NCBI RefSeq assembly: GCF_000512205.2 | Contig: NZ_CP006644.1 | Span: 2,226,520 to 2,290,519 of the forward strand | Length of the DNA: 64,000 nt | Reading direction: 5' to 3' | From: Sphingomonas sanxanigenens DSM 19645 = NX02 | GTDB lineage: Bacteria; Pseudomonadota; Alphaproteobacteria; Sphingomonadales; Sphingomonadaceae | Part shown: positions 1 through 64,000 of the stretch, piece by piece | Layout: every line of letters begins with the position of its first letter | Numbering within the stretch: the first letter of the stretch is position 1 | Made by a program: the position numbers and the translations under genes | Notes under the pieces: generated by a model | What the model was told of the DNA's origin: nothing | What the model saw: the letters and a program-made list of their open reading frames with translations, nothing else | Database searches by the model: none

Positions 1-2
1 AA

Positions 3-932
3 TGGGCCGGGATCGATCGGATGACGACGTGGCGCTACGGGCTCGCCTCCGCCGTCGCCGTCGACATCCCGCAGAACCTGATGGCGACGATGCCGCTGCA
101 CGCGCGTGCCTGGCAGGTCCGTGCGCCGATGCTGGCCCCGGCGGCGCGCGCTGCCCCCGGGGATCTCGCGGCGACGCTCGGCGTCCTCTCCAGCGCGGCG
201 CTGGTCGATCTGTACGGCTCGGTCGGCGACGCGATGGATTCGAGCGAGCTTTCGGGCAGCCTGCCCGATCTGCTGCGCCTGGCCTATAGCGACGACACCG
301 CCGGGCGCGTCTCCGCGCTGCGTTCGATCTGGGACGGCAGCACCGATCCCAACACCCGGTTCGCGCGCCATATCCTCACCGCCCGCGCCGCGGCGCGGAT
401 CCCGGTGGATGCCGCCTATGCGGGCGAAGCCGCCGACCTCATCGGATCGATGCTGACCGCCGGGCTCGACGTGCAGGCGGCGCGCTGGGGCGCGACTGTC
501 GACGCGATGAGCGCGGCCGATGCGGACGCGGCCTGGGCGATGCTCGCGGTCGGCACGCCGCGGCCGACGGTGCGCGTCGATGCCGCGCGGGTCAATGCGT
601 TCGCGGGCCGCGCCGAGGGCTCGCCGCGCGCGCAGTTGCTGTTCGCCGGGCTGGCGGCGCTGGGGCGGCTGCCGCAGGGCGATATCGACCGGCTTTCGCG
701 CGATCTCGGCGTGCCGCTGAATGCGACCGATCGCTGGACGCGCGCGATCGTCGATGCCGCCAATGCCGGGCGCGGCGGCACGGTCGCGGTGCTCGCCGCG
801 GTCGGCATGCAGACCGGCCGGTGGGAGCGCGTACCCGCGCAGCATCTCTACCACATCGTCGCGGCACTCCGCCGCGTCGGGCGGGAGCCCGAGGCGCGGA
901 TGATCGCGGCGGAGGCGATGATGCGCACATGA
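3..932 (+). CDS. Hypothetical protein, 5' end outside window
   Basis: The reading frame is open back to the window edge, so the true start is probably upstream. An internal ATG at 21 gives 303 residues. The visible part is Ala/Asp-rich with repeated amphipathic helical stretches, no membrane segment and no motif I recognise. It ends in an ATGA overlap with the recombinase gene, so the two are probably translated together. It could be a helical-repeat scaffold, but that is a guess and I assign no function. Confidence 0.6.
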   Translation, partial: WAGIDRMTTWRYGLASAVAVDIPQNLMATMPLHARAWQVRAPMLAPAARAAPGDLAATLGVLSSAALVDLYGSVGDAMDSSELSGSLPDLLRLAYSDDTAGRVSALRSIWDGSTDPNTRFARHILTARAAARIPVDAAYAGEAADLIGSMLTAGLDVQAARWGATVDAMSAADADAAWAMLAVGTPRPTVRVDAARVNAFAGRAEGSPRAQLLFAGLAALGRLPQGDIDRLSRDLGVPLNATDRWTRAIVDAANAGRGGTVAVLAAVGMQTGRWERVPAQHLYHIVAALRRVGREPEARMIAAEAMMRT

Positions 933-1870
933 TCGCGGCGGCCGGCGAGGATATCCGTCTCATCGACCGGTTCCTGGAGATGATGGCGGCTGAAGCCGGC
1001 GCGGCGCGCAACACGCTCGATGCCTATCGCACCGATCTCAACGGCGCGTCGGCGGTGCTGGACGGCGCGCTGGCGGGTGCGGGCAAGGACGCGCTCGAGA
1101 CGCTGGGCGAGGCATGGATGCCGCTCGCCGCATCGACGGTCGCGCGCAAGGCGGCGGCGCTGCGCCGCTTCTTCGCCTTCCTGCACGACGAGGGGTTGCG
1201 CGGTGACGATCCGTCGGCGGCGCTGCCGCGGCCGGTCACCCGACGGCCGCTGCCCAGGATTCTCGGCCATGGCGATGTCGATCGATTGTTCGCCGAGATC
1301 GCCCGGCGGCTGACGCTCGATCCCGTATCGCCGTTCGATGTTCGCCTCGCGGCGCTGGTCGAGCTGCTCTACGGATCGGGCCTGCGCGCGACCGAACTCG
1401 TCTCGCTGCCGGCGCGCGCCGTGTCCGGCGACCGTCCGTTCCTGATCTTGCGCGGCAAGGGCGGGCGCGAGCGGCTGGTGCCGATCTCCGACCGGGCGCG
1501 CGCCGCGGTCGCGGCGTGGCGGGCGCTGATCCCGCAGGACAGCGCGTGGCTGTTCCCCTCGGGCCGCACGCATCTCAGCCGCGTCCGGCTGTATCAACTG
1601 GTTCGCGCGCTGGCGGTGAGCGCCGGCATCGACCCGACGCGGGTCAGCCCGCACGTGCTGCGCCACGCCTTCGCGACGCATCTGCTGGAGGGCGGTGCCG
1701 ACCTGCGCGCGGTGCAGACCCTGCTCGGCCATGCCGACATCGCGACCACCGAAATCTACACCCATGTCGACAGCCGCCGCCTCGTCGAACTCGTCAACAG
1801 CCGCCATCCGCTGGCGGATGCACCCCCTGCACGTGCGACCCGCGTTGACGCGGGCACACCGCACGCCTAA
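929..1870 (+). CDS. xerD: Tyrosine recombinase XerD/XerC type
   Basis: 313 residues, the usual Xer length, with the start chosen at the ATG overlapping the upstream stop (ATGA). An N-terminal SAM-like DNA-binding domain (about residues 8-100) precedes the catalytic domain. Catalytic residues are visible: Arg152 in GSGLRATE, His242 and Arg245 in [12 protein letters not shown], His268 in [11 protein letters not shown], and Tyr277 in the TEIYTHV motif. The family resolves chromosome dimers at dif by strand exchange with a second Xer protein. A housekeeping setting, rather than a phage or island, supports this role; whether it is XerC or XerD cannot be settled from the window. Confidence 0.88.
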
Positions 1871-1881
1871 CTGCCGCCGCC

Positions 1882-2829
1882 ATGCCCAGCTTCCTCGACT
1901 TCGAAAAACCGGTCGCCGAATTGCAGGCGCGCGTATCCGAACTCCGCGAAACCGCGGAGGCGGGATCGCTCGACATCGCCGGCGAGATTTCCAGGCTCGA
2001 AGCGAAGTCCGACCGCCTGCTGCGCGATACCTATGCGAAACTGACCCCGTGGCAGAAGACGCAGGTCGCGCGGCACCCCGAACGCCCGCATTTCCGGCAT
2101 TATCTGGCCGGCATGATCGAGGATTATGTGCCGCTGGCGGGCGACCGCGCCTTTGCCGACGACCAGGCGATCCTGGGCGGGCTGGGGCGTCTCGGTGGCC
2201 GCCGCGTCGTCGTGATCGGCCATGAGAAGGGCGACGATACCGCGTCGCGGCTCAAGCATAATTTCGGCATGGGCAAGCCCGAGGGGTACCGCAAGGCGAT
2301 TCGCCTGATGGAACTGGCCGACCGGTTCCGCCTGCCGGTGGTGACGCTGGTCGACACGTCGGGTGCGTTTCCGGGCGTCCAGGCCGAGGAGCGTGGCCAG
2401 GCGGAAGCGATCGCGCGGTCGACCGAGACCTGCCTGTCGCTGGGCGTGCCGCTGGTGGCCGCGATCGTCGGCGAAGGCGGTTCGGGCGGCGCGATCGCGC
2501 TGGCCGCCGCCAACCGGGTGCTGATGTTCGAACATGCCGTCTATTCGGTGATCTCGCCCGAAGGCTGCGCCTCGATCCTGTGGCGCACCGCCGATCGCGC
2601 CGCCGATGCGGCGGAGGCGATGAAGGTGACGGCTGCCGACCTCAAGGCGCTCGGCGTGATCGACGGCATCGTGCCGGAGCCCACCGGCGGCGCGCATCGC
2701 GATCCGGCGGCGGCCATCGCCGCGCTCGGCAGCGCGATCGGCCAGGCGCTGGATTCGCTTGGGCTTCTCGATCCGGCGGGCCTGCGCGCGCAGCGCCGCG
2801 CGAAATATCTCGAGATCGGCGGCGCCTGA
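1882..2829 (+). CDS. accA: Acetyl-CoA carboxylase carboxyltransferase subunit alpha
   Basis: 315 residues with full-length AccA architecture: an N-terminal helical region beginning SFLDFEKP, then a crotonase-like carboxyltransferase core with [18 protein letters not shown], and [10 protein letters not shown], which forms an oxyanion hole. With AccD it transfers the carboxyl group from biotinyl-AccB to acetyl-CoA, the first committed step of fatty-acid synthesis. It starts 11 bases after xerD. accD is not in the window, as is common because accA and accD are usually unlinked. Confidence 0.96.
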
Positions 2830-2908
2830 TCGCAGCACGGCGCTGACCGCCCTTGCCGCCGCGCGTCCGGCCCGCCAAAAGCGGCCGACCGGTAGTAGGG
2901 AGGCGTAA

Positions 2909-4378
2909 GTGACGAGGGCTTTCAAGGCGGCGCTGTTCCTCGCATTGCTCGGCTCGGCGGCGGCGGTGCCCGTCGCCTCGCAGTCGGGCCGTGCGGTGTC
3001 GATTTCGCAGGCGGACAAGCAGCTTGGCGCGCAGGAGCATCCCAAGATGCTTGCCGAGTTCGGCGGCGCCTACAACGCGCCGCAGGCGGCCTATGTGACG
3101 CGCGTCGGCCGCAAGATCGCGGTCCAGTCCGGGCTGTCCAACAGCCAAAGCGACTTCACCGTCACCTTGCTCAATTCGCCGGTGAACAACGCGTTCGCGA
3201 TCCCCGGCGGCTATGTCTACATCACCCGCCAGCTCACCGGCCTCATCAACGACGAGGCCGAACTCGCATCGGTGATGGGGCATGAGGTGGGCCATGTCGC
3301 GGCGCGCCACGCGACGAAGCGCAACCAGCAGCAGAGCCTCGGTACGCTCGGCACGCTGCTCGGCACGCTGGGTGCGGGGCTGCTGACCGGATCGGACGAG
3401 ATCGCGAAGCTCGCGCAGCAGGTGCTGGGCACCGGCGCGCAGCTCTGGGTGCTCGGCTATTCGCGCAGCCAGGAATATGAGGCCGACGATCTCGGCGTGC
3501 GCTACCTCGCCGCTGCCGGCTATGATCCCACCGCCTCGTCGACGATGCTGGCCTCGCTCGCCGCGCAGTCGGCGCTCGACCAGCGGCTGGGCCGGGTGCC
3601 GGCGCGCTCGGTGCCGACCTGGGCGAGCACGCACCCCGATCCGGCATCGCGCGTCGAACGCGCGCGGCGGCAGGCGCAGGCGACGGGATCGCGCAGCACC
3701 GTGCGCAACCGCGACGCCTATCTGACCGCGCTCGACGGCACGCTCTACGACGATGATCCGCGCCAGGGCGTGATCGAGGGGCGCACCTTCCGCCACCCGG
3801 ACCTGCGGCTGATGTTCTCGATCCCGCAGGGCTTCACCATGTCGAACGGCACGCAGTCGGTGTCGATCGCGGGCAATGGCGGGCAGGGCCAGTTCAGTTC
3901 GGCGCGGTTTTCGGGGGACATGGATGCCTATATCGGCGCCGTGTTCCAGCAGCTTGCCGGGCAGGGCGGTCGCATCGACTATGGCACGCCGCAGCGCACG
4001 ACGATCAACGGCATCCCGGTGTCGTTCGCGACCGCGCAGGCCAACACCAGTTCGGGGCAGGTCGATGTTACCGTCGTCGCCTATCGCTTCGGCCAGTCGA
4101 GCGCCTATCATTTCGTCACCCTGACCCCGGTGGGCGGCAGCAACCCGTTCAACGCGATGTTCCAGAGCATGCGGCGGATGACCGAGACGGAGGTGAAGGG
4201 GGTTCGTCCGCGCCGGGTGAGCGTCGTGACGGTCAAGGCCGGCGATTCGAGCGCCAGCCTCGCGCGGCGCATGGCCTATTCCGACGGCCAGCTCGATCGC
4301 TTCCTCACGCTCAACGCGCAGCCCGCGAATCGCCCGCTGCGCGTCGGCCAGCGCGTGAAGCTGATCGTCTACGGATGA
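2909..4378 (+). CDS. Secreted M48-family zinc metalloprotease with C-terminal LysM-like domain
   Basis: 489 residues from a GTG start preceded by a GGGAGG ribosome site. An N-terminal signal peptide (hydrophobic residues about 5-22, cleavage near AVPVAS) sends it to the periplasm. The HExxH zinc site is HEVGH at residues 125-129, and the third ligand is Glu189 in the EYEAD motif. The M48 domain spans about 40-260. A middle region of unknown fold follows, and the last 50 residues (VKAGDSSASLARRM...RVGQRVKLI) resemble LysM, suggesting peptidoglycan attachment. Relatives of the BepA/LoiP type act in outer-membrane protein quality control. Confidence 0.9.
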   Translation: MTRAFKAALFLALLGSAAAVPVASQSGRAVSISQADKQLGAQEHPKMLAEFGGAYNAPQAAYVTRVGRKIAVQSGLSNSQSDFTVTLLNSPVNNAFAIPGGYVYITRQLTGLINDEAELASVMGHEVGHVAARHATKRNQQQSLGTLGTLLGTLGAGLLTGSDEIAKLAQQVLGTGAQLWVLGYSRSQEYEADDLGVRYLAAAGYDPTASSTMLASLAAQSALDQRLGRVPARSVPTWASTHPDPASRVERARRQAQATGSRSTVRNRDAYLTALDGTLYDDDPRQGVIEGRTFRHPDLRLMFSIPQGFTMSNGTQSVSIAGNGGQGQFSSARFSGDMDAYIGAVFQQLAGQGGRIDYGTPQRTTINGIPVSFATAQANTSSGQVDVTVVAYRFGQSSAYHFVTLTPVGGSNPFNAMFQSMRRMTETEVKGVRPRRVSVVTVKAGDSSASLARRMAYSDGQLDRFLTLNAQPANRPLRVGQRVKLIVYG

Positions 4379-4785
4379 CGGCGGCGCGCGAGCCGCTGAT
4401 CGTGGTGGCGGTTGCGCTGGTCGATGGCGACGGGCGCATTCTCGTGCAGCGGCGGCCGGAGGGAAAGCCGATGGCCGGCCTCTGGGAGTTTCCGGGCGGC
4501 AAGCTGGCGCCCGGCGAGACCCCGGAGGCGGCGCTGGTGCGCGAGCTGCATGAGGAACTGGCGATCGACGTCGAGACCGCCTGCCTCGCGCCGGCCTGCT
4601 TCGCCAGCGAGGCGCTGGGAGACCGGCATTTGCTGCTGCTGCTGTATGTCTGCCGCAAATGGTCGGGCACGCCGCAGGCGCTCGCCGCCAGCGCGCTCGC
4701 CTGGGTGCGGACGCCGGACCTCTATGCGCTGGAGATGCCGCCGGCGGACCGGCCGCTGATCGGGCTGCTCGACGCTCTGGTTTGA
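4375..4785 (+). CDS. mutT: NUDIX hydrolase, MutT-like (8-oxo-dGTP diphosphatase)
   Basis: 136 residues starting at an ATG that overlaps the protease stop. The NUDIX box is complete except for one position: Gly42, Glu48, then Arg56-Glu57-Leu58-x-Glu60-Glu61, with Ala at 63 where Gly is usual. LWEFPGGKL before the box is typical of MutT. The family hydrolyses oxidised dGTP to the monophosphate, preventing A:T to C:G errors. Substrate is inferred from motif context; another NUDIX specificity is possible. Confidence 0.85.
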   Translation: MTAAREPLIVVAVALVDGDGRILVQRRPEGKPMAGLWEFPGGKLAPGETPEAALVRELHEELAIDVETACLAPACFASEALGDRHLLLLLYVCRKWSGTPQALAASALAWVRTPDLYALEMPPADRPLIGLLDALV

Positions 4786-4789
4786 CGCC

Positions 4790-5647
4790 TTATTCGGATG
4801 ACTTCGGCTTGAGCGCATCCGCCAGCGAGACCCGGCCGCTGCCGCGCCGCGCGGGCCGCGGCTGCGAGTCGGCGGGTGCCCAGCCCGATAGGTGGACGAT
4901 GTCGAACCGCTCAGCGATCCTGCCATCCGCGTCGGCGACACCGGCGGCATGGGCGAACACCGCGGCGAGATCGGGGCGCGACAGCGGCGGCGCCCGATCG
5001 CGCAGCCGGTTGGTCGCCGCCATGCCGCGCAGGTCGTGCATCAGCGTCAGCGGCGAGGCGTAGCGCACCGTCACCCGATCGGTATCGGTGACGGGCATGG
5101 CGAAGCCCGCGCGGGAGAGCAGGTCCCCTGCCGCGCGCACGTCGATCTGCGGATGGATCCGCGCCGCCGCGGGCCCGCCATCGCCGCTCAGCAGGCCGCT
5201 GCGCAATGCGCCCAGCGTGCCGGCCCCGCAGAAGGCGGCGAGGAACAGGCCGTCCGGCTTCAGCGCACGGCGGGCGAGCGCCAGCGCGCCGGGCAGGTCG
5301 TTGATCCCGTCGAGCAGGCCCACCGAAACGATGAGGTCGAAGCTGGCGTCGGCGAAGGGCAGGCGATCCGCGTCGCACTGGATGCCGCCAGCCGCCTTCG
5401 CCGCGGCGAAGCCGGGATCGCAGGCGATCGTCGGGATACCGCGCGCGCGCAGCCGCCGGGCGAGCCGGCCGTCGGCCGTGCCGAGGTCGAGCGCGCGGGT
5501 GAAGCTGCGGCTGACGAAGTCCAGCCGGTCCTCGATATCCGCGGCCATCCGTTCGAACAGGAAGTCATGCTCGGCGAAGCGCGGCAGGGCGCGGTCGCGG
5601 CGGCGGCGCCACAGCGCGCGATCGAAGATTTCGGGATCGGTGCTCAC
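4790..5647 (-). CDS. SAM-dependent methyltransferase (NDUFAF5/BioC-like)
   Basis: 285 residues from the GTG at 5647. Longer forms in this frame would run into comF and add low-complexity sequence, so this start is preferred. A class I SAM-binding motif ALDLGTADGRLARR lies near residues 50-65, followed by ACDPGF (acidic residue for the ribose) and LPFADASFDLIVS. The fold and the N-terminal FDRALWRRRRDRAL resemble alphaproteobacterial relatives of complex I assembly factor NDUFAF5, and more distantly BioC. It is divergent from comF, a common pairing in alphaproteobacteria. The substrate is unknown. Confidence 0.82.
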   Translation of the reverse strand: MSTDPEIFDRALWRRRRDRALPRFAEHDFLFERMAADIEDRLDFVSRSFTRALDLGTADGRLARRLRARGIPTIACDPGFAAAKAAGGIQCDADRLPFADASFDLIVSVGLLDGINDLPGALALARRALKPDGLFLAAFCGAGTLGALRSGLLSGDGGPAAARIHPQIDVRAAGDLLSRAGFAMPVTDTDRVTVRYASPLTLMHDLRGMAATNRLRDRAPPLSRPDLAAVFAHAAGVADADGRIAERFDIVHLSGWAPADSQPRPARRGSGRVSLADALKPKSSE

Positions 5648-5690
5648 GCGGCGGCTTGTGCCGGGCGCGGCGCGCGGGAACAAGAGGCAG

Positions 5691-6443
5691 GTGATCAGCA
5701 CCGCCCGCCTGAGCGCACCCTTCCGCGCCGTCCTCGATTTCGCGCTGCCGCCGCGCTGCCCGGCGTGCGGCGTGATCGTTACCGATCCGATGAGCCTGTG
5801 CGGCGACTGCTGGGACAAGCTCGACTTCCTCGATCCGGACAGCGGCTGCGCCACCTGCGGCGCGCCGTTCGAGGACCCGCAGCCGGAGGAAAGCCTGTGC
5901 GCGCCCTGCATGGCCGAGCCGCCGCGCCATGACGGTGTCCGCGCGGTGGTCGTCTATGGGGACGTCGCGCAGACGATCGCGATCAAGCTCAAGCATGGCC
6001 GCCGCGTCGGCCTCGCGCGGCTTATCGCAGGGCTTGCGCGGCGGCTGGTGCCGGCGGACGAGGACTGGCTGCTGGCGCCGGTGCCGCTGCATCGCTGGCG
6101 GATCTGGTCGCGCGGCTTCAACCAGTCCGCGCTGATCGCGACGGCGCTGGCGCGGTCGACGGGCCACACGGTCGCGCTCGACCTGCTCCATCGCAAGCGT
6201 GCGACGCCGATGATGAAGGGGCTTGGGCGGGCGGCGCGGAAGCGCGTGCTGGCGGGCGCGATCATGCCGGGGCCGCGCTGGCCGCGCGCCGCGGTGGCGG
6301 GGCGGGCGGTGCTGCTGATCGACGACGTCCACACCAGCGGCGCGACGGCGAACGCGTGCGCGGGGGTTCTCAAGCGTGCGGGGGCGCGGCGGGTGGTGAT
6401 GCTGTGCTGGGCGCGCGTGCCGCTCGACCCGCATGCGGGATGA
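5691..6443 (+). CDS. comF: ComF-family phosphoribosyltransferase-like protein
   Basis: 250 residues from GTG 5691. Four CxxC pairs (CPAC, CGDC, CATC, CAPC) form the N-terminal zinc domain. A PRTase fold follows with the PRPP-binding motif LLIDDVHTSGATANA near residues 205-219. ComF of naturally competent bacteria helps DNA uptake and recombination; in alphaproteobacteria its role is unclear. The start lies 43 bases from the divergent methyltransferase start, so both promoters sit in a very short region. Confidence 0.9.
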   Translation: MISTARLSAPFRAVLDFALPPRCPACGVIVTDPMSLCGDCWDKLDFLDPDSGCATCGAPFEDPQPEESLCAPCMAEPPRHDGVRAVVVYGDVAQTIAIKLKHGRRVGLARLIAGLARRLVPADEDWLLAPVPLHRWRIWSRGFNQSALIATALARSTGHTVALDLLHRKRATPMMKGLGRAARKRVLAGAIMPGPRWPRAAVAGRAVLLIDDVHTSGATANACAGVLKRAGARRVVMLCWARVPLDPHAG

Positions 6444-6494
6444 TCGGCGACGCCTCCATTGACTTTCGCGCTGCAGCGCACCAGTTTTTTGGGC

Positions 6495-6752
6495 ATGGCC
6501 ACCGTCGAAGTCTATACGAAAATCATGTGCCCCTATTGCTCGCGCGCGAAGGCGCTGCTCGACAGGAAGGGGGCGGCTTTCGAGGAAATCGACATCACGA
6601 TGGACCGTGACCTGCGCGCGCAGATGATCCAGCGCGCCAATGGCCGGATGACGGTGCCGCAGATCTTCATCGACGGAAAGCATATCGGCGGTTCGGACGA
6701 GCTTGCCGCGCTGGATGCGCGCGGCGGGCTCGACCCGCTGCTCGCCGCCTGA
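6495..6752 (+). CDS. grxC: Glutaredoxin 3
   Basis: 85 residues, the normal length for GrxC. Redox-active CPYC is at residues 12-15, TVPQIFIDGKHIGG supplies the cis-Pro loop, and the GSDEL helix binds glutathione. A TTG start at 6459 would add 12 residues, but the ATG gives the standard N-terminus (TVEVYTKIMCPYC). It reduces disulfides and glutathione mixed disulfides in the cytosol. It leads a compact run with the amidase and DUF1178 genes. Confidence 0.95.
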   Translation: MATVEVYTKIMCPYCSRAKALLDRKGAAFEEIDITMDRDLRAQMIQRANGRMTVPQIFIDGKHIGGSDELAALDARGGLDPLLAA

Positions 6753-6760
6753 GGCCGGCG

Positions 6761-7591
6761 ATGCGCGCGGCGATATTGCAGATGACGAGCGGCATCACGC
6801 CCGCCGCCAATGCCGAAACGATGGTCGCCGCGGTACACGCCGCGAAGGCCGACGGCGCCGACATGCTGTTCACGCCCGAAATGTCGGGGCTGCTCGATCG
6901 CGATCGCACGCGGGCCGCACCGCATCTGGCGGACGAGGCGCAGGACGTGGTGCTGGCGGCGGTCCGTGCCGCGGCGCGCGAGGCGGGGCTCTGGGTGCAT
7001 ATCGGATCGCTGGCGCTGGCGGGTGCGCGCGCGGATGGCCGGCTGGTCAATCGCGGCTTCGTGATCGACGATACGGGCGGGATCCGCGCCCGCTACGACA
7101 AGATGCACCTGTTCGACGTCGATCTGGCGACCGGCGAAAGCTGGCGCGAATCGGCGGTCTACGGGCCGGGAGCCGGGCCGGTGGCGGCGACGACGCCTTG
7201 GGGCGTGATCGGCATGGCGGTCTGCTACGATCTGCGCTTCCCCGGGCTGTTCGGCGCGCTTTCGGGCGCGGGTGCGGATGTTCTGACCGTGCCGGCCGCC
7301 TTCACCGTGCCGACCGGCGCGGCGCATTGGCACATATTGCTGCGCGCGCGGGCGATCGAGAATGCCGCGTTCGTGATCGCGGCGGCGCAGACGGGCACGC
7401 ATGAGGATGGCCGCGCGACCTATGGCCATTCGCTGGTGATCGATCCGTGGGGCAAGGTGCTGCTCGACATGGGCGACGCGGCCGGGCTGGGTTTCGCCGA
7501 TCTCGACATGGCCGGACGTGCCGACATCCACGCGCGCGTGCCGGTGCGCGACCATCGCCGGCCGATCGCCGCCGTCGCGGTCATGCCATGA
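6761..7591 (+). CDS. Carbon-nitrogen hydrolase (nitrilase superfamily, Nit1-like)
   Basis: 276 residues. The nitrilase Glu-Lys-Cys triad is visible as Glu40 (LFTPEMSG), about Lys114 (RYDKMHLFDV) and about Cys155 (MAVCYDLRFPGLF). The sequence around the triad matches the Nit1/Nit2 branch, members of which hydrolyse deaminated glutathione or omega-amides. Position next to glutaredoxin fits a thiol-metabolite repair role, but this is inference. It ends in an ATGA overlap with the next gene. Confidence 0.88.
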   Translation: MRAAILQMTSGITPAANAETMVAAVHAAKADGADMLFTPEMSGLLDRDRTRAAPHLADEAQDVVLAAVRAAAREAGLWVHIGSLALAGARADGRLVNRGFVIDDTGGIRARYDKMHLFDVDLATGESWRESAVYGPGAGPVAATTPWGVIGMAVCYDLRFPGLFGALSGAGADVLTVPAAFTVPTGAAHWHILLRARAIENAAFVIAAAQTGTHEDGRATYGHSLVIDPWGKVLLDMGDAAGLGFADLDMAGRADIHARVPVRDHRRPIAAVAVMP

Positions 7592-8064
7592 TCGTGTTCG
7601 ACCTGCGCTGCGACGGCGGCCATGTGTTCGAGGCGTGGTTCGGATCGTCGGGCGATTATGCGGATCAGAAGGCGCGCAAGCTGCTCAACTGCCCGATCTG
7701 CGGCGATGCCGCGATCGAGAAGGCGGTGATGGCGCCCAATGTCGGCACCAAGGGCAACAAGGGCAATCGCGCAGCCGCCACGCAGCCGCCGGCGGTTCCG
7801 GCATCATTGCCCGCGGTGCCAGAGGCGGAGCGGGTGAAGCGCGCGCTGGCCGAACTGGCCAAGGCGCAGGCGCGGGTGCTGGCGGAGTCGGAATGGGTCG
7901 GCCGCGGCTTCGCGCGCGAGGCGCGGGCAATCCACGACGGCGACAGCGATCGCCGCAGCATCCATGGCGAGGCCAGCCTGGCCGAGGTCAAGTCGCTGCT
8001 GGATGACGGCATCGGCGTGGCGCCGCTGCCGTTGCCGCTGATCCCCGACGACAAGCGCAACTGA
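7588..8064 (+). CDS. DUF1178 family protein
   Basis: 158 residues from the ATG overlapping the amidase stop. The N-terminus MIVFDLRCDGGHVFEAWF and the zinc-finger-like LNCPICG, followed by KAVMAPNVG, are the family hallmarks. A charged helical C-terminal half ends in a conserved IPLPLPLIPD-like tail. The family has no known function; it is widely found beside the nitrilase-family amidase in alphaproteobacteria, suggesting a shared pathway. Confidence 0.88.
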   Translation: MIVFDLRCDGGHVFEAWFGSSGDYADQKARKLLNCPICGDAAIEKAVMAPNVGTKGNKGNRAAATQPPAVPASLPAVPEAERVKRALAELAKAQARVLAESEWVGRGFAREARAIHDGDSDRRSIHGEASLAEVKSLLDDGIGVAPLPLPLIPDDKRN

Positions 8065-8262
8065 GCGGCGGGCGGATCGCCGGCGCGAGATCGGCGTCGC
8101 CGTCCTGCGGCGTTTCCGACGCCCCCATACGATGGAATGTCAGTAGCGCTGCCCGCGGGCGTTGATGGAGGATGGCGGCCGTTTAACAGCAGGGGAGGGT
8201 GAAGCCGGCGCGCTGGTGTCGCTCGTCCGCCCCGCACGGCTGGCGCCAACGAAGGTTCTGCG

Positions 8263-8916
8263 ATGAAGCTCTATCAGGCCAAGGTGCTCAATACCTGCCC
8301 CCGCCGCGTGACCATCTACATGGCGGAAAAGGGCATATCCTGTGAGATCGTGACGGTCGACATGCGGGCAGGGGAAGGGAAGTCCCCCGCGCATCTCGCC
8401 AGGCATCCGGCCGGCACGGTGCCCGTGCTGGAACTGGACGATGGCAGCTTCCTGCCCGATTCCGCGGCGATCGTGGAATATCTGGAGGAACGCTATCCCG
8501 ATCCGCCGATGCTCGGCCGCACCATCGAGGAACGCGCGCAGATCCGCGCGACCGAGCGCATGGCCACCGAATTCCAGATCCGCAACGGCGTGTGGGTGGT
8601 CAACAGCGATCCGTCGGTGAAGATCCGGCGTCCCGACTATGTGCAATATCCCGACGCTGCGACGTTCATCGCCACATCGCGCGACACTCTGCTGAAAGCG
8701 CTCGAAGGGCGCATCGGCGACAGCAGCTTCCTGGTCGGCGAGACCCCCACCGTCGCGGACTGCGCGCTGTTCGCCGCGCTCGATACCGCAAGGCGCCTCT
8801 CCAGCTATGCCCTGCCGGACATGTGCCCGCGGCTGCAGGGCTGGTTCGAACGCTTCGGCGCGCGGCCGAGCGCGGCCTATCCCGATTGGGCGGTGACGGC
8901 CGCCGCCGCCGCCTGA
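8263..8916 (+). CDS. Glutathione S-transferase family protein
   Basis: 217 residues. An N-terminal thioredoxin-like domain contains GTVPVLELDDGSFLPDSAAI, the glutathione-binding cis-Pro and Asp-Ser site. A helical C-terminal domain includes LVGETPTVADCALFA, the family's buried Asp motif. A GAAGG ribosome site precedes the ATG. Substrate unknown. The 198 bases upstream hold no gene I can see and probably carry its promoter. It converges with the DUF1330 gene, separated by six bases. Confidence 0.88.
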   Translation: MKLYQAKVLNTCPRRVTIYMAEKGISCEIVTVDMRAGEGKSPAHLARHPAGTVPVLELDDGSFLPDSAAIVEYLEERYPDPPMLGRTIEERAQIRATERMATEFQIRNGVWVVNSDPSVKIRRPDYVQYPDAATFIATSRDTLLKALEGRIGDSSFLVGETPTVADCALFAALDTARRLSSYALPDMCPRLQGWFERFGARPSAAYPDWAVTAAAAA

Positions 8917-8922
8917 CGCGGC

Positions 8923-9228
8923 TCAGCCGGCAGGCGGTTCGTCGACACCGGCGATCATGAAGAAGCGATAGTCCGCGCCCTTCAGCCGGTGCTCGCGCGC
9001 CGCCTGATAGGCGGGGCTCTCATACCAGGCCCGCGCCGCCGCCTCGTCGGGAAAGCTCAGGATCACCGCCCCCTCGATCGGCGCGCCTTCGAGCACGTCG
9101 ATCTTGCCGTAGAAGGCGAGCGGCGTGATCGGATGCCCGGCACCGGCCGCCGCTGCGGCGGGGCCATATTTCGCGAACGCATCCGCATCCTTGGTCTTCT
9201 CGCGGGTGGCAACGACATAGACGGTCAT
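8923..9228 (-). CDS. DUF1330 family protein
   Basis: 101 residues with the ferredoxin-like dimeric alpha-beta fold sequence of DUF1330: MTVYVVATREKTKDADAFAKY, AVILSFPDEAAARAWYESPAYQ and KGADYRFFMIAG. Members are small cytosolic proteins of unknown catalytic role. It is the last ordinary gene before the low-GC accessory patch. Confidence 0.88.
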   Translation of the reverse strand: MTVYVVATREKTKDADAFAKYGPAAAAAGAGHPITPLAFYGKIDVLEGAPIEGAVILSFPDEAAARAWYESPAYQAAREHRLKGADYRFFMIAGVDEPPAG

Positions 9229-9474
9229 CGGGGCGCTCCGTGATGTTGTGGAGCGCAGACTATAGGCGGGGCGGCACGGCGCGCGCCATGTGACTTTTGG
9301 TCGGGGGAGGGAGGGAGCGCCGTCGTGGTGGTGCCCTCGTGATAGCCAGGGCGGGTCTGTGCGCGGTGCAGGACGGAACTGACGTATATGAATCGCTCGT
9401 CCGGCTGCGCCGACGCCGCCGCGTTACGCCTTGCTCGGTTCATCAGAGCCGTCCAACGGTCGCGAGCGCTATGG

Positions 9475-9500
9475 CAGCTGTCGACCAGAATGCGCCGTTC
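9475..9500. repeat. Degenerate 26-base repeat, copy A
   Basis: By eye, 22 of 26 bases match copy B at 9661-9686 in the same orientation (shared core CAGAATGCG, then CGTTC). A weaker third resemblance starts near 9389. The role is unknown; it could be a fragment of a dispersed intergenic element. Confidence 0.55.
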
Positions 9501-9660
9501 GTCGGCTGCGCCTCCAACGGCAGCTTTTCCCATGAGCCGACGCCCAGCACTTCCCCGACCGGTCATCGGAGTGCACCCGAAAATGGGCCGGTTGCGGACT
9601 GGCAGGTTCCAGGCGATCAACTTGCGAAAGCTGCTGCAGACATTGAATGCTGGTACACGA

Positions 9661-9686
9661 CAGCTTCCGATCAGAATGCGTCGTTC
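9661..9686. repeat. Degenerate 26-base repeat, copy B
   Basis: Direct-repeat partner of 9475-9500, 186 bases away, with four mismatches. Confidence 0.55.
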
Positions 9687-9823
9687 AGGTGTCATCGCTG
9701 CATGGTCGGGGTACGCTGCTAGCTACCTCTAGGCCTAAGCGACTGTCATCCAATCATTGCGGTGGTTGAGAGCACTTGGCTATTCTAATGTCTTTGAGCA
9801 GGTAGGCGCAAGGTGAGGAACTG

Positions 9824-10363
9824 ATGGCGCAGGACATTACGCCGCAAGAGGCGATCAGGCGGTTAGAGCAACCCTTCGGCGATCGCGTGGGCCTGTCGCT
9901 CGTGCGGGGATTCGCGTTATCTGCTGCGTTGTTGGTGCCAGGCATTGCCCGAACACAGGACCTTCAGCCGTGGGCAGGCTACACCACACAGGGCTTGGCC
10001 GAGACCCGCGCACCTTGGCAGTTCAGGTGGGACGATCCCGAGAATGAATGGCTGAGGATCAGCACCGACAGCCAGAAGGCAACTTGGTTTCTCCAACTGG
10101 CCAGCGATCTAAGGGCCAAGGATCAACCCAAGAGGGCACGTCGGGTGTGGCTCAAGATCGACTACAGCAAGCAGGTAACCGAACGAGCACGCGAGGCCAA
10201 GGCGTTGTGGGTCGTGGATTGCAACAGCCAGACGTTCACGGTGCGTAACATGACCTGGTATGCGCCCAACGGCGTTGTCGAGGAGACCCGTTCCTATCCG
10301 ACCACGGACATCATCCCGGAGAGCATGGCAGCGACAATCTCGCGCCGGGTCTGCTCTCAGTGA
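9824..10363 (+). CDS. Envelope protein with surface-adhesin-E-like domain
   Basis: 179 residues from an ATG with a good GAGGAA ribosome site. A 21-residue polar leader precedes an Arg-flanked hydrophobic stretch (about 26-42) ending GIARTQD, a signal peptide or signal anchor; an in-frame GTG at 9887 would give a classical signal peptide but has no ribosome site. The C-terminal 75 residues (RVWLKIDYSK, VDCNSQTFTV, YPTTDIIPES) match the pattern of the surface-adhesin protein E domain, with two Cys likely forming a disulfide. First gene of the accessory run, overlapping the next by four bases. GC is lower than in flanking genes. Confidence 0.65.
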   Translation: MAQDITPQEAIRRLEQPFGDRVGLSLVRGFALSAALLVPGIARTQDLQPWAGYTTQGLAETRAPWQFRWDDPENEWLRISTDSQKATWFLQLASDLRAKDQPKRARRVWLKIDYSKQVTERAREAKALWVVDCNSQTFTVRNMTWYAPNGVVEETRSYPTTDIIPESMAATISRRVCSQ

Positions 10364-11076
10364 GCGACGATGCTGACGACTTTATCGACCGCATGTTCGC
10401 GCCGGGGGGACCGACTGCACCAAAAGCCGAGCCACGCCCGCAACGTCGGATGCGGGCAATCGTTAGCAATCACCACGTCGATTACGCTCACAACGATGTC
10501 GCCAATGCGGCCTGGTTCTTCAAAGAGCGGCTGACCAAGGCGCTCCAAGACAAGGAGCGCAGCGATGGCATCTTCCTGGATATGATGGCGATGGCGACCA
10601 TGACGGCGTTCGCGCTGGAGGGTTACGTCAATTTCGTTGGGATGACGCTGATCGAGCGCGGGCATGAAGGTGACAGTGCCAAGGGTGCTTGGCTAAGGTT
10701 TGAGAAAAAGTCTCCGCGAGATAAGATCAAGGTTATCCGCCGTCTCACCGGGGAAAAAATCGACTGGAACAAGCGGCCCTACAGAACCGTCCGTGACCTG
10801 ATGGGCCTGCGTAACATGCTTGCTCATCCCAAAGCCCACCGCGCCGAGCAAAGGGAGTTTGAAGCGGTCGGAACCGAGGACGAACTAAAGAAGATGCTGC
10901 GCGATTACCGGCCGGAGTACGAGCGTCAGCTGACATGGGATTTCGTGACGATGGCATACGAGGACGTGGAGGCAATCTGGAACGAACTGTTGGGCTTTGC
11001 CAAGATCGAGGCCCATGAGACGTGGAGCGCTGGGATGCAGGGCCTGGAATTTCTTGAACACGTCGATGAGGAATAG
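10360..11076 (+). CDS. HEPN-domain protein, candidate ribonuclease or toxin
   Basis: 238 residues from a GTG overlapping the upstream stop. A helical region (about 45-175) contains LRNMLAHPK, a HEPN-type R-x4-H motif (Arg151, His156) that in active HEPN proteins forms the metal-independent RNase site. The preceding helices (FLDMMAMATMTAFALEGYVNF) fit the first HEPN helices. Asn after the Arg is typical of active HEPN RNases. Many such proteins belong to toxin-antitoxin, abortive-infection or restriction loci. No obvious antitoxin is adjacent. Family assignment is from the motif and helical pattern only. Confidence 0.6.
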   Translation: MSDDADDFIDRMFAPGGPTAPKAEPRPQRRMRAIVSNHHVDYAHNDVANAAWFFKERLTKALQDKERSDGIFLDMMAMATMTAFALEGYVNFVGMTLIERGHEGDSAKGAWLRFEKKSPRDKIKVIRRLTGEKIDWNKRPYRTVRDLMGLRNMLAHPKAHRAEQREFEAVGTEDELKKMLRDYRPEYERQLTWDFVTMAYEDVEAIWNELLGFAKIEAHETWSAGMQGLEFLEHVDEE

Positions 11077-11081
11077 GGGCG

Positions 11082-12023
11082 ATGATGTTTCCGACACTTC
11101 CTGAGGACGTTATTGACGCGGTTCGTGCGGCGTTCGCTGACGCTAACGATCGGGTGTCTCACCTTCTCATGCGGCAGCCGGCGATGCACGAAGAGGGGCT
11201 CGATTTTCACTTGGTGTCTAAGTTGGACGAGGTGGGCGCACAGGTTCTGCCGTCTGGAACAGCCTTGGTTATCGAAACCCATTGGCTGGGTGGTCGGCGA
11301 CATTACGGGCGCTGGGAAATCTCCGACATAGCCATCGTGATTGCGGTGCGCGTCCAGGGTGGGCTAATCGCCAGGAAGGTTGCGTTGCTTCAAACGAAGC
11401 GGCTCTACTCCAAAGAAATACCGGTCGAGCACACCGATAGGAGCGACTACGAAATCGGCATTGGCCGTCTCGTCGATCGCACCGAAAAGGCGAAACCGCT
11501 GTTCGTCCAGCGCAATTTTTCGTTCTCCGACAAATGCGTTTACGGTGCGCTATCGGCGGGCAGTGAGCAGGTTCAGCGCATCGACGATTATGTCGATGAG
11601 CGCGGTATTCCCGTCTATTACGCGCTCTACAATCCACCTAAGGTACCAGCTAACGGACTTCATCCCCCAACAACCGGCTACGCGCCGCTCGATGAAAACG
11701 AGGTAGGGTGCCGCGTTCTCAAGCGGGAGGAAATCCACGGCGTCCTGGATGATCTACCTGCCGGTTCAACACCCTCGTTCGGCGACATGCAGAACAGCAA
11801 GCGCAAAACGACATTTGATCCCTTCGCGGCTCACGGTTGGCGGCTCGAAACGTTCGTCGCAGATGAGGTCATGCGATGCCGAGAAGGCCGTCTGTTTGAG
11901 GACGCACAGGATGATGTCCTGGCTTCGCTGCTCTACCGTCGGTCAGCGCCAATCACGGCTGCGGTGGTTATGACGGTTGACCTTCCCGAGAGTGAATTAG
12001 CTTACGACTATGAAGAGTCTTGA
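11082..12023 (+). CDS. Unknown protein with possible PD-(D/E)xK-like (QxK) nuclease core
   Basis: 313 residues, five bases after the HEPN gene. The region WEISDIAIVI (Asp82) followed about 20 residues later by ALLQTKR (Gln104-x-Lys106) resembles the D...(E/Q)xK active site of restriction-endonuclease-like folds, where Gln replaces Glu in Mrr-type enzymes. Glu37 or Glu38 could supply the upstream acidic residue. The remaining sequence has no recognisable domain. The fold is an inference; the protein could instead be a structural partner of the HEPN protein. Confidence 0.5.
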   Translation: MMFPTLPEDVIDAVRAAFADANDRVSHLLMRQPAMHEEGLDFHLVSKLDEVGAQVLPSGTALVIETHWLGGRRHYGRWEISDIAIVIAVRVQGGLIARKVALLQTKRLYSKEIPVEHTDRSDYEIGIGRLVDRTEKAKPLFVQRNFSFSDKCVYGALSAGSEQVQRIDDYVDERGIPVYYALYNPPKVPANGLHPPTTGYAPLDENEVGCRVLKREEIHGVLDDLPAGSTPSFGDMQNSKRKTTFDPFAAHGWRLETFVADEVMRCREGRLFEDAQDDVLASLLYRRSAPITAAVVMTVDLPESELAYDYEES

Positions 12024-12268
12024 CCATCTTAGTCGTGGAACTTAGTCGGTTGCTCGCTTGCTTGGCTGAAAGTCGAGACGCGATGGTCGCGACGGGTCGG
12101 GTTCTCTCAGTCCGTTGACAAGCGGCCAGGCTATGACCAACTTACGCGAACGGGCTTCTCCACGGAGGTGGGGCAGTCATCATCTGGAGTCACCTGTTCT
12201 ATCAAGTTTGGATGCATAGCTTCCTCCACATCATTGTTGAAAGCCTACTGGAGAAGGGGAGAAAGCCT

Positions 12269-12373
12269 GTGAATACATTCATTGATACCACTAAGGCCGC
12301 TTATTGTTCGTCCACTCGTTGGATTAGAAAATTCGCTGTTCCTGCTCTAGTTGCTCTGACTGCAACAACATAA
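12269..12373 (+). CDS. Possible 34-residue peptide gene
   Basis: A GTG-initiated frame of 34 codons with a GGGGAGA ribosome site upstream. The peptide has a polar first half, a WIRK basic patch and a hydrophobic tail (FAVPALVALTATT), somewhat like short membrane-active peptides. The stop codon TAA is the first base pair of a strong hairpin, so transcription would end exactly at the end of this frame. AT-rich compared with the genome. It could be a peptide toxin, a leader peptide, or chance within an untranslated RNA. Confidence 0.35.
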   Translation: MNTFIDTTKAAYCSSTRWIRKFAVPALVALTATT

Positions 12374-12397
12374 AGGCCCGCCGTTTGGCGGGCCTTT
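12372..12397 (+). terminator. Strong hairpin terminator ending the accessory run
   Basis: Perfect 11-base arms (AAAGGCCCGCC and GGCGGGCCTTT) around a four-base loop. The A and T ends make it a candidate bidirectional terminator. Confidence 0.75.
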
Positions 12398-12713
12398 CAC
12401 GTTCTGCCTTTGGTTGTTCGCTGATAATGATCTGGATGCTCTAGGGCGAGACGCCGAAGGAGACCAACAGCCCCTTCTTGGCGTCCGCGAAAGCTGCGCG
12501 GCTTTGAGTTTGGGCGGCGCGGTGCAAAGGATGGTCGCGCGGGGCGCGTGGGTTTGACAGCTTTGCGCCAGAAGCCGCCCTTCGTCGCCTGACGCTTGAA
12601 CGACGGCTTCGTCCCAAAAATAGCACCCATGTGCGTTCTGAAGCGCCGCAGGCCGCGCTGCGCAAAGTCCGCGACCGATCGCCGCTTACCGCCGCGTCTT
12701 CGATTTTGGAAAA
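12398..12713. other. Non-genic stretch beside the tRNA, probably a dispersed element
   Basis: A minus-strand frame (12397-12630) reads GTKPSFKRQATKGGFWRKAV and then a Pro/Arg-rich tail. I recall very similar predicted peptides recurring in many sphingomonad genomes, which suggests a repeated DNA element that happens to be open, not a protein gene. No ribosome site or domain supports translation. Confidence 0.45.
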
Positions 12714-12790
12714 TGGTGCCCCGGGAGAGACTCGAACTCCCGACCTGCGGTTTAGGAAACCGTTGCTCTGTCCTGCTGAGCTACCGGGGC
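12714..12790 (-). tRNA. tRNA-Arg (anticodon CCT)
   Basis: 77 bases including an encoded CCA. The 7-base acceptor stem GCCCCGG pairs fully, the D arm has AGCAGGACA in its loop, the anticodon loop TTCCTAA gives CCT (reads AGG), and the T arm is GGGAG-TTCGAGT-CTCCC-like. Its 3' end faces the accessory patch at lower coordinates, the side where integrative elements usually insert. Confidence 0.95.
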
Positions 12791-12931
12791 TTGGGCAACC
12801 CGTTATGCGGCCCGGGGCGCGGGGTCAATCGGTTCGATGGGGCGGGCAGGGGGCTTGCGGCTTCTACCGTCCCGCTCGGTCTGCGACCGATCGGGCGAGG
12901 GTTTCGCCCAAGTGCCGCGCGGGCTTCGCCA

Positions 12932-12960
12932 AACCACGATGCCTCACCCTGATCGTGGTT
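12932..12960 (-). terminator. Hairpin downstream of the RDD gene
   Basis: Perfect 9-base inverted repeat AACCACGAT / ATCGTGGTT around an 11-base loop, five bases beyond the RDD stop codon. Likely terminator of the six-gene minus-strand operon; only a short T run follows. Confidence 0.6.
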
Positions 12961-12965
12961 CGGTA

Positions 12966-13829
12966 TCAGCTGTCATATTTGTCGGCGCGGCGCTTGCCGA
13001 ACAGCAGGTTGCGTTCCAGCCGGCCGCGCAGCGCTGCATAATAGGCGGTCAGGAAGTCATAATCATGGGCATAGCCCTGCCAGCCGATCTTGTGCTGGAT
13101 CGTCTGGGCGACCGTGGCCATCGCCTGCGGGTCGTTGCGGCGGAGCACATTTTCCAGCGTCTGCAGTTCGAACACGCCATAGGCATCGAGCTGCTCCTCG
13201 GTGAAATCGAAGCGGTTCTGGTTCTGCTCGGCCTCCGCGACGAGGTTGCGGCCCAGCTTGTTGCGGCGCGCCTCCACCACCCAGGTGCCCGCGATCATGT
13301 CGCCGGCGCGCAGCCGATCGCGGTTGAACAGCGGGAAGAAGGCGAACAGCAGCGCCCAGCCGAGCCCGACCAAGGTCGCCGCGGCGGAGGAACTGTCCTC
13401 GGCGGCCTGATAGCCGAGGAAGGAGAGGGGCAGGAAAATCTCGATCTCGCGCAGGAGGTTACGGGCGATCACCGCGTCGCCGGTCAGCCGGCCGCCATCG
13501 CGCGCGACCACCCGGATGCCGGTCATCCGCTTGCCCGGCGTCGCCGCGCGCTCGCTCAGTTCGAACGCGATGAAATAGCCGTTGCGCAGCAGGAAGAAGC
13601 CCAGCAGCCAGACGACGCCGGCATATTCCACCTTCTGGAAGCCGAAGGCGGCAAGCAGCGCGCCGACCAGCGCCGAGAACAGCAGCAGCGTCACGATCTG
13701 GATCACCGCGTCGATCAGGAAGGCGCCGGTGCGCTGGCCGCCGGTGGCGATCACGAGCTTGAGGTCGATGCCCTCGGGCGTGACGAACGGGCGCTCGAAC
13801 TTCGCGCGGGGATTGAAGCGGCTAGCCAT
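12966..13829 (-). CDS. RDD family membrane protein
   Basis: 287 residues. Three hydrophobic segments (about 35-62, 69-92, 149-168) make up an RDD domain that includes the conserved RTGAFLIDA opening and PGKRMTGIRVV. A soluble C-terminal region of about 100 charged residues follows. Last gene of the DUF4129-DUF4350-MoxR-DUF58-SpoIIM-RDD operon, overlapping its predecessor by eight bases. RDD proteins are uncharacterised, with transport or chaperone-like roles proposed. Confidence 0.85.
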   Translation of the reverse strand: MASRFNPRAKFERPFVTPEGIDLKLVIATGGQRTGAFLIDAVIQIVTLLLFSALVGALLAAFGFQKVEYAGVVWLLGFFLLRNGYFIAFELSERAATPGKRMTGIRVVARDGGRLTGDAVIARNLLREIEIFLPLSFLGYQAAEDSSSAAATLVGLGWALLFAFFPLFNRDRLRAGDMIAGTWVVEARRNKLGRNLVAEAEQNQNRFDFTEEQLDAYGVFELQTLENVLRRNDPQAMATVAQTIQHKIGWQGYAHDYDFLTAYYAALRGRLERNLLFGKRRADKYDS

Positions 13830-14835
13830 GACGGCGGCGCCGCGGCAGGTAAAAATAGACGCACCACAAGCTCAGCATGATGCCGGCGATGGCGAAGCGA
13901 ATGCCGTCCGACACGATCGTCTGGCGGCCGACGCCCTCCAGCAATCCCGCGGCGAACAGCATGATGACGACGCCGATCATCGCGTTGGCGCCGATCCGCC
14001 CCGCCTCGGTCGCCGCGGCCATGCGCGATTGCGCGCCGGGAAAGGCGATGCGCGCGCCGATGCGGAAGCCGGCGGCACCGGCGATCAGGATCGCGAACAG
14101 CTCGGTCGTGCCGTGGATCATCAGCCAGGCGGTGAAGGGGATGGCGAGCCCGTGCGGCGCATAGACCGCGTAGAAGGCGCCGAGGATGGCGCCGTTGTAG
14201 ATCAGCAGCAGCGCGCTCGGCAGGCCGAAGGCGAAGCCGAGCGCGAAGCTGAAGATCGAGACCTGCGCGTTGTGCGTGAACAGCGCCGTCGCGAAGAGGC
14301 CGAGCCCGTCCCGAAAGCCGCTGCGGTCGTAGAGCCCGGCGCGCAGCGCGGCCGCGGTGGCTGCGGGATCGCGCCCCTGCGCCATGTCCGCACCGACGAT
14401 GCTGTAGAACCATTGCGGCTGGCCGCGAACGAGCAGATAGGCGGCGAGGATGCCCGCCAATGTCAGCGCGAGCGCGACCAGCGTCTCCCGCCACAGCGCG
14501 CGCACCGCCGCCGGCCAGTCATGCGCGAAATACAGGGCAAGCCGCGCGCCGAGCCCCTGGCGGGCGCCGTAGACGATGAAATAGGCGCGGGTGCAGAGCC
14601 CTTCGAGATAATCGATGAGCTGCGCGTCGAGCGATGTCTCGCGCGCCACCGACAGCGACGACAGGGTGGAGCGGTAGAGCACCGGCAGCGCCAGCAGTTC
14701 GTCGTCCGACAGGCGCGACGGCGAGCGGCGCTCGATATCGTCGAGCAATTTCTCCAGCCGGTCCCAGCCTTCCTCGCGCTCCTCGCGGAAGCGCCGGGTG
14801 CTGAAGCTGAGCGTTGCGGGATCGCGCGTCCTCAT
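13822..14835 (-). CDS. SpoIIM-like (stage II sporulation protein M family) membrane protein
   Basis: 337 residues with a soluble N-terminus to about 105, then multiple hydrophobic segments (about 118-136, 190-215, 225-245, 250-270, 285-330). NGAILGAFYAVY followed by HGTTELFAILIAGAAGF is the SpoIIM family signature. The host does not sporulate; non-spore homologues sit in MoxR operons as here. It probably forms part of a membrane complex with the RDD and DUF58 proteins. Start overlaps the DUF58 stop (ATGA). Confidence 0.83.
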   Translation of the reverse strand: MRTRDPATLSFSTRRFREEREEGWDRLEKLLDDIERRSPSRLSDDELLALPVLYRSTLSSLSVARETSLDAQLIDYLEGLCTRAYFIVYGARQGLGARLALYFAHDWPAAVRALWRETLVALALTLAGILAAYLLVRGQPQWFYSIVGADMAQGRDPAATAAALRAGLYDRSGFRDGLGLFATALFTHNAQVSIFSFALGFAFGLPSALLLIYNGAILGAFYAVYAPHGLAIPFTAWLMIHGTTELFAILIAGAAGFRIGARIAFPGAQSRMAAATEAGRIGANAMIGVVIMLFAAGLLEGVGRQTIVSDGIRFAIAGIMLSLWCVYFYLPRRRRHG

Positions 14836-16147
14836 ATCAGGTTCCGCCGCTTGATCATCAGATAGCCGTCGAGCAGCCGCGTGCTGATCCGGTCGTGGGG
14901 CGCCTCGACGACGTGCACGCCCAGCCGGCGGAGCCGCGCGGTGACGATGCGCCGTTCGCGCAGCAGCGCCGCGGCGGTGATCGCCCGCGCGACATCGGCG
15001 GGCTCCGCGGGCTCGCGGCCGGCATACTCCTCGAGCTCGGCGTCCTGCATCGCGACGAACAGCACGATATGGCGTTCGAGCAGGCGGCCGACCGCGCGCA
15101 GCATCAGTTCGGCGCTGGTGGGATCGGAAAAGTCCGTGAAGACGATGATCAGCGAACGCCGGTCGAGCCGCGCGGCGAGGGTCGACAGCGCCAGCGTGTA
15201 ATTGGTTTCCTCATGCGCATAGTCGATGCGCGCGGCATGGTGCTGGAGCGCGGCGAAGCTGTGCGCGCCGCTCATCGCCGCCGAGGCGAGCTGCGGCCGC
15301 GCGGCGAAACCGAACAGGCTCACCCGGTCGCCGACCTTGAGCGCGACATAGGCGGTGAGCAATGCGGCGGAAACGGCGCGGTCCAGCCGCGGCACCCCGG
15401 CCAGCGGCTCCACCATGCCGCGTCCCGAATCGATCGCCAGCACGATCTGGTTGTTGCGTTCCGTGCGGAATTCCTTGGCGAGCAGTTCGCCATGGCGGGC
15501 CGACTGCTTCCAGTCGATCGCGCGCCGGTCCATGCCGGGGGCGAATTCCACCAGCGACTGGAACTCGCTGCCTTCGCCGCGGTCGAGCCGCGCCATCAGC
15601 CCGTGCAGCGCATCGCGCATGAACAGGCGGACCCCGTCCTCACGTACCGGCCGGACGTCCGGCGTGACCAGCACCTCGCGGTCGATCGTCTCGGCGCGCT
15701 GCTTCCAGACGAGCCCCAGCATGCCCTGCCAGCGCAGCCACAGCGCGGCGATCCGCGCGGGGCCGCGCCGCGCCGCGGTGAAGTCCAGCCGCGCGACTGC
15801 GCGGCCGTCCGCGACGTCGATCGGCGCGGTCGCCCGCCCGCCGGCATCGAGCCGCTCGTCGACGTCCAGCGCCACCTGCGCGTGCGGCAGGCGCGTCTGC
15901 GCCTGCGTCAGCGGGAAGGCGATCTCCACGGGAAAGCCCTCTCCCACCGCGATCGCGCGCGGATGGCTGACCGCCGGCTCGACCGCGCCGGGTGCGACGC
16001 CGGCAACCGCATCGAACAGGATCAGCGCCAGCGCGATGCCGATCCAGGCGAGGCCCGCATACCAGATGTCCGGCCGGACGACGCCGATCAGCAGCGCGAC
16101 CGGCGCGCCGGCACCGACCAGGGCGACCGCGCGGGCGGTGGGATAGA

Positions 16148-16151
<4 letters not shown>
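14832..16151 (-). CDS. DUF58 domain protein (VWA-like)
   Basis: 439 residues. Two N-terminal hydrophobic segments are followed by a beta-rich region and the DUF58 core [14 protein letters not shown], then a von-Willebrand-like strand [13 protein letters not shown] with a partial MIDAS pattern. Starts at TTG in a TTGA overlap with moxR. DUF58 proteins are the usual partners of MoxR ATPases and probably the protein the ATPase remodels. Confidence 0.87.
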
Positions 16152-17090
<939 letters not shown>

Positions 17091-17104
<14 letters not shown>

Positions 17105-18320
17105 GCGTCACTTCCTTTCGCCAATCATGCAGCGCACGCGCGGCGCGCACCAGTTCGTTGCGGGTTCGCGCCTCGATCGCGCGACGCGCCAGATCGCTCC
17201 ACCGCTCGCCCTGCAGCGGCCCGAGGCGATCGAGATAATGATCGATCCGTTCGATCGAGAGGTCGGCGGGCACGCCCACCGCATGCGCGACCGCATCGCG
17301 GGTCAGCGCGACATACCGCTCGCCGCCGCGATGCTCGTGGCCGGCGCGGCGCAGCAGGTCGGCGCTGTTGTCGAGCAGCGCCTTCTTGCCGAACGCGATC
17401 GCGCGCGCCTCCGCCAGCGCCGGGCCGAAGCGGACCAAGGCGTGCAGCCCCGCGAGCAGCGCCGCCGCGAACAGGCACAGGGTGACGGCGAGGAAGGGCG
17501 GCTCGAACGCGAGCTTGAGCAGGTTGGGCGAGCGGCCATAGCCGGGCACGGTGACGTCGAACGAGATCGTGCCCGGATCGTCGGGGTTGAGCGCCCACAG
17601 CATCGCCAGCGCGGCGCGGGCGACGCGGCGCTCCTTGAGCGCGAGATTGTCGGCAAGGTCGGGATCCGCCAGAACATAGACGGAGGCGATGTCCGACGGC
17701 AGCCGCGCCAGCACGGCGCCGCCGGCGGGATCGGCGACGATCGTCTCCAGCCCGCCGCCGCTGATCGCCTGGCCGCGCCGGGGCAGCACGAAGCCGATGC
17801 CCTGGTCGGCCCAGCGCGCCACCGGCCGGCGCGTCCGGACCGGCTGCGTGATCTTGACGTCCTTCGCGACCTCCTTGAGCGTCGCGGCGACGAGATCCGG
17901 GCTGCCGACGCCCACCGCCTGCACCCAGGCGCGATTCTGCGGGTCGGGCTGGGTCAGCCATTTGGGCAGGATGATCAGCGTCGGGCCATAGTCGCCCGTG
18001 CTGCGCTCCTTCACGAGTTCGGCGATCTTCGACGCATCCTGCGGGCCCTGCGGGGTCAGCACGAGCAGGTCGAGATCCTCCACCTCTTCCTTGTCGCGGA
18101 TCAGATAGGATGAGCCACCGGCTTCCTCGTTGAGGCGGAAGAGGCCGCGAAACCCCGTCGCCGCGACCGACATCGCGTGCATCCCGCCATCGCGCCCGGT
18201 GCGCATGTCGGGGCCATAGGCGGTGAGCAGCAGATAGGCGAGGAAGCCGATGATGCCGGCGCCCAGCAGGGCGGCGAGCGCGCGGCGCGAGAAGGGCTGG
18301 ATCGTGTCGCGGCCGCTCAT
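17091..18320 (-). CDS. DUF4350 domain protein
   Basis: 409 residues from the ATG at 18320, which overlaps the DUF4129 stop; a slightly longer form from 18341 is less likely. One N-terminal membrane segment (about 17-35) is followed by a long extracytoplasmic region with [12 protein letters not shown] and WVQAVG, resembling the DUF4350/GATase-like fold. A second hydrophobic segment lies near residue 285, then a helical C-terminus. Function unknown; typical member of MoxR operons. Confidence 0.78.
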
Positions 18321-18988
18321 CGCCGCTGCCCCCGCGCCCAATCCTGATCGAAGGCGAAGGCCTCATAGGCCTCGCGGCAGGCGCGCCAGCCTTCCGCATC
18401 GAGGCCGCGGGCGGCGAAATGGCTGGCCTCCACCTGGCCGGCGATCAGGGCGAACGCCCGGCGCGCGGTCGGCGGCAGCGCGTCGGCACCGGCGATCTCG
18501 CGCGATGTGAGCGCGGGGCGGACGAAATCGGGTTTGCGCGCCTGGATATCCTCGATGCTTCGCCACAGCAGCAGGCGGGCGGCGCCGGCATAGTCACCGG
18601 CGGCGGCGAGCGCCTCCGCCTCGCGCAGCAGCTCGCGGGCCGCCGCTTCCTCGGGCCGCCAGTCGGGCACCACCGCTTCCCTGGCATCGCGCGGGGCGGA
18701 CCAGCGCCGCTGCACCGCGCGGACCAGCAGGTAGAGCAGGGCCAGCACCGCGACGGCGACCACCGCCCAGAACAGGAAGCGGACGAACGGTCCGGCCGAG
18801 CCGAGCGATTCGAACAGGCTCTTAAGCCATTGCGGCGGCGGGGAGGGCGGATCGATGTGCGGAAAATCGAACTGGATCGCCGAATCGCCGCGGACCGCCT
18901 TGAGCGCGGCATCGAAGGTCGCATCGTCGATCGCGGGCGGCGCCGTACTTGCCGCTCCGTCGGCGTCGACCGCCGGTCCCGTCGTCAT
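18317..18988 (-). CDS. DUF4129 domain protein, first gene of MoxR operon
   Basis: 223 residues from the ATG at 18988, chosen because AGGGGG lies five bases upstream; an ATG at 19009 would add seven residues without a ribosome site. A single membrane segment (about residues 63-86) is followed by the C-terminal DUF4129 domain (YAGAARLLLWRSIEDIQARK, FALIAGQVEASHFA). Likely a scaffold of the same membrane complex as its operon partners. Confidence 0.8.
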   Translation of the reverse strand: MTTGPAVDADGAASTAPPAIDDATFDAALKAVRGDSAIQFDFPHIDPPSPPPQWLKSLFESLGSAGPFVRFLFWAVVAVAVLALLYLLVRAVQRRWSAPRDAREAVVPDWRPEEAAARELLREAEALAAAGDYAGAARLLLWRSIEDIQARKPDFVRPALTSREIAGADALPPTARRAFALIAGQVEASHFAARGLDAEGWRACREAYEAFAFDQDWARGQRR

Positions 18989-19142
18989 CACACCCCCTGT
19001 TACGCCCATGCGAACCTAGCCGGGTCGAGCGAGCCCGCGCAAGCGGCCTTGGATCGCCAATCAGGGCATGAACTGCGGTTAAGGTGTTGACGCACCGTCC
19101 TCGGCGGCTAGGCTTTTGGGCCACCGCGGTGCTGAGGGGTTC

Positions 19143-21599
19143 ATGGTACAGGATCGGCTCAACGAAGGCGCTCTGCTGTTCCCCGGCATGGCCACGCCAA
19201 CGCGCGGCGGCCCGCCGGGCGGTTATCGCATCCAGCGCGCGATCGATTCGGGCGGGTTCGGGATCACCTATGAGGCGGTCAAGCGCGAGGGAGGGCATCC
19301 CGATGCCGACGTCACCGCCAATCTGTGGCTGCCGCCGCATCGCGCGATCGTCATCAAGGAATTCTATCCCGAATTCGCCTCGCGGCGCGGCCGCACCGTC
19401 ACCGTCGAGGGCGAGGACGAGAGCCATGAGGAAACCTTCAACCACGCGCTGCGCCGGTTCCAGCGCGAGGCGGAGCGGCTGTGCTACCTCACCTGCCTGC
19501 GCGCGCTGAAGGCCGCGCGCGACGGGATCGACGCCAGCGGCAGCCTGTTGCGCGAGAAGATCGATCGCGAAATCGCGTCCGGGCGCAGCGATCCGTCGCG
19601 CGCGATGCAACTCGTCGGGCGGCTGCGCGGCGAGGCGCAGGGGCGGGCGCGCCATGCGCTCGCGACCTCGACGCTGCCGATCGTCTATGATTATTTCGCG
19701 GCGGACAGCAACGCCTACTACGTCATGGAATATCTGGGCGGCGGCACGCTCAAGTCGCGCCTGAACGACGATCGCCGCAACAGCGGGTTCACCCGCGTCG
19801 AGATCGCCGGCATATCCTATCAGCTGCGCAAGCCCTGGGATCCGGAAAGGCTGCGGCGCTTCACCGCCGCCGCGCTGGACGCGCTGGAGGAGCTGCACAC
19901 CGGCATTCCCAGCCAGCAGCTCGTCCATTGCGACCTCAAGCCCGGCAACATCATGTTCCGCTCGGCCGAATCCGAAAGCCCGGTGCTGATCGACTTCGGC
20001 CTCGCCCGCAACGTCAATGACGGGCGCTCGCGCTCGCTGGTGGCGGGCACGCTCGGCTTCGCACCGCTCGAGATCGATCCGCACCTGCGCTCGCACCACC
20101 AGTCCGACGACCGGTTCGGCGGCGTCAATGTCGGCCCGTGGACGGACATCTATTCGATGGCCGCGATCCTGCGCATGCTGGCGACCGGCATCGAGGGCAC
20201 CCGCCTGCCGGCGGTGTTCGACCGGTTGCGTCCGCCCGACGGGATCGATCCGATCGAGAAGCTGCCGCCCTATCCGGAAGCGTTTCCCGCGGTGCTGGCG
20301 CGGGCGATCGACCGGGGCATGGGGCTGCAGCGCAGCGACCGCCCGCAGAGCATCGCCGAATGGCGGCGCGACCTGGGCCTCGTGCCGGGCGCCGTGCCCG
20401 TGATCGACGACGAGACCCGACCGGCGCGTCAGAGCGGCGGCTGGGCGCTGGATGACATGCCCGAACCCGAATCGCAGCCGGGCATGCGCACGACGACCAC
20501 GCCGCCGCGCCCGATGGGGCTGGCCGACCTCGGCACGCCGCCGGACGAGACGCTGATCGAACGATCGGCACCCTCCGCGTCGCCGCCGCTGACCCCGCCG
20601 CCGCAGCCTTCGCACTGGGCCTCGCCCGTTGCGCCGCCTGCCGTGCCGCCAGCCGCGCCGCCGCCGCCGCCATCCTCGTTCGATGCGCGCTCCCAGCCGG
20701 CGCCGCGCGAGCCTTCCTGGTCACCGCCACCGCCGCCATCCTCGTTCGACCCGCGGTCGCAGCCGACGATGCATGAGCCGCCGCGGCAGCCTTCCTATCC
20801 GGAGCGGTCGCAGCCCGTGCCGCCGCCACCGCCGCGTGAGCCCTCCTGGTCGCCGCCCTCCGGCGGCAGCGGCGGACAGATCGAGATCGGCCAGATCCTC
20901 GCGCGCACGGTCGGCGCGATCGGCCGGAACCCCTTGCCCATCCTGCTGCTGGCCTTTCTGCTCGGCGGCCTGCCATCGGCGGTGATGAATCTCGTTTCGG
21001 AAGCGGGCAAGACGCCGGGCGGCACGACCACCGGGATCGGCCTGCTCGCGATATTGCTGCTGTTGCCGATCTCGCTGGTCGCATCGACGGTGCTGCAGGG
21101 CGTGGTCACGCGCCTCGTCGTCGGCGCCGAGACGGGGCAGCCCGAGCCGGTCGGGCGGGCGATATCGACCACCTTGTCCGGCCTCGGTTCGCTGCTGGGT
21201 CTGGCGCTGCTGCTGGGTCTCGCGCTGTTCGTTGCCGCGCTGCTGCTGATCATCCCCGCGTTCGTGCTGGGCAGCATCTGGTGCGTCGCGGTGCCGGCGC
21301 TGGTGATGGAGCGGCTGAGCGTCTCCGGCGCGCTCGAACGCAGCGCCAAGCTGACCAAGGGATCGCGGCTCTGGATCTTCCTGCTGATGCTGGTGTTCAT
21401 CGTCGCGGTGGTGGTCGTGAGCGTCCCGCTGGGGCTGGTGATCAGCGCGATCGGTGCCGGCCCGGTGACCTTCGTCATCAACGCGGTGACCAGCACCGCG
21501 CTGGCGGCGGTGAGCGCGACGGGGCTGGCGACGCTCTATGTCGATCTGCGGCGCATCCGCGGCGGCGGCCCGGCCGACATGCAAGACATTTTCGGCTAG
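19143..21599 (+). CDS. Membrane-anchored Ser/Thr protein kinase with Pro-rich linker
   Basis: 818 residues from an ATG with GAGGGG just upstream. The kinase domain (about 20-420) has the glycine loop DSGGFGITYEA, Lys72 in VIKEFYP, catalytic loop HCDLKPGN (residues 262-269, HCD in place of HRD) and DFGLAR at 284. An unusual insert of roughly 110 residues lies between the Lys strand and the YVMEYLGGG hinge. A Pro/Ser-rich linker (about 440-575) leads to a C-terminal domain with four to six membrane helices (about 600-800). Substrate unknown. It lies 26 bases before deoA, but a functional link is doubtful. An FHA-domain cytochrome 15 kb away could be a partner only in principle. Confidence 0.85.
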   Translation: MVQDRLNEGALLFPGMATPTRGGPPGGYRIQRAIDSGGFGITYEAVKREGGHPDADVTANLWLPPHRAIVIKEFYPEFASRRGRTVTVEGEDESHEETFNHALRRFQREAERLCYLTCLRALKAARDGIDASGSLLREKIDREIASGRSDPSRAMQLVGRLRGEAQGRARHALATSTLPIVYDYFAADSNAYYVMEYLGGGTLKSRLNDDRRNSGFTRVEIAGISYQLRKPWDPERLRRFTAAALDALEELHTGIPSQQLVHCDLKPGNIMFRSAESESPVLIDFGLARNVNDGRSRSLVAGTLGFAPLEIDPHLRSHHQSDDRFGGVNVGPWTDIYSMAAILRMLATGIEGTRLPAVFDRLRPPDGIDPIEKLPPYPEAFPAVLARAIDRGMGLQRSDRPQSIAEWRRDLGLVPGAVPVIDDETRPARQSGGWALDDMPEPESQPGMRTTTTPPRPMGLADLGTPPDETLIERSAPSASPPLTPPPQPSHWASPVAPPAVPPAAPPPPPSSFDARSQPAPREPSWSPPPPPSSFDPRSQPTMHEPPRQPSYPERSQPVPPPPPREPSWSPPSGGSGGQIEIGQILARTVGAIGRNPLPILLLAFLLGGLPSAVMNLVSEAGKTPGGTTTGIGLLAILLLLPISLVASTVLQGVVTRLVVGAETGQPEPVGRAISTTLSGLGSLLGLALLLGLALFVAALLLIIPAFVLGSIWCVAVPALVMERLSVSGALERSAKLTKGSRLWIFLLMLVFIVAVVVVSVPLGLVISAIGAGPVTFVINAVTSTALAAVSATGLATLYVDLRRIRGGGPADMQDIFG

Positions 21600-21625
21600 A
21601 GGTTGCGGGCGGCGACGCCCGGATC

Positions 21626-22963
21626 ATGCCTTTTACCGACATCATCCGGACCAAGCGTGACGGCGGCGCGCTCGACGAGGCCGCCATCGCCACCTTTGTG
21701 GAGCGGCTGGCCAACGGCTCGTTGCCGGCCGAGCAGGCGGCGGCGCTGGCGATGGCGATCCTGCTGCGCGGCATGGATGCGCGCGAGACCGCGGGGCTGA
21801 CGCGCGCGATGGCGCGCTCGGGCACCGTGCTCGACTGGGCGGATGCGGACCTGCCCGGGCCGCTGCTCGACAAGCATTCGACCGGCGGGGTGGGCGACAA
21901 GGTGAGCCTGATGCTCGCCCCGATCGTCGCCGCCTGCGGTGGCTATGTGCCGATGATATCGGGCCGCGGGCTCGGCCACACCGGCGGCACGCTCGACAAG
22001 CTGGCGAGCATCGCCGGCTATGATCCCTTTCCCGGCCTCGATCGCTTCCGGCAGGTGGTGCGTGATGCCGGCTGCGCAATCATCGGCCAGACCGGCGAAC
22101 TCGCCCCCGCGGACCGGCGCCTCTATGCGATCCGCGACATCACCGCGACGGTCGAATCGCTGCCGCTGATCACCGCCTCGATCCTCTCCAAGAAGCTCGC
22201 GGCGGGCGTCGGCGGGCTGGTGATGGACATCAAGGTCGGGTCGGGCGCGTTCATGGCGACCGAGGCCGACGCGCGCGCGCTCGCGCGAACGATGGGCGAG
22301 ACCGCGGCGGCGCTCGGCCTCGCGATGCGGACGCTCGTCACCGACATGAACCAGGTGCTGGGTTACAGCGCCGGCAACGCGCTGGAGATCGCCGAGACGA
22401 TCGCCTATCTCCGCGGGGACGCCCGCGAGCCGCGGCTGCATGCGCTGGTGCTGGCGCTTGCGGGCGAGATGCTGGCGCTGGGCGGGCTGGCGCCGACGGT
22501 CGAGGCCGGTATCGACCGGGCCGAGGCCGCGCTTGCCGCTGGGGCTGCGGCGGAGCATTTCCAGCGCATGGTGGCGGGGCTGGGCGGGCCATCCGACCTG
22601 CTCGACCGCCCTGTGCACTATATTGCATCCGCCCCCGTGACGCTGCCGGTGCTGCCCGATCATCCCGGCTGGCTCGCCGCGATGGACGGCAAGGCGGTGG
22701 GAGAGGCGATCATCGACCTGGGCGGCGGCCGCCGCCGCATCGACGACCGGATCGACCCCGCGGTCGGCTTCGCAGCCTGCGCCGCGATCGGCGATGCGGT
22801 GGGCCCGGACCGGCCGCTTGCCATCATCCACGCCGCCGATGCCGAGGCGGCACGCAAGGGGGTGGCCCAATTTCGCGCGGCGTGTATCGTCGCCGCTTTG
22901 CAGGTTCCGCCGGTGCCGGTGCTGCATGGCACCGAACCGGCTCTTGGGGGACAGGAACGCTGA
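21626..22963 (+). CDS. deoA: Thymidine phosphorylase
   Basis: 445 residues, normal length. DKHSTGGVGDK and the signature SGRGLGHTGGTLDKL are intact, as are the phosphate-binding Lys-Ser-Thr elements. It phosphorolyses thymidine and deoxyuridine to the base and 2-deoxyribose-1-phosphate. It forms a run with the nucleoside transporter and deoC, giving import, cleavage and sugar catabolism; phosphopentomutase (deoB) is not in the window. Confidence 0.95.
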   Translation: MPFTDIIRTKRDGGALDEAAIATFVERLANGSLPAEQAAALAMAILLRGMDARETAGLTRAMARSGTVLDWADADLPGPLLDKHSTGGVGDKVSLMLAPIVAACGGYVPMISGRGLGHTGGTLDKLASIAGYDPFPGLDRFRQVVRDAGCAIIGQTGELAPADRRLYAIRDITATVESLPLITASILSKKLAAGVGGLVMDIKVGSGAFMATEADARALARTMGETAAALGLAMRTLVTDMNQVLGYSAGNALEIAETIAYLRGDAREPRLHALVLALAGEMLALGGLAPTVEAGIDRAEAALAAGAAAEHFQRMVAGLGGPSDLLDRPVHYIASAPVTLPVLPDHPGWLAAMDGKAVGEAIIDLGGGRRRIDDRIDPAVGFAACAAIGDAVGPDRPLAIIHAADAEAARKGVAQFRAACIVAALQVPPVPVLHGTEPALGGQER

Positions 22964-24195
22964 ACAGATTTCTTATCGGGGCCGCCGGCATCGCGCTGAT
23001 CCTGTCGATCGCCGTCGCCCTGTCGTCCAACCGTCGTCACATCCGGCTGCGCGTCGTCGGCGCCGCCTTCGGGCTCCAGGTCGCGATCGCGGTGCTCGTG
23101 CTCTACACCGCGTGGGGCCGGGCCGCGATCGAGGGCATGGCGCGCGGCGTTTCCAACCTGCTGGGCTATTCCAAGGCCGGCGTCGCGCTGATCTTCGGCG
23201 ACCTCGCCCGGCCCGAGATCGGCGGCAACAGCTTCGCGATATCGTCGCTTCCGGTCATCATCTTCTTCGCCGCGCTGGTGTCGATCCTCTATTATCTCGG
23301 CATCATGCAGCTCGTCGTCCGCTGGCTGGGCGGTGCGCTGCAACGGGTGATCGGCATCTCCAAGGTCGAATCGCTGTGCGCGGCGGCCAACATCTTCGTC
23401 GGCCAGAGCGAATCGCCGCTGGTGATCCGCCCCTATCTGGCGAGCCTGACGCCGGCGCAGCTCTTCACCGTGATGTCCTCGGGCATGGCCGGGGTCGCGG
23501 GCACGATCCTCGCCGCCTATGCGGCGCAGGGGGTGGACATCCGCTACCTGCTCGCCGCCAGCTTCATGTCGGCGCCCGGCGGCATCCTGATGGCCAAGCT
23601 GATGATGCCCGACGATCCCCGGGATGCGGAGATCGAGCCGGTCGACTTCGTCGAGGCGATCCATGACGAGGAAAAGCCGGCGAACATCATCATGGCGGCG
23701 GCGCAGGGTGCCCAGGTGGGCGTGAAGCTTGCGGTCGCGGTGGGGGCGATGGTGCTTGCCTTCGTCGCGCTGGTCGCGCTGGCCAACGGCCTGCTCGGCG
23801 GCATCGGCGGCCTGTTCGGCTATCCCGACCTGACCTTCCAGCAGATGCTGGGCTATGTCTTCGCGCCGGTGATGTTCCTGCTCAACGTGCCGTGGAACGA
23901 GGCGGGCGCGGCGGGCGGCCTGTTCGGCGAGAAGGTGGTGCTCAACGAGTTCGTCGCCTTCATTCATCTCGGCACGATCAAGGGCACGCTCTCTCCGCAG
24001 ACGGTGGCGGTGATCACCTTCGCGCTGTGTGGATTCGCGAATTTCAGCTCTATCGCGATCCAGATGGCGGTTACCGGCAGCCTCGCGCCCAACCAGCGGC
24101 CGATGATCGCACGGCTAGGCATCAAGGCGCTGGTCGCCGGCAGCCTTTCCAACCTGATGAGCGCGGCGCTTGCCGGCATGCTGGTGGCGCTATGA
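22960..24195 (+). CDS. nupC: Concentrative nucleoside transporter, NupC type
   Basis: 411 residues when started at CTG 22960, which overlaps the deoA stop as CTGA and has AGGA four bases upstream. No ATG, GTG or TTG lies in frame between GTG 22882 and the conserved N-terminus, and the resulting length matches NupC (about 400). Ten or so hydrophobic segments are present, with CNT family motifs GQSESPLV and an EFVAFIHLG region after WNEAGAAGGLFGEK. Sodium- or proton-driven nucleoside uptake. The alternative GTG start would add 26 residues inside deoA. Confidence 0.9.
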   Translation: MNRFLIGAAGIALILSIAVALSSNRRHIRLRVVGAAFGLQVAIAVLVLYTAWGRAAIEGMARGVSNLLGYSKAGVALIFGDLARPEIGGNSFAISSLPVIIFFAALVSILYYLGIMQLVVRWLGGALQRVIGISKVESLCAAANIFVGQSESPLVIRPYLASLTPAQLFTVMSSGMAGVAGTILAAYAAQGVDIRYLLAASFMSAPGGILMAKLMMPDDPRDAEIEPVDFVEAIHDEEKPANIIMAAAQGAQVGVKLAVAVGAMVLAFVALVALANGLLGGIGGLFGYPDLTFQQMLGYVFAPVMFLLNVPWNEAGAAGGLFGEKVVLNEFVAFIHLGTIKGTLSPQTVAVITFALCGFANFSSIAIQMAVTGSLAPNQRPMIARLGIKALVAGSLSNLMSAALAGMLVAL

Positions 24196-25037
24196 CCGCG
24201 CGCGTTACACCCTTCGACGCGGCGTGGATCGAGCGGACGGTGCTGGCACCGGCGATCGTCGCGCGTCGGATCGCCGCGATGGCACCCGCGACGGGGGAGG
24301 GGGCAGTCGCCGACCTGCGGATCGCGCTCGCCGCGACCGACCTGACGACCTTGCAGGGCGACGACACCGAGGATCGGGTGCGGGCTCTCGCCGAACGCGC
24401 CCGCGCGCTCGGCACCGCCGCGGTCTGTGTCTATCCGGCGATGGTGCCGGCGGCGCTGGAGGTGCTGGGCGGAAGCGGCGTCGCGGTCGCCACCGTCGCC
24501 GCCGGCTTTCCGCACGGCCTTTCGCCGCTGTCGACGCGGATCGCCGAGGTCGCAGCCTGCGTGGCGCTCGGTGCGACCGAGATCGACATCGTCATCCGCC
24601 GCGGCCATGCGCTGACCGGCAACTGGCAGGCGCTGCATGACGAGGTCGCCGCGTTCCGCGCCGCGTGCGGGCCGGCGCATCTCAAGACGATCCTCGCGAC
24701 GGGCGAACTCGCCGATCCGACGATCATCGCGCGCGCTGCGCTGGTCTGCATCATGGCCGGCGCCGATTTCGTGAAGACCTCGACCGGCAAGGAAGCGGTC
24801 AACGCCACGGTCGAAGCCGGTGTGGCGATGATGGCCGCGATCGCGGACTGGCATGAGGTCACCGGCGCGCGGGTCGGCTTCAAGGCCGCGGGTGGCATCG
24901 CCACGGCGGACGAGGCGCTGCGCTGGATCGCGCTGGCACGCCACGAACTGGGCGAGGCCTGGCTGACCCCCGCGCTGTTCCGCTTCGGCGCCTCGCGCCT
25001 CGTCGACGATATCGTCGCGCGCCTTCCCGCCGCCTGA
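24192..25037 (+). CDS. deoC: Deoxyribose-phosphate aldolase
   Basis: 281 residues, ATGA-coupled to the transporter. Schiff-base Lys195 lies in FVKTSTGK and the proton-relay Lys231 in GFKAAGG, both class I DERA hallmarks; GATEIDIVI carries the conserved Asp. It cleaves 2-deoxyribose-5-phosphate to glyceraldehyde-3-phosphate and acetaldehyde, finishing the deoxynucleoside pathway of this operon. Confidence 0.95.
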   Translation: MTARVTPFDAAWIERTVLAPAIVARRIAAMAPATGEGAVADLRIALAATDLTTLQGDDTEDRVRALAERARALGTAAVCVYPAMVPAALEVLGGSGVAVATVAAGFPHGLSPLSTRIAEVAACVALGATEIDIVIRRGHALTGNWQALHDEVAAFRAACGPAHLKTILATGELADPTIIARAALVCIMAGADFVKTSTGKEAVNATVEAGVAMMAAIADWHEVTGARVGFKAAGGIATADEALRWIALARHELGEAWLTPALFRFGASRLVDDIVARLPAA

Positions 25038-25041
25038 CCGG

Positions 25042-25845
25042 TCAGGCGGCTGCCACCTCCTCGGGTTGCGGCGCCCACGCAACGCCGTTGATGTGGCCGC
25101 CGCCATCGGCATAGAGCGTGTTGCCGGTGATGTAGCGGCTGTCCTCGCTGGCGAGGAACAAAGCGACCGGGGCGATGTCGGCATCGACGTCGCCGGTGCG
25201 GCCCATCGGATTCATCGCGTCGATCGCCGCCGCATTCTCGGGATAGGCGGCCTTGAAGCGCAGATAGGCAGCGCTCGCGGCGCCGGGGCAGATGATGTTG
25301 GCGGTGATGCCATGCCCCGCCCATTCGCGCGCGGCGGAGCGGGTGAGGGTGCGCAGCGCCTCCTTCCCCGCATTATAGTCCGCCGAATAGAGATGCGCGT
25401 TGACGCCGTTCAACGAGCAGATGCTGATGATCCGCCCCCATCCGGCCCGTTTCATCGCCGGGAAGCAGGCGCGCATCGCCCACAGCGGGGCCTTCACCGA
25501 CATGCTGAGGGCATGGTCGAACTCGTCGTCGGTCTTGTCCTCCAGCCGCCGGACATGACCGCCGCCCCAGGCGTTGTTGACGAGGATGTCGACGCCGCCA
25601 AACGCGCTCCCGGCCAGGTCGATGGCGGCGAGCAACTGTGCCTTGTCGTTGACGTCTGTCCGGATGAAGCGCGCGGTACCGCCGGCCGCCTCGATCGCGT
25701 CGGCCGCGGCCATGCCGGTTTCCGGATCATATTCGGCGATCACCACCCGCGCGCCTTCCTTCGCGAACAGGGTCGCGATGCCGCGCCCGATGCCTTCGCC
25801 GCCGCCCGTCACCAGCGCCGTCTTGCCCGCCAGCCTTGCCATCAT
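25042..25845 (-). CDS. SDR family oxidoreductase
   Basis: 267 residues from ATG 25845 (a second ATG follows at once), after a GGGGAGA ribosome site; upstream extension is low-complexity. Rossmann motif TGGGEGIGRGIA near residues 12-23, NNAWGGG, catalytic Ser in ISICSLNGVN, and YSADYNAGKEAL with the YxxxK pair. Classical NAD(P)-dependent short-chain dehydrogenase; substrate unknown. Converges with deoC four bases away. Confidence 0.88.
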   Translation of the reverse strand: MMARLAGKTALVTGGGEGIGRGIATLFAKEGARVVIAEYDPETGMAAADAIEAAGGTARFIRTDVNDKAQLLAAIDLAGSAFGGVDILVNNAWGGGHVRRLEDKTDDEFDHALSMSVKAPLWAMRACFPAMKRAGWGRIISICSLNGVNAHLYSADYNAGKEALRTLTRSAAREWAGHGITANIICPGAASAAYLRFKAAYPENAAAIDAMNPMGRTGDVDADIAPVALFLASEDSRYITGNTLYADGGGHINGVAWAPQPEEVAAA

Positions 25846-25906
25846 CGCTCTCCCCTGTCGGTCGCGCGTTGAACCGCGTCGCCGTTGGTCACGGGATGCT
25901 CTCATC

Positions 25907-25942
25907 ATATGCGTATTTCAAGACGTGTGATCATGCGCATAT
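25907..25942. promoter_or_regulatory. Inverted repeat between divergent SDR and amidase genes
   Basis: ATATGCG and CGCATAT arms 22 bases apart, in the AT-richest part of the 238-base divergent region. Could be an operator or promoter element of either gene; no protein can be assigned. Confidence 0.3.
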
Positions 25943-26083
25943 CGCGCCATCCATCGCAGCGTTACGCCCTGCACGCATCGCAACTTTCGCAAGGCGGTGC
26001 GTTGCGCGGCGAACGATCGCGGCTTGCAGCGGCCGCGGTTGCAGAGCAGCGTCCAGCCCTGCCTGGGACTCGGGAGATATCCA

Positions 26084-27235
26084 GTGCCTGAAGCAAAGCT
26101 GATCGAACGCCTTGCCGCCGTCTATGCCGGCGAGGATATCCGTTACCCCCACCTCAAGGTCGTGACGCTGGCGCAGTGGCTGCTCGAAAGCGGTCGCGGC
26201 ACCTCCGACCTGGCGAAACTCCATTATAACTTCGGCGGCCTCAAATACCGGCCGGAGATGGCGCCCTATGCCAGCAAGGTCCGCTACGAGGCGCATGATG
26301 GCGTCGACAATTATTGCGGCTTCGCCACGCTGGAGGGGTTCATCGCCGGCTATTGGGCGTTCATCGGCCGTGCGCCCTACACCGGCTGGGAATCCAATGT
26401 GGATACGCCGGAAAGGTTCATCCGCTTCATCGGTCCGGTCTATACGCCGAGCACCGGCTATGCCGAGGCCGTCATCAAGCTGATGCCCGAGGCGCAGGCG
26501 TTGCTGAGTGCTGCGAGCGACGCCGGCGCCGCCGAGGCGACGCCCACCAGCCCGGTCAAGGACCTCGGGACGCTGATCCTCGATCCCGGCCATGGCGGCA
26601 CCACCAAGGTGGGCGGCAGTTCGCCGAACAATGCGATCAGCGTGTCGGGCGTGAAGGAAAAGAAGCTCGCGCTCGATTTCTGCCTGATCCTGCGTGACCT
26701 GCTGATCGCGCAGGCCGCTGCCGCAAAGCAGACGATCAAGGTGGTGCTGACGCGCACGACCGACGTGAATGTCGGCATCGCCGCGCGCGCCGCCTTCGCC
26801 TCCACGCACAAGGCGAAGGCGCTGGTCGTCATCCATTTCAACGGCAGCACCAATGCCGCGGCGAGCGGCGCGGAGACCTTCTTCGCCGCTGCATCCAACG
26901 GCAACACCAACCTCGCCGACGACAAGGCGTTCGCCACCGCGGTCCATGCCGGGCTGCTCAAGGGGCTGCGCGCCGTCAATCCGGCGACGAAGGATCGCGG
27001 CGTCAAGCCGGACGACCAGACCGGGCCGGGTGCGCTGGGGGTGTTGCGCGATACCGCGCTCGGCAACACCAACCGGCCGAAGAAGTGTGTCGCCTGCTAT
27101 ATCGAGGCCGAGTTCATCACCAACCGCACGGTCGACAAGCTGCTGGTGTCCGGCCCGGATGCCATTGCCAATCGCACCGCGGTGCTGGCGGACGTGGCGA
27201 AGGCGATCCGGGGTCATATGGCGGGCTTGCCCTGA
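26084..27235 (+). CDS. N-acetylmuramoyl-L-alanine amidase with N-terminal glucosaminidase-like domain
   Basis: 383 residues from a GTG with GGAG eight bases upstream. Residues about 1-140 resemble a glucosaminidase/muramidase domain ([27 protein letters not shown]). An Amidase_3 domain follows, with zinc ligands His170 (LDPGHGG), Glu192 and His251 (VIHFNG) and a late EAEF motif. No signal peptide is visible, so export is unexplained; a phage-lysin-like or non-classical route is possible. Bifunctional hydrolase of glycan and stem peptide. Confidence 0.82.
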
Positions 27236-27413
27236 CGCGATCGCCGCGGGCGACCGAAACCATACCGGCGGCGGATCTGGGCTATACGAAAGCATAGCCG
27301 TTTCGAGCGTAAGTCAAGGCGCGCACCGGCGGCGCAACGGGCATGATCTTGCCGAGGGGAATCGCGTCCAGCGCTTCCTTCGTCATAGCAAGTATCAGAA
27401 AGGCCGCTCCGCC

Positions 27414-28877
27414 ATGTCCGAACAGCCGCCGCTCACGCATGCCTCCGGCGCCCCGGTCGTCGACAATCTGAACATCCAGACGGCCGGGCCACGCGGTCCT
27501 GCACTGCTCCAGGATATCTGGCTGATCGAGAAGCTCGCCCATTTCGATCGCGAGGTGATACCCGAGCGCCGGATGCACGCGAAGGGATGGGGCGCCTATG
27601 GCAGCTTCACCGTGACGCACGACATCACCCGCTTCACCAGGGCGAAGATCTTTTCGGAGGTCGGCAAGACGACCGACCTGTTCATGCGCTTTTCCAGCGT
27701 TGCCGGCGAACGCGGCGCAGCGGATGCGGAACGCGACATTCGCGGCTTCGCGCTGAAATTCTACACCGAGGAAGGCAATTGGGATCTGGTGGGGAACAAC
27801 ACCCCGGTCTTCTTCTTCCGCGATCCGCTGCGCTTTCCCGATCTCAACCACGCGATCAAGCGCGATCCGCGCACCGGGCTGCGATCCGCCGACAGCAATT
27901 GGGATTTCTGGTCGCTGCTGCCCGAGGCCTTGCATCAGGTGACCATCGTGATGTCCGATCGCGGCATTCCGAAGAGCTTCCGTCACATGCACGGCTTCGG
28001 CAGCCACACCTATTCGCTGATCGATGCGGCCAATCGGCGCGTGTGGGTGAAGTTCCACTTCCGCACGCAGCAGGGCATCGAGAATCTGAGCGACGAGGCC
28101 GCCGCGGCGCTGGTGGCCGGCGATCGCGAAACGCACGGCCGCGATCTGCTGGAAGCGATCGACGGCGGCACTTTCCCCAGATGGACCCTGTTCATCCAGG
28201 TGATGACCGACGCGCAGGCCAAGGCGCATCGGCACAACCCGTTCGATCTCACCAAGGTCTGGCCCAAAGGGGACTATCCGCTGATCGAGGTCGGCGAGAT
28301 CGAGCTCAACCGCTATCCCGACAATTTCTTCGCCGAGGTGGAGCAGGCGTCCTTCTCGCCCGCCAACATCGTTCCCGGCATAGGCTTCTCGCCCGACAGG
28401 ATGCTGCAGGCGCGGCTCTTCTCCTATCCCGACGCCGCGCGCTATCGGCTGGGCGTGAACCATGACCATATCCCGGTCAACGCGGCCCGATGCCCCGTGC
28501 GCAGCTATCACCGCGACGGTATGATGCGGGTGGACGGCAACGCCGGCGGCAAGCCGTCCTACTGGCCCAACAGCAAGGGTGCATGGATCGGCGACACCCC
28601 CGACCATCGCGAGCCCCCGCTCGCGCTCGACGGCAATCCGGCCGATCATTGGGATCATCGCGTCGACGACGATCATTACGAACAGCCGGGCAATCTCTTC
28701 CGGCTGATGTCTCACGCGCAGCAGCAATTGCTGTTCGACAACACCGCGCGCGCGATGGGCGATGCCCGCGCCGAGGTGAAGCTGCGCCATGTCGGCAATT
28801 GCACGAAGGCCGACCCCGCCTATGGAGCCGGCGTCGCGCGCGCGCTGGGGCTGGACGTTGCCGAAGCGGCGGCGTGA
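27414..28877 (+). CDS. katA: Monofunctional heme catalase
   Basis: 487 residues, the small-subunit clade length. Distal His55 lies in [13 protein letters not shown] (Trp where Ser or Gly is more usual), Asn at about 128 in [10 protein letters not shown], and the proximal heme Tyr338 in [13 protein letters not shown]. Decomposes hydrogen peroxide in the cytosol. The 178 bases upstream are free of genes; no clear OxyR site was recognised by eye. Confidence 0.95.
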
Positions 28878-28974
28878 TCGCGTGCGCGGCACGGGAGGTG
28901 CGACGGCGGCGCGCCTTCCTGCCGTTGTCCGGATAACAAGCGAGGATCGCGGCGGATTTTCAGCCTGTTGACGC

Positions 28975-29050
28975 TGGTGACCCCTACGGGACTCGAACCC
29001 GTGTTTTCGCCGTGAGAGGGCGACGTCCTAGACCGCTAGACGAAGGGGCC
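28975..29050 (-). tRNA. tRNA-Glu (anticodon CTC)
   Basis: 76 bases with an encoded CCA. Acceptor stem GGCCCCT pairs fully if one G-T wobble is allowed. Anticodon loop CTCTCAC gives CTC (reads GAG); T arm contains GGTTCGAGTCC. Confidence 0.94.
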
Positions 29051-29107
29051 GCTGCGGGAGCGGCGTCCCTAGTCGGCGCGCCGGGTGGCGTCAAGCCGAA
29101 ATGACGA

Positions 29108-29138
29108 CGGGCCGATCGACGTGGCGCCGATCGGCCCG
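29108..29138 (-). terminator. Perfect hairpin downstream of the PRC-barrel gene
   Basis: 11-base perfect arms CGGGCCGATCG / CGATCGGCCCG around nine bases, about 50 bases past the stop codon. No T run, so it may also act as an RNA 3'-end stabiliser. Confidence 0.5.
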
Positions 29139-29189
29139 CGGCGCCGCTTCCCGCAGATCGACGAGGCTCCGGCAGATCAATCCGGCAGC

Positions 29190-29555
29190 TCAATAAGGCC
29201 AGGCGATGCCGTAATATGTGTAAAGCTCGCGGCCATAGCGCTCGTCGAACGCCGGCTCGCGTTCCTCGGCGTAGCGTGGCGCATTTTCGAGGACCTTGGG
29301 GTCGAGATCGACCACATAGCCGCCGCGGTGGGTGTCGTAGGTCAGGACGTTCCACGGGAGGGGATAATGGTCGCGGCCGAGGCCGAACAGGCCGCCGAAC
29401 GACAGCACGGCGTAATCTACCTTGCCCGAGCGCTTGTCGACCATGAAGCGGCTGACGGTGCCCAGGCGTTCGCCGGCGCGGTTGAACACGGCGGTGCCCT
29501 CGACCTTGTCGGACGCGATCAGGCTGCGCGTTTCATCGGTTGCAATCGTGGTCAT
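29190..29555 (-). CDS. PRC-barrel domain protein
   Basis: 121 residues from an ATG with a strong GGAGG seven bases upstream. Contains a PRC-barrel (SDKVEGTAVFNRAGERLG, VSRFMVDKRSGKVDYAVLSF) and an acidic Tyr-rich tail. Such small proteins are common stress-related genes in rhizobia and sphingomonads, function unknown. A hairpin and a tandem repeat lie directly upstream in its leader. Confidence 0.85.
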   Translation of the reverse strand: MTTIATDETRSLIASDKVEGTAVFNRAGERLGTVSRFMVDKRSGKVDYAVLSFGGLFGLGRDHYPLPWNVLTYDTHRGGYVVDLDPKVLENAPRYAEEREPAFDERYGRELYTYYGIAWPY

Positions 29556-29570
29556 GAATAACCTCCTCAT

Positions 29571-29599
29571 CCCCGCACGTCCGAAAACGGACGGCGGGG
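29571..29599 (-). promoter_or_regulatory. Hairpin in the leader of the PRC-barrel gene
   Basis: Arms CCCCGCACGTCCG and CGGACGGCGGGG pair with one bulged A around an AAA loop, ending a few bases before the ribosome site. Placement fits control of translation initiation or a transcription-pausing structure. Confidence 0.4.
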
Positions 29600-29620
29600 T
29601 GGGAAGTTGCAAATCCCTAT

Positions 29621-29666
29621 CGCGGATCTGGCGTCGCGGATCCCGGCGTCGCGGATCCGGCGGCGT
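29621..29666. repeat. Three tandem imperfect 14-17-base repeats
   Basis: Each unit begins CGCGGATC and ends GGCGT. They lie between the PRC-barrel leader hairpin and the end of the DAHP synthase gene. Confidence 0.6.
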
Positions 29667-29692
29667 CGTATCCGTCCGCCGCCGGCTGCGCG

Positions 29693-31066
29693 TCAGGCCG
29701 CGACCTTGCTGCGCTGCTTGACTTCGTGGTTGAGCATCTCGGCCAGCAGGAAGGCCAGTTCGAGGCTCTGGCCGGCGTTGAGCCGCGGATCGCAATGGGT
29801 GTGGTACCGATCGGCAAGGCTCTGCTCGGTCACGTCGATCGCGCCGCCGGTGCATTCGGTGACGTTCTGGCCGGTCATCTCGGCATGGATGCCGCCGGCA
29901 TGCGTACCCTCGGCACGATGCACCGCGAAGAAGCCGCGCACCTCGCCCAGGATCCGCTCGAACGGCCGCGTCTTGTAGCCATTGGCCGCCTTGACGACGT
30001 TGCCGTGCATCGGATCGCAGCTCCACACCACCGGATGGCCTTCGCGCTTCACCGCGCGCACCAGCTTGGGCAAGCCGGCCTCGATCTTGTCATGGCCATA
30101 GCGGGTGATCAGCGTGATGCGGCCCGGAATGCGGGCGGGGTTGAGCGTGTCGAGCAGCCGCAGCAGCAGATCCGGCTCGAGGCTCGGCCCGCATTTGAGA
30201 CCGATCGGGTTGCCGATGCCGCGCAGGAACTCGACATGCGCCGATCCGTCGAAACGCGTGCGATCGCCGATCCAGACCATATGCGCGCTGGTGTCGTACC
30301 AGTCACCGGTCAGCGAATCGCGGCGGGTCATCGCCTGCTCGTAGGGCAGCAGCAGCGCTTCATGGCTGGTGAAGAAGCTGGTGCCCTTCAACTGCGGCAC
30401 CGTCTCCGGATTGATCCCGCACGCCGCCATGAAATCCAGCGCCTCGCCGATGCGGTCGGCGATCTCGCTATATTTCTTGGCCCAGGGGCTGCGGCCCATG
30501 AACTCGTGCGTCCAGGCATGGACCTGGTGGAGATTGGCGTAGCCGCCCTGCGCGAAGGCGCGCAGCAGGTTCAGCGTCGCCGCCGACTGGCTGTAGGCGC
30601 GCACCATCCGCCGCGGATCGGGCACGCGGCCCTCCGGCGTGAAGGCGATGTCGTTGACATTGTCGCCGCGATAGGAGGGGAGGGCGACGCCGCCCACCTC
30701 TTCCATATCCGCCGAGCGCGGCTTGGCGAACTGCCCCGCCATCCGGCCGACCTTCACCACCGGCATCTTGGAGGCGTAGGTCAGCACCACCGCCATCTGC
30801 AGGATGACGCGGAAGGTGTCGCGGATGTTGTTCGGGTGAAACTCGGCGAAGCTCTCGGCGCAATCGCCGCCCTGGAGCAGAAATGCCTTACCCTCGGCGA
30901 CCTGCGCCAGTTCCGCCGTCAAATCGCGTGCCTCGCCGGCAAACACGAGCGGGGGATAGCTGCTCAGCTCGCGCTCGGCCGAAGCCAGCGCGTCCGCATC
31001 GGGATAAGTGGGGAGCTGACGAGCCTCGAAGGTCTTCCAGCTCTCGGGCGTCCAGTTCGCCGCCAT
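29693..31066 (-). CDS. aroG: 3-deoxy-7-phosphoheptulonate synthase, class II
   Basis: 457 residues, full length for the plant-type class II family. [26 protein letters not shown], the [18 protein letters not shown] region and CDPMHGN followed by [18 protein letters not shown] carry the PEP, metal and erythrose-4-phosphate sites. It condenses PEP with erythrose-4-phosphate, the first step of the shikimate pathway. Stands alone, upstream of nothing co-oriented within 70 bases. Confidence 0.95.
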
Positions 31067-31137
31067 AATCTTTCGTCTTCGCTGTTGGTGAAAAAGGATT
31101 GTGGCCCATGCGCCCGAAGTCGGCGCAACGCAAGTAT

Positions 31138-32301
31138 TCAGGCGCCGGCGGGCGGGCGCGATTCGCCCGGCGACATGGCCGGCTTGCGCCGCTGCCGGTG
31201 CTTGCCGGGGGCGGCGCCAAACCAGAGTTCAATGGCATCAAGAATTTTTATCGCCGCATCGCCCGCGCCGAAGGGCAGGCCCGGCCGCGCCATCGCGGCA
31301 TATGCGGCGGGATCGTCGAGCAGCCGGCCGGCCTCCGCGACGATGCGATCGGGCCGGTTGCCGATGAGCCGGCAATGGCCGGCCGCCACCGCCTCGGGGC
31401 GCTCGGTCTCCGCGCGCAGCACCAGCAGCGGCGTGCCGAAGGCGGGGGCTTCTTCCTGGATGCCGCCGCTGTCGGACAGGATGAGATCGGCGTCGCGAAT
31501 GGCGGCGAGCATCGCGCGATGATCGAGCGGCGCGACGAGGCGGATGCGCGGATGATCGCCGAGCCGCGCGGCGATCACCGGGCCGACGGCGGGATTGGGG
31601 TGCAGCGGCAGCGTGAGCCGCACATCGCTGCGATCGGCGATCCGGCGCAACGCGGCGCAGATGCCGTGCAGGCGTTCGCCCTGATTTTCGCGGCGGTGGC
31701 AGGTGACCAGCAGCTGGCGCAGGCCCGGTATCGGCGGCGCTGGCACCGGCAGTGCCGGTCGCGCGATCCGCAACGCATCGATTCCGGTATTGCCGGTGAC
31801 GGCGACGATCCCCGCGACGTCGGCCAGATTGGCGGCGTTGCCCGGCGTCGGCGCGAAGAGCAGCGCGGCACAGCCGTCGATCTCGCGCCGGTTGGGTTCT
31901 TCGGGCCAGGGCCGATCGGGACGGCCGCTGCGCAGCCCCGCCTCGACATGGCCGATCGGGAGCCCCAGCGAGACGGCCGCACGGGCGGCGGCGCGGGCGC
32001 TGTCGGTATCGCCCTGGACCAGGACGAGGTCGGGCGCGAGCCGGTGGAGATGCGCCGCGATGCCGGCCTCCAGCGCGGCGAGCCGGTCCGCTCGGGGGGC
32101 GTCGGGGGGCGCGAGGTGCAAGCGATCGTCCGCGGCGATGCCGAACCCCGCCAACGCATCGTCGAACAGCGCCGGGTGCTGGCCGGTGGCGACGAGGCGG
32201 TGGCAGAGCCCCGGACGCCTGCGCGCCTCAAGCGCGATCGGCGCGATCTTGATCGCTTCCGGCCGCGTGCCGACGACGCTGACGATGCGGCGCGGGCGCA
32301 T
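31138..32301 (-). CDS. wecB: UDP-N-acetylglucosamine 2-epimerase, non-hydrolysing
   Basis: 387 residues. N-terminal [42 protein letters not shown] and [14 protein letters not shown] with ETERPEAV are the complete family signature. Interconverts UDP-GlcNAc and UDP-ManNAc for surface polysaccharide. No other polysaccharide gene is nearby. The very basic C-terminal tail (about 25 residues, KHRQRRKP) is unusual for the family. Confidence 0.92.
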
Positions 32302-32317
32302 CACGGCGCCGCGCGGA

Positions 32318-33292
32318 TCATGCCCCCGGCACGCCGAGCTGGCGCGCGGACTGGCGCAGCCGGTTCTGCGCGGCGCTGTCGCTGCCGAACGCGCCCAGCC
32401 CCGATTGCAGCGCGGCGCCGGCGCGATCGGGCTGGTTGAGCACCATCCGCGACCGCATCAGCCGGATCCAGCCGGCCTCGTCGCGCGGATTGGCCTTCAG
32501 CTTCGCTTCGAGGCCCTCGACCATCTGGTTGACCATCGCATCCTGCTGTCCCGGCGGCAGCTGCGTCGCCGCCGCCATCTGGTCGCGCGAAGGCCCGGGA
32601 ATGCCGTCGGTCGCGGTGGAGGGCAGGGGTGCTGCGGGGCGCGTCGCCGCCAGTCGCGCGGAAACGTCGATCTTGGCTTCGGCCGCCACCTCGGTGATGC
32701 GCTGGCGCAGCCCGGCTTCCCAGTCCGCGCCGGCGGGGGTGTCGCCGAGCACGGCGAGCCACGCATCGATCGCGCCCTTCTTGTCGTCGCGATAATATCT
32801 GTCGACGCCCTGATAATAACGCGCGCGCGCATCCTTGGGATCGCGCTTCAGCGCTTCGGCGAATGCTGCCAGCGCCTCGGGCGGAACCTTGTCGCCTGCC
32901 GAATAGACCAGCGCCTCGCCCTTCGCCGACCAGTTCTCGACATTGTCGGGCGCGAGCTTGGTCGCGCGGTCATAGGCAGTGGCCGCCTCCGCATAGCGAT
33001 TGGTGACCATGAAGGACCGGCCGAGCAGGCTCCACCCCGCGACATCCTCGGGGTTCTGCTTCAACCGGGCCTCGAGCTGGCCGATCATCGAATCGACATC
33101 GCCGACCGGAGCAGCCGGGCTCGCCGCTGCGCCGGGGGGCGGCGCGGTCGTCGGCGAATCGCCGCCGCGGCTGCGCGCGATCGCGATTCCCACCGCCACC
33201 AATGCGACCAGCGCCGCCAGGATGAGCGCGATTCTGCCGAACTTCGCGGTCCCGGCGCCTGCCCCGGCCGTCGCTTCCGATGCCATCCTCAT
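32318..33292 (-). CDS. TPR protein, CcmI/CycH-like
   Basis: 324 residues (start 33292, or 33286 two codons later). One N-terminal membrane helix (about 17-40) is followed by at least three TPR units beginning VDSMIGQLEARLKQNPEDVAGW, as in the periplasmic part of cytochrome c biogenesis protein CcmI. The rest of the ccm operon is absent here. It is divergent from the electron-transfer cluster that encodes a ten-heme cytochrome c, which makes a heme-maturation role tempting but unproven. Confidence 0.75.
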   Translation of the reverse strand: MRMASEATAGAGAGTAKFGRIALILAALVALVAVGIAIARSRGGDSPTTAPPPGAAASPAAPVGDVDSMIGQLEARLKQNPEDVAGWSLLGRSFMVTNRYAEAATAYDRATKLAPDNVENWSAKGEALVYSAGDKVPPEALAAFAEALKRDPKDARARYYQGVDRYYRDDKKGAIDAWLAVLGDTPAGADWEAGLRQRITEVAAEAKIDVSARLAATRPAAPLPSTATDGIPGPSRDQMAAATQLPPGQQDAMVNQMVEGLEAKLKANPRDEAGWIRLMRSRMVLNQPDRAGAALQSGLGAFGSDSAAQNRLRQSARQLGVPGA

Positions 33293-33435
33293 ACCCCGCC
33301 AGTGAATTTTCGACGTTCCAAGTCTAGCGGTCGTGGCCAAAGATGGTAGAGTGATCTCGGGTTCGCGCTCGATCCGGCCAGTCCGAAAACGGATGCCGCA
33401 AGAAAAACCGGCCAACGTACCAGGGGTGTAAGCGC

Positions 33436-35937
33436 GTGACCGACCTCTACCGGATCGCCATCGTTGGCTCCGGGCCTGCGGGGCTCAGCGCGGCTGCGCG
33501 TGCGGCGCAGCTCGGCATCAGCCATGTGCTGCTCGAAAAGACCGATCATCTTTCGGATACGATCTACAAATACCAGCTCGGCAAGCATGTGATGGCGACG
33601 CCGTCCCAGCTCGTCCTGCGCTCCGACATGGATTTCGACGCCGGCAAGCGCGAGACGGTGCTGGGAACCTGGGAACGCCAGGCGGCCGAAAACCGCATCC
33701 ATGTGAAATATGATGCCGAAGTCACCGCGATCACCGGCAGCAAGGGGGATTTCGCCCTCAAGCTGAAGAGTGGCGAGACGGTGCGCGCCGAGCAGGTCGT
33801 TCTCGGCATCGGCACGCAGGGCAATCCCAATCTGATGCGCGTGCCCGGCGGCGATCTGCCGCACGTGCAATATACGCTCGACAACCCCAAGGCCTATGTC
33901 GACGAACATATCAGCGTGATCGGCGCCGGCGATGCCGGGATCGAGAATGCGCTGGGCCTGGCGGACGATCCCGCGCAGCAGAATGTCGTGACGATCGTCA
34001 ACCGGTCGATGGAATTCAGCACCGCCAAGGATGCCAACATCAAGGCGCTGCTGGCGGCCGAAGCCGCGGGGCGCGTGACCGTCCTTCGCGGCACGACGCC
34101 GCAGAAGGTGGAGCCCGGCTGGGTCACTTACGATACCCGCGACGGCGAACGGCGGGTCCGCTGCGACCGGATCATCGCGCGCATGGGATCGGCGCCGCCG
34201 CGCCGGTTCGTCGAATTGTGCGGTGCCGCGTTCGAGGAGCGCGACGGCAAGAAGGAACGCGTCGCCGGCACGGGCATCCGCTTCACGAGCGACGAACGCG
34301 TATCCTATCCCGAACTCTCGCGGACGTTCGAATCGACGGTTCCCGGCATCTATGTGATCGGCGCGCTGGCAGGCTATCCGCTGATCAAGCACTGCATGAA
34401 CCAGGGCTATGACGTCGTCGAGTTCATCAATGGCAATATGTCGCTGAAGCCTGCCGACGAGCCGATCCTGATCGAAAAGTTCAAGGAGATGCCCGGTTCG
34501 CGCTCCGTCGACGAGTGGCTGGAATATCTCCGCACCCGCATCAAGATCTTCAACGGCATGTCGCAGCTGCAGATGCGCGAGTTCATGCTCGACAGCGAGG
34601 CGCGGACCTATCGCGCGGGCGAACTGGTCTTCGAACGCAACACCCCCGGATCCTCGCTGTTCGGCATCGCCGATGGCGCGGTCGACATCGAGGTGAACCC
34701 GACCGATCCCGACATCAAGGTGACGGTCGGCAAGGGGTCGATCTTCGGCGAGGTCGGGTTGATTTCGGGCCGCCGCCGCGGCGCCACCGTGCGCGCCAAG
34801 ATGGGCACGATCGCGGTCGAGGTGTCGCGTTCGGCGGCGCTGAAGCTGCAATCGACCGTGCCCTCGGCCAAGCAGGCGATCGCGCGGATTTCCACCGAGC
34901 GCCAGTTGCTGCAATTGTTCGGATCGGGCGTGACCGCCGACGATCTCGACGACGTGATCGCGACCTCGGAGATCATCACGATCCCGGCGGGCAAGGCGGT
35001 GATCAACGAGGGGGAGGATGGCAAGGACGTCTTCGTCATCCGATCGGGCTCGATGATCGTCGAGAAGATGATCGGCGGCAAGCCGGTGTTCCTCTCCTAC
35101 CTGCCCGCCGGATCCTATGTCGGCGAGATGTCGCTGATCGCGGGCGGGCGGCGCACGGCCACGGTGAAAGCGGCGGTGAAGGCGGAGGTCATCAAGCTGC
35201 AGGGCGACATGTTCGAGGCGCTGCTGCGCCGCAAGCCCGACCTGCTGGCCAAGGCCAAGCGCGACATGGCCGCGCGCCAGGACGTCAACGCCTATATCGA
35301 GGCCTCGAAGGACAGTTTCTCGGGCGCGGTCGACCTCTATTCGTCCGTCTCCAACTTCCTGATCGGCGAGGGCATCGGCGAGGCGACCGATGTGCTGCTG
35401 ATCGACGAGAATCTGTGCGTCGGCTGCGACAATTGCGAAAAGGCCTGCGCGGACAGCCATGACGGCCTGAGCCGCCTCGATCGTGAGGCGGGCAAGACCT
35501 ATGCGCACCTCCACGTGCCGACGAGTTGCCGGCATTGCGAGCATCCGCACTGCATGGCCGATTGCCCGCCCAACGCGCTGCACCGCGGGCAGGACGGCGA
35601 AGTCTATATCGACGACAGCTGCATCGGCTGCGGCAACTGCCAGCGCAACTGCCCCTATGGCGTGATACGGATGGACAGCACGCCGCCACCCAAGCCGTCA
35701 TTGCTCAGCTGGCTGTTCCTCGGCACCGGCCCCGGGCCCGGCGAGCCGAGCAAGGCTTGGTCCTACAAGCATTCCGATCCGGCGGCCGAAAAGCCCAAGA
35801 AGGCGATCAAGTGCGACATGTGCGCCGGCATAACCGGTGGCCCCGCATGCGTGCGCGCCTGTCCGACCGGCGCCGCGATCCGGGTTGCGCCCGACGATTT
35901 TCTCTCGATCGCACGGCTGCAGCGGGAAAGCAGCTGA
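33436..35937 (+). CDS. Flavoprotein reductase fused to two cNMP-binding domains and four [4Fe-4S] sites
   Basis: 833 residues in three blocks. Residues 1-340: thioredoxin-reductase-like FAD/NAD(P) domain with GSGPAG at 11-16 and a second Rossmann GAGDAG at 163-168, closing with VPGIYVIGALAGYPLIKH. The CxxC disulfide of true thioredoxin reductases is absent, as in YpdA/Bdr. Residues about 385-640: two cyclic-nucleotide-binding domains; cassette 1 is FGEVGLISGRRRGATVRA (437-454), cassette 2 has GE at 563-564 and RTA at 573-575, the canonical cAMP contact residues. Residues 661-810: sixteen Cys in four groups (CVGCDNC, CRHCEHPHC, CIGCGNC, CDMCAG), a DmsB/NrfC-like ferredoxin. Leads the co-oriented redox cluster. 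Inferred cytoplasmic electron input module gated by cyclic nucleotide. Confidence 0.85.
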   Translation: MTDLYRIAIVGSGPAGLSAAARAAQLGISHVLLEKTDHLSDTIYKYQLGKHVMATPSQLVLRSDMDFDAGKRETVLGTWERQAAENRIHVKYDAEVTAITGSKGDFALKLKSGETVRAEQVVLGIGTQGNPNLMRVPGGDLPHVQYTLDNPKAYVDEHISVIGAGDAGIENALGLADDPAQQNVVTIVNRSMEFSTAKDANIKALLAAEAAGRVTVLRGTTPQKVEPGWVTYDTRDGERRVRCDRIIARMGSAPPRRFVELCGAAFEERDGKKERVAGTGIRFTSDERVSYPELSRTFESTVPGIYVIGALAGYPLIKHCMNQGYDVVEFINGNMSLKPADEPILIEKFKEMPGSRSVDEWLEYLRTRIKIFNGMSQLQMREFMLDSEARTYRAGELVFERNTPGSSLFGIADGAVDIEVNPTDPDIKVTVGKGSIFGEVGLISGRRRGATVRAKMGTIAVEVSRSAALKLQSTVPSAKQAIARISTERQLLQLFGSGVTADDLDDVIATSEIITIPAGKAVINEGEDGKDVFVIRSGSMIVEKMIGGKPVFLSYLPAGSYVGEMSLIAGGRRTATVKAAVKAEVIKLQGDMFEALLRRKPDLLAKAKRDMAARQDVNAYIEASKDSFSGAVDLYSSVSNFLIGEGIGEATDVLLIDENLCVGCDNCEKACADSHDGLSRLDREAGKTYAHLHVPTSCRHCEHPHCMADCPPNALHRGQDGEVYIDDSCIGCGNCQRNCPYGVIRMDSTPPPKPSLLSWLFLGTGPGPGEPSKAWSYKHSDPAAEKPKKAIKCDMCAGITGGPACVRACPTGAAIRVAPDDFLSIARLQRESS

Positions 35938-36029
35938 TGGCGAACGGGGGGCAGGCAGTGACGGAACGACCGAGCATGAGGCGGGCCGGCGCTGGCACGC
36001 CATCTCCGCTATCGTGCCGCAGGGGGTGA
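35937..36029 (+). CDS. Possible 30-residue ORF between the reductase and cytochrome b genes
   Basis: Its ATG overlaps the reductase stop (TGATG) and its stop lies five bases before the next start, inside that gene's ribosome site region (AGGGGGTGAACTG). The peptide is polar, Gly/Arg-rich, with no recognisable feature. It may only pass ribosomes from one gene to the next. Confidence 0.3.
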   Translation: MANGGQAVTERPSMRRAGAGTPSPLSCRRG

Positions 36030-36033
36030 ACTG

Positions 36034-36933
36034 ATGGCATCCAAGCCCGACCGTATGCCGCGCGCCATGCGCGCCGCGCCGAAAAGGGCGCGCGCCCAAT
36101 CGCTGCACGACGGCTTCATCCGGCACCGGAATTTTCTATGGGCGAAGATCGCGACCGGCCTGTGCGTGCTGGTGATCGCGGTCTATTTCCTGATCGACGT
36201 CACGCCGCGGCACAATGGTGGCAGCTGGTATGGCTATACGCTCGGCACCGTCGGCGTGCTGATGATCCTGTGGCTGACGATGCTGGGCGTGCGCAAGCGC
36301 GCGATGACGGCGGGGCGATGGTCGCTGAAGGCGTGGACGTCTGCGCACATCTATCTCGGGCTCAGCCTGATCGTCATCGGCACGCTGCACACCGGCTTTC
36401 AGCTCGGCTGGAACGTTCACACCCTGGCATGGGCGCTGATGATGCTCGTCATCCTCTCGGGCCTGTTCGGCATCGGCGCCTATGCGGTTCTGCCCGAACG
36501 GCTGAGCACCAACCGCGACGAAATGACCGAGCCGCAGATGCTCGACGCGCTCAAGTCGATCGACCGCCAGCTTTACGATGCCGCGCAACCGCTCGAGCAG
36601 CGCCACGCGGCGCTCGTTCAGATGTCGCTCGACGATGATCCGCTCAAGGGCGGCATCCTGACCCGCCTCGGCGGCCGATATCCGCGCTGTGCCACGCGCA
36701 GCGCGCATATCGAACTGCGCCGGGACACCGCCTACCGCGCAAGGATTGCGGACGATCCCCTGGAGAAGATCGATGCCCTGTTCGAACGCAAGCAGGCGAT
36801 GCTCGCGCGAATGCGCAGGCACGCCAAGCTCAAGGCGCTGCTGGAGATCTGGCTCTACGTCCACGTGCCGATGACCTTCGCACTGCTCGCCGCGCTCTCA
36901 GCGCACATCGTCAGCGTCTTCTTCTACTGGTGA
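36034..36933 (+). CDS. Integral membrane cytochrome b-like protein, likely diheme
   Basis: 299 residues with about five membrane helices (roughly 36-56, 66-86, 103-123, 130-153, 276-297). His105 and His119 on one helix, and His277 and His291 on another, are each exactly 14 residues apart (H-x13-H), the spacing with which cytochrome bc1-type proteins ligate two stacked b hemes across the bilayer. The loop 155-270 is hydrophilic. Lies between the iron-sulfur reductase and the decaheme gene, so it probably carries electrons across the membrane. Sequence family not recognised by name. Confidence 0.72.
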   Translation: MASKPDRMPRAMRAAPKRARAQSLHDGFIRHRNFLWAKIATGLCVLVIAVYFLIDVTPRHNGGSWYGYTLGTVGVLMILWLTMLGVRKRAMTAGRWSLKAWTSAHIYLGLSLIVIGTLHTGFQLGWNVHTLAWALMMLVILSGLFGIGAYAVLPERLSTNRDEMTEPQMLDALKSIDRQLYDAAQPLEQRHAALVQMSLDDDPLKGGILTRLGGRYPRCATRSAHIELRRDTAYRARIADDPLEKIDALFERKQAMLARMRRHAKLKALLEIWLYVHVPMTFALLAALSAHIVSVFFYW

Positions 36934-36940
36934 GGCCCGC

Positions 36941-38749
36941 TTGACCTTTGTCGTCCGCCAGATTTCGCGCACCGCCGATGGGCGGGAGATCGTCCGCGAC
37001 GCGTTGGTCGAAGGCGATTCGCTCGTCATCGGCCGTGGCGCAGAGAATGGCATCCCGCTGCCCGATCTTGCGGTCGACCGGCAGCATGCCCGCGTCACCG
37101 CGTTGGGCGGCCAGCGGCTGCTGATCGAATCGATCGGCGGCCTGGGCTTCGAGATCGAAGGCCGGCCGACGATGCGCGAGGAGGTCGATGCCGGGCGCGG
37201 CGCCGAGTTGCGCTTCGGCAGCCACCGGCTGACTCTCTCGAGCGTGGACGGGCGCCCGCTGTTCGCGGTGGAGCGGATCGAGGCCGTCTCCGACTCGGCC
37301 GAGGATCGTGACCGCTCGAAGGTGTTCACGCTGCAGTCGCTTCTGCCCGGCAAGCGGTTGAGCGCCTATGGCTATATCCTCCTGGTGCTGGCGGTGTTCC
37401 TCGCCTGGCCGATCTACAGCTACGTCACCTACAAGGGCGTCGCCGAGCGCCCGAAGACCTTCCACGGCGACAAAATGTGGGAATCCGGCAAGCTCTCGCT
37501 CGCGCACAAGAGCCTCGAGAAGGACTGTCAGGCGTGCCACGTCAATGCGTTCGAATCGGTGCGGGACGAGTCATGCATCGCCTGCCATGAGGACACGCAC
37601 GACCACGCGCCGGCGGCGCGGCTGGCGAACGCGAAGGCCCCCCCGGGCCTGGGCGGGCAGATACAGCATCAGTTCAAGGTGGCATTCAACGTTCCCGAGG
37701 GGAGCTGTGTCGAATGTCACACCGAACATGAGGGCGCTGGGCCTATGCAGCCAACGGCGCAGAAATTCTGCGCCGACTGCCACGGCAGCCTCAATACGCG
37801 CCTGAAGGACACGAAGCTCTTGAACGCAGCGGATTTCGGCACCGCGCATCCCGAATTCCACCCCGCGGTGGTGGTGCAGCCGGGTGACAAGCCGCTGCTG
37901 CGCCGGGTGTCGCTGGCCGATGCGCCCCGCGAGAATAACGGGCTGAAGTTCCCGCACGCGCTGCACATGTCGAAGACCGGGGGCGTCGCCCGGATGGGGC
38001 AGACGATGGCCGGCGAATTCGGCTTCGGCGCGTCTCTCCAGTGCAAGGACTGCCACAAGGCCACGCCGGATGGCGTGCGCTTCCGCCCGGTCGAAATGGA
38101 GCAGAGCTGCGGCATGTGCCACAGTCTGGCGTTCGATTCGATCGGCGGGACGGTGCGCACCCTGAGGCATGGCGAACCGCAGCAGGTCGCCGCCGATCTC
38201 CGCGCGCTGTATCGCTCGACGGGCCCCGTGCGCCCCATCAATCTCGGCGGCCAGGCCCGCCGCCTGCCCGGTGATTACCAGGCCAGCCGCACCCAGAGCA
38301 TCTTCGCTTCCGCCGTGCTGCAGCGTCCGGCGCGCGCGGAAGACGCGATACGCGCCGTTTTCTCGCCCGGTGGCGCCTGCTACGACTGCCACGTGGTGAC
38401 GCAGGCCCGCGGCCCGAGCGTCGTCGGGTTCAATGTGGGCGATGTCGTGCAGCCGATGCGCTACATGCAGAAGGGCTGGTTCGACCATGAAGCGCACAAG
38501 GCCGAGAAATGCGAGAGCTGCCACACCAAGGCGACGGCTTCGCGCAGCGCCGGCGATCTGCTGCTGCCCGACATCAAATCCTGCCGGACCTGCCATGGCG
38601 GGGAGCAGGCGCGCGCCGAGGTGCCGTCGAGCTGCGCGATGTGCCACGATTATCACGCCGACGATGGTGCGCCATGGGTGAGCACGTTGACCCGCGACAG
38701 CCGCAAGGGGCGGAGGCAGCCGCGCGCCGTTCCGGTCGCGCGCCGCTGA
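36941..38749 (+). CDS. FHA-domain, membrane-anchored ten-heme cytochrome c
   Basis: 602 residues from a TTG with GAGG five bases upstream. Residues 1-105: FHA domain with VIGRGAENGIPL (Gly31-Arg32) and DRQHARV (Asp46 where Ser of the SxxH motif is usual). One membrane helix at about 143-163 (YGYILLVLAVFLAWPIYSY). The remainder, periplasmic by inference, carries ten CxxCH heme motifs: 196, 212, 256 and 277, then CKDCH, CGMCH, CYDCH, CESCH, CRTCH and CAMCH. It has many extra His for axial ligation. FHA domains bind phosphothreonine peptides, so a cytoplasmic phosphorylation signal may be read by a periplasmic multiheme wire. Start is six bases after the cytochrome b gene. Confidence 0.85.
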   Translation: MTFVVRQISRTADGREIVRDALVEGDSLVIGRGAENGIPLPDLAVDRQHARVTALGGQRLLIESIGGLGFEIEGRPTMREEVDAGRGAELRFGSHRLTLSSVDGRPLFAVERIEAVSDSAEDRDRSKVFTLQSLLPGKRLSAYGYILLVLAVFLAWPIYSYVTYKGVAERPKTFHGDKMWESGKLSLAHKSLEKDCQACHVNAFESVRDESCIACHEDTHDHAPAARLANAKAPPGLGGQIQHQFKVAFNVPEGSCVECHTEHEGAGPMQPTAQKFCADCHGSLNTRLKDTKLLNAADFGTAHPEFHPAVVVQPGDKPLLRRVSLADAPRENNGLKFPHALHMSKTGGVARMGQTMAGEFGFGASLQCKDCHKATPDGVRFRPVEMEQSCGMCHSLAFDSIGGTVRTLRHGEPQQVAADLRALYRSTGPVRPINLGGQARRLPGDYQASRTQSIFASAVLQRPARAEDAIRAVFSPGGACYDCHVVTQARGPSVVGFNVGDVVQPMRYMQKGWFDHEAHKAEKCESCHTKATASRSAGDLLLPDIKSCRTCHGGEQARAEVPSSCAMCHDYHADDGAPWVSTLTRDSRKGRRQPRAVPVARR

Positions 38750-38862
38750 CCGGATCGATGAAGGAATCGGTGTTCAACCCCGATCCCTTGACGGCGAGCC
38801 GGATCCACGAATCGCATTGGGCGGTGGGTATGCAGACGCCCGCGCGCAGGAAGGCCGGAGCG

Positions 38863-39711
38863 GTGCTGATCGCGCAGATCACCGACATCCATCTCGGGTT
38901 CGATCCCGACAATCCCGGGGAGTTCAACCGGCAGAGGCTGGATCGCACCTTCGCTGCATTGCTGGCCATGTCGCCCTTGCCCGATCTCGTTCTCGCAACG
39001 GGCGACCTCGTCGATCGCGGCGACCTGGACAGCTATCTGCGTCTGCGCGAGGCGTTCGACGCCTTTCCGATCCCGATCCTGTCCTGCCTCGGTAATCATG
39101 ACGTCCGGGAGAATTTCGGTGCCGTCTTCGGGGAGATCGCGCCGGTCGACGGTTTCTACCAGTATGAGCATGACGCCGGATCGCTGCGGCTGATCGTGAT
39201 CGATACGCTGGAAGAAGGGCGCCATGGCGGCGCATTCTGCGAAACGCGCGCCGCGTGGCTGGCGGCACGGCTGGCGGAACGTCCGGCGGATCCGGTGGCG
39301 ATCATCATGCATCATCCGCCGGTCGATGTCGGCATCGCCTGGATGGCGACGCACGAGGAAGAGCCGTGGGTGCAGCGCTTCGCCGCGGCGATCGCGGGGC
39401 AGCCGCAGGTGCGCGCGGTGATCTGCGGGCATCTGCACCGGCCGGTGACGGTCGGCTGGCGCGGCACGACGGTGTCGGTCTGCCCGTCGACTGCGCCGCA
39501 GGTCGCGCTCGACCTCGCGCCGATCGATCCGGACCGACCCGACGAGCGCCCGATGATCATCGCCGATCCGCCGGCCTATGCGCTGCACCTGTGGAATGGC
39601 GAGACGCTGGTCACCCATTACGACACGGTGGAATCGCACCCCGTGCTCGCCGAGTTCGACGCGCGCATGCAGCCGCTCGTCCGCAGCCTGCTCGCCGAAC
39701 GCCCGAGCTGA
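38863..39711 (+). CDS. cpdA: CpdA-like calcineurin-family phosphodiesterase
   Basis: 282 residues from GTG 38863, picked for the AGGAAGG eight bases upstream and the near-universal start just before LIAQITDIHLG; ATG 38830 or 38758 would add 11 or 35 residues. Metal-binding motifs in order: TDIHLG, ATGDLVDRG, CLGNHDVRE, MHHPPVD and CGHLHRP, the class III cyclic-nucleotide phosphodiesterase pattern. Length is close to E. coli CpdA (275). Position directly after a gene whose product has two cAMP-type domains suggests it removes their ligand. Confidence 0.85.
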   Translation: MLIAQITDIHLGFDPDNPGEFNRQRLDRTFAALLAMSPLPDLVLATGDLVDRGDLDSYLRLREAFDAFPIPILSCLGNHDVRENFGAVFGEIAPVDGFYQYEHDAGSLRLIVIDTLEEGRHGGAFCETRAAWLAARLAERPADPVAIIMHHPPVDVGIAWMATHEEEPWVQRFAAAIAGQPQVRAVICGHLHRPVTVGWRGTTVSVCPSTAPQVALDLAPIDPDRPDERPMIIADPPAYALHLWNGETLVTHYDTVESHPVLAEFDARMQPLVRSLLAERPS

Positions 39712-39728
39712 GCGGGCAGGCCGGGGGT

Positions 39729-40343
39729 TCAATAGCCGGTGTAGCGGCCGGGGCGGTGCCAGGCCATCAGGATGCCGCTGATCGCGGCGGCGCTGAGCAT
39801 CGACCAGATGAACGCCTCGGGCGACAGCACGGTCAGCGACGCGCCCAGGATGACGGCATCGAACAGGATCTGGGTGCGGCCCGCATTCCAGCCATGGCGT
39901 TGCTGCAGCCAAAGCCCGATCACGCCGATACCGCCGACGCCGGCGCCATGCCGCGCGACGGACAGCGTGCCCATGCCGATCACCATGCCGCCCGCGAACG
40001 CGGCGACCGGCGGCGCGATCGTGGCCAAACGGAAGACCTCCGGCGCCAGTCCGGCGGTGATGACGATCCCGAGGTTGAGCAGCACCGTTTTGATCATGAA
40101 CCGCCGCCCCATCACCCGGCCGGCGAACAGGAAGAAGGGCAGGTTGATCAGCGCGAACAGCAGGCCGACCGGCACCGGCAGTAGATAAGAGAAGAGCAGC
40201 GAGAGCCCAGCGATCCCCCCGGTCGTCAGCCCCGCGGCACGCAACAGCAACAACCCCAGGACGATCAGCACACAGCCGACGACCAACGCGTATACATCTT
40301 CGAACAGGCTATGAGGCCTGGCATCCTCGACCGACTTCTGCAT
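39729..40343 (-). CDS. YitT/DUF161 family membrane protein
   Basis: 204 residues, start at ATG 40343. Five hydrophobic segments; AGLTTGGIAGLSLL and HGAGVGGIGVIGLWLQ are the family's repeated Gly-rich motifs. Function unknown, transport proposed. Convergent with the phosphodiesterase gene. Confidence 0.8.
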   Translation of the reverse strand: MQKSVEDARPHSLFEDVYALVVGCVLIVLGLLLLRAAGLTTGGIAGLSLLFSYLLPVPVGLLFALINLPFFLFAGRVMGRRFMIKTVLLNLGIVITAGLAPEVFRLATIAPPVAAFAGGMVIGMGTLSVARHGAGVGGIGVIGLWLQQRHGWNAGRTQILFDAVILGASLTVLSPEAFIWSMLSAAAISGILMAWHRPGRYTGY

Positions 40344-40465
40344 GCGACCCCGACTGTTTAGACACCGATCAGCCAAGCTCTCCGTGTCGCGCCGTCGCCG
40401 CGCGTGCCGCCATCCTTATACGATCCGGATCGCGCTTCAACCGCGCCGCGTGCCGGATGGTCGGG

Positions 40466-40894
40466 TCATTGCCGTTCGAGCAGCACCGTCTCCCCGCCGG
40501 TGCCGGTCAGGGTCAGCGTCCCTGCTGCACCGCCCGACACCGCGAGCGGCGCGGCGAAGCGGGCCAGCAACACCGTCTCGCGCTGCATCAGCGGCGGGGG
40601 GCAGGCCATGCGCGTCGTTCCCAGCGCGCCGATCGTCAGCCGATCCCCTGCAAGCTGGAAGCTGCCGTTGAAGCGGTTGCACCCGGTGGTGCCCGATACG
40701 CGATCGCCGGCGAAGGCGATGGTTGCCGGTGCGCCTTCGAGCGGCTGGTTATCGATCGCCTTGATCGCCCAGATGCCGGTCAGCCCGGCCGCGTCGGCGG
40801 TCGGCGGCGGGGGTGGAGGGGATGTCGGCTGCGATGCCGGTGGGGCGGCGCATCCAGCGAGGATTAGCAGGATCGTCACTGAAATCGCCCGCAT
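40466..40894 (-). CDS. META-domain lipoprotein
   Basis: 142 residues after AGGAGGGG. Lipobox LILAGC at residues 9-14, then a Pro linker (PPPPPP) and a META (HslJ-like) domain with GTTGCNRFNGSF, IGALGTTRMACP and FAAPLAV. Outer-membrane or periplasmic lipoprotein; family linked to heat and novobiocin tolerance in E. coli HslJ. Confidence 0.87.
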   Translation of the reverse strand: MRAISVTILLILAGCAAPPASQPTSPPPPPPTADAAGLTGIWAIKAIDNQPLEGAPATIAFAGDRVSGTTGCNRFNGSFQLAGDRLTIGALGTTRMACPPPLMQRETVLLARFAAPLAVSGGAAGTLTLTGTGGETVLLERQ

Positions 40895-40932
40895 CGGACA
40901 CCCCTCCTGTTCCGCGATACCGTGGTAGCAGC

Positions 40933-41427
40933 TTAACTCAGGGTCACGTCGGCAACCTTGTCGCGATAATCCTGCTTCGGATCGCCAAGCCCCATTAGCA
41001 TTTTTGCGCCGGCGAACAGGCTTTTTTCGTCGAGCCATATCTGCGCATGCTCGGCATCCAGCCGGATCAGCTGCAACAACGGGTCATCCTTGCCGCCTTC
41101 GAACCATGCCGCGACGAAGGGATTCCACAGCCGATCGACCATCGCCCGATCGGGCTCGATCCGCAGATCGCCATGCACGGTGGCGAACAGATCATGCCCC
41201 TTGGCGGTAAAATGGGCAATCGCGCGATGGCTTTCACGCATCGCGCGTACCAGGCCATTGTCCCGCGTGGTGAAGAACCAGATCGGGCCGTGCGTGCCAT
41301 CGCCATCGGTCAGTCCGGTCATCGGCTGGGCATGACCATCGGCGACGCCGTCGAGCCCGAGCATCATCGTCCTATCCGATTTGAGCGCCTTCCAGAATTT
41401 GGCTTCGAGTTCCTGCGGTGCCGGCAT
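40933..41427 (-). CDS. Pyridoxamine 5'-phosphate oxidase-like protein (general stress type)
   Basis: 164 residues with the split-barrel flavin-binding fold: MMLGLDGVADGHAQPMTG, PIWFFTTRDNGLVRAM, and IRLDAEHAQIWLDE. Resembles Bacillus general stress protein 26. FMN or F420-like binding is likely, substrate unknown. Confidence 0.83.
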   Translation of the reverse strand: MPAPQELEAKFWKALKSDRTMMLGLDGVADGHAQPMTGLTDGDGTHGPIWFFTTRDNGLVRAMRESHRAIAHFTAKGHDLFATVHGDLRIEPDRAMVDRLWNPFVAAWFEGGKDDPLLQLIRLDAEHAQIWLDEKSLFAGAKMLMGLGDPKQDYRDKVADVTLS

Positions 41428-41482
41428 CCCTTGTCTCCTTGGTTGATGGCAAAGGAACGGGTGGGGCAGGGCGCAGTTCCGG

Positions 41483-43768
41483 TCAGCCCGGGATGGTGAC
41501 GAAGCTGTCCATCACCCGCTTGCGGCCCGCCGTCTCGAAATCGATCTCCAGCTTGTTGCCTTCGATCTCGACGATCGCCCCGTAGCCGAACTTCTGGTGG
41601 AACACGCGCATGCCGCATTGGAGGTCGCTGCGCCCCTTGTTGCCCAGGCTGACCGCGCTCGCACGTGCCTCGACGACACGCGCCGGCTCTCGGCTGAATG
41701 ATCCCGTCGTCGCCGCGCGCTGCCAGCCGGGGCCGCGGCCGGTGCTGCGCGCGACACTGCTGAACGGATCGGCATGTTCGGACCAGTTGGCCCGCCACAG
41801 GCTTTCGCCGCCCGACATGCTGCTTTCGGCCTGGACATGCGCCTCGGGCAGTTCGCCGACGAAGCGCGACGGAATCGAACTCGTCCACTGGCCATATATG
41901 CGACGGTTGGCGGCGTGCAGGATCGCCGCACGGCGGCGCGCGCGCGTGATCGCGACATAGGCGAGGCGGCGTTCCTCCTCGAGACTGGCAAGGCCGCCTT
42001 CGTCGAGCGCGCGCTGCGAGGGGAACACGCCTTCCTCCCACCCGGCGAGGAACACGGTGTCGAACTCCAGCCCCTTGGCGGCGTGGATCGTCATCACCGT
42101 CACCTTGGCGTCCTCGACCGCGGCGTCATTGTCCATGACGAGGCTGACATGTTCGAGGAAGGCACCGAGCGTCTCATATTCCTCCATCGCACGGATGAGT
42201 TCGTTGAGATTTTCCAGCCGGCCCGACGCCTCGACGCTCTTTTCCGCCTGCAGCACGCCGGTATAGCCCGATTCATCGAGGATCAGCCGGGCAAGCTCCG
42301 CATGCGGAAGATCGTTGGCGCGGTCCCGCCAGCGCGCGACATCGGTCACGAAATTGCCCAGTGTGCGCCGCGCCGCGGAGGTCAGTTCATCGGTATCGAG
42401 CAACCGCGCCGCGGCATGAAGCAAGGGCGCGTCGGATGCGCGGGCAAACATGTGGATCTTCGCCACGGCCTTGTCGCCGAGACCGCGCTTGGGCACGTTG
42501 ACGATGCGCTCGAACGCGAGATCGTCTGACGGCTGGTGGACGAGGCGGAGATAGGCCAGCGCATCGCGGATCTCGGCGCGCTCGTAGAAGCGGAAACCGC
42601 CGATGATGCGATAGGGCAGGCCGATCTGGATGAAGCGGTCTTCCAACTCGCGGGTCTGGAACTGCGCGCGGACGAGGATGGCGACATCGTCATAGGATCC
42701 ACCGCGCAGCCGGTGTGTCTCGATCTCGTCGCCGATGCGGCGGGCTTCCTCCGGCCCATCCCACACGCCGATCACCTGCACCTTCTCGCCGGCGTCGCGT
42801 TCGGTCCACAGCGATTTGCCGAGGCGCCCGCCATTGTTGGCGATCACCGCGGAGGCGGCGGCCAGGATGTGCGGCGTCGAGCGGTAATTCTGTTCGAGCC
42901 GTATGATCGCAGCGCCCGGGAAGTCCTTCTCGAACTTCAGGATATTCTCGACCTGGGCGCCGCGCCAGGAATAGATCGACTGGTCGTCGTCGCCGACGCA
43001 GCAGATGTTCTTGTGCGCCTGCGCGATGAGCCGCAGCCAGAGATACTGGCTCGAATTGGTATCCTGATATTCGTCGACCAGCACATATTTGAAGCGCTGC
43101 TGATACAGCTCCAGCACGTCGCGATGGCGCTTTAGGATGGTCAGCATGTGCAGCAGCAGGTCGCCGAAATCGCACGCGTTCAACGCCCGCAGCCGATCCT
43201 GATAGGCGCGATACAGATCCTGGCCGCGGCCATTGGCGAACAGCTCGCTTTCGCCCGCATCGAGGTCGGCAGGGACCAGCCCCCTGTTCTTCCAGCGATC
43301 GATCAGGCCCGCCAATTGGCGCGCCGGCCAGCGCTTCTCGTCGAGCTCGGCGGCGGCGATCAACTGCTTGAGCAGGCGCAGCTGATCGTCGGTATCGAGG
43401 ATCGTGAAATTGGCCTGCAGCCCCACCAGTTCGGCATGGCGGCGCAGCATCTTCGCGGCGATCGCGTGGAAGGTGCCCAGCCATGGCATGCCTTCCACGG
43501 CATCGCCCACCAGCCGGCCGACGCGTTCGCGCATCTCGCGCGCCGCCTTGTTGGTGAAGGTCACGGCGAGGATCTCGGACGGCCACGCACGCCGCGTCGC
43601 GATCAGATGCGCGAGCCGCGCGGTCAGCGCAGCGGTCTTGCCCGTGCCTGCCCCGGCAAGCACCAGCACCGGGCCCTCGGTGGTCAGCACCGCCTGGCGC
43701 TGGGGTTCGTTCAACCCGCGGAGATAGGGCGGGTCGGCGGGCGAAGGGGTGGGGACAGCAAGACTCAC
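41483..43768 (-). CDS. uvrD: UvrD/PcrA-type superfamily I DNA helicase
   Basis: 761 residues from GTG 43768; a TTG at 43804 is possible. Motif Q (LNEPQRQAV), Walker A (LAGAGTGKTAALT), motif II (VLVDEYQDTN), motif III (VGDDDQSIYSWRGA) and motif VI (VAITRARRRA) are all present. The C-terminal region has the RNA-polymerase-interacting-like Tudor segment (GMRVFHQKFGYGAIVEIEG) typical of PcrA/UvrD. Acts in nucleotide-excision and mismatch repair and in clearing stalled transcription. Confidence 0.94.
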   Translation of the reverse strand: MSLAVPTPSPADPPYLRGLNEPQRQAVLTTEGPVLVLAGAGTGKTAALTARLAHLIATRRAWPSEILAVTFTNKAAREMRERVGRLVGDAVEGMPWLGTFHAIAAKMLRRHAELVGLQANFTILDTDDQLRLLKQLIAAAELDEKRWPARQLAGLIDRWKNRGLVPADLDAGESELFANGRGQDLYRAYQDRLRALNACDFGDLLLHMLTILKRHRDVLELYQQRFKYVLVDEYQDTNSSQYLWLRLIAQAHKNICCVGDDDQSIYSWRGAQVENILKFEKDFPGAAIIRLEQNYRSTPHILAAASAVIANNGGRLGKSLWTERDAGEKVQVIGVWDGPEEARRIGDEIETHRLRGGSYDDVAILVRAQFQTRELEDRFIQIGLPYRIIGGFRFYERAEIRDALAYLRLVHQPSDDLAFERIVNVPKRGLGDKAVAKIHMFARASDAPLLHAAARLLDTDELTSAARRTLGNFVTDVARWRDRANDLPHAELARLILDESGYTGVLQAEKSVEASGRLENLNELIRAMEEYETLGAFLEHVSLVMDNDAAVEDAKVTVMTIHAAKGLEFDTVFLAGWEEGVFPSQRALDEGGLASLEEERRLAYVAITRARRRAAILHAANRRIYGQWTSSIPSRFVGELPEAHVQAESSMSGGESLWRANWSEHADPFSSVARSTGRGPGWQRAATTGSFSREPARVVEARASAVSLGNKGRSDLQCGMRVFHQKFGYGAIVEIEGNKLEIDFETAGRKRVMDSFVTIPG

Positions 43769-43841
43769 GCGCGAACAGGTAGGGAACGAGGCAGCCGGAG
43801 GCAAGCCGGACGCCTGCCGCCATCGTGCGCAGGGCGCGCGA

Positions 43842-44771
43842 CTATAGCGTCAGGCCCCGCGTCTCGTCCTGCCCGGTCAGGATGTTGAGCGACTGCACCG
43901 CAGCGCCGGCAGCGCCCTTGCCGAGATTGTCGAGCGCGGCGATCAGCCGCACCTGGCCGCCGTCGGGGCTGGCGAACAGGAACAGGTCGAGCCGGTCGGT
44001 GCCCGCCGCATGTTCGATGGTCAGCCCGGCTAGCGCCTCGGCCGGCATGACGCGCACGATCGGTGAGGCGACATAATGCGCCTCCAGAACCGCGCGCAGC
44101 GCGGCAGGCGTCGGTCGTCCGGGCATTGCGGCAAGCTGCAGCGGGACCTCGACGATCATGCCGCGAAGGGTGTGCACGACCGCGGGCGCGAACAGCGGCG
44201 GTACCGAAAGGCCGGCATGGCTCATCATCTCGGGCACGTGCTTGTGCGCAAGGCCCAGCGCATAGCCCCGCCACGCGGTGTCGGTGTCGCCATTCTCGAA
44301 CTCGGCGATCATCGCCTTGCCGCCGCCCGAATAGCCGGAGACGGCGTTGACGCTGATCGGCCAGTCCGCCGGGATCAGCCCCGCGGCGACCAGCGGCCGC
44401 ACCAGCCCGAGAAAACCGGTGGGGTAGCAGCCCGGATTGGCGACGCGCGTCGCCGCTGCCAGCCGCGCGCGGCCATCGGGTTCGATCTCATGGAAACCAT
44501 AGGTCCAGCCTGGCGCCACGCGGTGCGCGGTCGATGCGTCGATCACGCGCGTGCGCGAATTGTCGATCAGCGCCACCGCTTCGCGCGCGGCATCGTCCGG
44601 CAGGCACAGGATCGCGACATCGGCCTCGTTCAGCGCCTCGCGCCGGGCGGCGGCGTCCTTGCGCCGGTCCTCGGGCAGTTCGATACGGCTGATGTCGGTG
44701 CGGCCGGCGAGCCGTGCCTCGATTTCCAGCCCGGTGGTGCCCGCGCCGCCATCGATGAACAGGTTGGTCAT
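43842..44771 (-). CDS. argC: N-acetyl-gamma-glutamyl-phosphate reductase, short type
   Basis: 309 residues, the length of the AgrC type 2 family. FIDGGAGTTGLEIEARL is the NADP-binding loop, VANPGCYPTG contains the catalytic Cys and GYSGGGKAMI follows. Catalyses the third step of arginine biosynthesis. Start overlaps the stop of the NlpC/P60-like gene (ATGA). Confidence 0.94.
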   Translation of the reverse strand: MTNLFIDGGAGTTGLEIEARLAGRTDISRIELPEDRRKDAAARREALNEADVAILCLPDDAAREAVALIDNSRTRVIDASTAHRVAPGWTYGFHEIEPDGRARLAAATRVANPGCYPTGFLGLVRPLVAAGLIPADWPISVNAVSGYSGGGKAMIAEFENGDTDTAWRGYALGLAHKHVPEMMSHAGLSVPPLFAPAVVHTLRGMIVEVPLQLAAMPGRPTPAALRAVLEAHYVASPIVRVMPAEALAGLTIEHAAGTDRLDLFLFASPDGGQVRLIAALDNLGKGAAGAAVQSLNILTGQDETRGLTL

Positions 44772-45535
44772 GCGCCCAGCCTCCGGACAAGAAGATCGTC
44801 ACGCCCGAGACGGGCGAGCACATCGGCCAACGGCTCGGCGATCACCGCGCCAGCGCTTCCGCTGGCGTGGATCAGCCGCTCCGAATCGGCCATGATGCCG
44901 GCATGGCCGGCGACGAAGACAAGATCGTTACGCCCGATGGCGCCGCCAGCGTCGATGGCCGTGCCCAGCGCGTTGCGCTGCAGGTCGACGTCGCGGGGCG
45001 CGGCGATGCCGAAGGGGGCGAGCGCGATCTGGACGAGGCCGCCGACGTCGACGCCGGCGCTGCTGCGCCCGCCGGCGACGAAGGGTGTGCCGACAAGCGA
45101 GCGGGCGAGCGCGGCCGGATCGGCATGATGGCCGGCAACGGGCATGCGGACCGTCCTGTCATCCCCGATGTCGAGCCCGTCCATCGCGATATAGCCGACA
45201 TAATGGTCGTGCGAACAATAGCCCCAGGCCCAGCCGCCATCGATATCGATCGCGGCGAAATGCTCGCCCAGCAGCAATTCGGACGTCTGCCGACCGGCTG
45301 GCCCCGGCCGGTCATAAAGCGGCAGGTGGGCGACGGTGCAGACCATCGTCAGCGGACGGGCATAATGCGGCGCGAACAGGCGGCCTGCGAGGGCGATGTC
45401 GGCGATGTCGCGGCGGGCGGCATGGACGCGCGGATCGTAGCTCCAGGACGTGCCCGTGAGCGCGAAGCGCTCAGGCCGTGACGCGTTCGCGCTGGGGGAC
45501 CTTGCCGTGATCGTCGATGAGATTGCCGAAGCCTT
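44768..45535 (-). pseudogene. Degenerate NlpC/P60 (C40) peptidase-like gene
   Basis: The C-terminal part aligns by eye with sphingomonad NlpC/P60 proteins: TPFVAGGRSSAGVDVGGLVQ. The position that should be DCSGL is DVGGL, so the catalytic Cys is Val (codon at 45044-45046); the His in VAGHAGIM remains. The bacterial SH3 part is short, about 70 residues less than I expect between VGYIAMDGLD and the peptidase. No ATG or GTG precedes the conserved RFALTGTSWSYDPRVHA, and the nearest start is a TTG at 45535 deep inside the MarR gene. I read this as a decaying gene, although an inactive regulator remains possible. Confidence 0.6.
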
Positions 45536-45794
45536 CAAGAAAATCCGTTCCTTCCCGCGTGCGCGCGACGAAGATGTTGCGGCGGTCCGCTTCGTCACGC
45601 TGGCGGCGCAGATAGCCGAGCGCGCCCAGCCTGTTCAAGGCGCGCGTGACAACCGGCTTCGAAACATTCAGCCCGCGCGCGAGGCCGCGCACGGTGTGGG
45701 GCCCGGGCGTGAGATAAACGAGCAGCATCAGCGCCATCTGGCGGTTGGTAAGGTCTGGTTCACCCGAGCGGACATAGTCGACGAGAGTCTCCAT
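45471..45794 (-). CDS. MarR-like winged-helix regulator
   Basis: 107 residues after GAGGGG. Winged helix with TNRQMALMLLVYL, VRGLARGLNVSKPVVTRALNRL (recognition helix) and a basic wing RRQRDEADRRN. Short for MarR but complete for the DNA-binding core. Its last 64 bases overlap the extended frame of the NlpC-like gene. Ligand and targets unknown. Confidence 0.8.
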   Translation of the reverse strand: METLVDYVRSGEPDLTNRQMALMLLVYLTPGPHTVRGLARGLNVSKPVVTRALNRLGALGYLRRQRDEADRRNIFVARTREGTDFLEGFGNLIDDHGKVPQRERVTA

Positions 45795-45909
45795 CCATCC
45801 CCTCAGTCCTCGCTCAGGCACGTCCCGTTACTCCGACTGTTATGCGGCGTTGCAGAGAACGCGCCAACCCCGGGCTGGTTTCGTGTCCGATCCGTTTACT
45901 GTGAGACGC

Positions 45910-47313
45910 TTAGCCGGGACGCTGTGCCGGAAGGCGCTGGGAAAGCAGCCGCCACGCGGCGCGAAGCCCCAATGCTTCGCCGCCGCGCGGCCGTCCGGGC
46001 TTCGCCGCGGGGCGCCACGCAAACGTGTCGAGATGCACCCACTGCACCGTCTCCGGCACGAACCTGCGCAGGAACAGCGCCGCCGTCACCGCGCCGGCAA
46101 AGCCGCCTTCGGGCGCGTTGTTGAGGTCGGCCACGTCGGATTTGAGCAGTTCGTCATAGCCCGACCACAGGGGAAGCTGCCACAGCGGGTCGTCGACCGC
46201 GCTGCCCGCCGCGAGCAATGCCGCAGCGAGCGTGTCGTCGTTGCTGAACAGCGCGGGCAGGTCGGGGCCCAGCGCGACGCGGGCGGCGCCGGTGAGCGTC
46301 GCGAAGTCGATGATCAGTTCGGGCGTTTCCTCCACCGCGCGGGTCAGCGCGTCGGCCAGGATCAGCCGCCCTTCGGCATCGGTATTGCCGATCTCCACGC
46401 TCAATCCCTTGCGGCTGCGCAATATGTCTCCGGGCCGGAACGCGTCGGCCGCGATTGCATTTTCCACGGCGGGCACCAGCAGGTGAAGCCGGACCGGCAG
46501 GCGCGCCGCCATCACCAGCCGGGCAAGCGCGATCGCATGCGCGGCGCCGCCCATATCCTTCTTCATCAGCCGCATGCCGGAGGACGGCTTGATGTCGAGA
46601 CCGCCGCTGTCGAAGCACACGCCCTTGCCGATGATGGCGACGCGGGGATGCTCCGGCCGGCCCCAGACAAGTTCGATCATCCGCGGCGCGCGTGCGGGAT
46701 CGGCAGCGCGGCCGACGGCGTGAACCATCGGAAATTGTTCGGCCAGCATCTTGCCGCTGGTGATCGCAGCCTTGGTGCCGAAGTCGCGCGCCAGCGCCTC
46801 CACCTCGGCCTGGAGCTGCGCGGGCCCCATGTCGGCCGCCGGAGTGTTCACAAGATCGCGAACCTGCCCTACCGCGCTTGCGATCTGCACCGTCTCGCCG
46901 ATCCGCGCGGCGTCGCGAGAGAGCAGGGTGCGCGGCGCTGAGGCCGTCTCGCTGCTGCGGTAGCGATCGAAGCTGTAATGCGCGAGCAGCCAGCCCAGGG
47001 CCGCGGCGCCCGGATCGCCGCTTTCCAGCCGATAGCTTCCCTCGGGCAACTGCCCCGCCGCCTTGGCAAGGCACCATGCGCCGAGCGACTGAACATCCGC
47101 CACGCCGGCGACGACGCTCCAGTCCTCGGGGCCCGCGCCCGGCAGGATCGCCAGCGCATTGGCCTCGCCCTTGAACCTTTGCGCGGCCACGGCGGCGCGG
47201 GTGCGGGGCGGTTGCAGCCTCAGCCAGCCGTCGAATCCGGCCTTGTCGACGAGTGCGATGGAAACCGCGGATTGCCCGCGATCGGGCTGGAGCGAAGCGG
47301 AAAAGTCGGTCAT
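45910..47313 (-). CDS. M17 leucyl-aminopeptidase family protein
   Basis: 467 residues. The dinuclear metal site is visible: GKGVCFDSGGLDIKPS, MKKDMGGAAHA and NTDAEGRLILADAL with the conserved Arg, and TLTGAARVALG. N-terminal domain is shorter than PepA and more diverged. Releases N-terminal residues from peptides. Often found next to a C40 peptidase gene in sphingomonads, as here. Confidence 0.92.
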   Translation of the reverse strand: MTDFSASLQPDRGQSAVSIALVDKAGFDGWLRLQPPRTRAAVAAQRFKGEANALAILPGAGPEDWSVVAGVADVQSLGAWCLAKAAGQLPEGSYRLESGDPGAAALGWLLAHYSFDRYRSSETASAPRTLLSRDAARIGETVQIASAVGQVRDLVNTPAADMGPAQLQAEVEALARDFGTKAAITSGKMLAEQFPMVHAVGRAADPARAPRMIELVWGRPEHPRVAIIGKGVCFDSGGLDIKPSSGMRLMKKDMGGAAHAIALARLVMAARLPVRLHLLVPAVENAIAADAFRPGDILRSRKGLSVEIGNTDAEGRLILADALTRAVEETPELIIDFATLTGAARVALGPDLPALFSNDDTLAAALLAAGSAVDDPLWQLPLWSGYDELLKSDVADLNNAPEGGFAGAVTAALFLRRFVPETVQWVHLDTFAWRPAAKPGRPRGGEALGLRAAWRLLSQRLPAQRPG

Positions 47314-47381
47314 GCTCTCTGTTACGGTCTGTTCGCGCCGGGTGGAAGCGCCGGGATGCATGCTGCGGGAAGGGGAAGGTG

Positions 47382-47966
47382 ATGCGGCAACTGGGCAGAT
47401 GGCTGCTGATCGCATCGATCGCGCTCGCGCTGGGCGGATGCTCGCTGCGCGGGATGATCGATCGGCTCGTCTCCGATGAGGATCGCGCCCTCGCAATGGG
47501 CGTGATCGAGGACATCCGCACGCGCGACGCGACCGCGTTCGACGAGATCCTGGCGCCGGAGATCAAGGCGGACAGCCTGCCGCAACTGGCCACCGCCGCC
47601 AGCCATTTCCCGGCAAGCCCGGGCAAGACCGAGTTCATCGCTTACTCGACCAACAGTAATTACCAGAATGGCAGGAGCAGCAGCAGCAAGTCCTTCACGC
47701 TCGTCACCACCGACGAGAAGACCTGGACGACGACGAAGCTCGAATTCCGGTCGGACGGCGGACCCCAGCGGTTGACCGGCTGGAACGTCGAAGGTTCCCG
47801 GACCAAGCCCGCGGATCTCGACGCGCTGGACACGGTGGACAAGGTGTTGCCCATCGTCGGGATGATCATGCTGGTCTTCGCGATCGGGCTGATCGCGCTG
47901 ATCGTGATCCTGGTGCGGCGGTCGCAGCGGCGCGACCGCGAACTCGGCATTCGCCCGCCGCGTTGA
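47382..47966 (+). CDS. Lipoprotein with C-terminal membrane helix
   Basis: 194 residues after AGGGGAAGG. Signal peptide with lipobox LALGGC (Cys near 20). A soluble domain of about 125 residues and a second hydrophobic helix (about 155-180, GMIMLVFAIGLIALIVILV) with a basic tail RRSQRRDRE follow. The resulting topology, lipidated at one end and membrane-spanning at the other, is unusual. Function not recognised. Confidence 0.75.
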   Translation: MRQLGRWLLIASIALALGGCSLRGMIDRLVSDEDRALAMGVIEDIRTRDATAFDEILAPEIKADSLPQLATAASHFPASPGKTEFIAYSTNSNYQNGRSSSSKSFTLVTTDEKTWTTTKLEFRSDGGPQRLTGWNVEGSRTKPADLDALDTVDKVLPIVGMIMLVFAIGLIALIVILVRRSQRRDRELGIRPPR

Positions 47967-48022
47967 GCGCGGCGGCATCGGCCATCGTCCGTCGCGTGAG
48001 CGCGGTGGCATCGGCCATCGCG
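47962..48022. repeat. Imperfect direct repeat between convergent genes
   Basis: Two copies of GAGCGCGGYGGCATCGGCCA, 32 bases apart, just after the lipoprotein stop and up to the end of rimO. Confidence 0.6.
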
Positions 48023-49360
48023 TCAGGCAGCCTGCAGCGGCACGCCAAACAGGTCGTGATCGTCGGCGTCCTCGATCAGCACCGGCACGATGTCGCCGGG
48101 CTTCAGACCTGCCGTGTCGCGGAGCTGGACCTCGCCATCGATTTCGGGGGCATCCGCCTTGGAACGGCCGGTGGCGCCGCCATCATCGTCGACCAGATCG
48201 ATGATGACATCGAGCGTGCGGCCGATCCTGGCCTGGAGCTTCGCCGCTGAAATCGCCGCGGTCTTCTCCATGATCCGGGCGTAGCGCTCTTCCTTGACCG
48301 CTTCGGGCACCGCGCCCGGCAGCGCGTTGGCCGCGGCACCTTCGACGGGCTCGAAGCGGAAGGCGCCGACCCGGTCGAGCTGCGCCTCGTCGAGCCAGTC
48401 GAGCAGATACTGGAAGTCGGCCTCGGTCTCGCCGGGGAAGCCGACGACGAAGCTGGAACGGATCGCGATGTCGGGGCAGATCTCGCGCCAGGTGCGCAAT
48501 CGCTCCAGCACCTTGGCCTCATTCGCCGGCCGCTTCATCGCCTTCAGCACACTGGGCGCGGCGTGCTGGAACGGGATGTCGAGATAGGGAAGCACAAGCC
48601 CGTCCGCCATCAGCGGGATGACCTGGTCGACATGCGGATAGGGATAGACATAGTGCAGCCGCACCCATGCGCCGAGCCTGCCCAGCTCACGCGCCAGATC
48701 GGTCATGTGCGCGCGCACCTCGCCGCCCTTCCAGGGCCAGGCCTTGTGGCGCAGGTCGACGCCATAGGCCGAGGTATCCTGGCTGATCACCAGCAGTTCG
48801 CGGGTACCGGCGGCGACGAGCTTCTCGGCCTCGCGCAACACCGCGTCGGGCCGCCGAGACGCAAGGTCGCCGCGGATCGACGGGATGATGCAGAAGGAGC
48901 AGCGGTGGTTGCAGCCTTCCGATATCTTCAGATAGCTGTAGTGCCGCGGCGTGAGCTTCAGCCCGCCTTCGGGCACAAGGTCGACGAAGGGGGAGGGCAC
49001 GGGCGGCGCCGCTTCGTGCACGGCGCCCACCACCGCCTCATATTGATGCGGGCCGGTCACCGCGAGCACGTTGGGGAAGCGCGCGCGGATCACATCGGCT
49101 TCGTTGCCCATGCAGCCGGTGACGATCACGCGGCCGTTTTCGGCGATCGCCTCGCCGATCGCCTCGAGGCTTTCTTCCTTCGCGCTATCCAGGAAGCCGC
49201 AGGTGTTGACGAGGACGACGTCGGCGCCGGCATAGTCGGGCGACAGGCCATAGCCGTCGGAACGCAGCTTGGTGAGAATCCGTTCGCTGTCGACCAATGC
49301 CTTGGGACAGCCGAGCGAGACCATGCCGACTTTCGGCGGGGTGGGAAGTTTCGTTGCCAT
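48023..49360 (-). CDS. rimO: Ribosomal protein S12 methylthiotransferase
   Basis: 445 residues. N-terminal UPF0004 domain with Cys of [22 protein letters not shown] and VTGCMGN, radical-SAM CNHRCSFC, and a C-terminal TRAM domain ([14 protein letters not shown]...). It adds a methylthio group to Asp88 of ribosomal protein S12. The PKALVDSE segment distinguishes RimO from MiaB. Confidence 0.96.
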
Positions 49361-49573
49361 GGGAGGCGGCTCACATAGGGGTTCCGAAGCCCGTTGTCAT
49401 CCTGTCGTGAAGCATGCGCGCCTCGCCTTGTCGCACAATCGTCTCGAAAGCGTCACTCATGTCGCAAACCTGTCTTCCCCAATTCACTTGGCGGTCATGG
49501 AGGGGCTCTAGCCGGCCATAGTTGGCGGTGGGATTTTCCTGATTGCCGCTCAACGACAACAGGGAGTCCAGCC

Positions 49574-51475
49574 ATGTCTCATCTGACCGACGAGGCGCGC
49601 GCCGCCTCGCGTGCCGACCAGGCCGTTACCATGCCCGAGGGGTCGAGCCTCGAGGAAATCGTCGCCGCCAATCCCGCCCGCCGCTCCATCCTGAAGAACA
49701 GTGCCGGCCTGGCGCTCGTCTTCGGTCTCGGCGGCTTCACTGCCGCGTGCGACGACGACGATGATTCGCCCGCGCCGACCCCCACCCCCACGCCGACTCC
49801 AACCCCGACTCCCACGCCGACGCCGACCCCCACCCCCACGCCGACGCCGACCGTGAGCTATGCGGTGACGTTCCAGCCGGTGGCGGAGAACCAGAACGAC
49901 CAGGTTACCGTTCCGGCCGGCTATGTCGCCGAGGTTCTGTTCAAGGCAGGCGATCCCGTGCTGCCGGGTTCGATCGGCTATGCGGGCGCTTTCCAGCCCT
50001 CCAGCGAGACGCTCGCGCTCGCCGGCGGCAACCATGACGGCATGGAATATTTCGAGATCCAGGGCGTCGACCCGAACAAGGGCGGCCTGCTCGCGATCAA
50101 CCACGAATATCCGGACCTCAACATCCTGTTCCCGGATTCGTCCTACGACGCCGCGACCGCGACCGAAGAGCAGAAGCGCCTCGTCGCCTCGCACGTCGGC
50201 GTCTCGGTGATCGAGGTCGTCCGTGCCGACAACGGCACATGGTCGGTCAACAGTGCATCGAGCCGCAACCGCCGTTGGCATGGCCGCGTCAGCTACAACA
50301 TCGGCGGTCCGGGCACGTCGATCACTGGCACCAAGGCGGTCGGCATGCTCAACAACTGCGCCAGCGGCCGTACGCCGTGGGGCACCTACCTGACCTGCGA
50401 AGAGAGCACGAACAACTATTTCGAGCCGTCGCGTCCCGCGCACCATTATGGCTGGGTGGTCGAGATCGATCCCTACAATGAGTTCGGCACGCCCACCAAG
50501 CGCACCGCGCTCGGCCGGTTCGACCATGAGAACACCGCCTATCTGACCGACAGCGCCAATCGCGTTGCGATCTACATGGGCCATGACGGTACGCCGGGCT
50601 GCATCTACAAGTTCGTGCCCGCGAGCCCCTATTCCGCGACCACCCGGTCGATGAACAAGGACCTGCTCGACACCGGCACGCTCTATGTCGCCCGTTTCAA
50701 CGGCGACGGCACCGGCGAGTGGCGCGAACTGACCCAGGGCAAGAACGGCCTGGTTCCGGGTGCGACCGATCCCGGCAACACCTCGCAGGGCCCGCAGACG
50801 CCGCAGACCGTCGATTTCGCGACGCAGGCGGATGTCGTCGTCAACACGATCTCGGCGGCACGCGTTGCCGGCGGCACCGTGATGGACCGTCCGGAATGGA
50901 TCACGGTCGCCCTGGACAAGTCGATCCTGTGCGCGCTGACCAACAACAGCGGCCGCCGCGTGACCGACCCGGCCAACCCGCGCGTCACCAACCGCCACGG
51001 CCACATCATCAAGTGGCGGGAAGCCGGCGATTCGCCGCTGGCGACCACCTTCACCTGGGAAATCTTCCTGCTCGCGGGTGATCCGGTGCTGCGTTCCGGC
51101 GGGACCAACCTGGTCGGCGACATCAACGGCGATACCTTCTCGAGCCCGGACGGTCTGGGCTTCGATCCGCAGGGCCGCCTGTGGGTGCAGACCGACCACT
51201 CGGTTCCGGGTACGTCGGGTGTCACCGGCGTGACGATCATCGACGCGTTCGGCAACAATTCGATGTACAACATCGATCCCGAAACGAAGCGTTCGTCGCG
51301 TTTCCTCGTCGGCCCGGTGGGCTGCGAGATCACCGGCCTCACCTACACGCCGGACCTCACGACCTTCTTCATCAACATCCAGCATCCGACCGGGAACTGG
51401 CCGGTGGATGGTGAAGAGCCGCGTTCGTCGACGATCGTGGTGCGTCGTACCGACGGCAAGCCCGTCGGCGCCTGA
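49574..51475 (+). CDS. PhoX-like alkaline-phosphatase-family protein, Tat exported
   Basis: 633 residues after AGGGAG. The N-terminus carries a twin-arginine motif (ARRSILKNSAG) and hydrophobic core ending TAACDDDDD, which may also be a lipobox. A (Pro-Thr) x13 linker (residues 68-93) follows. The body is a DUF839/PhoX beta-propeller with WGTYLTCEES, GRFDHENTAY and DGLGFDPQGRLWVQTD. PhoX enzymes hydrolyse phosphomonoesters with Ca and Fe ions; activity here is inferred. The 213-base upstream region lies between divergent rimO and this gene. Confidence 0.83.
   Translation: MSHLTDEARAASRADQAVTMPEGSSLEEIVAANPARRSILKNSAGLALVFGLGGFTAACDDDDDSPAPTPTPTPTPTPTPTPTPTPTPTPTPTVSYAVTFQPVAENQNDQVTVPAGYVAEVLFKAGDPVLPGSIGYAGAFQPSSETLALAGGNHDGMEYFEIQGVDPNKGGLLAINHEYPDLNILFPDSSYDAATATEEQKRLVASHVGVSVIEVVRADNGTWSVNSASSRNRRWHGRVSYNIGGPGTSITGTKAVGMLNNCASGRTPWGTYLTCEESTNNYFEPSRPAHHYGWVVEIDPYNEFGTPTKRTALGRFDHENTAYLTDSANRVAIYMGHDGTPGCIYKFVPASPYSATTRSMNKDLLDTGTLYVARFNGDGTGEWRELTQGKNGLVPGATDPGNTSQGPQTPQTVDFATQADVVVNTISAARVAGGTVMDRPEWITVALDKSILCALTNNSGRRVTDPANPRVTNRHGHIIKWREAGDSPLATTFTWEIFLLAGDPVLRSGGTNLVGDINGDTFSSPDGLGFDPQGRLWVQTDHSVPGTSGVTGVTIIDAFGNNSMYNIDPETKRSSRFLVGPVGCEITGLTYTPDLTTFFINIQHPTGNWPVDGEEPRSSTIVVRRTDGKPVGA
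49775..49852 (+). repeat. 13 tandem Pro-Thr codon pairs inside the PhoX-like gene
   Basis: A hexanucleotide-type tandem array in frame, with synonymous drift between units. Slippage would change the linker length without shifting the frame. Confidence 0.9.
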
Positions 51476-51500
51476 TCGCGCGTCGGTCTGATACGAAAGA

Positions 51501-51529
51501 GGGCGGTGGCTTCGGCTGCCGCCCTTTTT
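51501..51529 (+). terminator. Rho-independent terminator of the PhoX-like gene
   Basis: A GGGCGGTGGC / GCTGCCGCCC stem with a TTCG loop and a run of five T, starting 26 bases past the stop. Confidence 0.85.
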
Positions 51530-51545
51530 CATTGCAGTTCGGGTG

Positions 51546-52355
51546 TCAGCCCTTCGGCGGCTTGCCGCCCCGCTTGGCGCGGACCCACAACGCCTCCTTC
51601 GCGTCGAGATCGAGCGCGGCGAAGCCGTCGCCCGCCATTGCCTCCATCGCGCGGAAGCGGCGCTCGAACTTGGCGTTGGCGGCGCGCAGCGCGACCTCGG
51701 GATCGACGCGCTTGTGGCGCGCCCAGTTGACGACCGCGAACAGCAGGTCGCCGATCTCCTCCTCGACATGCGCGGCATCGGTCGCCTCGACGACCTCCGC
51801 CAGTTCCTCCTCGATCTTCTGCCGCGGTCCTTCCTCGTCGGGCCAGTCGAAGCCGACGCGGGCTGCCCGTTTCTGCAGCTTTTCAGCGCGGAGCAGCGCG
51901 GGCAACGACAGCGCCACCCCGGCAAGCGCGCTCGGATCGGGCTCCTTCGCCTTGCGCTCTTCCGCCTTGATCCGCTCCCACGATCCCGGCCCGCCGCTGC
52001 CATCGCCGAACACGTGCGGGTGGCGCCGGATCATCTTCGCGCAGATCGAATCGACGACGTCGCCGAGCGCGAACGTGCCGGCCTCTTCCGCCATCCGGCT
52101 GTGGAACACGACCTGCAGCAGCAGGTCGCCGAGTTCGTCCTTGAGTGCCGCCATGTCGTCGCGCTCGCACGCATCGGCGACCTCATAGGCTTCCTCGATC
52201 GTATAGGGGGCGATCGTCCGGAAATTCTGCGCCACGTCCCACGGGCATCCGTCCACCGGATCGCGCAGCCTGGCCATGATCGCAACCAGCGGCGCCACGG
52301 AAGCGTTATCGGCCATGCTGCGCGCAGGGGCGTGGGGCCGGACGGCGTCGGTCAT
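51546..52355 (-). CDS. mazG: Nucleoside triphosphate pyrophosphohydrolase
   Basis: 269 residues from ATG 52355 with GGGAG seven bases upstream. Two MazG domains: the first with CPWDVAQ and EEAYEVADA...ELGDLLLQVVFH, the second with KIEEELAEVVEA...EEEIGDLLFAVVNWARH. Hydrolyses NTPs to NMP and PPi, cleaning up abnormal nucleotides and lowering ppGpp-related pools. Confidence 0.95.
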   Translation of the reverse strand: MTDAVRPHAPARSMADNASVAPLVAIMARLRDPVDGCPWDVAQNFRTIAPYTIEEAYEVADACERDDMAALKDELGDLLLQVVFHSRMAEEAGTFALGDVVDSICAKMIRRHPHVFGDGSGGPGSWERIKAEERKAKEPDPSALAGVALSLPALLRAEKLQKRAARVGFDWPDEEGPRQKIEEELAEVVEATDAAHVEEEIGDLLFAVVNWARHKRVDPEVALRAANAKFERRFRAMEAMAGDGFAALDLDAKEALWVRAKRGGKPPKG

Positions 52356-52473
52356 TACATACTCCCGTACAACTGACTTTTGCTTATGGCCTGCTGTAGG
52401 CCGCCGATGATCCCCTTGCCCGATCTTTTCTGGCAGGAGGAATGCAAAGGTTACAAATCGAGAAGGAACGGCC

Positions 52474-54786
52474 ATGGCCGATCGCGATCCCACGCTTCCG
52501 CACCACGACGACCAACCCGTCGACGGCGTCGCCCCCTATGACGGCCCCGCGGGCGGATGGGGGGCGTTGCGGGCGGTGGCGGTGGCCATCAAGGACCAGA
52601 TGGGGGCGTCTGCCGACACCCGCGCGCTGCTGCAGATGAACCAGCCGACGGGGTTCGACTGCCCCGGCTGTGCCTGGCCCGATCCGAAGCACACATCCTC
52701 GTTCGAGTTCTGCGAGAACGGGGCGAAGGCGGTGACCTGGGAAGCGACGGCCAAGCGCGTCGATGCCGATTTCTTCGCGCGCCACAGCGCCACCGAATTG
52801 TTCGGCTGGAGCGACCATGCGCTGGAGGATGCCGGCCGCCTGACCCACCCCTTGCGCTACGACGCGTCGACCGACCATTTCACGATCATCCCGTGGGACG
52901 AGGCGTTCGCGCGGATCGGTGCGGGGTTGCAGGCGCTGGCGGATCCCAACCAGGCCGAATTCTATTGCTCGGGCCGCGCGTCCAACGAGGCGGCCTTCCT
53001 CTACCAGCTCTTCGCGCGTGCCTTCGGCACCAACAACTTCCCCGATTGCTCGAACATGTGCCACGAGGCGACCAGCGTCGGGCTGCCCAAGTCGATCGGT
53101 GTCGGCAAGGGCACGGTGACGCTGGAAGATTTCGACGAGGCCGATGCGATCTTCTGCATCGGCCACAACCCCGGCACCAACCATCCGCGCATGCTGACGA
53201 CGCTGTCTGCGGCGGCGCGGCGCGGCGTGCCCATCGTCGTCGCCAATCCGATGCGCGAGCGCGGGCTGGAGCGGTTCAAGTCACCGCAGCATCCCGGCGA
53301 AATGCTGACGCCGAGTTCGACCCAGCTTGCATCCGCCTATCACCAGCTCCGCGTCGGCGGTGACAGTGCGATGCTCAAGGGCATGATGAAGGCGCTGCTG
53401 GAGATGGATGCGGCCGATCTGGCGGCGGGCGGGGCAGGGCTGCTCGACCGCCCGTTCATCGCCGGGCACACCACCGGCTTCGAGGCGCTTGCCGACGATC
53501 TCGCCGCGACCGGCTGGGACGAGATCGTCCAGCGCTCCGGCCTGACCCGCGACGCGATCGAGAGCATGGCGAAGATCTATGCCGCCGCCGATCGGGTCAT
53601 CATCTGCTACGGCATGGGCATCACCCAGCATGGCCATGGCACCGCCAACGTCCAGCTGCTCGCCGACCTGCTGCTGCTGCGCGGCAATATGGGCAGGCCG
53701 GGCGCCGGCATCTGCCCGTTGCGCGGCCACAGCAACGTGCAGGGCGACCGCACCGTCGGTATCACCGAGAGCCCCGACGAGGCGATGCTGGCGCGGCTCG
53801 ATGCGCGTTTCGGCATCGCCAGCCCGCGCGCGCATGGCCATGCCGCGGTCGAAGCGCTGCAGGCGATGCGTGACGGGCGGTCCAAGGCGCTGATCGCGCT
53901 CGGCGGCAACCTCGCGGTGGCGATGCCCGATCCGGAGGCCAGCTTCGCGGCGTTCCGCAAGCTCGACCTGTCGGTCAACATCCTCACCAAGTTCAACCGC
54001 ACCTGCCTGCTGCTGGCGCGCGAAACGATCGTTTTGCCCTGCCTCGGCCGCACCGAGCATGACGAGCAGGCGGGCGGATCGCAGTACATCACCGTCGAGG
54101 ATTCGATGTCGATGGTCCACGCCTCGCGCGGCCGGCTGAAGCCCGCGACGCCCGACCTCAGGTCCGAACCCGCCATCGTCGCCGGCATGGCCAAGGCCGC
54201 GCTGCCCCACGTTGCGATCGACTGGGACTGGCTGGTGGCGGATTACGACCGCATCCGCGACGCGATCGAGGCGGTGTTCCCCGACTTCCACGACTTCAAC
54301 ACCCGCGTGCGCCAGAAGGGCGGCTTCCGCCTCACCGTCGGCGCCTCCGACCGGGTGTGGAACACGCCCGACGGCAAGGCGCATTTCCTCGTGCAGCCGA
54401 TCACGGGAGCCCGGGGCGATGCCGGCGAACTGATGCTGACGACGATCCGCAGCCACGATCAGTACAACACGACGATCTACGGCCTCAACGACCGCTATCG
54501 CGGCATCACCGGCCGCCGCGACATCGTGTTCGCCAATGCCGAGGATCTCGCGGCGCTGGGGCTGGACCATGGCGACGTGGTCGACATCGCGGCCGGGCCG
54601 GGGCGCGTGCTGCGCGGCTATACGGTGGTCGCGCATGCCATCGCACGGGGATCGCTCGCGGCCTATTATCCCGAGGCCAACTGCCTGGTGCCACTCGACG
54701 ATCATGATCGCGAGAGCGGGACGCCGTCCTACAAGTCGGTGCGGGTGACGATGACGGCGGCGAAGGAGGCGACCGAAGCCGCGTGA
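52474..54786 (+). CDS. FdhF/YdeP-family molybdopterin oxidoreductase
   Basis: 770 residues. The N-terminus lacks the usual four-Cys iron-sulfur motif of FdhF but has GFDCPGCAWPDP and FCENGAKAVTWE, the YdeP pattern. Cys196 (SNMCHEATS) occupies the place of the active selenocysteine of FdhF. GMGITQHGHGTANVQ and the C-terminal molydopterin-dinucleotide domain (SHDQYNTTIYGLNDRYRG) bind the cofactor. E. coli YdeP is linked to acid resistance; the true substrate is unknown. Confidence 0.9.
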   Translation: MADRDPTLPHHDDQPVDGVAPYDGPAGGWGALRAVAVAIKDQMGASADTRALLQMNQPTGFDCPGCAWPDPKHTSSFEFCENGAKAVTWEATAKRVDADFFARHSATELFGWSDHALEDAGRLTHPLRYDASTDHFTIIPWDEAFARIGAGLQALADPNQAEFYCSGRASNEAAFLYQLFARAFGTNNFPDCSNMCHEATSVGLPKSIGVGKGTVTLEDFDEADAIFCIGHNPGTNHPRMLTTLSAAARRGVPIVVANPMRERGLERFKSPQHPGEMLTPSSTQLASAYHQLRVGGDSAMLKGMMKALLEMDAADLAAGGAGLLDRPFIAGHTTGFEALADDLAATGWDEIVQRSGLTRDAIESMAKIYAAADRVIICYGMGITQHGHGTANVQLLADLLLLRGNMGRPGAGICPLRGHSNVQGDRTVGITESPDEAMLARLDARFGIASPRAHGHAAVEALQAMRDGRSKALIALGGNLAVAMPDPEASFAAFRKLDLSVNILTKFNRTCLLLARETIVLPCLGRTEHDEQAGGSQYITVEDSMSMVHASRGRLKPATPDLRSEPAIVAGMAKAALPHVAIDWDWLVADYDRIRDAIEAVFPDFHDFNTRVRQKGGFRLTVGASDRVWNTPDGKAHFLVQPITGARGDAGELMLTTIRSHDQYNTTIYGLNDRYRGITGRRDIVFANAEDLAALGLDHGDVVDIAAGPGRVLRGYTVVAHAIARGSLAAYYPEANCLVPLDDHDRESGTPSYKSVRVTMTAAKEATEAA

Positions 54787-54801
54787 TCGCGTACGCGGCG
54801 C

Positions 54802-55959
54802 TCAGACCGCGACGATCTCACCCAGGATATGGTCGAGCAGCAGCATTCCCGCCGGCAGCACGCGCACCCGTGCGCCATCGCGCTCGACCACGCCCTGCGC
54901 CGCCAGCCGCTCCAGCCGCGCCGCATCGACCAGCCGCTCGACCGGCACGCCGGAGCGCGCCGCAACGCGGCTGAGCGACAGGCCTTCGTCCAGCCGAAGC
55001 CCCATCAGCAACGCCTCGGCGGCGCGCTCCTCCGGCGCCAGCGCGTTCTCGCGCTCGATGCCGTGCGCGTTGCGTTCGACCGCCTTGAGCCAGTTCTCGG
55101 GCTTGCGCCGGCGCTGCGTGGCGACGCCGCCGCGGCGGCCATGCGCGCCGGGGCCGACGCCCAGATAATCCTCGTAGCGCCAGTAAGCGAGGTTGTGCCG
55201 GCTCTGTTGGCCCGGCCGGGCATGGTTCGAAACCTCGTAGGCGGGGATGCCTGCCGCCGCGCTCAGCGCGCGCGTCGCCTCGAACAGGTCGGCGGCCGCG
55301 TCGGGATCCAGCGGGTGCATCCGGCCGGCTGCGACCTCGGTGGCGAAGCGCGTGCCCGGCTCGATGGTGAGTTGGTACAGCGAGAGATGGCCGGTGCCGA
55401 AGCCGATCGCGCGCTCCAGTTCGCGGGTCCATTGCCCGGGCGGCTGGTCGGGCCGCGCATAGATCAGGTCGAAGCTCACCCGTGCGAAATGACGCTGCGC
55501 CACGTCCAGCGCGCCGAGCCCTTCGTTCACGTCATGCGCGCGGCCGAGGAAGGCGAGCGTCGCGTCGTCGAGCGCCTGCAGCCCCAGCGAAACGCGGTTG
55601 ATGCCGGCGGCGGCGAGGTCGACGAAGCGCGCGGCCTCGACGGAGGAGGGGTTGGCCTCCAGCGTGATCTCGATATCGGGCGAGAAGCCCCACAGCTGCC
55701 GGGCTTCGTCGATGATCGCCGCGACGGTGGCGGGGGGCATCAGCGACGGGGTGCCGCCGCCGAAGAAAATGGACGTCAGCGGGCGGCGCTCGAAGCTTTC
55801 CGCCTCATGCCGCAGGTCGGTCAGCAGCGCGCGGCGCCAGAGATCCTGATCGACATCGGCGCGGACATGGCTGTTGAAATCGCAATAGGGGCATTTGGAG
55901 ACGCAGAACGGCCAGTGCACATAGAGCGCCAACGGATCGGTTGTATCGAGGGATGTCAT
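54802..55959 (-). CDS. hemW: Radical SAM heme chaperone HemW
   Basis: 385 residues. The cluster motif is Cys19-x3-Cys23-x2-Cys26 (CVSKCPYC) followed by DFNSH. FGGGTPSLM, EANPSS and NRVSLGLQALDD are shared with HemN, but the HemW-specific HNLAYW is present. It inserts heme into target proteins rather than oxidising coproporphyrinogen. Its ATG shares the sequence CATG with the start of the CAP gene on the other strand. Confidence 0.93.
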   Translation of the reverse strand: MTSLDTTDPLALYVHWPFCVSKCPYCDFNSHVRADVDQDLWRRALLTDLRHEAESFERRPLTSIFFGGGTPSLMPPATVAAIIDEARQLWGFSPDIEITLEANPSSVEAARFVDLAAAGINRVSLGLQALDDATLAFLGRAHDVNEGLGALDVAQRHFARVSFDLIYARPDQPPGQWTRELERAIGFGTGHLSLYQLTIEPGTRFATEVAAGRMHPLDPDAAADLFEATRALSAAAGIPAYEVSNHARPGQQSRHNLAYWRYEDYLGVGPGAHGRRGGVATQRRRKPENWLKAVERNAHGIERENALAPEERAAEALLMGLRLDEGLSLSRVAARSGVPVERLVDAARLERLAAQGVVERDGARVRVLPAGMLLLDHILGEIVAV

Positions 55960-56575
55960 GATAATCGCCGCGCGCCATAGCCTTCGCCGGCTGCTTTGGC
56001 CAATGCTGATCGTGGCCGCCGCCGCGTCGTGGGCCCCGGCGGGCGCGGAAGAGGAGGAATTTCCTGTCCGCAGGCGCGCGTGGGTCGATCAACGCCCGCA
56101 ACCGCGCGGCGCGGCGTTGCTGCGATCGGAGATGGTGCGCATACACAATCGAACGCGCGCCGATGCCGGCATGGCCGCGCTGGCGTGGAGCGATGCACTG
56201 GCGCGCGACGCTGCCGGCTATGCGGCGGTCATGGCGCGCACCGGCCGCTTCGCGCACAGCGCGCTGCCGCGCGGCAATCCGGTGCAGGGCGAGAATATCT
56301 GGATGGGCACGCGCACCGCCTATGCCTATCGCGAGATGGCGGACAGCTGGGTGCGGGAAAAGCCACTGTTCAAGCGCGGCCGCTTTCCGAACGTCAGCCG
56401 CAACGGCAAGGTCCGCGACGTCGGCCATTATACCCAGATCATCTGGCGGACGACGACGGCGTTCGGCTGCGGCTTCGCGGCGAGCCGGACGCATGAGTAT
56501 CTGGTATGCCGCTACACGCCGTCGGGCAATGTGATCGGCTTCGATCCGCTGGTCGGAACACCGCCGCGGAAGTGA
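55958..56575 (+). CDS. Secreted CAP (SCP/PR1) domain protein
   Basis: 205 residues. Signal peptide (hydrophobic about 12-29, ending PAGA), then a CAP domain with RIHNRTRADAG, GENIW and VGHYTQIIWRTTTAFGC. Extracytoplasmic; bacterial members have unclear roles. The gene lies on the plus strand between hemW and rdgB, which are both on minus and usually adjacent. An internal ATG at 56003 would weaken the signal peptide. Confidence 0.85.
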   Translation: MIIAARHSLRRLLWPMLIVAAAASWAPAGAEEEEFPVRRRAWVDQRPQPRGAALLRSEMVRIHNRTRADAGMAALAWSDALARDAAGYAAVMARTGRFAHSALPRGNPVQGENIWMGTRTAYAYREMADSWVREKPLFKRGRFPNVSRNGKVRDVGHYTQIIWRTTTAFGCGFAASRTHEYLVCRYTPSGNVIGFDPLVGTPPRK

Positions 56576-56581
56576 AGGACA

Positions 56582-56684
56582 GTCCCCCGTTCAGGGAGGG
56601 TAGGGGAGGGCCTTTCCGTCAGGCGTTCTCTCGTTGAAGACAGGCCCTCCCCCCCGACCGCTCCCGTAAACGGGAGGGAAGGAA
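56582..56684. repeat. Intergenic inverted-repeat element between convergent genes
   Basis: Long G-rich and C-rich arms (about 56593-56612 and 56642-56665) can pair across a 30-base loop, and a nested CTCCCGTAAACGGGAG hairpin follows. The C/G-rich composition is like small dispersed sphingomonad intergenic repeats; it also serves as a likely bidirectional terminator. Confidence 0.6.
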
Positions 56685-56687
56685 GGT

Positions 56688-57314
56688 TCAGAAAACCGCT
56701 GCGACCAGCTTCGCGAACGCATCCGCGCGATGGCTCATCGCGTGCTTGCGATCGGGATCCATCTCGCCGAACGTCTCGCTTTCCCCATTGAGGAGGAACA
56801 TCGGGTCATAGCCGAAGCCATGCTCGCCCCGCGGCGGCCACACCAGGGTGCCGTCCACGCGGCCCTCGAAACATTCGATATGCCCATCGGGCCAGGCCAG
56901 CGCCAGCGCGCAGACGAAGTGCGCGTCGCGCCCCGCTTCCGGGCCGGCCTCGACCAGCTTGTTGTGGACGCGCTGCATCGCCAGCCCGAAGTCGCGCTCC
57001 GGCCCAGCCCAGCGTGCCGAGAAGATGCCCGGATCGCCGTTCAGCGCTTCGACGCACAGGCCGCTGTCGTCCGCGAGCGCGGGCAGGCCGGAAAGGTCAG
57101 CGGCCTGCATCGCCTTCAACTCGGCATTGGCGATGAAGGTGGTGCCGGTCTCCTCCGGTTCCGGCAGGTCGAGCGCCCCGGCCGAGATCGGATCGATGCC
57201 GAACGGGGCGAGCAATGCGCGGATCTCGCGCACCTTGCCCTCATTGTGGCTGGCGATCACCAGCCGCCCCGGCTGGAGCTTGCGGATCGCCTGGGGGACC
57301 GGCTCCTCGCTCAC
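56688..57314 (-). CDS. rdgB: Non-canonical purine NTP pyrophosphatase
   Basis: 208 residues from a GTG overlapping the rph stop (GTGA). [14 protein letters not shown] is the substrate loop, [14 protein letters not shown] contains catalytic Asp, and SHRADAF closes the site. It removes ITP, dITP and XTP from nucleotide pools. Translationally coupled to rph, as is usual in alphaproteobacteria. Confidence 0.95.
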
Positions 57315-58027
57315 CGCCCGGCGGCCCGGCGTTGTGCGGCGAAGATCTCGTTGCAGCCGATCCGCGCGAGGCGGAGCAGGCGCAGCAGCGCTTCCTCGTC
57401 ATAGGTCGCGCCCTCGGCGGTGGCCTGCGCCTCGGCGATGTTGCCATTGTCGAGCAGCACGAAGTTCGCATCGGCGTGCGCGTTCGAATCCTCGATATAG
57501 TCGAGGTCGAGCACCGGCGTGCCTTCATAGATGCCGCACGAGACCGCGGCGACCTGCGCTGTGATCGGATCGCTTTCGAGCAGCTTCTTCTCCAGCAGCC
57601 CGTCGATCGCCAGCCGCAGCGCGACCCACGCGCCCGAGATGGAGGCGGTGCGGGTGCCGCCATCGGCCTGGATGACGTCGCAGTCGATCGTGATCTGGCG
57701 CTCACCCAACGCCTTGAGATCGACCACGGCGCGCAGCGAGCGGCCGATCAGCCGCTGGATTTCCTGCGTGCGGCCGGATTGCTTGCCCTTGGCGGCCTCA
57801 CGGTTGCTGCGGGTGTGGGTGGCACGGGGCAGCATGCCATATTCGGCCGTGACCCAGCCTTCGCCCTTGCCGCGAAGAAAGGGAGGTACGCGCTCCTCGA
57901 CGGATGCGGTGACGAGCACGCGCGTGTCGCCGAAGCTCACGAGGACGCTGCCCTCGGCATGTTTGGTGAAACCGGGTTCGATGCTGATGGCCCGCATCTG
58001 GTCGGGCGTGCGGCCTGAAGGGCGCAT
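57311..58027 (-). CDS. rph: Ribonuclease PH
   Basis: 238 residues, full length. [11 protein letters not shown] start, [20 protein letters not shown] and the [16 protein letters not shown] phosphate-binding region are typical. Phosphorolytic 3'-5' trimming of tRNA precursors. Confidence 0.96.
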
Positions 58028-58117
58028 GTTGCTCCAATCGCTTGAGGTCGGCCGCCCTTATCCGTTAAGCCGTGTGGATTGCAACGCTCGGGGCCGGCAA
58101 AGGGGATGCAGATCGCA

Positions 58118-58630
58118 ATGAAATGGATCCTGGGGGCATTCCTGCCCGTCGCCGTCGCGCTTGCCGGCTGCGCGCCCGGCGCCGGCCCGGCCGATGCCGC
58201 CGCCGCGGCCCCGCCGCCGACGATCGCGCTTCGGCTGTCGAGCTGGGGCCAGACGATGCTGACCTGGACGATCTCGGCCGACGGCACCGGCAGCTATACC
58301 GAGGCGGAGGGCGTCGCGACGAACTTCCGCAACTACACGCTGGTGACGCGCCGGCTCGACGCCGGCACGGCCGGCTATGCGGAGATCCGCACGCTGCTCG
58401 CCTCGACCGAGCGCCACGCCGGAAACGGCATTGCCTGCACGCTGCAGATCACCGACCAGGCCTATGGCAGGGTATCGTGGAACGGGGTCGAGACCCCGTT
58501 CAACTTCGGCTGTCGATCCAAGGATGCCGATGCGATGATCGCCGGCATTGAAAAGGCCAATGGCCGCCTCAAGATATTGGCAGCGAACGGCGACATCCTG
58601 AACACGGAGCAGATCGGGTCTCCCCAATAA
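58118..58630 (+). CDS. Putative lipoprotein
   Basis: 170 residues from ATG 58118; ATGs at 58106 and 58079 are alternatives, but the lysine-first signal peptide favours the chosen one. Lipobox VALAGC at about residues 11-16, then Ala/Pro linker and a domain of about 130 residues with two Cys (IACTLQ, FGCRSK) that could pair. Function unknown. Seven bases before hrcA, so probably co-transcribed. Confidence 0.7.
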   Translation: MKWILGAFLPVAVALAGCAPGAGPADAAAAAPPPTIALRLSSWGQTMLTWTISADGTGSYTEAEGVATNFRNYTLVTRRLDAGTAGYAEIRTLLASTERHAGNGIACTLQITDQAYGRVSWNGVETPFNFGCRSKDADAMIAGIEKANGRLKILAANGDILNTEQIGSPQ

Positions 58631-58637
58631 GGTGCAG

Positions 58638-59681
58638 ATGGCGAGCACGACGATCACCGAACTGAACGACCGGGCGCGCGATATCTTTCGCGTGGTGGTC
58701 GAAAATTATCTCGAATCGGGATCGCCGGTCGGTTCGCGCACCATTTCGAAGCTCGCCGGCTTCAGCCTGTCGCCCGCCTCGATCCGCAATGTCATGCAGG
58801 ACCTGGAGGAACTGGGCCTGCTCGCCGCGCCGCACACCTCGGCGGGCCGCATGCCCACCGAACTCGGGCTGCGGCTGTTCGTCGACGGGATGATGCAGGC
58901 GGCCGAACCTTCGGCCGCGGAGCGCGCGGCGATCTCGGCGCGGGTGGATACGGGCGGACCGATCGAGGAAGCGCTCGCCGCCGCAACCTCCGTGCTTTCC
59001 GGCCTGTCGTCGTGCGCGGGCATGGTGCTGGTGCCGCAGCGCGAGGTGGTGCTGCGCCAGTTCGGCTTCGTGCCGCTGTCGCGCCATCAGGCAATGGCGG
59101 TGCTTGTCGGTCAGGACGGGAGCGTGGAGAACCGCGTCGTCGCGATTCCCGACGGGGTCACGCCGGCGATGCTGATCGAGGCGGGCAATTACATCAGCGC
59201 GCGGCTCTCCGGGCTGACCCTCGGCGATGCGCGCGGGCGGTTGGCGCGCGAGATCGGCGCGGGGCGGGCGATGCTCGACCGGATATCCGCCGAGCTTGTC
59301 AGCCAGGGCCTCGCCGTCTGGTCTGAGGATGGTGAGCGTCGGCCGGTGCTGATCGTGCGCGGCCAGGCGAATCTGATCGATCAGGGCGCCGCGGCCGACC
59401 TGGAGCGCGTGCGCCAGTTGCTGGAAGAGCTCGAGGACAAGGAAGAGATTGTCCGCCTGCTGGATAGCGCGCGGGAAGGGGCTGCGACCAAGATCTTCAT
59501 CGGATCGGAGAACAAGCTCTTCTCGCTGTCGGGCTCCTCGGTTATCGCCGCGCCCTATCGCGGGGCCGATGGGCGCGTGGTCGGCGTGGTGGGCGTGATC
59601 GGGCCGACCCGGTTGAACTATGCCCGGGTCGTTCCCATGGTGGATTTCACGGCGCAGACATTGTCGCGCCTGATGGGTTGA
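58638..59681 (+). CDS. hrcA: Heat-inducible transcriptional repressor
   Basis: 347 residues from ATG 58638; GTG 58632 is possible. N-terminal winged helix (LESGSPVGSRTISK, ASIRNVMQDLEELGLL with SAGRMPTELGLRLFVD) and a GAF-like C-terminal domain ending GVVGVIGPTRLNYARVVPMVDF are standard. It represses chaperonin genes at CIRCE operators. I found no CIRCE copy in the window, so its own operon may not be self-repressed. Confidence 0.95.
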   Translation: MASTTITELNDRARDIFRVVVENYLESGSPVGSRTISKLAGFSLSPASIRNVMQDLEELGLLAAPHTSAGRMPTELGLRLFVDGMMQAAEPSAAERAAISARVDTGGPIEEALAAATSVLSGLSSCAGMVLVPQREVVLRQFGFVPLSRHQAMAVLVGQDGSVENRVVAIPDGVTPAMLIEAGNYISARLSGLTLGDARGRLAREIGAGRAMLDRISAELVSQGLAVWSEDGERRPVLIVRGQANLIDQGAAADLERVRQLLEELEDKEEIVRLLDSAREGAATKIFIGSENKLFSLSGSSVIAAPYRGADGRVVGVVGVIGPTRLNYARVVPMVDFTAQTLSRLMG

Positions 59682-59707
59682 AGACGAGACGCTGGAAGAG
59701 AGCATAG

Positions 59708-60259
59708 ATGCAGGACAACGAGACGACTGAGCAGGGCGAAGCCGAGGCGCTACGCGAGGAAACCGCGGAAGCCGCCCCCGAGGTGGCCGAGAACGATCGG
59801 CTGCGCGAGCTTGAAAGCCAGCTCGCGGCCGCGCGCCAGGATGTGCTCTATGCGCAGGCAGAAACGCAGAACGTCCGCCGCCGGCTGGAGAAGGACGCAC
59901 AGGACGCGCGCGCCTATGCCGCGACGGGCTTCGCGCGCGACATGTTGTCGGTGGCCGACAATCTCGGCCGCGCGCTCGACGCGATCCCGGCCGATCTGCG
60001 CGAGGACGAGAAGTTCAAGGGCCTCGTCACCGGCCTCGAGGCGACCGGCCGCGAACTGGCGAACGTGTTCGAGCGCAACGGCATCAAGAAGGTCTCGGCG
60101 CTGGGCGAACAGCTCGATCCCAATCGCCACCAGGCGATGATCGAACTGCCGTCCGCCGATGCCGAGCCCGGCACGATCGTGCAGGAGATGCAGGCGGGCT
60201 ACATGATCAAGGACCGTCTGTTGCGGCCGGCACTGGTCGCCGTCGCCAAGGCGGGATGA
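59708..60259 (+). CDS. grpE: Nucleotide exchange factor GrpE
   Basis: 183 residues. Acidic N-terminus, long coiled coil (about 30-85, LRELESQLAAARQDVLYAQA), RRRLEKDAQDARAYA and the C-terminal beta domain with ERNGIKKVSALGEQLDPNRHQAM. It releases ADP from DnaK. Classical hrcA-grpE pairing, 26 bases apart. Confidence 0.96.
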   Translation: MQDNETTEQGEAEALREETAEAAPEVAENDRLRELESQLAAARQDVLYAQAETQNVRRRLEKDAQDARAYAATGFARDMLSVADNLGRALDAIPADLREDEKFKGLVTGLEATGRELANVFERNGIKKVSALGEQLDPNRHQAMIELPSADAEPGTIVQEMQAGYMIKDRLLRPALVAVAKAG

Positions 60260-60270
60260 TGCGATGATAT

Positions 60271-60296
60271 CGTCCGGGGTAAATTTGCCCCGGACG
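60271..60296 (+). terminator. Hairpin downstream of grpE
   Basis: Nine-base perfect stem CGTCCGGGG / CCCCGGACG around eight bases, 12 bases past the grpE stop; no T run. Confidence 0.55.
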
Positions 60297-60470
60297 ACAT
60301 TGCCGGATACGCCCTGCGGCAATGGACGGCGCGCGACATCGAATGACGTCGTACGAGCAGGGCGTTGAGGATGACGATCGGCGAGCAGGTGGACGGTAGG
60401 CGGGCTGATGCGAAACGTCCTCAACCGCGGCTGAACCTTCCCCCTCTCCCTTGGCGGCGCACGCTTTTCC

Positions 60471-61508
60471 TCAGGCCACCGCCGCCTCCAGAACCCTGAT
60501 GGTCCCCGCCCCGGCGTCGATCTCCGCCATCGCGCCCACCGGCAGGCTGAACTGGTTGGCGATGTGCCCGAACATCGCGCCCTGGAACACCGGCACGCCC
60601 AGCGGCCCGAAATGATGTTCCAGCACCTCGCTCAGCGTGAAGCCGCCATAGGATGGCCCGGTCGCACGGCAACTCGTGCATTGCCCGAACACCACGCCGG
60701 CAACGCGGCGCAAGATGCCGGCGAGGGCAAGCTGGGTCAGCATGCGGTCGATGCGATATTCGGCCTCGTCGACATCCTCGAGGAACAGGATCGCACCGTC
60801 GAAACCGGGCAGATAGGGGGTGCCGACCAGCGCCGACAGCACGGTGAGGTTGCCGCCCACCAGCGGTCCCGTCGCCTTGCCGTCGCGGATGACGTGGGTC
60901 CGCCACATCCGCTGGACGAGCCGATCCTCGCTCGCCGCGGGGTTGCTGTAGGTCGGCGTCGCGCCATCGAACACGAGGCCGCGGAACGCCTGCCATGACA
61001 GATCGCCCCAGGAGCTCGCCGCGTTGGGCCCGTGGATTGTGGTGAATCCAGCCCGCGCCGCGAAGGCGAGGTGGAGCGCGGTGATATCGCTGAAGCCGAT
61101 CAGCAGCTTCGGATTGCGGCGGATCAGGCCGAAATCGAGGTATGGCAGGATCCGCGCGCAGCCCCAGCCGCCGCGCACCGCGAACACCGCGCGTACCGCA
61201 TCGTCGGCATACATCGCGTTGATGTCTGCCGCGCGTTCCTCATCGGTGCCCGCCAGATAGCCCGAGCGCGCGGCGACATGCGGCGCGGTGCGGGGGACGA
61301 GGCCCATCGCCATGATCGTTTCCTGCGCGAGGCTCAGCTCGAATGCGTCTGCGGAGAAGCCGGCGGGCTCGACCAACCCCACGATATCGCCCGCGCGCAG
61401 CCGTGGCGGCTTACGGGCAGCCCGGGGCGTCGCGGACAGCAACGGCGCCGCGACGCCGGCCGAAAGTGCTGCGAGGGCGCCGTGAAGCGCGGTTCGTCTG
61501 CTCAGCAT
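60471..61508 (-). CDS. ldcA: Exported LD-carboxypeptidase (S66 family)
   Basis: 345 residues from ATG 61508; the start gives a Tat-like signal (SRRTALHGALAALSAGVAAP). VRGGWGCARILPYLDF and LIGFSDITALHLAF with the nucleophile Ser are S66 motifs, as is GVVFGQC with downstream His in the FGHIANQ region. It removes the terminal D-Ala from murein tetrapeptide. A periplasmic location is unusual since E. coli LdcA is cytoplasmic. Confidence 0.88.
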   Translation of the reverse strand: MLSRRTALHGALAALSAGVAAPLLSATPRAARKPPRLRAGDIVGLVEPAGFSADAFELSLAQETIMAMGLVPRTAPHVAARSGYLAGTDEERAADINAMYADDAVRAVFAVRGGWGCARILPYLDFGLIRRNPKLLIGFSDITALHLAFAARAGFTTIHGPNAASSWGDLSWQAFRGLVFDGATPTYSNPAASEDRLVQRMWRTHVIRDGKATGPLVGGNLTVLSALVGTPYLPGFDGAILFLEDVDEAEYRIDRMLTQLALAGILRRVAGVVFGQCTSCRATGPSYGGFTLSEVLEHHFGPLGVPVFQGAMFGHIANQFSLPVGAMAEIDAGAGTIRVLEAAVA

Positions 61509-61530
61509 GGCATCGACATAGCGTGCGACA

Positions 61531-62415
61531 TCACCACTGGACACCTTTCACCGGCTTCAGCGGTTCGGGTGCGGGCTCACCGATCGCCTGGAGCAGGTCG
61601 ATCTCGATCGTCCGGCACATCGTGCTTAGCGGCACGTCATGGACCGTATTGGCGAACGGATCGACCAGGTCGTCGCCGACGCGCAGAACGGCAAGGAACA
61701 TCAGGCCCGCCAATGTCGATCCGAGCGGCGTGGCAAAGCCCAGCGTCTCGACGAGCCCGATCGGCAGCAGCACGCAGAAGATGTGGGTGAAGAACATCGG
61801 GAAGAAGCGGAACTGGCTGGGCAGGGGCGTGTTGCGCAGCCGTTCCATACCCCCTTGCGCGTTGGAGATGTCGATCAGCACATGTTCGATCTGGGTCTGC
61901 TGGATCGTGTCGATCCAGCCGGCGCGCAGCGCGTCGGCGACGCGACGGCCGGCACCGTCCGCCAGCCCGTTGGGCGCGTTGACCCGGGCGATCGCCGGAT
62001 CTTCCCGGCCCTTGGCGAGAAAGCGGAAGACATCCTCGTCGAATTCCTGCCGCCGCAGCTGGCAGCGCAACGCATTCACGTAGGCGATCTGGCGGAAGAC
62101 GATCGATCGCTTGAGCTGCGTCGCGGCGGGGTCAGTCATGAAGTTGCGCACCGCGCGCGCCAGGCTGCGCGAGGCGTTGATCATCTGGCCCCACAGGATG
62201 CGGCCTTCCCACCAGCGCTGATAGGCGGAGTTGCTGCGGAAGCCGAGAAACAGCGCCAGTGCGGTGCCGAAGATCGTCAGCGGCAGCGCCGGCGCGCGGA
62301 ACGGCAGGATATAATAGAGGATGGTGACGGCGCAGTCCCACACGAACAATACGGTCAGCGGCTTCCAGACTTCGGTGGCGATCTGGCGCGTGTTCGGTAC
62401 CGCATCGAGGATCAT
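61531..62415 (-). CDS. Bestrophin-family (UPF0187/YneE) channel
   Basis: 294 residues (ATG 62415; TTG 62421 is a close alternative). LGFRSNSAYQRWWEGRILWG is the bestrophin core, with hydrophobic segments near 25-60 and 200-240 and TPLGSTLAGLMF. Pentameric ion channels; bacterial members conduct cations. Starts 22 bases from the end of ldcA on the same strand side. Confidence 0.88.
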   Translation of the reverse strand: MILDAVPNTRQIATEVWKPLTVLFVWDCAVTILYYILPFRAPALPLTIFGTALALFLGFRSNSAYQRWWEGRILWGQMINASRSLARAVRNFMTDPAATQLKRSIVFRQIAYVNALRCQLRRQEFDEDVFRFLAKGREDPAIARVNAPNGLADGAGRRVADALRAGWIDTIQQTQIEHVLIDISNAQGGMERLRNTPLPSQFRFFPMFFTHIFCVLLPIGLVETLGFATPLGSTLAGLMFLAVLRVGDDLVDPFANTVHDVPLSTMCRTIEIDLLQAIGEPAPEPLKPVKGVQW

Positions 62416-62521
62416 CGGCAAGGGGCTCCCTGTAGGGGCGGATCTGGTGTCCGCAGGATCGGCGTCCCGCCATAACGCATAGCATCCGGAGGGTTCCCCG
62501 ACGATGCGGACGTGCGCGGCA

Positions 62522-62547
62522 AAAACTTAGCCATTGCGCTAAGTTTT
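62522..62547 (+). promoter_or_regulatory. Palindromic operator of the ArsR-SRPBCC operon
   Basis: Perfect inverted repeat AAAACTTAG / CTAAGTTTT with eight bases between, nine bases before the regulator's start. A second TTAGC-containing half site overlaps the start codon region. Most likely bound by the regulator itself. Confidence 0.75.
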
Positions 62548-62556
62548 CGAGGCGAT

Positions 62557-62895
62557 ATGCTTAGCTATATGGAACAGTATTCGATCCGGCTCGACGGCAT
62601 ATTCCAGGGGCTTGCCGATCCCACGCGCCGCGCGGTGCTGCGGCGGCTGAGCCGCGGGCCCGCGAGCGTCAGCGAACTGGCGGCGCCATTCGCGATCAGC
62701 CTGCCGTCCTTCATGAAGCATATCCGTGCGTTGGAGAACTGCGGCTGGATCGTCACGCGCAAGCAGGGCCGCGTCCGCACCTGTGCGATGCAGCGCAAGG
62801 CGCTGGCGGATGCCGATGCCTGGCTTTCGGAACAGCGCGCGCTGTGGGAGGCGCGCCTCGATCGTCTCGACAACTGGCTGGAGAGTGAGGAATGA
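62557..62895 (+). CDS. ArsR-family winged-helix regulator
   Basis: 112 residues from ATG 62557 (GAGG upstream; ATG 62569 is possible). IFQGLADPTRRAVLRRLSRG, SVSELAAPFAISLPSFMKHIRALENCGW and the wing VTRKQGRVRTCAM define it. No metal-binding Cys pair, so a non-metal, self-regulated type that usually controls the linked SRPBCC gene. ATGA overlap with that gene. Confidence 0.9.
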   Translation: MLSYMEQYSIRLDGIFQGLADPTRRAVLRRLSRGPASVSELAAPFAISLPSFMKHIRALENCGWIVTRKQGRVRTCAMQRKALADADAWLSEQRALWEARLDRLDNWLESEE

Positions 62896-63359
62896 CCGAA
62901 GGCAAGCACGATCTGGAGATCGTTCGTCAGGTGGCGGCACCGCCCGCCAAGGTGTGGCGCGCGTGGAGCGATCCCGACATCCTGAAGCTGTGGTGGTGTC
63001 CGCGGCCATGGACCACGGAGGTCCGCGCCCATGACCTCCGCACAGGCGGGGCCTTCCATACCTTCATGAGCGGGCCCGACGGCGGCACGAGCGACAATCC
63101 CGGCATCTTCCTCGAGGTCGTGCCGCTGCAGCGGATCGTCTGGACATCGATGCTGGTCGAAGGCTGGCGGCCCGCCGATCCCTGGCTGCCGATGACGGGC
63201 ATCTTCCTGATCGAGCCCGAGGGGCAGGGCACGCGCTATACGGCGCGGTGCCTCCACCGCAGCGACGCGGATCGCGCCAAGCATGAAGAGATGGGCTTCT
63301 TCGACGGCTGGGGCACGATGATCGAGCAGATGGAGGAGGTCGCGAAGGGGCTGGATTGA
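62892..63359 (+). CDS. SRPBCC (AHSA1-like) domain protein
   Basis: 155 residues. RQVAAPPAKVWRAWSDPDILKLWWCP, VRAHDLRTGGAFHTFM, GIFLEVVPLQRIVWT and GWGTMIEQMEEVAKGL are the START-like hydrophobic-pocket fold of AHSA1 relatives. Ligand unknown. Partner of the ArsR gene. Confidence 0.9.
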   Translation: MTEGKHDLEIVRQVAAPPAKVWRAWSDPDILKLWWCPRPWTTEVRAHDLRTGGAFHTFMSGPDGGTSDNPGIFLEVVPLQRIVWTSMLVEGWRPADPWLPMTGIFLIEPEGQGTRYTARCLHRSDADRAKHEEMGFFDGWGTMIEQMEEVAKGLD

Positions 63360-63391
63360 GGGGATGAGCGGGCCCGATCCGTGAACCGGCC

Positions 63392-63919
63392 CTACCGCTC
63401 CAGCAAACGCGGCATCAATTCGACGAAGTTGCAAGGCTTGTGCCGGATATCGAGCTGGCTGGCGAGGATGCCATCCCATCCGTCCTTCACCGCACCGGTC
63501 GAGCCGGGAAGCGCGAAGATATAGGTGCCCGCAGCGACGCAGGCGGTGGCGCGCGACTGGATGGTCGAGGTGCCGATCTTCTGGAAGCTCAGCCAGCGGA
63601 AGAGTTCGCCGAAGCCGGGGATTTCCTTGTCTGCAACGCGCATCAGCGCTTCCGGCGTTACGTCGCGGCCGGTGACGCCGGTGCCGCCGGTCGTGATCAC
63701 GCAGTCGACCTCCGGGTCGGCGATCCAGCCGCGCAGTTGCTCGACGATCAGGTCGGCATCGTCCCTGAGGATCGCACGCGCGGCAAGGATGTGTCCGCCA
63801 TCGGTCAGCCGCTGGACGAGCGTCTCGCCGGACCGGTCCTCGGCAAGACCGCGCGTGTCGGAGACGGTGAGGACGGCGATGCGGACGGGAACGAAGGCCC
63901 GTTCCGCATCACTCGGCAC
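63392..63919 (-). CDS. moaB: Molybdenum cofactor biosynthesis protein B
   Basis: 175 residues from a GTG overlapping the upstream gene. [39 protein letters not shown] and [15 protein letters not shown] are MoaB/MogA motifs; the long form matches MoaB. Adenylylates molybdopterin before Mo insertion; consistent with the YdeP-type enzyme in the window. Confidence 0.92.
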
Positions 63920-64000
63920 TGGCGACGCCGGACACCGAATCGAGCCGCACCGCGGTTGCGCCCGGCAGCCCCGGGAAGCGCGGCCACATGCCCTGCGCCA
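63909..64000 (-). CDS. C-terminal fragment of an unknown protein
   Basis: An open minus-strand frame runs in from the window edge and stops at TGA 63909-63911, overlapping the moaB start by 11 bases, as real neighbours do here. About 29 residues are visible ([23 protein letters not shown]). Too short to identify. Confidence 0.4.

Follow-up and report, generated by a model that had tools for sequence, protein, structure and literature searches.

The window analysed here, a stretch of 64,000 nt, carries four genes on the forward strand (33436-39711), referred to as A, B, C and D, and on the strength of their sequences we lean towards the reading that the first three encode the inner-membrane module of a PCC4-like conduit for electrons across the cell envelope, gated by cyclic nucleotides (cNMP). 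The gene content, the conserved cofactor and pocket residues, the linkage of the genes in relatives and their co-occurrence with other genes were directly observed. The four-gene set looks like the inner half of such a conduit, whose outer half would be encoded elsewhere in the same genome.

Gene content and linkage

ORF analysis placed A at 33436-35937, B at 36034-36933 (the gene caller starting it at 36055) and C, with a TTG start, at 36941-38749. The longest ORF of D (400 aa) overlaps C, and its start is likely the ATG at 38758, giving a protein of 317 aa (38758-39711); with the starts chosen, the intergenic gaps are 96 bp (A-B), 7 bp (B-C) and 8 bp (C-D). The four co-oriented genes described in an earlier note were thereby recovered, with the ORFs of A, B and C as it had given them. 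In the strain Sphingobium herbicidovorans MH, A corresponds to B6S01_RS18455. The gene preceding A (32318-33286) is read from the reverse strand and encodes a divergent CcmH/CycH-like TPR protein of the cytochrome c maturation type, a conserved neighbour which occupies this place in 76 of 80 loci.

At least 586 stretches related to A were obtained by tblastn at E 1e-3, the best 80 being kept for the linkage analysis; the scan of named genomes for A consists of its best 80 matches. Among these best 80, A, B and C follow each other in this order and on one strand in all 76 loci with enough sequence, the other four, which end at most 142 bp from the last match, having been left out of the count, and the B-C gap has a median of about 10 bp. 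The match to D begins at most 315 bp after that of C in 68 of the 72 loci of this set that are long enough; in one locus it lies 2.8 kb off, and three gave no match to D. The A-B-C order is also kept in most of 28 stretches from matches in the wider class and phylum, with A present without B or C in L142 and L151, and with A and B forming a single ORF in two genomes of one genus (L141 and L143). D was found in only two of these 28 stretches (27 genomes), the two nearest to the window's group, so that it looks like an addition of the Sphingomonadales. The chance grouping of unrelated genes is ruled out by the conserved linkage in relatives. The far set used below comprises 28 A, 24 B and 24 C proteins; it includes two stretches of genome G346, several families represented by more than one genome, and the loci L164 and L165, both close to the window's group. 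Two genomes (G043 and G049) match only the first 273 residues of A, at 32-34%, and were not counted as carrying it.

Proteins encoded by the locus

Profile matches and relatives describe A as an 833-aa protein combining an NAD(P)H/FAD oxidoreductase (Pyr_redox_3, E 1.8e-26), tandem cNMP-binding domains (two cNMP_binding stretches, 4.7e-28) and a four-cluster ferredoxin (Fer4 domains). The FAD and NAD(P) Rossmann domain (33436-34440) is YpdA/TrxR-like, with GSGPAG at residues 11-16 and GAGDAG at 163-168. A disulfide reductase like YpdA/TrxR was nevertheless rejected, the YpdA model giving 117.9 bits against a cutoff of 339.9 and the domain having no CxxC disulfide; among the 28 far relatives, 21 have Ala in place of Cys320. 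Both cNMP-binding domains, the first at 34588-34875 (phosphate-binding cassette G438 E439 ... R448) and the second at 34957-35250 (G563 E564 ... R573), possess the Glu and Arg of the cassette. In the first, G, E and R are kept in 81/81 near proteins (window included) and 28/28 far ones; in the second, the same holds for G and R, with E564 kept in 80/81 and 28/28. A, which precedes B, also matches PF13247 (44.4 bits, cutoff 26.2), and its ferredoxin domain (35398-35883) is of the HycB/FdhB/NrfC type. Since all 16 Cys of this domain are invariant in the alignments of near and far relatives, A would hold four [4Fe-4S] clusters. The predicted model of A is poor in this part (pLDDT <50 over 639-754 and 783-833). 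The earlier description of A as a flavin/[4Fe-4S] reductase with two cNMP domains was confirmed at the level of domains, and the number of clusters is now set at four.

B (36034-36933), a PCC4-type inner-membrane protein, is probably a five-helix, diheme-b protein. It shows five hydropathy peaks, and helices in the predicted model, with the motifs W101xxxH105x13H119 and W273xxxH277x13H291 on TM3 and TM5 and S142GxxG146 on TM4. The diheme-b histidine spacing pointed out earlier was borne out, WX3HX13H being present twice in 102 of 103 B members (once in L043); SGXXG, sought anywhere in the protein, occurs in 97 of 103, including S142-G146 of the window, and five His are conserved in near and far relatives. 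Against PF01292 (cytochrome b561 family), B of the window scores 23.3 bits, under the cutoff of 30.1, and 63 of 79 members match this profile at E 0.01 or better. No PDB match was obtained for B by sequence, nor for its fold at E 0.001; structure comparison gave cytochrome b6 (4h0l; Z 7.3, rmsd 5.1, 137 aligned) and cytochrome b561 (4o6y; Z 6.8, rmsd 3.5, 133 aligned), unrelated helical proteins reaching up to 11.2.

According to profiles, motifs and hydropathy, C (36941-38749) consists of a cytoplasmic FHA-like domain (36998-37225), a sole transmembrane helix (37358-37414; one hydropathy peak, at residue 140) and a periplasmic ten-heme cytochrome c (37505-38656), the last matching Cytochrome_C7 and c3. 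Ten CxxCH are kept in 96 of the 99 C members, one other being truncated and two having nine; ten further conserved His (189, 222, 263, 303, 339, 342, 410, 516, 519 and 572) are candidate distal heme ligands. A PDB sequence search with C gave no match. Of the earlier claim of a ten-heme cytochrome c anchored beside an FHA domain, the ten hemes and the anchor stand, whereas the FHA match is borderline (20.6 bits against a cutoff of 20.7). FHA domains that bind phosphothreonine have Gly-Arg together with the Ser and Asn of the pThr pocket. In C, Gly-Arg is present in 99/99 members, but the pocket is degenerate: the pThr-contacting position 46 is Ser in 6/99, and Asn is found in at most 6/99 at any of positions 64-71. 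Because this Ser and Asn are not conserved, the role of phosphoprotein sensor that had been attributed to the domain is unsupported, and it was discarded.

D (38758-39711) appears to be a class III cyclic-nucleotide phosphodiesterase, in agreement with the CpdA-like assignment made earlier. It belongs to Metallophos, resembles Rv0805 (E 2e-18), SpdA and CpdA, the last two being its best curated models with scores under their equivalog cut-offs (133.9 vs 400 and 78.8 vs 225), and its intact metal-binding motifs D-x-H, GD, GNHD, HH and GHxH are invariant in 72 aligned members.

The outer-membrane module

About 45 kb beyond D, outside the window, the same genome carries an operon P1-P4. P1 has five heme motifs (four CX2CH and one CX4CH); P2 is HbpS-like, a family that binds heme or small molecules; P3 is barrel-like, with a C-terminal Tyr or Phe in 34/34 complete proteins; and P4 combines ten heme motifs with an LVIVD propeller. 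PDB sequence searches with P3 and P4 gave no match. A partial match links P4 to ExtM, a cytochrome encoded in a selenite/tellurite operon (61.6 bits vs a cutoff of 800); its best stretch covers 52 residues around heme motifs.

In nine of 20 stretches taken at P3 matches, A-B-C-D and P1-P4 adjoin, either convergent or co-directional. In another such stretch (L245), A-B-C-D and P2-P4 are separated by other genes and there is no P1; L244 carries B-C-P1-gdh-P2-P3-P4, and one 14.3-kb contig B-C-P2-P3-P4-A-P1, in both cases on one strand. A hand tally found A in 40 of 41 sampled P3 genomes, and three samples gave 14/15, 20/20 and 12/12 (Fisher p 1e-12 to 7e-26, ignoring shared ancestry). P3, in turn, is absent from 9 of 49 A genomes (hand tally over the samples).

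A different outer module sits on the same A-B-C in L147 and L150, with another barrel and a five-heme cytochrome. P3 has no detectable similarity to the barrels of L147 and L150; searches of the window's genome found neither the L150 barrel, at E 1e-15, nor the L150 five-heme protein, at E 0.001 (the latter search being without positive control). In the class sample, P3 or the alternative barrel is present in 25 of 26 A genomes: among the six without P3, five have the alternative barrel, and in the remaining one (G083) C is followed by P2 where the contig ends. The alternative barrel is matched in 24 of 289 class genomes at E 1e-15. Seventeen of these matches are strong (E <1e-120), with A in six genomes and no A in 11, and therefore this outer module can exist without A; the weaker matches are in seven genomes, with A in one (G065).

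The proposed cyclic-nucleotide circuit

The link with cyclases was examined in 59 relatives. Cyclases occur in 14/14 A genomes as against 3/21 A-less genomes of the same family, co-occurrence statistics that ignore shared ancestry. Moreover, a cyclase lies at most 10 kb from A or P3 in eight of the 14 A genomes, where about 0.5 hits would be expected; cyclases are often near P1, and in four genomes a cNMP-binding membrane protein adjoins P1. The window's genome has three cyclases, none near the locus. Control by a cyclic nucleotide, as the earlier note had supposed, would fit the conserved pockets, the phosphodiesterase and the co-occurrence and adjacency of cyclases. Direct control by CRP was rejected, CRP-type sites (up to two mismatches) numbering five in the window against a shuffle mean of 10.1, with none upstream of A. 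Promoter and terminator scans were near chance level.

Comparison with known systems

The statement that no described system has this set of genes was too strong, since the inner-membrane set was given within the putative PCC4 in the relevant passages of He et al. 2017 (PMC5566968). There, PCC4 is a hypothetical electron conduit with the flow drawn inward to the quinone pool; Subgroup I is without the Fe-S gene, and in Subgroup II an Fe-S (pfam13247) gene stands upstream of a five-TM inner-membrane protein (IMP) with WX3HX13H on TM3 and TM5 and SGXXG on TM4 (PMC5566968). The same passages give PCC4 multiheme cytochromes with 4, 5 and 10 motifs and a porin, and report one species with a single annotated gene for Fe-S and IMP, which the authors suspected might be two (PMC5566968). 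Likewise, A of the window (PF13247) precedes B, which has the PCC4 motifs on TM3 and TM5 and SGXXG on TM4; the heme counts to be compared with 4, 5 and 10 are ten in C, four CX2CH plus one CX4CH in P1, and ten in P4. From the PCC4-like loci L147 and L150 the window type differs in P2, in the dissimilar P3 barrel and in the ten-heme P4. PCC4 is one cluster; the genes considered here are contiguous in many relatives and split by about 45 kb in the window's genome. The window group adds the phosphodiesterase D and cyclases, and in PCC4 the flow proposed is inward. The main text of He et al. 2017 (PMC5566968) contains no word beginning with "cyclic" or "Sphingo", and "PCC4" does not occur in PMC10734462, PMC13322032 or PMC9769843. 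The titles and abstract openings listed by literature searches, in which PCC4 was not a search name, describe no electron conduit with cNMP domains. As far as these sources reach, what would be new with respect to PCC4 is the messenger circuit, the apparently different outer module and the spread among sphingomonads.

In MtrCAB, MtoAB and PioAB, too, a barrel in the outer membrane is combined with multiheme cytochromes that receive electrons from the inner membrane; the inner module here, however, would be of the NAD(P)H-flavin-FeS-heme b type and not CymA. The cytochromes tested fall far below the cut-offs of TIGR03508 and TIGR03507; for the DmsE-family decaheme model TIGR03508 (cutoff 192.2), P1 gives 16.0 and P4 13.5 bits, and C is not among its matches. 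Ferric reductases, NADPH oxidases and STEAP-type proteins pass electrons from cytosolic NAD(P)H to FAD and then over b hemes across the membrane, and have in common with B a pair of HX13H motifs, one each on helices 3 and 5. In the present case, by contrast, separate flavin and heme b chains would be joined by four [4Fe-4S], a ten-heme cytochrome c follows and cNMP domains are added. The tandem of A aligns with the PKA regulatory subunit, the best aligned stretch (391-606) covering both CNB domains (E 6.5e-19 for the whole sequence), but in A it separates the flavoprotein from the polyferredoxin portion, whereas in PKA it inhibits a kinase.

Proposed mechanism and alternative explanations

For the conduit reading, we infer the following electron steps, direction, gating and acceptor. 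NAD(P)H electrons would enter the cytoplasmic A and pass over FAD and four [4Fe-4S] to B, whose two b hemes would take them through the membrane, with H105/H277 on the cytoplasmic and H119/H291 on the periplasmic side. The ten c hemes of C, held by its one-helix anchor, would then lead them into the periplasm, from where P1, with its five heme motifs, and then P3/P4 would hand them on to an acceptor at the outer membrane or beyond it. The route FAD, [4Fe-4S], heme b and periplasmic heme c, already proposed in the earlier note, would fit the invariant cofactor residues and the A-B fusion. A class III cyclase would make the cyclic nucleotide and D would break it down; by binding to the two cNMP domains, which lie between the flavin part and the ferredoxin part of A, the messenger would open or close this route. 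Against this reading weigh the low score of B against PF01292 and its lack of a PDB match, the A genomes without P3, the loci L142 and L151, the occurrence of the alternative barrel without A and, in the window's genome, the 45 kb between the two halves and the absence of a nearby cyclase. Sphingomonadales are mostly aerobic. That a cyclase-phosphodiesterase-tandem-receptor circuit allosterically gates an NAD(P)H-driven wire from cytoplasm to surface in this order, with one inner module and at least two unrelated outer modules, is a bolder proposal, which we hold to be possible rather than probable.

Electrons might instead flow inward, from an external or periplasmic donor through P3/P4, P1 and C to B and the quinone pool, in which case A would not be the electron source but a side branch or a subunit for cNMP/redox control. 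This is the direction in which PCC4 is drawn by He et al. 2017, whose Subgroup I is without the Fe-S gene (PMC5566968); 11 of the 17 class genomes with strong matches to the alternative barrel have no A, so that part of the system can exist without it, and B resembles quinone-active cytochromes b (PF01292, 63 of 79 members). Nevertheless, the intact FAD and NAD(P) motifs of A, its four clusters and its fusion to B in one genus are what an NAD(P)H-to-heme reductase would be built from, and A is kept with the window-type outer module (40 of 41 P3 genomes). Electron transfer from c hemes to NAD(P)+ would, moreover, be energetically uphill, and we regard the inward flow as rather unlikely.

Less credit is given to a dedicated reductase, in which P4 or P1 would act at the outer membrane on one specific small molecule, reducing it with electrons from a private NAD(P)H supply, A-B-C, with no general extracellular electron transfer. 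The propeller and ExtM-like stretch of P4 would suit it, as would the HbpS-like P2; however, the similarity to ExtM extends at best over only 52 residues around heme motifs, and in L147 and L150 the same A-B-C goes with another barrel and a five-heme cytochrome, which would suit a general electron feed. It is slightly more improbable still that D and the cyclases are bystanders, the cNMP domains of A having lost ligand binding or sensing something else, with no messenger control. The failure to find D in 26 of 28 wider stretches and the distance of all three cyclases in the window's genome speak for it; against it stand the Glu and Arg kept by both cassettes in near and far relatives, the co-occurrence and adjacency of cyclases, and the PKA-R-like tandem.

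Implications

Most discussion of extracellular electron transfer concerns metal respirers and treats it as a question of gene expression. In the present case, a putative route whose first enzyme has cyclic-nucleotide pockets is carried by at least 80 genomes, which by title are almost all from sphingomonads, and in several relatives the surroundings of the route hold a cyclase and a phosphodiesterase. If the proposed gating is true, a messenger would switch the redox flow to the surface within seconds, and PCC4, a published cluster that is so far unassigned, would gain both an electron source and a control input.

Architecture and conservation of genes A-D

The observation of four ORFs, termed A, B, C and D, on the forward strand at 33436-39711 of the window was confirmed. 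In the product of A (833 aa), a YpdA/thioredoxin-reductase-like domain for FAD and NAD(P) is combined with a pair of cNMP-binding domains and a HycB/FdhB/NrfC-type ferredoxin domain that contains 16 Cys. B (299 aa) shows five helices of hydrophobic character; C (602 aa) opens with an FHA-like domain, has a single helix and carries ten CxxCH motifs. D is a class III cyclic-nucleotide phosphodiesterase (317 aa counted from the ATG at 38758), its closest PDB relative being Rv0805. The products carry generic names in S. herbicidovorans.

Residue conservation was scored in 109 A, 103 B and 99 C proteins, the window's own included. All 16 cysteines of A are conserved, and both cNMP cassettes keep Gly, Glu and Arg, a single near member having Ala for Glu564; the PKA regulatory subunit matches the tandem region in a single aligned stretch. 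In B, His105, 119, 129, 277 and 291 are conserved, both HX13H motifs being present in 102 proteins and SGXXG in 97. Ten heme motifs occur in 96 C proteins, together with ten extra His that at least 99% of the near and 92% of the far members retain. These provide one candidate distal ligand for each heme, which suggests that the hemes act as electron carriers rather than as catalytic centres. The FHA-like domain of C keeps its Gly-Arg, with the pocket-position Ser in only 6/99 members and Asn, at any column of its region, in at most 6/99. Given the roles that we assume for these pocket residues, the phosphoprotein sensing proposed in the earlier note is not supported.

Linkage and distribution

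Gene order was checked in 80 named loci, the best 80 of at least 586 stretches with a relative of A, and its conservation was borne out: A-B-C are ordered on one strand in all 76 loci with enough sequence, the sequence of the remaining four stopping no more than 142 bp past the last match. The D match lies within 315 bp after that of C in 68 of the 72 sufficiently long loci and 2.8 kb away in L077, and was not found in the other three (L053, L054, L070). A divergent CcmH/CycH-like protein is encoded upstream of A in 76/80. An NADP-type glutamate dehydrogenase gene (family assignment tested in L144 only) recurrently neighbours A-D or P genes (L144, L232, L247, L250), and stands 5' of A in 11/80 loci.

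Searches found A in 14/59 relatives (leaving out two matches to its N-terminal part only), in 26/289 class genomes and in 15/398 genomes from the phylum, the top named relatives among the matches listed being Sphingomonas and other Sphingomonadales. The window's genome measures 6.58 Mb. Upstream in the window, a low-G+C stretch (10001-12790; 0.578 at 10001-12000 vs about 0.68 around), near whose end a tRNA-Arg gene is found (12714-12790), is possibly an integrated element.

A proposed outer-membrane counterpart

The interpretation of A-D as a transmembrane electron circuit was right in part; its scope was too small, since a proposed outer half, the operon P1-P4, lies outside the window, about 45 kb beyond D and on the opposite strand (contig 2311622-2321378; L174:7623-17379). 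P1 is a cytochrome with five heme motifs, four CX2CH and one CX4CH, each invariant in 33 proteins, P2 is HbpS-like, and P4 joins an LVIVD propeller to ten hemes; a split of P4 into two genes was ruled out. P3 (about 600 aa) gave no Pfam match. Its C-terminal Tyr or Phe (34/34 complete proteins) and low hydropathy past the leader point to an outer-membrane barrel.

Twenty stretches were fetched at P3 matches. A-B-C-D adjoin P1-P4 in nine, in L247 as A-B-C-D-P1-P2-P3-P4 in a single direction, and the P genes stand alone in another nine; L244 reads B-C-P1-gdh-P2-P3-P4, and in L245 further genes separate A-B-C, D, a cyclase and P4-P3-P2. Another relative has B-C-P2-P3-P4-A-P1 on one strand. Conversely, a P3 match is present in 16/28 stretches around wider class and phylum matches to A.

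P3 was detected in 15/59 relatives, 20/289 class and 12/398 phylum genomes, of which 14, 20 and 12 also have A; the Fisher tests of this co-occurrence take no account of common ancestry. Counted by hand across all three samples, A occurs in 40/41 P3 genomes (all but G022, whose completeness is 67%) and P3 in 40/49 A genomes. P3 was located on 13 plasmid records; 12 of them, all from Sphingobium and closely alike, carry A as well, and the thirteenth is from Sphingopyxis indica.

Two loci without P3 (L147, L150) encode another putative barrel (469-499 aa) along with homologues of P1 and a five-heme cytochrome; no similarity of the barrel or the five-heme protein to P3 or P4 was found. This barrel matches 24/289 class genomes, 17 strongly, and occurs in five of the six class A genomes without P3 (G110, G118, G163, G178, G315), adjoining A in two; in G083, the sixth, C is followed by P2 at a contig end. 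One barrel or the other thus accompanies A in 25/26 class genomes. The rule is not strict: A is absent from 11 of the 17 genomes with a strong match. Furthermore, L141 and L143 have a fused A-B plus C in a stretch without P match, and L142 and L151 have A in a stretch without B and C. The inner module A-B-C seems to have been combined with unrelated outer modules.

A proposed cyclic-nucleotide circuit

Among the 59 relatives, class III cyclases (PF00211) were found in 14/14 A genomes vs 11/45 others, and in 3/21 A-less genomes of the same family. The 14 A genomes have 34 cyclase matches between them, eight of which, in 8 genomes, fall no more than 10 kb from A or P3; the expected number is about 0.5. 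Profile matches place a cyclase in 7/20 P3 stretches, with CHASE2-cyclases one gene from P1 in L237 and L238; of the three cyclases of the window's genome, none is near. A cNMP-domain membrane protein adjoins P1 in four genomes, including the window's (230 aa, L174:17569-18261; similar ones in L235, L239, L249), its build being, we presume, Popeye-like. Between cyclase and P1, five genomes (L233, L237, L238, L241 and L248) encode a protein of roughly 240 aa whose N terminus resembles a leader, without Pfam match in L238, the one tested. As read from the genomes, the case for messenger gating appears unusually strong.

Relation to known systems

Although the earlier note knew of no described system with this set, a precedent exists in PCC4, a putative and still hypothetical porin-cytochrome cluster comprising a porin, 4-, 5- and 10-heme cytochromes and a five-TM protein with two WX3HX13H motifs and SGXXG, with an Fe-S (pfam13247) gene upstream in Subgroup II (He et al. 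2017, PMC5566968). As far as that description goes, the HX13H/SGXXG motifs of B, the pfam13247 match of A and the ten hemes of C indicate that A-B-C is a PCC4-type inner-membrane part. L147 and L150 look like PCC4 proper, by published description rather than by sequence. Genomes with the L147/L150 barrel but no A would, as far as A itself goes, fit Subgroup I, from which the Fe-S gene is reportedly absent. The main text of PMC5566968 contains no words beginning with 'cyclic' or 'Sphingo'. Relative to what it describes, the present analysis adds the flavin and tandem cNMP domains found in the Fe-S protein, links to a phosphodiesterase and to cyclases, an outer module of another kind (P2-P3-P4) and a wide distribution among sphingomonads. 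The Geobacter Ext and Omc conduits (PMC6148476) are analogous in plan rather than established homologues.

The simplest reading is a route from NAD(P)H to the cell exterior with a cNMP-switched A. Within A, electrons would pass from NAD(P)H through FAD to four [4Fe-4S] clusters, and from there to the two b hemes of B, with which A may form a direct complex, as the A-B fusion supports. The charged loops suggest the orientation of B, and c-type maturation requires the hemes of C to be periplasmic. The ten c hemes of C would then deliver electrons to P1 and, through P3/P4, to the outside, while cAMP or cGMP would switch A through the domains lying between its electron entry and exit.
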